Below are positions 1-13,663 of a stretch of 13,663 bases of DNA, in pieces (within the stretch, counting starts at the first letter, position 1; each line of letters opens with the position of its first letter). The stretch is from Sulfurimonas sp. GTDB taxonomy: Bacteria > Campylobacterota > Campylobacteria > Campylobacterales > Sulfurimonadaceae. The notes under the pieces were generated by a model. The model saw only the letters and a program-made list of their open reading frames with translations, was not told where the DNA came from and searched no databases. The stretch lies in the NCBI GenBank assembly GCA_026987995.1, contig JALSMC010000191.1:1-13663 (forward strand), read 5' to 3'. The position numbers and the translations under genes were made by a program.

Positions 1-110
1 GTTTAAAAAAGATTATTTTACTACTAGACAAGAAGAAAAATCCTTTACTTATCCAGATTTCAAAACATTCTCTTAAAGAAATTCAAATACTATATCCTAA
101 TTTAAAATAA
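1..110 (+). other. possible 3' tail of an upstream gene (uncertain frame)
   Basis: Two + strand frames are open from the left edge: one closes with TAA at 74-76 and the other with TAA at 108-110. The second gives 35 residues ending in SLKEIQILYPNLK, which looks like a natural C terminus. The first gives 24 residues ending in YPDFKTFS. The tract is too short and AT-rich to choose between them, and neither is recognised as a family. No terminator hairpin is obvious before the next gene. Confidence 0.25.
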
Positions 111-170
111 TTTAATAATGTCATTTTTATTCTATATTCTTTAGGTATACTTTCAGTAAGAATATATTAC

Positions 171-197
171 AATCTTATCAATCTTATCAATCTTATC
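171..197 (+). repeat. three perfect tandem 9-bp repeats in the chemoreceptor leader
   Basis: AATCTTATC occurs three times head to tail (171-179, 180-188, 189-197). The array sits between AT-rich -10-like hexamers (TATACT at 146-151, TATATT at 163-168) and the AAAGG ribosome-binding site at 200-204. It therefore probably lies at the transcription start or in the 5' leader of the chemoreceptor gene. A repeat-number change there would alter leader length without shifting the coding frame. Confidence 0.85.
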
Positions 198-210
198 ACA
201 AAGGCTCTCA

Positions 211-2202
211 ATGTTTTTAAATACACTCAGTATACGAGTAAAACTTTTTTTAATCTTCATCATCCCAACACTTGCTCTTGTCTATCAGATAGGTACCGCT
301 GTTATGGAAAAAAACCGTGTTGTTAATGAGGTATATATCTTACAAGATGCCCTAGAATTATCTGTTAAGATGAGTAGTCTTGTTCATGAAACACAAAAAG
401 AACGTGGTGCTACAGCAGGTTTCCTTAGTTCTAAAGGTACGAAATTTGTAGACACACTCACTAATCAAAAATCTTCTACAAATACAAAATACCAAGAGTT
501 GACAAATAAAATTAATACTTACGATTTAGATACTCTTCCTCCTAAGTTTGTCTCCGAGTTACAAGAGGCGCTACAAAAATACAACAAAATAAACAGTATT
601 CGTATGCAAGTGCAGTCCTTAAGTATTTCCAAAAAAGATGCTATAAAATACTATACTGGTATTAATACATCATTTCTTGATGCCATAGCTCGTTTAGCAA
701 ATGAGGCGAGCATTGCACCTATAGTTAAAGAGCTTGATGCTTATGCAAATTTTTTATATTCTAAAGAGCGAGCAGGAATTGAGAGAGCTATAGGAAGTGC
801 TATATTTGGTGCTGCACACTCTTCAAATGCAGATGAAATAAAATTTAACTCTTTAATAGTTGAGCAAAGAAGCTTCTTAAAATCTTTTAAGATTTTATCA
901 ACTCAAGAAAGTATAGAGTCTTTTCAACAAACAGTTTCTGGTCCCATAGTAAATGATGTCAACAGGATGAGACAAGCTATTTTAAGTGAAAAAGAAGTTT
1001 CTAGTTTTAATATAGAAGCTTCTGACTGGTTTGCAACAATAACTAAAAAAATTAATCTACTCAAAAATGTTGAAGATGCATTGTCCATACACCTTATTGA
1101 TGATATAAAAGAAATTCATAGTACTGAACTAAATACTCTTATATATTTACTCATTATAAATATTCTTCTAGTACTGATTTCTGTTGTTATGGGATATATC
1201 ATATCACTCAATATTATAAAAGCATTAACTGAAATGAGTCGTGTTTCAAATGACTTAGCAACAGGAGACCTTACAGGAGTTATAAATGTTAATACACAAG
1301 ATGAGATAGGTCAAACTGCCGATGCTATGAACAACTTTATCAGTAGGGTTGAAGAGACCATAAGTGAAGCAAAAAACTCTAGTGATGAAAATGTAGCTAT
1401 ATCGCATCAGCTCTCAACAACAGCAGTAACTGTAGGACAACATGTTGAGGACTCTGTTGTTTTAGTATCAGAAGCTACCACTGAAACATCTAATATCCTC
1501 ACTACTATTATGAGTGCTATTGATGATGCCACAGAGAGTAAGAACGGAATCCTCAAAGCAAATGATACACTGAATGATGCCAAAAATGACATAGTCAACC
1601 TCACAACAAAGGTTCAAGAAACTGCAGAAAATGAAATAGATCTAGCACAAAAAATGGAGCAGGTTTCAAGTGAAACACAGCAAGTAAAAGATGTTTTAAC
1701 TGTCATATCAGACATTGCAGACCAAACAAACCTTCTTGCCCTTAATGCTGCCATAGAAGCTGCTCGAGCAGGAGAACATGGTCGTGGTTTTGCTGTTGTT
1801 GCTGATGAAGTTCGTAAACTCGCTGAACGTACACAAAAGTCATTATCTGAAATCAATGCTACTATAAATGTCATCGTTCAATCTATCAATGATTTAAGTG
1901 CACAGATGAGTATCGGAGCACAAGAGATAGAGCAGCTAGCAGTTGTAGCTTCTGATGTAGAGGGCAAGATAACTATAACAGCCCAAATAGTAAACCAAGC
2001 AGTTATAGCTTCTGATAAAACAGTTCAAGACTTTACTGTAACGGGTGATAGTGTTAAAACTATTGTTGTACATGTAGAAAAGATTAATGATATATCATCT
2101 GTTAATGCGAGAAATGTTGAAGAGATTGCATCTGCAGCTGACCATCTCAATGCTATGACTCAAGCCCTGCACGAAAAACTTGAAACTTTTACAACCAAAT
2201 AA
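211..2202 (+). CDS. methyl-accepting chemotaxis protein with NIT-type sensor domain
   Basis: Inner-membrane chemoreceptor of 663 residues that would signal to CheA/CheW. A first membrane helix (about residues 10-31) is followed by a roughly 275-residue helical periplasmic region. This region carries the hallmarks of the NIT (nitrate- and nitrite-sensing) domain: an [14 protein letters not shown] motif at about 59-72 and a second [11 protein letters not shown] motif near 185. A second membrane helix lies at about 309-335, then a HAMP domain (about 333-386). The cytoplasmic signalling hairpin contains the conserved tip [19 protein letters not shown] from residue 504, followed by [17 protein letters not shown]. 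The ATG at 211 has AAAGG six bases upstream. The C terminus lacks a clear CheR-docking xWxxF peptide, although it ends KLETFTTK. The gene overlaps cheB by 23 bases. The receptor class is certain, but the ligand (nitrate/nitrite) is only inferred from the domain type. Confidence 0.95.
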
Positions 2203-2761
2203 GTTAATTCTCATAGGTGCCTCCACAGGAGGGCCTAGTGATATTAAAAAAATCCTAAAATCACTTTCAGATAATTTCAATTCACCTATAATTATTGCAC
2301 AGCATATGGGCGATGAGTTTATCTCTTCGTTTGCTTCTCATATGAATGATAATACTCACCTAATGGTAAAAGTGGCACATAATAATGAAGTATTGAATTC
2401 TAATACTGTCTATATCGTATCAAAGCACTCTCGTATAATACAAGAAGACATTAAACTACTTTTTAAAATCACAACAGATTCTAAAGATATTTATAACCCC
2501 AATATTAATGCACTTTTTACTTCATGCTCTCATATTTCCCTTGAGATTGATATTTTAGCTTGTATACTGACAGGTATTGGCGATGATGGGGCTAAAGGTA
2601 TTGGAACTTTATGTGTAAGAAATGCTTCATGTATAGCAGCAAACGAAACAAGTTCTGCTGTGTATGGCATGCCACAGCGAGCCAAAGAAGTTTCAAAAGA
2701 TGTACAAGTTTTATCAATCCAAGAGATTATCAATACTATAAATAAATTTGGAGTAAATTAA
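2180..2761 (+). CDS. cheB: CheB-type chemoreceptor methylesterase without receiver domain
   Basis: Protein-glutamate methylesterase/deamidase that removes methyl groups from chemoreceptors, opposing CheR in adaptation. The 193 residues are just the catalytic domain. The nucleophile Ser15 lies in GASTGGP, His42 in AQHMGDEF and Asp136 in LTGIGDDG, matching the Ser-His-Asp triad of E. coli CheB. The N-terminal receiver domain of classical CheB is missing, as in C. jejuni CheB, so CheA cannot activate it by phosphorylation in the usual way. The start is TTG at 2180. An in-frame TGA at 2156-2158 leaves only eight codons between stop and TTG, with no ATG or GTG, and the domain's first strand (KLILIGAS) needs this N terminus. 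No clear ribosome-binding site precedes it, so translation is probably coupled to the overlapping receptor gene. Confidence 0.93.
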
Positions 2762-3549
2762 TGTTTGATTTTTTTAAAGTACAAAAAGTTTCGCATGAGT
2801 CTACAAAAATAGTGTTAGCAAAAGACTTTGAGAATATACCAGCTATATCTTCATACTTTAAAAATAGTACCGGAATTGATTTTGAGGATCAAAAAATCAT
2901 TTTTAAAAGCAAGGTCACAAGTTTTTGCAGAACACATAAAATTTCTAGTTTTGCCACCTGTTTAGAACACATACAAAGTGACAGTACTTTGCGACAAGAA
3001 CTGATTGATTACCTCACAACAAATGAAAGTTATTTTAACAGAGAACTCCATCAGATAGAAGAACTTACTCAAAAAATAAAATCATCATCAAAAAATGTAA
3101 AAATTCTTTGTGCTCCTTCATCTCATGGTGAAGAACCATACAGTATAGTTATAGCTTTGCTATCAGCAGGGATTCAAGAAAGTAGGTTTCATGTTACAGG
3201 TATAGATATATCTTTAGATGCGATTCATAGTGCTCAAAAAGCTGTTTATAATGAAAAAGCTGTACGAAACTTATCTCAAGACATCAGAAAAAAATATTTT
3301 ACAAAAGAAGAAGATAAGTATCATCTAAACCAAGCAATAAAAGACAAAGTAACTTTTATGTGTATCAATATATTTGAGAGTGAATTTCAGAAGTTGCAGA
3401 AGTTTGATTATATATTTTCAAGAAATATGTTGATTTACTTTGACACGAAAACAAGACTCAAAGCACAGAGTTTATTTAAATCTCATCTTGTTGATGAAAA
3501 TGAAGAAATTTATTATGGACATGCAGATTTAACACATTTACATCATTAA
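2761..3549 (+). CDS. cheR: CheR-type chemoreceptor methyltransferase
   Basis: S-adenosylmethionine-dependent methyltransferase that methylates receptor glutamates, 262 residues, close to the family length. An N-terminal helical CheR domain (about 22-95) ends in TTNESYFNRE, equivalent to the TTNxTxFFRE motif. The SAM-binding domain follows, with APSSHGEEPYSI (about 118-129), GIDIS (147-151), DYIFSRNMLIYFD (216-228) and a terminal YYGHADL in place of the usual GHSE strand. Its ATG overlaps the cheB stop by one base (TAATG), so the two enzymes should be made in a coupled fashion. The motif SSHGEE replaces the more common ASTGEE, and the N-terminal basic patch is modest. The gene ends two bases before the stop of the converging minus-strand gene, with no terminator visible between them. 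Confidence 0.95.
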   Translation: MFDFFKVQKVSHESTKIVLAKDFENIPAISSYFKNSTGIDFEDQKIIFKSKVTSFCRTHKISSFATCLEHIQSDSTLRQELIDYLTTNESYFNRELHQIEELTQKIKSSSKNVKILCAPSSHGEEPYSIVIALLSAGIQESRFHVTGIDISLDAIHSAQKAVYNEKAVRNLSQDIRKKYFTKEEDKYHLNQAIKDKVTFMCINIFESEFQKLQKFDYIFSRNMLIYFDTKTRLKAQSLFKSHLVDENEEIYYGHADLTHLHH

Positions 3550-3551
3550 AT

Positions 3552-3863
3552 CTAGTCGTCATCCTCATCATCAAACATACCTTCCATTTCTATAACTTTA
3601 GGTTTTGCTTTAACAGCAGTCATTTCACTAATATCATCAGGAGAGATACTAATTGCCATTGCTACAAAAGCGGCTAAAGCATTATCATCTACAATCTCTT
3701 GACAAGTCTCAGAAGTATTATAAATAGTCAGTATCTTGTTTTCAAACAATATATCTTTCGTTTGAATCCCTAGTTCTGCGGCTATAACATACAAGTCAGG
3801 GCGTATGAGGGAAATCCCCTCAACTTTCATTGAAAAACCTGTTCTGTTATCTGGGATTATCAT
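3552..3863 (-). CDS. hypothetical protein with acidic tail, coupled to argS
   Basis: 103-residue protein that I do not recognise. The first 45 or so residues look like a compact beta/alpha domain (MIIPDNRTGFSMKVEGISLIRPDLYVI start). A helical stretch around NALAAFVAMAIS follows, and the protein ends in an acidic tail FDDEDDD. No signal peptide, membrane helix or cysteine-metal motif is visible. Its ATG directly abuts the argS stop (TAA-ATG) and has a GAGG ribosome-binding site eight bases upstream inside argS, so it is a genuine, translationally linked last gene of the argS operon. A function in or near translation would be a guess from position only. Confidence 0.75.
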   Translation of the reverse strand: MIIPDNRTGFSMKVEGISLIRPDLYVIAAELGIQTKDILFENKILTIYNTSETCQEIVDDNALAAFVAMAISISPDDISEMTAVKAKPKVIEMEGMFDDEDDD

Positions 3864-5462
3864 TTATGCTTCCTCTGCTTTAACCATATGGTCTTTAGCT
3901 TCTATGCCCATCAAAGAGAGTCCCGTTTTGATACTTAATGCCACTACTAAAAGAAGTTTGAGTAGTTTAGCTTCATCAGGGGTTCCTATCATGCGAACAT
4001 CATAGTAAAACTTATGTAGCGATGCTGCTAATGATTTTAAATAATCAGGAAGCTTTTGTACTTGACGTGAGTTAAAAGCATCTTCCACAACTTCAGGAAG
4101 TAAAAGTGCATCAAAAAGAAGTGTATCTGCATTTTCTCCTAAGTTTTTCAAACTAGCGCTGTTAATATCTTCACCAGATACAGTCGCTTTAGAAAGTAGT
4201 GTTTGAATCCTAGCATGTGCATACTGAATATAAAAAATAGGGTTTGAGCTATCTTGCTTTTTAAACTCAGCAAGGTCAAACTCTAACGCAGTGTCAGACT
4301 TCTTTGAAGCAAAGATAAAACGAAGGGCATCAGAACCTATCTCTTCAACGATGTCACTCATCAGTATAACATTACCCGCACGTTTACTCATTTTGTACGG
4401 CTCACCATCTTTAAGAAGTGAAACCATTTGAGCTAGAAGCACTTCAAGCTTGTTTGAGTCATAACCCAAAAAGTCAATCGCTGCGTTTACTCTCGGGATA
4501 TAACCATGATGGTCAGCTCCCCAAATGTTTATGTACTGATCGTAGCCACGTTCAAACTTCTGGTTATGGTAAACTATGTCACCTGCTAAGTAAGTAGGAC
4601 GACCATCATCACGAACAACAACTCTGTCATGATCATCACCTTTAGACTCAGACTTTATCCAAAGTTTTTCTTCTTTTTTATAGACATTGTCGCCCATCTT
4701 TTTCATAACACGATCCCAGTCTTTATAAAGACCAGACTCATTTACAAAAGTATCAAAGTGGATGTTAGTTGCAGCTAAAGTATCTACTACTATATCCATA
4801 ACGCCATCTTTTGCCCAGAGTGCTAGCTCTTTATAGCGAGACTCATCAGAGAATATCTCTACACCAAATTTTTCTATAGCACCCTTAGCTAAACCCTCTA
4901 GGTACTCACCACGATAATAAGATTCAGGATATTCAACACTCTCTTTTAAGATGTTTTCTCTTGCATATAGGGCTATAGAGAGACCAAGTAGGTCTATCTG
5001 ATTTCCAGCATCATTTACATAGTACTCAGCAGTTATATCATAGCCTAAGTGTTTTGCTAAACGGTAAAGTGTATCACCATAAACAGCACCACGAGCATGA
5101 CCTATGTGAAGTGGTCCTGTTGGGTTTGCTGATACAAATTCTAAAAGTATTTTTTGATTTTTTTCTTGCTTGGCAAAGTCGGATGGATTATCCAATGCCC
5201 ATGAAGCATACTCAGCTAAAAAGCTCTCACTCAAACGAAAGTTCAAGTAACCTTTTACTGATTCAACACTTGAGAACTCTTCATACTCACCAAAAGATGA
5301 AGCGATTTCTTCCGCAATCACCATAGGAGATTTACGAAGTTCTTTAGCAAGTGAAAAAGCGATAGGAGTAGCAAAGTGACCAAAAGAACGATCCCTAGGT
5401 TTTTCTAAAACAACCTCACGACCCAGTTTTTCACGCAAAAGCGCCGATACACGTTGTTTCAA
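3864..5462 (-). CDS. argS: arginyl-tRNA synthetase
   Basis: Class I aminoacyl-tRNA synthetase that charges tRNA-Arg in the cytoplasm. The 532 residues show the N-terminal Arg-tRNA additional domain (about 1-85, with RDRSFGHFATPIAFSLAKELRK). The HIGH motif is at 119-122 in PTGPLHIGHARGAVYGD and WGADHHGYIPR is near 314. The KMSK motif is at 357-360 (PYKMSKRAGN), and the DALR anticodon-binding domain extends to the C terminus. The start is TTG at 5460-5462, four bases after the tatA stop. Upstream in frame there is no ATG, GTG or other TTG before a stop codon, so TTG is the only reasonable start. A weak AGAAG inside the end of tatA may act as ribosome-binding site. The gene sits between tatA and the acidic-tailed unknown in one minus-strand operon. 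Confidence 0.97.
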   Translation of the reverse strand: MKQRVSALLREKLGREVVLEKPRDRSFGHFATPIAFSLAKELRKSPMVIAEEIASSFGEYEEFSSVESVKGYLNFRLSESFLAEYASWALDNPSDFAKQEKNQKILLEFVSANPTGPLHIGHARGAVYGDTLYRLAKHLGYDITAEYYVNDAGNQIDLLGLSIALYARENILKESVEYPESYYRGEYLEGLAKGAIEKFGVEIFSDESRYKELALWAKDGVMDIVVDTLAATNIHFDTFVNESGLYKDWDRVMKKMGDNVYKKEEKLWIKSESKGDDHDRVVVRDDGRPTYLAGDIVYHNQKFERGYDQYINIWGADHHGYIPRVNAAIDFLGYDSNKLEVLLAQMVSLLKDGEPYKMSKRAGNVILMSDIVEEIGSDALRFIFASKKSDTALEFDLAEFKKQDSSNPIFYIQYAHARIQTLLSKATVSGEDINSASLKNLGENADTLLFDALLLPEVVEDAFNSRQVQKLPDYLKSLAASLHKFYYDVRMIGTPDEAKLLKLLLVVALSIKTGLSLMGIEAKDHMVKAEEA

Positions 5463-5466
5463 AGGG

Positions 5467-5697
5467 TTATGCTTCTGTTTTTGTTTTTGGAGCTTCTGTA
5501 GATGCTACTTCTTCTGAACTTTCAACTTTTTTAGGCTCATCTGATGCGATCTCTTCTTCAACATCTTTCATTTCATTTTTAAAGTTTTTGATTCCCTTAC
5601 CAAAGCCTTTTGCTAAGTCAGGTATTTTTTTCGCTCCAAAAAGTAAAACGATTATTCCGAAAATTATTACTAGTTCTGTTGTACCAGGCATTCCCAT
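5467..5697 (-). CDS. tatA: twin-arginine translocase subunit TatA
   Basis: Pore-forming component of the Tat pathway for exporting folded proteins across the inner membrane. The 76 residues show a short N-terminal membrane helix ([20 protein letters not shown], residues 7-26), the Phe-Gly hinge, the amphipathic helix [17 protein letters not shown], and a disordered acidic/lysine tail. No TatB-like extended coiled coil is present, so TatA rather than TatB is the better call. AAGGA precedes the ATG by about eight bases. The gene lies between gmk and argS, the order I recall from H. pylori and C. jejuni. tatB and tatC are not in this window. A second Met at residue 3 is an alternative start. Confidence 0.93.
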
Positions 5698-5724
5698 ACT
5701 GTATATCCTTGTTTAAAATTAATT

Positions 5725-5741
5725 TTGAGATTATAACTCAA
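5725..5741 (-). promoter_or_regulatory. candidate internal promoter for tatA-argS within a small inverted repeat
   Basis: The 82-base gmk-tatA gap contains a perfect TATAAT on the minus strand (5730-5735), set inside the arms TTGAG/CTCAA (5725-5729 and 5737-5741). A start about seven bases downstream would give a leader near 25 nt before the tatA ATG. No good -35 box is seen, which is usual for sigma70 promoters in Campylobacterota. The symmetric arms could be an operator or chance. Confidence 0.4.
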
Positions 5742-5779
5742 TTTTACTGTAAATTCTCTTATCAGAAAATTTTCGTCTC

Positions 5780-6406
5780 TTATTCTTCTATATCTTCCCA
5801 TCTTTGCACAAATTCATTTATTTTAATATGTGGAATCTTAAGTCTTGCAGTCAAGGCTATCTGTTTAAGCACTTTTGCCGCTACATCTAAGTCATCATTT
5901 ATCACTATAAAATCATACTCAGATGTTCTTTGTATCTCACGACGTGCTACTTGAATACGCCCCTCAATAATTTCTTTTGAATCTGTTGAGCGTTTTTCTA
6001 AACGTCTTTTTAACTCAGAGAGTGTTGGAGGTGTAATAAAGATAGAGGTTGTAATATCCCCAAGTCTATTCTTAACAGCCATATTTCCTTGAACATCTAT
6101 GTCAAAAATAACAAGTTTTCCTTCTGACAGAGCTTGACGAACAGGATGCAAAGAAGTTCCATAGTAGTTTCCGTGTACAGTTGCATACTCTAAGAAGTTA
6201 TCTGCTTCTATATCTTTGACAAACTCTTCTTTACTTACAAAGTGGTAATCTACACCCTCTGCTTCACCCTTTCTCATAGGTCGAGTTGTTGTAGATAATG
6301 AGAAATAATAATCCCCTATCTCATCTGATATTTTATTTATTAGTGAACTTTTTCCTGCTCCACTCGGTCCTGAAAGAACAAGAACTACTCCGTTATGTTC
6401 TATCAC
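5780..6406 (-). CDS. gmk: guanylate kinase
   Basis: Converts GMP plus ATP to GDP plus ADP in purine nucleotide salvage and synthesis. The 208 residues are of standard length. The P-loop GPSGAGKS is at 13-20, the GMP-binding STTTRPMRKGEAEGVDYHFV block at about 38-57, EYATVHGNYYGT follows it, and DIDVQGN is the Walker B region. RRLEKRSTDSKEIIEGR corresponds to the lid. The start is GTG at 6404-6406, overlapping the TAG of the upstream Glu-rich gene by one base (TAGTG). It has a strong AGGAGA ribosome-binding site six bases upstream, which fixes this start and implies coupled translation. Confidence 0.96.
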   Translation of the reverse strand: MIEHNGVVLVLSGPSGAGKSSLINKISDEIGDYYFSLSTTTRPMRKGEAEGVDYHFVSKEEFVKDIEADNFLEYATVHGNYYGTSLHPVRQALSEGKLVIFDIDVQGNMAVKNRLGDITTSIFITPPTLSELKRRLEKRSTDSKEIIEGRIQVARREIQRTSEYDFIVINDDLDVAAKVLKQIALTARLKIPHIKINEFVQRWEDIEE

Positions 6407-7881
6407 TAACTATCTCCTAATGTAATGTTGATACTAATTTTCATACCCTTCATAGAAGCTGCTACATTTTTATCACTCAGTGCAGCGAGAAGATTTTTTA
6501 GTGCTTCAACACCACTATTTTCCTCTACTGCAATCTCTTCATCAACTACTGCTACTTCTTCATTAACTTCATCTTCAGCTAATGCTTCTACAGGCTCTTC
6601 TTCTTCTTGGAAATCTTCAACTTCTGCTTCAGCTTCAACTTCTGCTTCAGCTTCAACTTCTTCTTCTGTTTCATCTATCTCTTCACCCATTGCAAGCTTT
6701 ATATCTTTACTCGTTAAAGAGTCCAAATCACCTGAAACAATGTCTAAAAGTGTCTCTTCATCTATTTCACTCTCTAACTCTTCTTCACTCAAGTCATCTA
6801 CAGCATTTTCTATCTGTGAAGCAATATCAAGATCAGCCTCTTCTTCAATTTCTTCTTCAATTTCTTCTTCAATTTCTTCTTCAAGTTCTGGTTCTTGTTC
6901 TGGTTCTTCTACTTCAGACACTTCTTCAACTTCTGATTCTTCTTCAATTTCAGGCTCTTCTTCAGCTTCAATTTCTTCTTCAAGTTCTGGTTCTTGTTCT
7001 GGTTCTTCTACTTCAGACACTTCTTCAACTTCTGCTTCAGGCTCAGATTCTTTTTCAACTTCTTCTTCTTCAGGCTCAGACTCTTCTTCAACTTCTACTT
7101 CTTCTTCAAGAATCAACTCTTCTTCAAGCTTAGGTTCATCTTCAAGAATCAATTCTTCTTCATCTTCAGACTCTTCTTCAGGTTCATCTTCAAGAATCAA
7201 TTCTTCTTCGTCTTCAGATTCTTCTTCTAAAACTAATTCTTCAAGATCTTCTTCTTCATCAAGATTTATATCCATTTCTGTTTCTTCAAGTAAATCTTTT
7301 ACTTTTTGTGCTTCCTCATCATCTAAAACACTTTCACCAGAACTATCATCTTCTAAATCCTCAAGACTTAACTCTTCATCGAGGTCTTCAAGTTCCTCTA
7401 GTCCATCGAGCTCTTCAAGTTCATCTTCTAAACCATCCAGTTCTTCTAAATCCTCTAGTTCTTCTATCTCACCTAAGTCTTCTAGCTCTGCTAGAACTTC
7501 TTCTTCTCCAACAGCTTCATCAACAGCACTATCTTCTTCTAACACACTGATGTCAATTTCATCAGATTCTTTACTAAACACAGAAAAAAGTTCCACTAAG
7601 TCTGTCGGTAAAAATGGTTTTTTGAGTATTTTAGTAAAGCCATCTACCTCTTGGGCATCACGAGAACATATATAAAGTGATGTAGAGTAGGTAACTTTTT
7701 CATTGAGTTGCATATACAATGAATCACTATAAAGTGTGTCATCTATAACTACTAAATCATAAGTAGTAGATTCTATAGCATCTAAAGATTCAACAACTTC
7801 AAGATTATCAGAGGTTTTTTGAGCACTAAGTGTAACAAGTTTATTTACGACAGGATTGTCATTTATGAGTAAAATATTCAC
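6406..7881 (-). CDS. glutamate-rich protein with receiver-like N-terminal domain
   Basis: 491-residue, extremely acidic protein. Residues 1-105 look like a divergent response-regulator receiver domain: ILLINDNP (Asp8), DLVVIDD (Asp47/48), YICS (Ser73) and KKPF (Lys88-Pro89) match the acidic pocket, phospho-acceptor, Ser/Thr and Lys positions of CheY-like folds. Residues from about 106 to 440 are low-complexity Glu/Asp/Leu/Val repeats, probably disordered or extended helix. The last 35 residues (EALKNLLAALSDKNVAASMKGMKISINITLGDS) are ordinary sequence and likely a conserved terminal module. The start is GTG at 7879-7881 with AAGGA six bases upstream. Position between fliR and gmk matches the 'highly acidic protein' Cj1178c of C. 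jejuni and the 'poly E-rich protein' HP0322 of H. pylori as I remember them. Function is not established; the neighbour fliR suggests a flagellar or polar role. Confidence 0.85.
   Translation of the reverse strand: MNILLINDNPVVNKLVTLSAQKTSDNLEVVESLDAIESTTYDLVVIDDTLYSDSLYMQLNEKVTYSTSLYICSRDAQEVDGFTKILKKPFLPTDLVELFSVFSKESDEIDISVLEEDSAVDEAVGEEEVLAELEDLGEIEELEDLEELDGLEDELEELDGLEELEDLDEELSLEDLEDDSSGESVLDDEEAQKVKDLLEETEMDINLDEEEDLEELVLEEESEDEEELILEDEPEEESEDEEELILEDEPKLEEELILEEEVEVEEESEPEEEEVEKESEPEAEVEEVSEVEEPEQEPELEEEIEAEEEPEIEEESEVEEVSEVEEPEQEPELEEEIEEEIEEEIEEEADLDIASQIENAVDDLSEEELESEIDEETLLDIVSGDLDSLTSKDIKLAMGEEIDETEEEVEAEAEVEAEAEVEDFQEEEEPVEALAEDEVNEEVAVVDEEIAVEENSGVEALKNLLAALSDKNVAASMKGMKISINITLGDS
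6615..6661. repeat. 18-bp tandem repeat inside the Glu-rich gene
   Basis: Two exact copies of CTTCAACTTCTGCTTCAG (6615-6632, 6633-6650) plus 11 bases of a third. They encode EVEAEA hexapeptides on the minus strand. The unit is a multiple of three, so copy-number changes keep the frame. Confidence 0.9.
6840..6884. repeat. 12-bp tandem repeat inside the Glu-rich gene
   Basis: Three exact copies of CTTCTTCAATTT (6840-6851, 6852-6863, 6864-6875) and a partial fourth. They encode repeated EEIE on the minus strand. The array is all-pyrimidine on the + strand apart from the AA pair of each unit. Confidence 0.9.
6867..7034. repeat. 69-bp exact direct repeat inside the Glu-rich gene
   Basis: Bases 6867-6935 and 6966-7034 are identical, offset by 99 bases (33 codons). 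They encode two copies of a block containing EVSEVEEPEQEPELEEEI. Identity at silent positions indicates a recent duplication or gene-conversion event rather than only selection for acidic residues. Confidence 0.92.
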
Positions 7882-7907
7882 GAATATTCCTTGAGGGTTG
7901 TATATTG

Positions 7908-7913
7908 ATTATA
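7908..7913 (-). promoter_or_regulatory. candidate -10 element for the Glu-rich gene
   Basis: A perfect minus-strand TATAAT lies in the 57-base gap after fliR. It would place a start near 7901, about 20 bases before the GTG and just upstream of the AAGGA ribosome-binding site. No -35 match is evident. The gap is AT-rich, so chance occurrence is possible. Confidence 0.4.
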
Positions 7914-7938
7914 TTGCTATTATTGTATCTAAATAAAA

Positions 7939-8703
7939 CTAAAAAAGCATCTCTAAAGCATTAAATGCATCTATCATTTGAGTTTTTACTATGAGCATAG
8001 TCGAAGTAAATGTCGCTATAAGCACTACAAATGCCACCATAATCTTTATAGGAAAACCGATGACTAGAAGGTTAAACTGAGGCATTGTTTTCATAAGCAT
8101 TCCAAAGATTACATCTGCCAACCATGATAATGCTACGATAGGAAATGCTATCATAAATCCAACCATAAACATATTTGAAGCGGCATTTATAATATAGCGA
8201 AAAAGGTCTTCTCGTAGTATAAACCCACCTAAAGGAACAGCTTTTAAAGAACTGTCGACAAAGAGTAGTACCCAGTGATGCAGATCTAATGAAAGGAGTA
8301 CCATCAATCCCATCAAAGACAGGAACTGCGATATGATTGGCATCGAAACACCCGTTTGAGGGTCAATAGCACTTGCCATAGAGAAACCCATCATAAAAGA
8401 GATTATTCCTCCTGCAAAGGTAATGACATTATAAGCTATTTGAAGGATTATACCCACAGACAAACCAAGCATGAACTCACTCAAGATTGCCAATACTATT
8501 GTAGGTAGATTGATGGCTATTTGCAGAGGTGGCATAGAAGAGTAAAAGACTATAGTAAAGAAAAATGCCATAGCGGCTTTTATCTGCATGGGAATATTTT
8601 TATGTGAGAATATTGGTACAGCTATAAAAAGAGCTGAAAAACGAAAGAATAAAAGCATAAAACCAACAACATTTGCATCTTGAAACATCTTCATAAATTC
8701 CAT
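7939..8703 (-). CDS. fliR: flagellar biosynthesis protein FliR
   Basis: Inner-membrane subunit of the flagellar type III export gate, working with FliP and FliQ. The 254-residue length is normal. The hydrophobic profile shows about six membrane segments: residues 11-33, 42-60, 68-90, a glycine-rich FAGGIISFMMGFSMASAIDPQTG block around 96-120, 125-150, and 180-250. The signature MGFSMASAIDPQTGVSMPIISQF and the following LLSLDLHHWVL are typical FliR features. The ATG at 8701-8703 has only a weak upstream ribosome-binding site, and a second Met four codons in is possible. The gene starts eight bases after the ABC ATPase stop, so it is likely cotranscribed. Other flagellar genes are not in the window. 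Confidence 0.95.
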   Translation of the reverse strand: MEFMKMFQDANVVGFMLLFFRFSALFIAVPIFSHKNIPMQIKAAMAFFFTIVFYSSMPPLQIAINLPTIVLAILSEFMLGLSVGIILQIAYNVITFAGGIISFMMGFSMASAIDPQTGVSMPIISQFLSLMGLMVLLSLDLHHWVLLFVDSSLKAVPLGGFILREDLFRYIINAASNMFMVGFMIAFPIVALSWLADVIFGMLMKTMPQFNLLVIGFPIKIMVAFVVLIATFTSTMLIVKTQMIDAFNALEMLF

Positions 8704-8711
8704 ATTGTCAG

Positions 8712-9356
8712 CTACTTAATCTGCTTCAATTTTTTATCTTCGAGATGGTAAACTCTATCGCACTGGTGTGCTAAGTCATTATCATGTGTTACAAGTATCA
8801 TACCTGCATCATTACTTCTGCAGTAGTTAAAAAAGAGTTGCATGACTTCATCTGCAGTTTTTTTATCTAGGTTTCCAGTTGGCTCATCTGCAAAAATGAT
8901 ACGAGGCTTTTTTGTCAAAACTCTAGCTATAGAAACACGCTGTTGTTGTCCACCTGAGAGTTGTGTTACTTTTTGATGTATAGGTTCTTTTATATGTAAG
9001 GCTTCAAGTAGTGTATCTTCTATCTTTTCACCTGAAAGTAGTTGTGCTACTTCTAAGTTTTCATATGCACTAAAACCATTAAAAAGATAGTGAGATTGAA
9101 AGATTAAACCTAAATCATGGCGTTTAATTATAGAGAGTCTTTTTTTACTCATACTAGCTACATCTTCGCCAAAGAGGTAAACACTCCCTTCGCTTGGTCT
9201 TAAAAGTGTTGAAAGTTGATGTAGCAGTGTCGATTTACCACTCCCACTCATACCTATAATAGCAATACTTTCTCCAGAATTAAGCTCAATATTTACATCG
9301 TTAAAGAGTTCATATTCAAAAGTATGGGATAGGTTTTTTGCTGTAAGTAAATTCAT
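8712..9356 (-). CDS. ABC transporter ATP-binding protein, LolD/MacB type
   Basis: Cytoplasmic ATPase subunit of 214 residues. Walker A GMSGSGKST is at 35-43, the Q-loop Gln87 is in LIFQSHYLFN, the signature LSGGQQQR is at 133-140, Walker B IIFADEPTGNLD begins at about 153, and the H-loop His191 is in VTHD. The family (LolD, MacB, FtsE-like) usually works with a lipoprotein-release, efflux or cell-division permease, but no permease gene is adjacent, so the partner is unknown. The same orphan ATPase beside fliR exists in C. jejuni (Cj1180c) as I recall. The ATG at 9354-9356 has no Shine-Dalgarno and lies six bases after a perfect TATAAT. That points to a leaderless transcript in addition to any read-through from the upstream flavoprotein gene. 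Confidence 0.92.
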   Translation of the reverse strand: MNLLTAKNLSHTFEYELFNDVNIELNSGESIAIIGMSGSGKSTLLHQLSTLLRPSEGSVYLFGEDVASMSKKRLSIIKRHDLGLIFQSHYLFNGFSAYENLEVAQLLSGEKIEDTLLEALHIKEPIHQKVTQLSGGQQQRVSIARVLTKKPRIIFADEPTGNLDKKTADEVMQLFFNYCRSNDAGMILVTHDNDLAHQCDRVYHLEDKKLKQIK

Positions 9357-9362
9357 TTAAGG

Positions 9363-9368
9363 ATTATA
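9363..9368 (-). promoter_or_regulatory. -10 element placing transcription start at the ABC ATPase ATG
   Basis: Minus-strand TATAAT, then CCTTAA, then ATG. With the usual 6-7 base spacing, transcription would begin at the A of the start codon. The upstream bases contain no purine-rich ribosome-binding site, in line with a leaderless mRNA. Confidence 0.5.
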
Positions 9369-9393
9369 TTCTAAACTTACTAAAGATAAGTTT

Positions 9394-10605
9394 TTACTCA
9401 TCAAATATCTTTTTGCAACCTATACAAGAATGCATGTCTAATCTTTTTGAGTATACTCTTTCTATCATTTTTTTCATTATATAAGCAAAATATCCATTGA
9501 TATAGATTCCGAAAACTTTTGCTGTTGCATAACGACGACCTAAGGCTATAAGAATTCCTCGAGAATGTATCTTATGTTCTTGTAACTTTTGACCTTTTTG
9601 ATCGTGTTTGATATTTTTCGAGCACAGTACACCCATCTGCTCTGCTATATCCGCTGTTGGTGCGAGTATATTTTCATCTTTATCTCTGAGTGTTGTGCAG
9701 TCACCTATGGCATAAACATTTTTATACTCTAGTGTTTGAAGCGTAGGTTTTGTTTGGATGTAGCCTCTTTCATTTTTTTCTAATTTTAGATTAAATACTA
9801 CACCATTTGGTTCAATTCCTCCAGCAAAAATCATAAAATCCATAAATACTTTTTCACCACTACTAAGTGTTACAGATGTTTTTGTTAATGCGACGACTTT
9901 TTGCTTGTTTTTTATCACTACCTCTAAATCTAAAAGTCTTTTAATAGACTTATCAACTAGGTGTTTATCCATTCCAAAAAGTATATGTTCTGCAGCATTC
10001 ACAAGTATGATGTTGAGTTTTCGACATATAAAATTATTCTGCTTATAAAACTCTTTAGCAAAAGATGCCATCTGTGCAGCTATCTCTACTCCGCTCAACC
10101 CTGCCCCTGCTATAACTATACTCAAGGGTGTACATGTCGCCCCACCCTCATCCACTTTCTTAAACAAGGACATCTCAAACTTTTGCTTAAAGTACATCGC
10201 TCGGTGTAGTGCTTTTATACCATAAGCATACTCTCGTAGACCTTCTACATTTGTAGCAAATTTCGTACGTGAACCTACTGCTATAACAAGATAATCATAA
10301 CTTAACCTATCAGTAGTAGTGATGACTTTATTATTTTTAAAGTCCATATTTGTAACTTCTCTCTTGCAAAAACTTACATTAGAATTTTTAAAACCACTAC
10401 AGTATGTGAAAAGGTCTAGTGTGATTTGTGCAAAGTCTTCTTCATTTGCGATGAGATCATAAACTTCTGTTTGCATATAATGGTAGGGATTTTTATCTAA
10501 GAGGATTATTTCATTGTCAGGGTTTTTCGCAAGGTTTTTAACAGTCTGTATACCTGCATAACCACCACCGATAACAATAATTTTATGTTTTTGATTTTCG
10601 TTCAT
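9394..10605 (-). CDS. FAD-dependent NAD(P)H dehydrogenase, NDH-2-like
   Basis: 403-residue flavoprotein of the pyridine nucleotide-disulfide reductase fold. The FAD-binding motif VIGGGYAGIQ is at 11-20, a second Rossmann motif IAGAGLSGVEIA for NAD(P)H is at about 165-176, and the second FAD motif VYAIGDCT is at about 298-304. PTADIAEQMG near 316 sits where NDH-2 enzymes have the quinone-site AQxAxQ motif. A C-terminal amphipathic segment, including FGIYINGYFAYIMKKMIERV, would attach it to the inner membrane face. It probably passes electrons from NADH to quinone without proton pumping; sulfide:quinone reductase is less likely because paired redox cysteines in the core are not evident. A C-terminal CIGC (394-397) is unusual. 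The ATG lacks a Shine-Dalgarno and follows an extended -10 promoter by five bases. In C. jejuni, as I recall, tsf and the ABC ATPase are adjacent, so this gene may be inserted. Confidence 0.85.
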   Translation of the reverse strand: MNENQKHKIIVIGGGYAGIQTVKNLAKNPDNEIILLDKNPYHYMQTEVYDLIANEEDFAQITLDLFTYCSGFKNSNVSFCKREVTNMDFKNNKVITTTDRLSYDYLVIAVGSRTKFATNVEGLREYAYGIKALHRAMYFKQKFEMSLFKKVDEGGATCTPLSIVIAGAGLSGVEIAAQMASFAKEFYKQNNFICRKLNIILVNAAEHILFGMDKHLVDKSIKRLLDLEVVIKNKQKVVALTKTSVTLSSGEKVFMDFMIFAGGIEPNGVVFNLKLEKNERGYIQTKPTLQTLEYKNVYAIGDCTTLRDKDENILAPTADIAEQMGVLCSKNIKHDQKGQKLQEHKIHSRGILIALGRRYATAKVFGIYINGYFAYIMKKMIERVYSKRLDMHSCIGCKKIFDE

Positions 10606-10610
10606 TAGAG

Positions 10611-10619
10611 ATTATATCA
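10611..10619 (-). promoter_or_regulatory. extended -10 promoter at the NDH-2-like start codon
   Basis: Minus-strand TGATATAAT (TGn plus perfect TATAAT), followed by CTCTA and the ATG of the flavoprotein gene. Transcription should start at or within a base or two of the ATG. No ribosome-binding site could fit, so a leaderless or near-leaderless mRNA is the simplest reading. Confidence 0.55.
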
Positions 10620-10641
10620 TGTTAAAAATTATTTTGTTTGA

Positions 10642-10727
10642 AATAGTAGTCAGAGGGGTAACTAATCCCTCTGTTTGATTAATGCAATAATGGTGCAAGC
10701 ACCATCATGATTAAAAAGACTACTATT
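10642..10727 (-). other. predicted three-stem RNA fold over the small hydrophobic ORF and its 3' region
   Basis: A 9-bp outer stem pairs 10642-10650 (AATAGTAGT on +) with 10719-10727. It encloses hairpin CAGAGGG/CCCTCTG (10651-10657 with 10667-10673, 9-nt loop) and hairpin ATGGTG-CAAG-CACCAT (10690-10705). In the minus-strand sense the outer stem ties codons 5-8 of the small ORF to its 3' region, and the second hairpin lies wholly inside the ORF. All Watson-Crick, hand-folded. The structure could limit translation of the ORF or act as its mRNA 3' end; no U-tract follows, so it is not a classical terminator. Confidence 0.5.
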
Positions 10728-10741
10728 AGCTTACTGTTCAA
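10679..10741 (-). CDS. candidate 20-residue hydrophobic peptide, possible type I toxin
   Basis: A short minus-strand ORF starts at TTG (10739-10741) and ends at TAA (10679-10681). It encodes MNSKL followed by IVVFLIMMVLAPLLH: one charged residue near the N terminus, then an uninterrupted hydrophobic run long enough to enter a membrane. AAAGG (complement of 10749-10753) lies seven bases before the TTG, and an in-frame TGA six codons upstream rules out a longer version. Size and composition resemble the Ibs toxins of E. coli type I toxin-antitoxin loci (18-19 residues), but there is no sequence-family match I can claim. Its ribosome-binding region is complementary over 18 of 21 bases to the start of a predicted small RNA immediately upstream. 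No strong promoter of its own is seen; a TTGGAT where the upstream repeat copy has TATAAT may be a weakened -10. It could also be a chance ORF. Confidence 0.4.
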   Translation of the reverse strand: MNSKLIVVFLIMMVLAPLLH

Positions 10742-10886
10742 GGTAGAGCCTTTATGTCAAGCTCCCACCCACCACACAATCCAACCAAAAATTTGGCAAA
10801 AAAAAAGGTTAAGACCTAAGCCTTAACCTTTTCACTCAACATGAACTTGGTAGTTAATCAAGTTTATAAAGGAGTTACCTTGAACA
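10735..10886. repeat. 21-base inverted repeat pair (18/21) flanking a terminator
   Basis: The left arm 10735-10755 (TGTTCAAGGTA-gag-CCTTTAT) and the right arm 10866-10886 (ATAAAGG-agt-TACCTTGAACA) are complementary except for three central bases. On the minus strand the right arm is the predicted 5' end of a small RNA, and the left arm is the Shine-Dalgarno plus TTG start region of the hydrophobic ORF. The pair can interact between two RNAs, or within one read-through RNA. Confidence 0.9.
10798..10832 (-). terminator. intrinsic terminator, copy 1 (end of candidate sRNA)
   Basis: In minus-strand RNA, AAAAGGUUAAG pairs with CUUAACCUUUU and an inner G-U and C-G pair closes a UUAG tetraloop, followed by nine U residues. 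The + strand side has only four T residues, so it works mainly for minus-strand transcription. It would end the small RNA begun near 10888. Confidence 0.88.
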
Positions 10887-10888
10887 TC
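10798..10888 (-). ncRNA. candidate small RNA, about 91 nt, possible antitoxin
   Basis: Defined by an extended -10 promoter (10895-10903) and a strong intrinsic terminator ending at 10798. The predicted start is G at about 10888. Nucleotides 3-23 (complement of 10866-10886) contain CUCCUUUAU and match, in antisense, the ribosome-binding site and TTG start of the small hydrophobic ORF downstream. A central hairpin pairs AACTTG/CAAGTT (10844-10849 with 10859-10864), and the 3' end is the terminator hairpin with nine U residues, as in many Hfq-independent regulators. The arrangement resembles OrzO or IstR-1 antitoxin RNAs, which lie beside their toxin gene and pair over a similar length. Evidence is purely from sequence signals. 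An alternative is that promoter and terminator are by-products of a terminator duplication. Confidence 0.45.
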
Positions 10889-10894
10889 AATAAA

Positions 10895-10903
10895 ATTATA
10901 CCA
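10895..10903 (-). promoter_or_regulatory. extended -10 promoter of the candidate sRNA
   Basis: Minus-strand TGGTATAAT, a perfect -10 with TGn extension, directly after the T-tract and palindrome of terminator copy 2. The start would be at about 10888, seven bases downstream. No good -35 is present; the upstream area is the T-rich tract of the terminator, similar to the T-rich upstream regions typical of Campylobacter sigma70 promoters. Confidence 0.55.
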
Positions 10904-10914
10904 AAAAATTTGGC

Positions 10915-10949
10915 AAAAAAAAAGGTTAAGACCGAAGCCTTAACCTTTT
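10915..10949 (-). terminator. intrinsic terminator of rpsB-tsf, copy 2
   Basis: In minus-strand RNA, AAAAGGUUAAG and CUUAACCUUUU form the stem, extended by G-U and C-G pairs to a very stable cUUCGg tetraloop, followed by nine U residues. It begins 31 bases after the tsf stop codon and is the strongest terminator in the window. Confidence 0.94.
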
Positions 10950-10965
10950 AGATAAAGAAAGAAGT

Positions 10966-10983
10966 TTAATCTTTAAAGATTAA
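10966..10983. repeat. 18-bp perfect palindrome over the tsf stop codon
   Basis: TTAATCTTTAAAGATTAA is self-complementary from 10966 to 10983 and includes the tsf TAA. It may form a small hairpin at the mRNA end just before the terminator. All AT except two G-C pairs, so it could be incidental. Confidence 0.6.
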
Positions 10984-12032
10984 GCCATTTGTGCAGCAAC
11001 TTCTGCAGCAAAGTCATCTTCTTTTTTCTCTATTCCATCACCAACTTCAAAACGAACAAATTCAGTAATCTCAGCAGTACCACCAGCAGCTTTTGCTGCC
11101 TTTTCTACGGCTTGTGCAACAGTTAATTTATCATCCATAACAAAGTTTTGGTCTAATAAACATTGCTCTTTATCAAGAGTAGAGTTATCAGAGATAAAAC
11201 GAGCTAAAGATCCAGGAACGATTTTGTCCCAGATTTTCTCAGGTTTACCTTGTTCTTTAAGAGTAGCTTTGATGTCAGCTTCAGCTGACGCTAAAACTTC
11301 TTCAGTGAGTTGACTCATAGAAACATATGTAGGTACATTTTTAAGAGGTTTCTTTAAACGACCTAATTCGATGTTCTCTTTTTTGATAACTTCGATACGT
11401 CCAACAGTCTCACTAGCAACATAAGCAGGATCTAAATCTTTATAAGAAAGAGTAGTTGGCTTCATTGCAGATGCGTGCATTGCAACTTGCTTCATGAAAG
11501 GTCTTAAAGCTTCTGCAGTTTTTTCACTGTCACATTTAGCAACAGCAATAACTGCTATTCTTGTGTTTGAGTGAATATAACCATTTAAAGATGTTGTAGC
11601 ATCAGCTGTAAGTGTAGCAAAACGACGAAGTTCTATCTTCTCACCGATTTTGATTACTTCTGCTTGAAACTTTTCACCAAATGCAGATGCATTAAACGCA
11701 GCTACATCAGCTGGTTGGTTGTTGAAAATCTCTTCCGCTGTATCTTTTACAAGTTTTTGGAAACCTTCATTTTGAGCAACAAAGTCAGTCTCAGAGTTAA
11801 TTTCAATAACAGTAGCTTTTGAGTAATCATCAGCGATAACGATTCCAGCAAGACCTTCAGCAGCAACTCTATCAGCTTTTTTAGCTGCTTTAGCTATACC
11901 ACGAGCCTTTAAAAGTTCAGTTGCCTTAGCCATGTCTCCATCAGCTTCAACAAGAACTTTTTTACAATCCATCATAGGAGCATCAGTAGAAGCACGAAGC
12001 TCCTTTACCATAGCCGCTGTAACTGCTGCCAT
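10980..12032 (-). CDS. tsf: translation elongation factor Ts
   Basis: Guanine nucleotide exchange factor that recycles EF-Tu-GDP to EF-Tu-GTP. The 350 residues show the N-terminal UBA-like helical domain ([23 protein letters not shown], residues 5-27), the EF-Tu-contacting [11 protein letters not shown] (81-91), and the two alpha/beta core subdomains. These include [39 protein letters not shown]. Lys-Glu-rich segments and a helical C-terminal extension make it longer than the E. coli protein (283), as in other Campylobacterota. The ATG is two bases after the rpsB stop, with weak AAGAAG upstream, so it depends on rpsB translation. The initial [10 protein letters not shown] matches the usual start of the family. 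Transcription ends at the terminator 31 bases downstream. Confidence 0.97.
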
Positions 12033-12034
12033 AA

Positions 12035-12805
12035 TTAAGCTTCTTGTGTAGCTGCTGGAGCTTCAGTTGCCTCAGCAGCTTCAGTAGTTACTTCTTCTTC
12101 AGTCTGCTCTTCTTCAGCAGGTGCATCTCTAAGAGCTTTACCTTCGTTGATAGCTGCAGTCATCTCACGACAGAAAAGTTGAATTGAACGAATTGCATCA
12201 TCATTTCCTGGAATTGGGTAGTCGATTAAGTCTGGGTCACAGTTAGTATCTAGTGGAGCTACAACTGGGATTTTAAGACATCTAGCTTCAAGAACTGCGA
12301 TGTGCTCTTTTACAGCATCAACAACAAAAAGCATATCAGGAAGTTTCTTCATGTTACGGATACCACCGAAATATGCTTCTAGTTTAACTTTTTTACGAAG
12401 TAGCATTAATTTTTCTTTCTTAGTAAGAAGATCAATTTGACCATTTTCTTCCATTTCTGAAATAATGTCTAGTTTACGAATAGACTTTTGAATAGTTGGG
12501 AAGTTAGTAAGCATACCACCTAACCATCTGTTATCTACGTAAGGCATGTTACAATCAAGAGCCGCTTGTCTTACAGAGTTACGAGCTTGTTTCTTAGTAC
12601 CAACAAAAAGAATAGTTTGACCTTCTGCTGCTGCGTCCATAACGATAGTGTATGTGTTACGGAAATAACGTAAAGTCTTTTGTAAATCAATTATATAGAT
12701 ATTTTTACGAACACCAAAGATGTATTTTTTCATTTTCGGGTTCCAACGACGTGTTTGGTGTCCAAAGTGTACACCACATTCTAAAAGGTCTTTCATAGTT
12801 ACCAT
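12035..12805 (-). CDS. rpsB: 30S ribosomal protein S2
   Basis: Small-subunit ribosomal protein S2, which binds late in assembly. The start is taken at ATG 12803-12805, giving 256 residues beginning [30 protein letters not shown]. It has AAGGA (complement of 12813-12817) seven bases upstream. An in-frame TTG eleven codons earlier (12836-12838) would extend the protein but would bury this ribosome-binding site and lies in a leader hairpin, so it is rejected. Typical S2 blocks follow: [40 protein letters not shown] and [24 protein letters not shown]. The C terminus carries a 27-residue Glu/Ala/Thr-rich tail after ALRDAPA, presumably disordered. Forms an operon with tsf. Confidence 0.97.
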
Positions 12806-12952
12806 AGGGTAATCCTTAAGTGCTTGTTTACCAAGCAAGAGTTTTGTTAGTTAACTTCGATAATGTCGGACATTGACTCTCTAAAAAGAGAGTTGCACTA
12901 ACTTTTGACACATATCTGTTTAATATTTTCAGCTCAAGTGAGGATGAAAAAT
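12806..12952 (-). promoter_or_regulatory. structured rpsB 5' leader, candidate S2 autoregulatory element
   Basis: A leader of about 147 nt is predicted from the promoter at 12959-12964. Hand folding shows several helices: GTTAGT (12846-12851) with ACTAAC (12897-12902) enclosing two hairpins. These are ACTCTCT-AAAA-AGAGAGT (12876-12893) and AATGTC-G-GACATT (12862-12874, too tight to close fully as RNA). A third, separate hairpin is TGCTTG/CAAGCA (12821-12826 with 12832-12837). That last one ends only three bases before the AAGGA ribosome-binding site. rpsB-tsf autoregulation by S2 is known in gammaproteobacteria; extension to this leader is inference. Confidence 0.5.
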
Positions 12953-12958
12953 CCGCGA

Positions 12959-12964
12959 ATTATA
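12959..12964 (-). promoter_or_regulatory. rpsB proximal promoter -10 with GC-rich discriminator
   Basis: Minus-strand TATAAT followed by TCGCGG before the expected start at about 12952. The CGCGG block is conspicuous in this AT-rich gap and resembles the GC-rich discriminators of stringently controlled ribosomal promoters. Confidence 0.6.
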
Positions 12965-13010
12965 CTCTAAATTTATTTAATTTAAGCTTTTATACTCACT
13001 ATTAGAATTT

Positions 13011-13016
13011 ATTATA
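13011..13016 (-). promoter_or_regulatory. possible rpsB distal promoter -10
   Basis: A second minus-strand TATAAT about 50 bases upstream of the proximal one. It would give a longer rpsB leader of roughly 200 nt. Surrounding sequence is strongly AT-rich, so chance is a real possibility. Confidence 0.35.
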
Positions 13017-13051
13017 ACAATTAACTTCGCTTTCAAATTAGTTTTATCTTA

Positions 13052-13057
13052 TATAAT
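13052..13057 (+). promoter_or_regulatory. -10 element for the outer-membrane protein gene
   Basis: A + strand TATAAT with an expected start near 13064, leaving a 33-nt leader that ends in AAGGGG (13086-13091), five bases before the ATG. It is divergent from the rpsB promoters in the same 291-base gap, so the two genes share this regulatory region. Confidence 0.55.
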
Positions 13058-13096
13058 GTATAGTATCGTAGATTTATTATACAACAAGGGGAAAGA

Positions 13097-13663
13097 ATGA
13101 ATAAACCTTTACTACTATCACTCGCCGCAGCGACTATACTTACATCTAGTCTAAACGCAGAGTCAATGTATGAGCGCATCCAGTCGATGGAGCTTAAAAT
13201 GAAGCAGATGCAAGAGGAATTAGTTACTCTTAAGTCACAAGATACTCAAGCAGTCGAGGAAGAAGAGGAAGACGAAACTTCTGACGAAGAGAATAATGAT
13301 GAGGGGACTGATGATGAAGGTGAAGATTCTGATGACTCTGAAGATGGGGATGATGATGAGGATGAAGAAGAAACAGTTGAAGATCGTCTAGCTGATCTTG
13401 AAGAGAGTATTACAGATCTTAACAAAAACACAAATGGTTCACATTTAAAGTTTGGTGTTGATTATAGATTTGCTCTTGATTCTCTACAGTATGATATGGC
13501 TGATGGAAGCAGAAAAACGAACAATGCTTTTATGACAAATAGACTATGGATTAATATGAACTGGAAAGCAACTGATAATCTTAGTTTTTCTGGACAACTT
13601 GCTTATAATAAAGCTTTTGGTCAACGTTCAGACGGGAATACCGGTAGTTCGACTAATCCAGGG
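13097..13663 (+). CDS. probable outer-membrane beta-barrel protein (5' part, runs off window)
   Basis: 189 codons are open to the right edge with no stop. A Sec signal peptide MNKPLLLSLAAATILTSSLNA is likely cut after residue 21. A short coiled coil follows (about 24-50, MYERIQSMELKMKQMQEELVTL), the kind of N-terminal helix found in many Campylobacterota outer-membrane proteins. Residues 54-92 are almost entirely Glu/Asp with a few Ser/Gly/Asn, then a second short helix (EDRLADLEESITDLNK). From about 115 alternating strands begin (HLKFGVDYRFALDSL, NRLWINMNWKATDNLSFSGQLAYNKAFG), as expected for a barrel. It resembles the DUF3373-type proteins of Sulfurimonas as I recall them, but this is a weak assignment. 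AAGGGG precedes the ATG by five bases. Transport substrate unknown. Confidence 0.85.
   Translation, partial: MNKPLLLSLAAATILTSSLNAESMYERIQSMELKMKQMQEELVTLKSQDTQAVEEEEEDETSDEENNDEGTDDEGEDSDDSEDGDDDEDEEETVEDRLADLEESITDLNKNTNGSHLKFGVDYRFALDSLQYDMADGSRKTNNAFMTNRLWINMNWKATDNLSFSGQLAYNKAFGQRSDGNTGSSTNPG

Follow-up and report, generated by a model that had tools for sequence, protein, structure and literature searches.

The window analysed here, a stretch of 13,663 nucleotides from Sulfurimonas sp., carries on its minus strand a predicted small RNA (sRNA) followed by a very short hydrophobic open reading frame (ORF), between an upstream gene which we take to be tsf and a downstream oxidoreductase gene (Pyr_redox_2). 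A first-pass annotation of this DNA had proposed an extended -10 promoter, an RNA of about 91 nt ended by an intrinsic terminator, and an ORF for a hydrophobic peptide of 20 residues; the sequence confirms promoter, RNA and ORF on the minus strand, and the terminator is present in the fold (Table 1). The annotation had also claimed that 18 of 21 bases at the 5' end of the RNA are complementary to the Shine-Dalgarno (SD) sequence and TTG start codon of the ORF, and this was borne out (segment A, 10886-10866, against segment A', 10755-10735). Two further contacts, which it had not described, are seen in the window: sRNA 10842-10835 is complementary to leader 10761-10754, and the sRNA loop 10856-10851 to the loop 10664-10659 of a hairpin located 3' of the ORF.

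Table 1. Predicted parts of the module in the window (all on the minus strand).
Feature	Position	Strand	Basis
sRNA promoter, extended -10 (GGTATAATTTTATTG)	10888..10902	-	sequence; putative +1 near 10888
Antitoxin-like predicted sRNA, about 91 nt	10798..10888	-	sequence; fold z -3.08
sRNA segment A, partner of SD and start codon (A')	10866..10886	-	18/21 bases
sRNA hairpin H; hexamer UAACUA in its apical loop (10856-10851)	10844..10864	-	complement of H' loop hexamer
sRNA segment C (AUGUUGAG), partner of leader C', two G-U	10835..10842	-	duplex energies over 38 modules
Terminator hairpin with U-run, separating the sRNA from the toxin ORF	10798..10832	-	fold
G-rich box of toxin leader (GGTGGGTGGGAG; GGGTGGGA for the window and relatives)	10762..10773	-	conserved in alignments
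Leader segment C'	10754..10761	-	partner of C
Segment A', SD and start codon, target of A	10735..10755	-	complementarity
ORF, TTG...TAA, 20 codons, hydrophobic peptide MNSKLIVVFLIMMVLAPLLH	10679..10741	-	sequence
Three-way structure; stem 10727-10718/10651-10642 closes ORF-internal hairpin and H'	10642..10727	-	191-nt fold, z -3.51
3' hairpin H', loop hexamer UAGUUA at 10664-10659, partner of sRNA loop	10651..10673	-	loop complementarity

Of the 21 consensus pairs in the three-way structure, 11 carry a compensatory change on both sides in one or more of 18 sequences. The G-rich box is kept across genera, including outside Sulfurimonas, and is placed outside the three contacts; a role as a G-quadruplex was considered for it by eye. 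A consensus promoter and terminator scan, which also requires a -35 hexamer, gave no promoter at 10888; it found the tsf terminator (10949-10920) but not the sRNA terminator (10832-10798), and on the plus strand near the module it returned one promoter-like site matching 9 of 12 positions (10591-10620), the sRNA itself lying on the same strand as the ORF. The two terminators (10904-10949 and about 10788-10832) match at 98% over 46 bases; as direct repeats they flank the sRNA, and recombination there would remove the antitoxin part. Elsewhere in the window, positions 6406-7881 of the minus strand encode a protein of 491 residues that includes a very long Glu-rich stretch, opposite which lie long Ser-rich ORFs that are probably spurious.

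The best duplex between the sRNA body and the toxin mRNA of the window has an energy of -33.3 kcal/mol, and 2000 pairs of dinucleotide shuffles gave a mean of -24.4 kcal/mol (sd 3.6, lowest -37.9; z -2.5). Since 33 of these 2000 pairs equal or beat the window duplex, the locus by itself is modest evidence. As far as sequences can tell, it is the comparative tests, rather than the window locus, that exclude chance complementarity. Relatives were collected by two routes. Searching 60 genomes by blastn gave matches in 14, including the window's own, all of one genus; in G005, G009 and G010 a match is present and the module absent there. Among the 24 blastn loci read, 16 are full modules, five are tsf terminators only, one is cut by a contig end, one is a chance match and one is degenerate. 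The window's own genome holds a second, diverged copy with equal parts in different letters, flanked by genes that are presumably ilvC and bioD. A pattern of the 3' hairpin, scanned over named genome contigs, gave 41 matches. The 39 stretches that contain them belong to Sulfurimonas, Sulfuricurvum, Sulfurospirillum and Helicobacteraceae/Campylobacteraceae records, apart from one chance match in Peribacteria; the matches comprise 20 new full modules, seven duplicates, seven members of a sibling family (one without an ORF), five partial copies, one CRISPR spacer and the chance match. The set of 38 modules used below consists of 16 from blastn, 20 from the pattern, the window and L002, full modules having been picked by reading and duplicates or incomplete copies removed.

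Partial or degenerate modules were seen at L033, L039, L045, L048, L059 (first match) and L063; L033 and L063 seem to keep sRNA parts but no complete toxin ORF, which is how solitary antitoxins would look. The sibling family, represented by five loci in Sulfuricurvum and two in Helicobacteraceae (L047, L050, L058, L060, L064, L071, and L042 without an ORF), has a related layout, in which an sRNA with terminator loop ATTAATTA is followed by an ORF for a peptide of MDKLLFALLLMCIFAPMLN type. Cognate pairing in the six members that have an ORF stands at -42.0 versus -23.1, the lowest among all 720 permutations.

All 38 modules have the same order of parts: a promoter, an sRNA of about 90 nt with a hairpin, a terminator, a G-rich leader, a hydrophobic ORF of 18-21 codons (for example MFSKIVVVFLIIMVFAPLLH and MYRIVILLLILGYLTKLF) and a 3' hairpin. 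In 38/38 a TATAAT or TATACT hexamer (TACAAT in L044, TACACT in L067) lies upstream of the sRNA; 35 modules were parsed by requiring the -10 hexamer and three entered through relaxed parsing, and because promoter, U-run and 3' hairpin were demanded by the parsing, their presence throughout is partly by construction. A terminator-like stem, which was no parsing criterion, has at least 8 pairs reaching the U-run in every module. The tandem, co-directional order of sRNA and ORF, called unusual in the first-pass annotation, likewise holds in 38/38. In the 30 ORFs of 20 codons, mean entropy at codon positions 1, 2 and 3 is 0.88, 0.41 and 1.06, which, judged from these sequences, is the pattern expected of a conserved hydrophobic peptide. 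The earlier remark that the peptide resembles no nameable family agrees with our searches, in which no fitting Pfam, NCBIfam or Rfam family was found. Membership in a Pfam or NCBIfam toxin family was rejected, as eight peptides gave one sub-threshold match in each of the two collections, to a transporter and a translocase model; Ibs was not among the matches of these eight, and peptides of 20 residues lie near the detection limit. Rfam gave no match in the window at the gathering score, and 19 chance-like matches at E up to 10, the best (E 0.019) to a microRNA model and far below its cut-off.

The first-pass annotation had suggested looking in relatives for the same pair with compensatory changes, and across the 38 modules the complementarity does vary together, at three contacts. 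Contact i, between the sRNA 5' end and the SD and start codon, has a cognate mean of -23.06 kcal/mol versus -11.96 kcal/mol for non-cognate pairs (z -17.8); the sRNA pairs best with its own mRNA in 25/38, and the target with its own sRNA in 24/38. Contact ii, between the sRNA segment after the hairpin and the leader just 5' of the SD, gives -12.12 versus -6.95 kcal/mol (z -14.6; -8.6 kcal/mol in the window), with the own partner best in 18/38 by sRNA and 13/38 by target. None of 20000 permutations reaches either cognate mean, in tests that ignore ancestry, for which the nearest-relative swap below corrects in part. For contact iii, the sRNA of each of the 38 modules carries the exact Watson-Crick complement of the H' loop hexamer, of which there are seven types, and in 36 modules this complement falls within the predicted apical loop; it occurs in 119 of 930 control pairings between modules with different loop types. 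The predicted parts of the module and these three co-varying complementarities are what sequence comparison gives. Such covariation is, as sequence evidence, compatible both with pairing in trans and with folding in cis, and we return to this below.

When each sRNA was swapped with that of the nearest relative, chosen by likeness of the ORF and 3' hairpin, mean pairing weakened from -24.85 to -16.98 kcal/mol, the own pair being stronger in 104/118 (Wilcoxon 1.5e-18). Relatives 80-90% alike show the same (41/43); where modules lack a close relative, the own pair was stronger in just 4/7. Within genomes, paralogues seem largely insulated from each other: for 36 modules in 13 genomes, 70 of 74 comparisons gave a weaker pairing of the target with a paralogue's sRNA than with its own, and the two copies of the window's genome have own pairs at -27.8 and -26.2 and cross pairs at -17.4 and -14.8.

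A held-out set was obtained with a covariance model built from the toxin half alone. From its matches 110 were taken, mostly the stronger ones, and 23 duplicates among them leave 87; matches seen to be redundant or truncated at a contig end were left unfetched, the match L120 on plasmid pSULKU04 was omitted, and of the 24 matches in the genus weaker than 4e-7, L133 alone was read. A hydrophobic ORF of 15-26 codons is present in 81/87, six having no ORF under the rule used, and a U-run lies near the expected place in 84/87. Copies that are apparently decaying, with a changed ORF start or stop or rearranged surroundings, were seen at L117, L133, L155, L157, L161 and L165. Removing the six matches without an ORF, and L109 with too little upstream sequence, leaves 80. 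In these, the upstream region, unseen by the model, pairs with its own leader at -27.71 kcal/mol versus -17.03 kcal/mol (z -27.9; 0/20000 permutations), and this leader is its best partner in 43/80 and in the top 5% in 67/80; in L127, L136, L173 and L194 the own pair falls outside the best 20%. The pairing segment begins at most 25 nt from a TATAAT-like hexamer in 57/80. The loop match, over 26 hexamers, is found in 61/79 versus 683/5250 between modules with different loops; it is missing in 18/79, among them the loci L134-L136 of family f14.

These results also bear on whether the locus might simply belong to a REP-like family of structured repeats or terminators, in which the ORF and the complementarity would be fortuitous. 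The 98% likeness of the tsf and sRNA terminators over 46 bases, and the five of 24 blastn loci that are tsf terminators only, would fit such a family, which is nonetheless contradicted by the held-out co-variation (z -27.9), the ORF in 81/87 held-out matches, the codon-position pattern and the nearest-relative and paralogue swaps; we regard it as extremely improbable.

The toxin-half model matches 60 of 135 Sulfurimonas genomes and, across the phylum, 29 of 397 sampled genomes in 9 of 68 genera, the window's own genome being counted in both samples; the matches in one of these nine genera (family f14) are weak. At the f14 loci L134, L135 and L136 short hydrophobic peptides (MKLIIVLVVMMVFASPLY) were seen, and the tandem sRNA is not evident. 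L020 has tsf, a terminator and the same oxidoreductase gene with no module, and represents an empty site for the window's locus. Two plasmids carry a module: pSULKU04, a 3.4-kb mobilizable plasmid of Sulfuricurvum kujiense, and pACIB from Aliarcobacter cibarius. The pACIB copy shows 77% identity to the L119 query across 77% of that query, and its parts were identified by reading. No annotated feature lies beneath these two matches in a gene table that is incomplete. The 7.6-kb viral contig L140 (IMGVR_UViG_3300027373_000061) carries a module with all parts at about 6879-7150, and resembles a filamentous phage by its M13 pIV-like secretin (E 5.7e-46), Zot-like protein and Mrr-type endonuclease domain. 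Moreover, a CRISPR spacer of 34 nt in Sulfurimonas sp. RIFOXYD12 (L054:5661-5694), within an array of more than 110 repeats, is identical to window positions 10676-10643. The window's own module had no match in the phage collection, and an Arcobacter-type hairpin pattern gave none in viral contigs; the candidates L138, L139 and L141 were rejected as chance matches to a coding pattern. In eight other viral contigs (L075-L077, L079-L083) a hairpin GAGGGATTAATTACCCCTC lies directly 3' of TATAAT; in those read further it stands right before a start codon with short repeats on either side, a different leader structure.

This distribution has to be weighed against the possibility that the peptide is a non-toxic small membrane protein under sRNA control, such as an on-demand modulator of a membrane complex. 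Peptide length and pattern are conserved, which would suit such a protein, the toxic role being our deduction; and a copy lies directly upstream of a bioD-like gene (a name we assume) in four Sulfurimonas genomes (L002, L019, L021, L034). The patchy presence (60/135 genomes of the genus), the several largely insulated copies per genome and the copies borne by two plasmids and one phage-like contig, together with the identical CRISPR spacer, suit an addiction-type module better, and we consider the non-toxic protein improbable. We rejected the idea of a riboswitch or leader belonging to the oxidoreductase gene downstream, because the module adjoins unrelated genes elsewhere.

In our view the locus is very probably a co-directional type I toxin-antitoxin-like module. 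The promoter at 10888 would give an antitoxin RNA of about 90 nt that stops at the terminator, and occasional passage of the polymerase through this terminator, or a cryptic promoter, would give the mRNA for a 20-residue membrane peptide. In trans, the apical loop of the sRNA would first kiss the loop of the hairpin 3' of the ORF, after which its two arms would zip onto the leader and the SD and start codon, masking the ribosome-binding site; the resulting duplex might be a substrate of RNase III. If supply of the sRNA ended, a longer-lived mRNA would then yield a peptide that damages the membrane. Transcription, binding order, read-through origin, processing, lifetimes and toxicity are thus the parts of this explanation that we infer. 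For the source of the toxin mRNA, a -10 scoring 5/6 between terminator and SD was found in 1/38 modules, on which ground we rejected a toxin promoter of its own as a general feature, and the distance from U-run to start codon is 40-71 nt; terminator read-through is therefore the likeliest source, and a weak promoter of its own may contribute.

Because the segments are nested in the order A-H-C-terminator-C'-A', an uncut read-through RNA would also cover its SD; with its own 5' end folded over the SD, it would be silent until processed. Indeed, in full-length folds the SD-to-start region is paired with the first 45 nt of the transcript in 32/38, and in folds of the toxin mRNA alone it is paired with something in 31/38. 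The full nesting, these 32/38 folds and the single 5/6 hexamer would equally suit a control exerted in cis only, in which the upstream segment is the 5' half of a long SD-covering leader and the terminator an attenuator. Against this, a terminator-like stem with U-run in 38/38 (the U-run being needed for parsing) should free the leader RNA, and L033 and L063 seem to retain the sRNA parts with the ORF part lost or damaged. The loop-loop complementarity found in 38/38 also speaks against it, such complementarity being a usual mark of intermolecular recognition. Control in cis alone thus appears unlikely, on the understanding that it overlaps the type I-like module and that the two are not mutually exclusive.

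Two of the features expected of a type I system are found here: a small, mostly hydrophobic ORF (38/38 modules; 81/87 held-out matches) and, by sequence complementarity of predicted RNAs, an RNA complementary to its own toxin mRNA. The type I reading of the first-pass annotation is accordingly supported, at the sequence level, by co-varying complementarity, a conserved short hydrophobic ORF, several largely insulated copies per genome and copies on two plasmids and a filamentous-phage-like contig. Its comparison with Ibs/Sib, ZorO/OrzO and TisB/IstR holds for the adjacent complementary sRNA and fails for the orientation, which is neither divergent nor an overlapping antisense one. Ibs/Sib peptides are similar in length and pattern to those of the module, and occur in several copies per genome. 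In E. coli, Sib fully overlaps the ibs coding region (PMC3919570), whereas the module sRNA lies upstream on the same strand. TisAB/IstR, ShoB/OhsC and ZorO/OrzO of E. coli are 'unconventional' type I systems with adjacent, non-overlapping sRNAs and 18-21 nt of complementarity (PMC3919570). The module shares with them a short adjacent sRNA complementary to the toxin mRNA; their sRNAs are divergent, whereas here the sRNA is co-directional (38/38) and makes two further contacts.

In the par(pAD1) system, of the Gram-positive Fst family of type I, Fst and RNA II combine (PMC7472228) loop-loop kissing with a second contact hiding SD and start codon, encode a small membrane peptide and occur on plasmids and chromosomes. 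A kissing loop with a second contact over SD and start codon would be the likeness here, by covariation only. The par genes are convergent, with a shared bidirectional terminator that bears the kissing loops and pairing at direct repeats, whereas the present genes are co-directional and the kissing loop lies within the sRNA and has a hairpin 3' of the ORF as its partner; Fst has 33 residues and a charged tail, compared with 18-21 codons in the 38 modules. In type III systems, an antitoxin RNA, a Rho-independent terminator and a toxin gene follow each other on one strand under one promoter, and read-through sets the ratio (PMC8167048). The RNA-terminator-toxin order is the same here, with a 5/6 hexamer between terminator and SD in 1/38 and a weak promoter possible. 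In type III the RNA consists of a repeat array to which the toxin, an endonuclease protein, binds, unlike the window sRNA, which by reading has no repeat array, precedes a peptide of about 20 residues and would pair with the mRNA. The module is thus like par(pAD1) in its recognition, like TisB/IstR and ZorO/OrzO in its sRNA and like type III in its order, and it fails a defining feature of each. Since adjacent antitoxins may already be 'divergent, convergent or parallel' according to a review (PMC8167048), the parallel order is in itself not new. In the open-access literature we found no description of this module family and no paper joining type I toxin-antitoxin systems with Sulfurimonas.

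Taken together, a fuller reading may be put forward, tentatively and at somewhat under an even chance: a phylum-wide family with a type III-like operon and the mechanism of type I systems, in which the antitoxin would be the prematurely terminated 5' leader of the toxin transcript and leakage of the terminator would set the ratio. The uncut RNA would be silent in cis, and the sRNA, once freed, would act in trans, using a kissing loop and two arms to silence mRNA that has been processed. The inverted arms would turn over fast even between near relatives and stay complementary, insulating paralogues, and templated copying from arm to arm could drive this turnover.

Helicobacter pylori, which shares the window's phylum, has several such systems per genome, AapA/IsoA and AapB/IsoB, with a small hydrophobic peptide and an mRNA whose folding hides the translation signals (PMC8322730). 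There IsoA is antisense and IsoB lies opposite aapB, and these type I systems, described in the phylum, use opposite-strand RNAs, whereas sRNA and ORF are here in tandem on one strand. A family that is co-directional and metered by a terminator, present in Sulfurimonas, Sulfuricurvum, Sulfurospirillum and Aliarcobacter, would contrast with those. It would also supply more than 100 natural RNA pairs (118 used here) for studying the rules of RNA-RNA specificity and compensatory evolution, and would offer a new place to seek plasmid-addiction and phage-defence functions.
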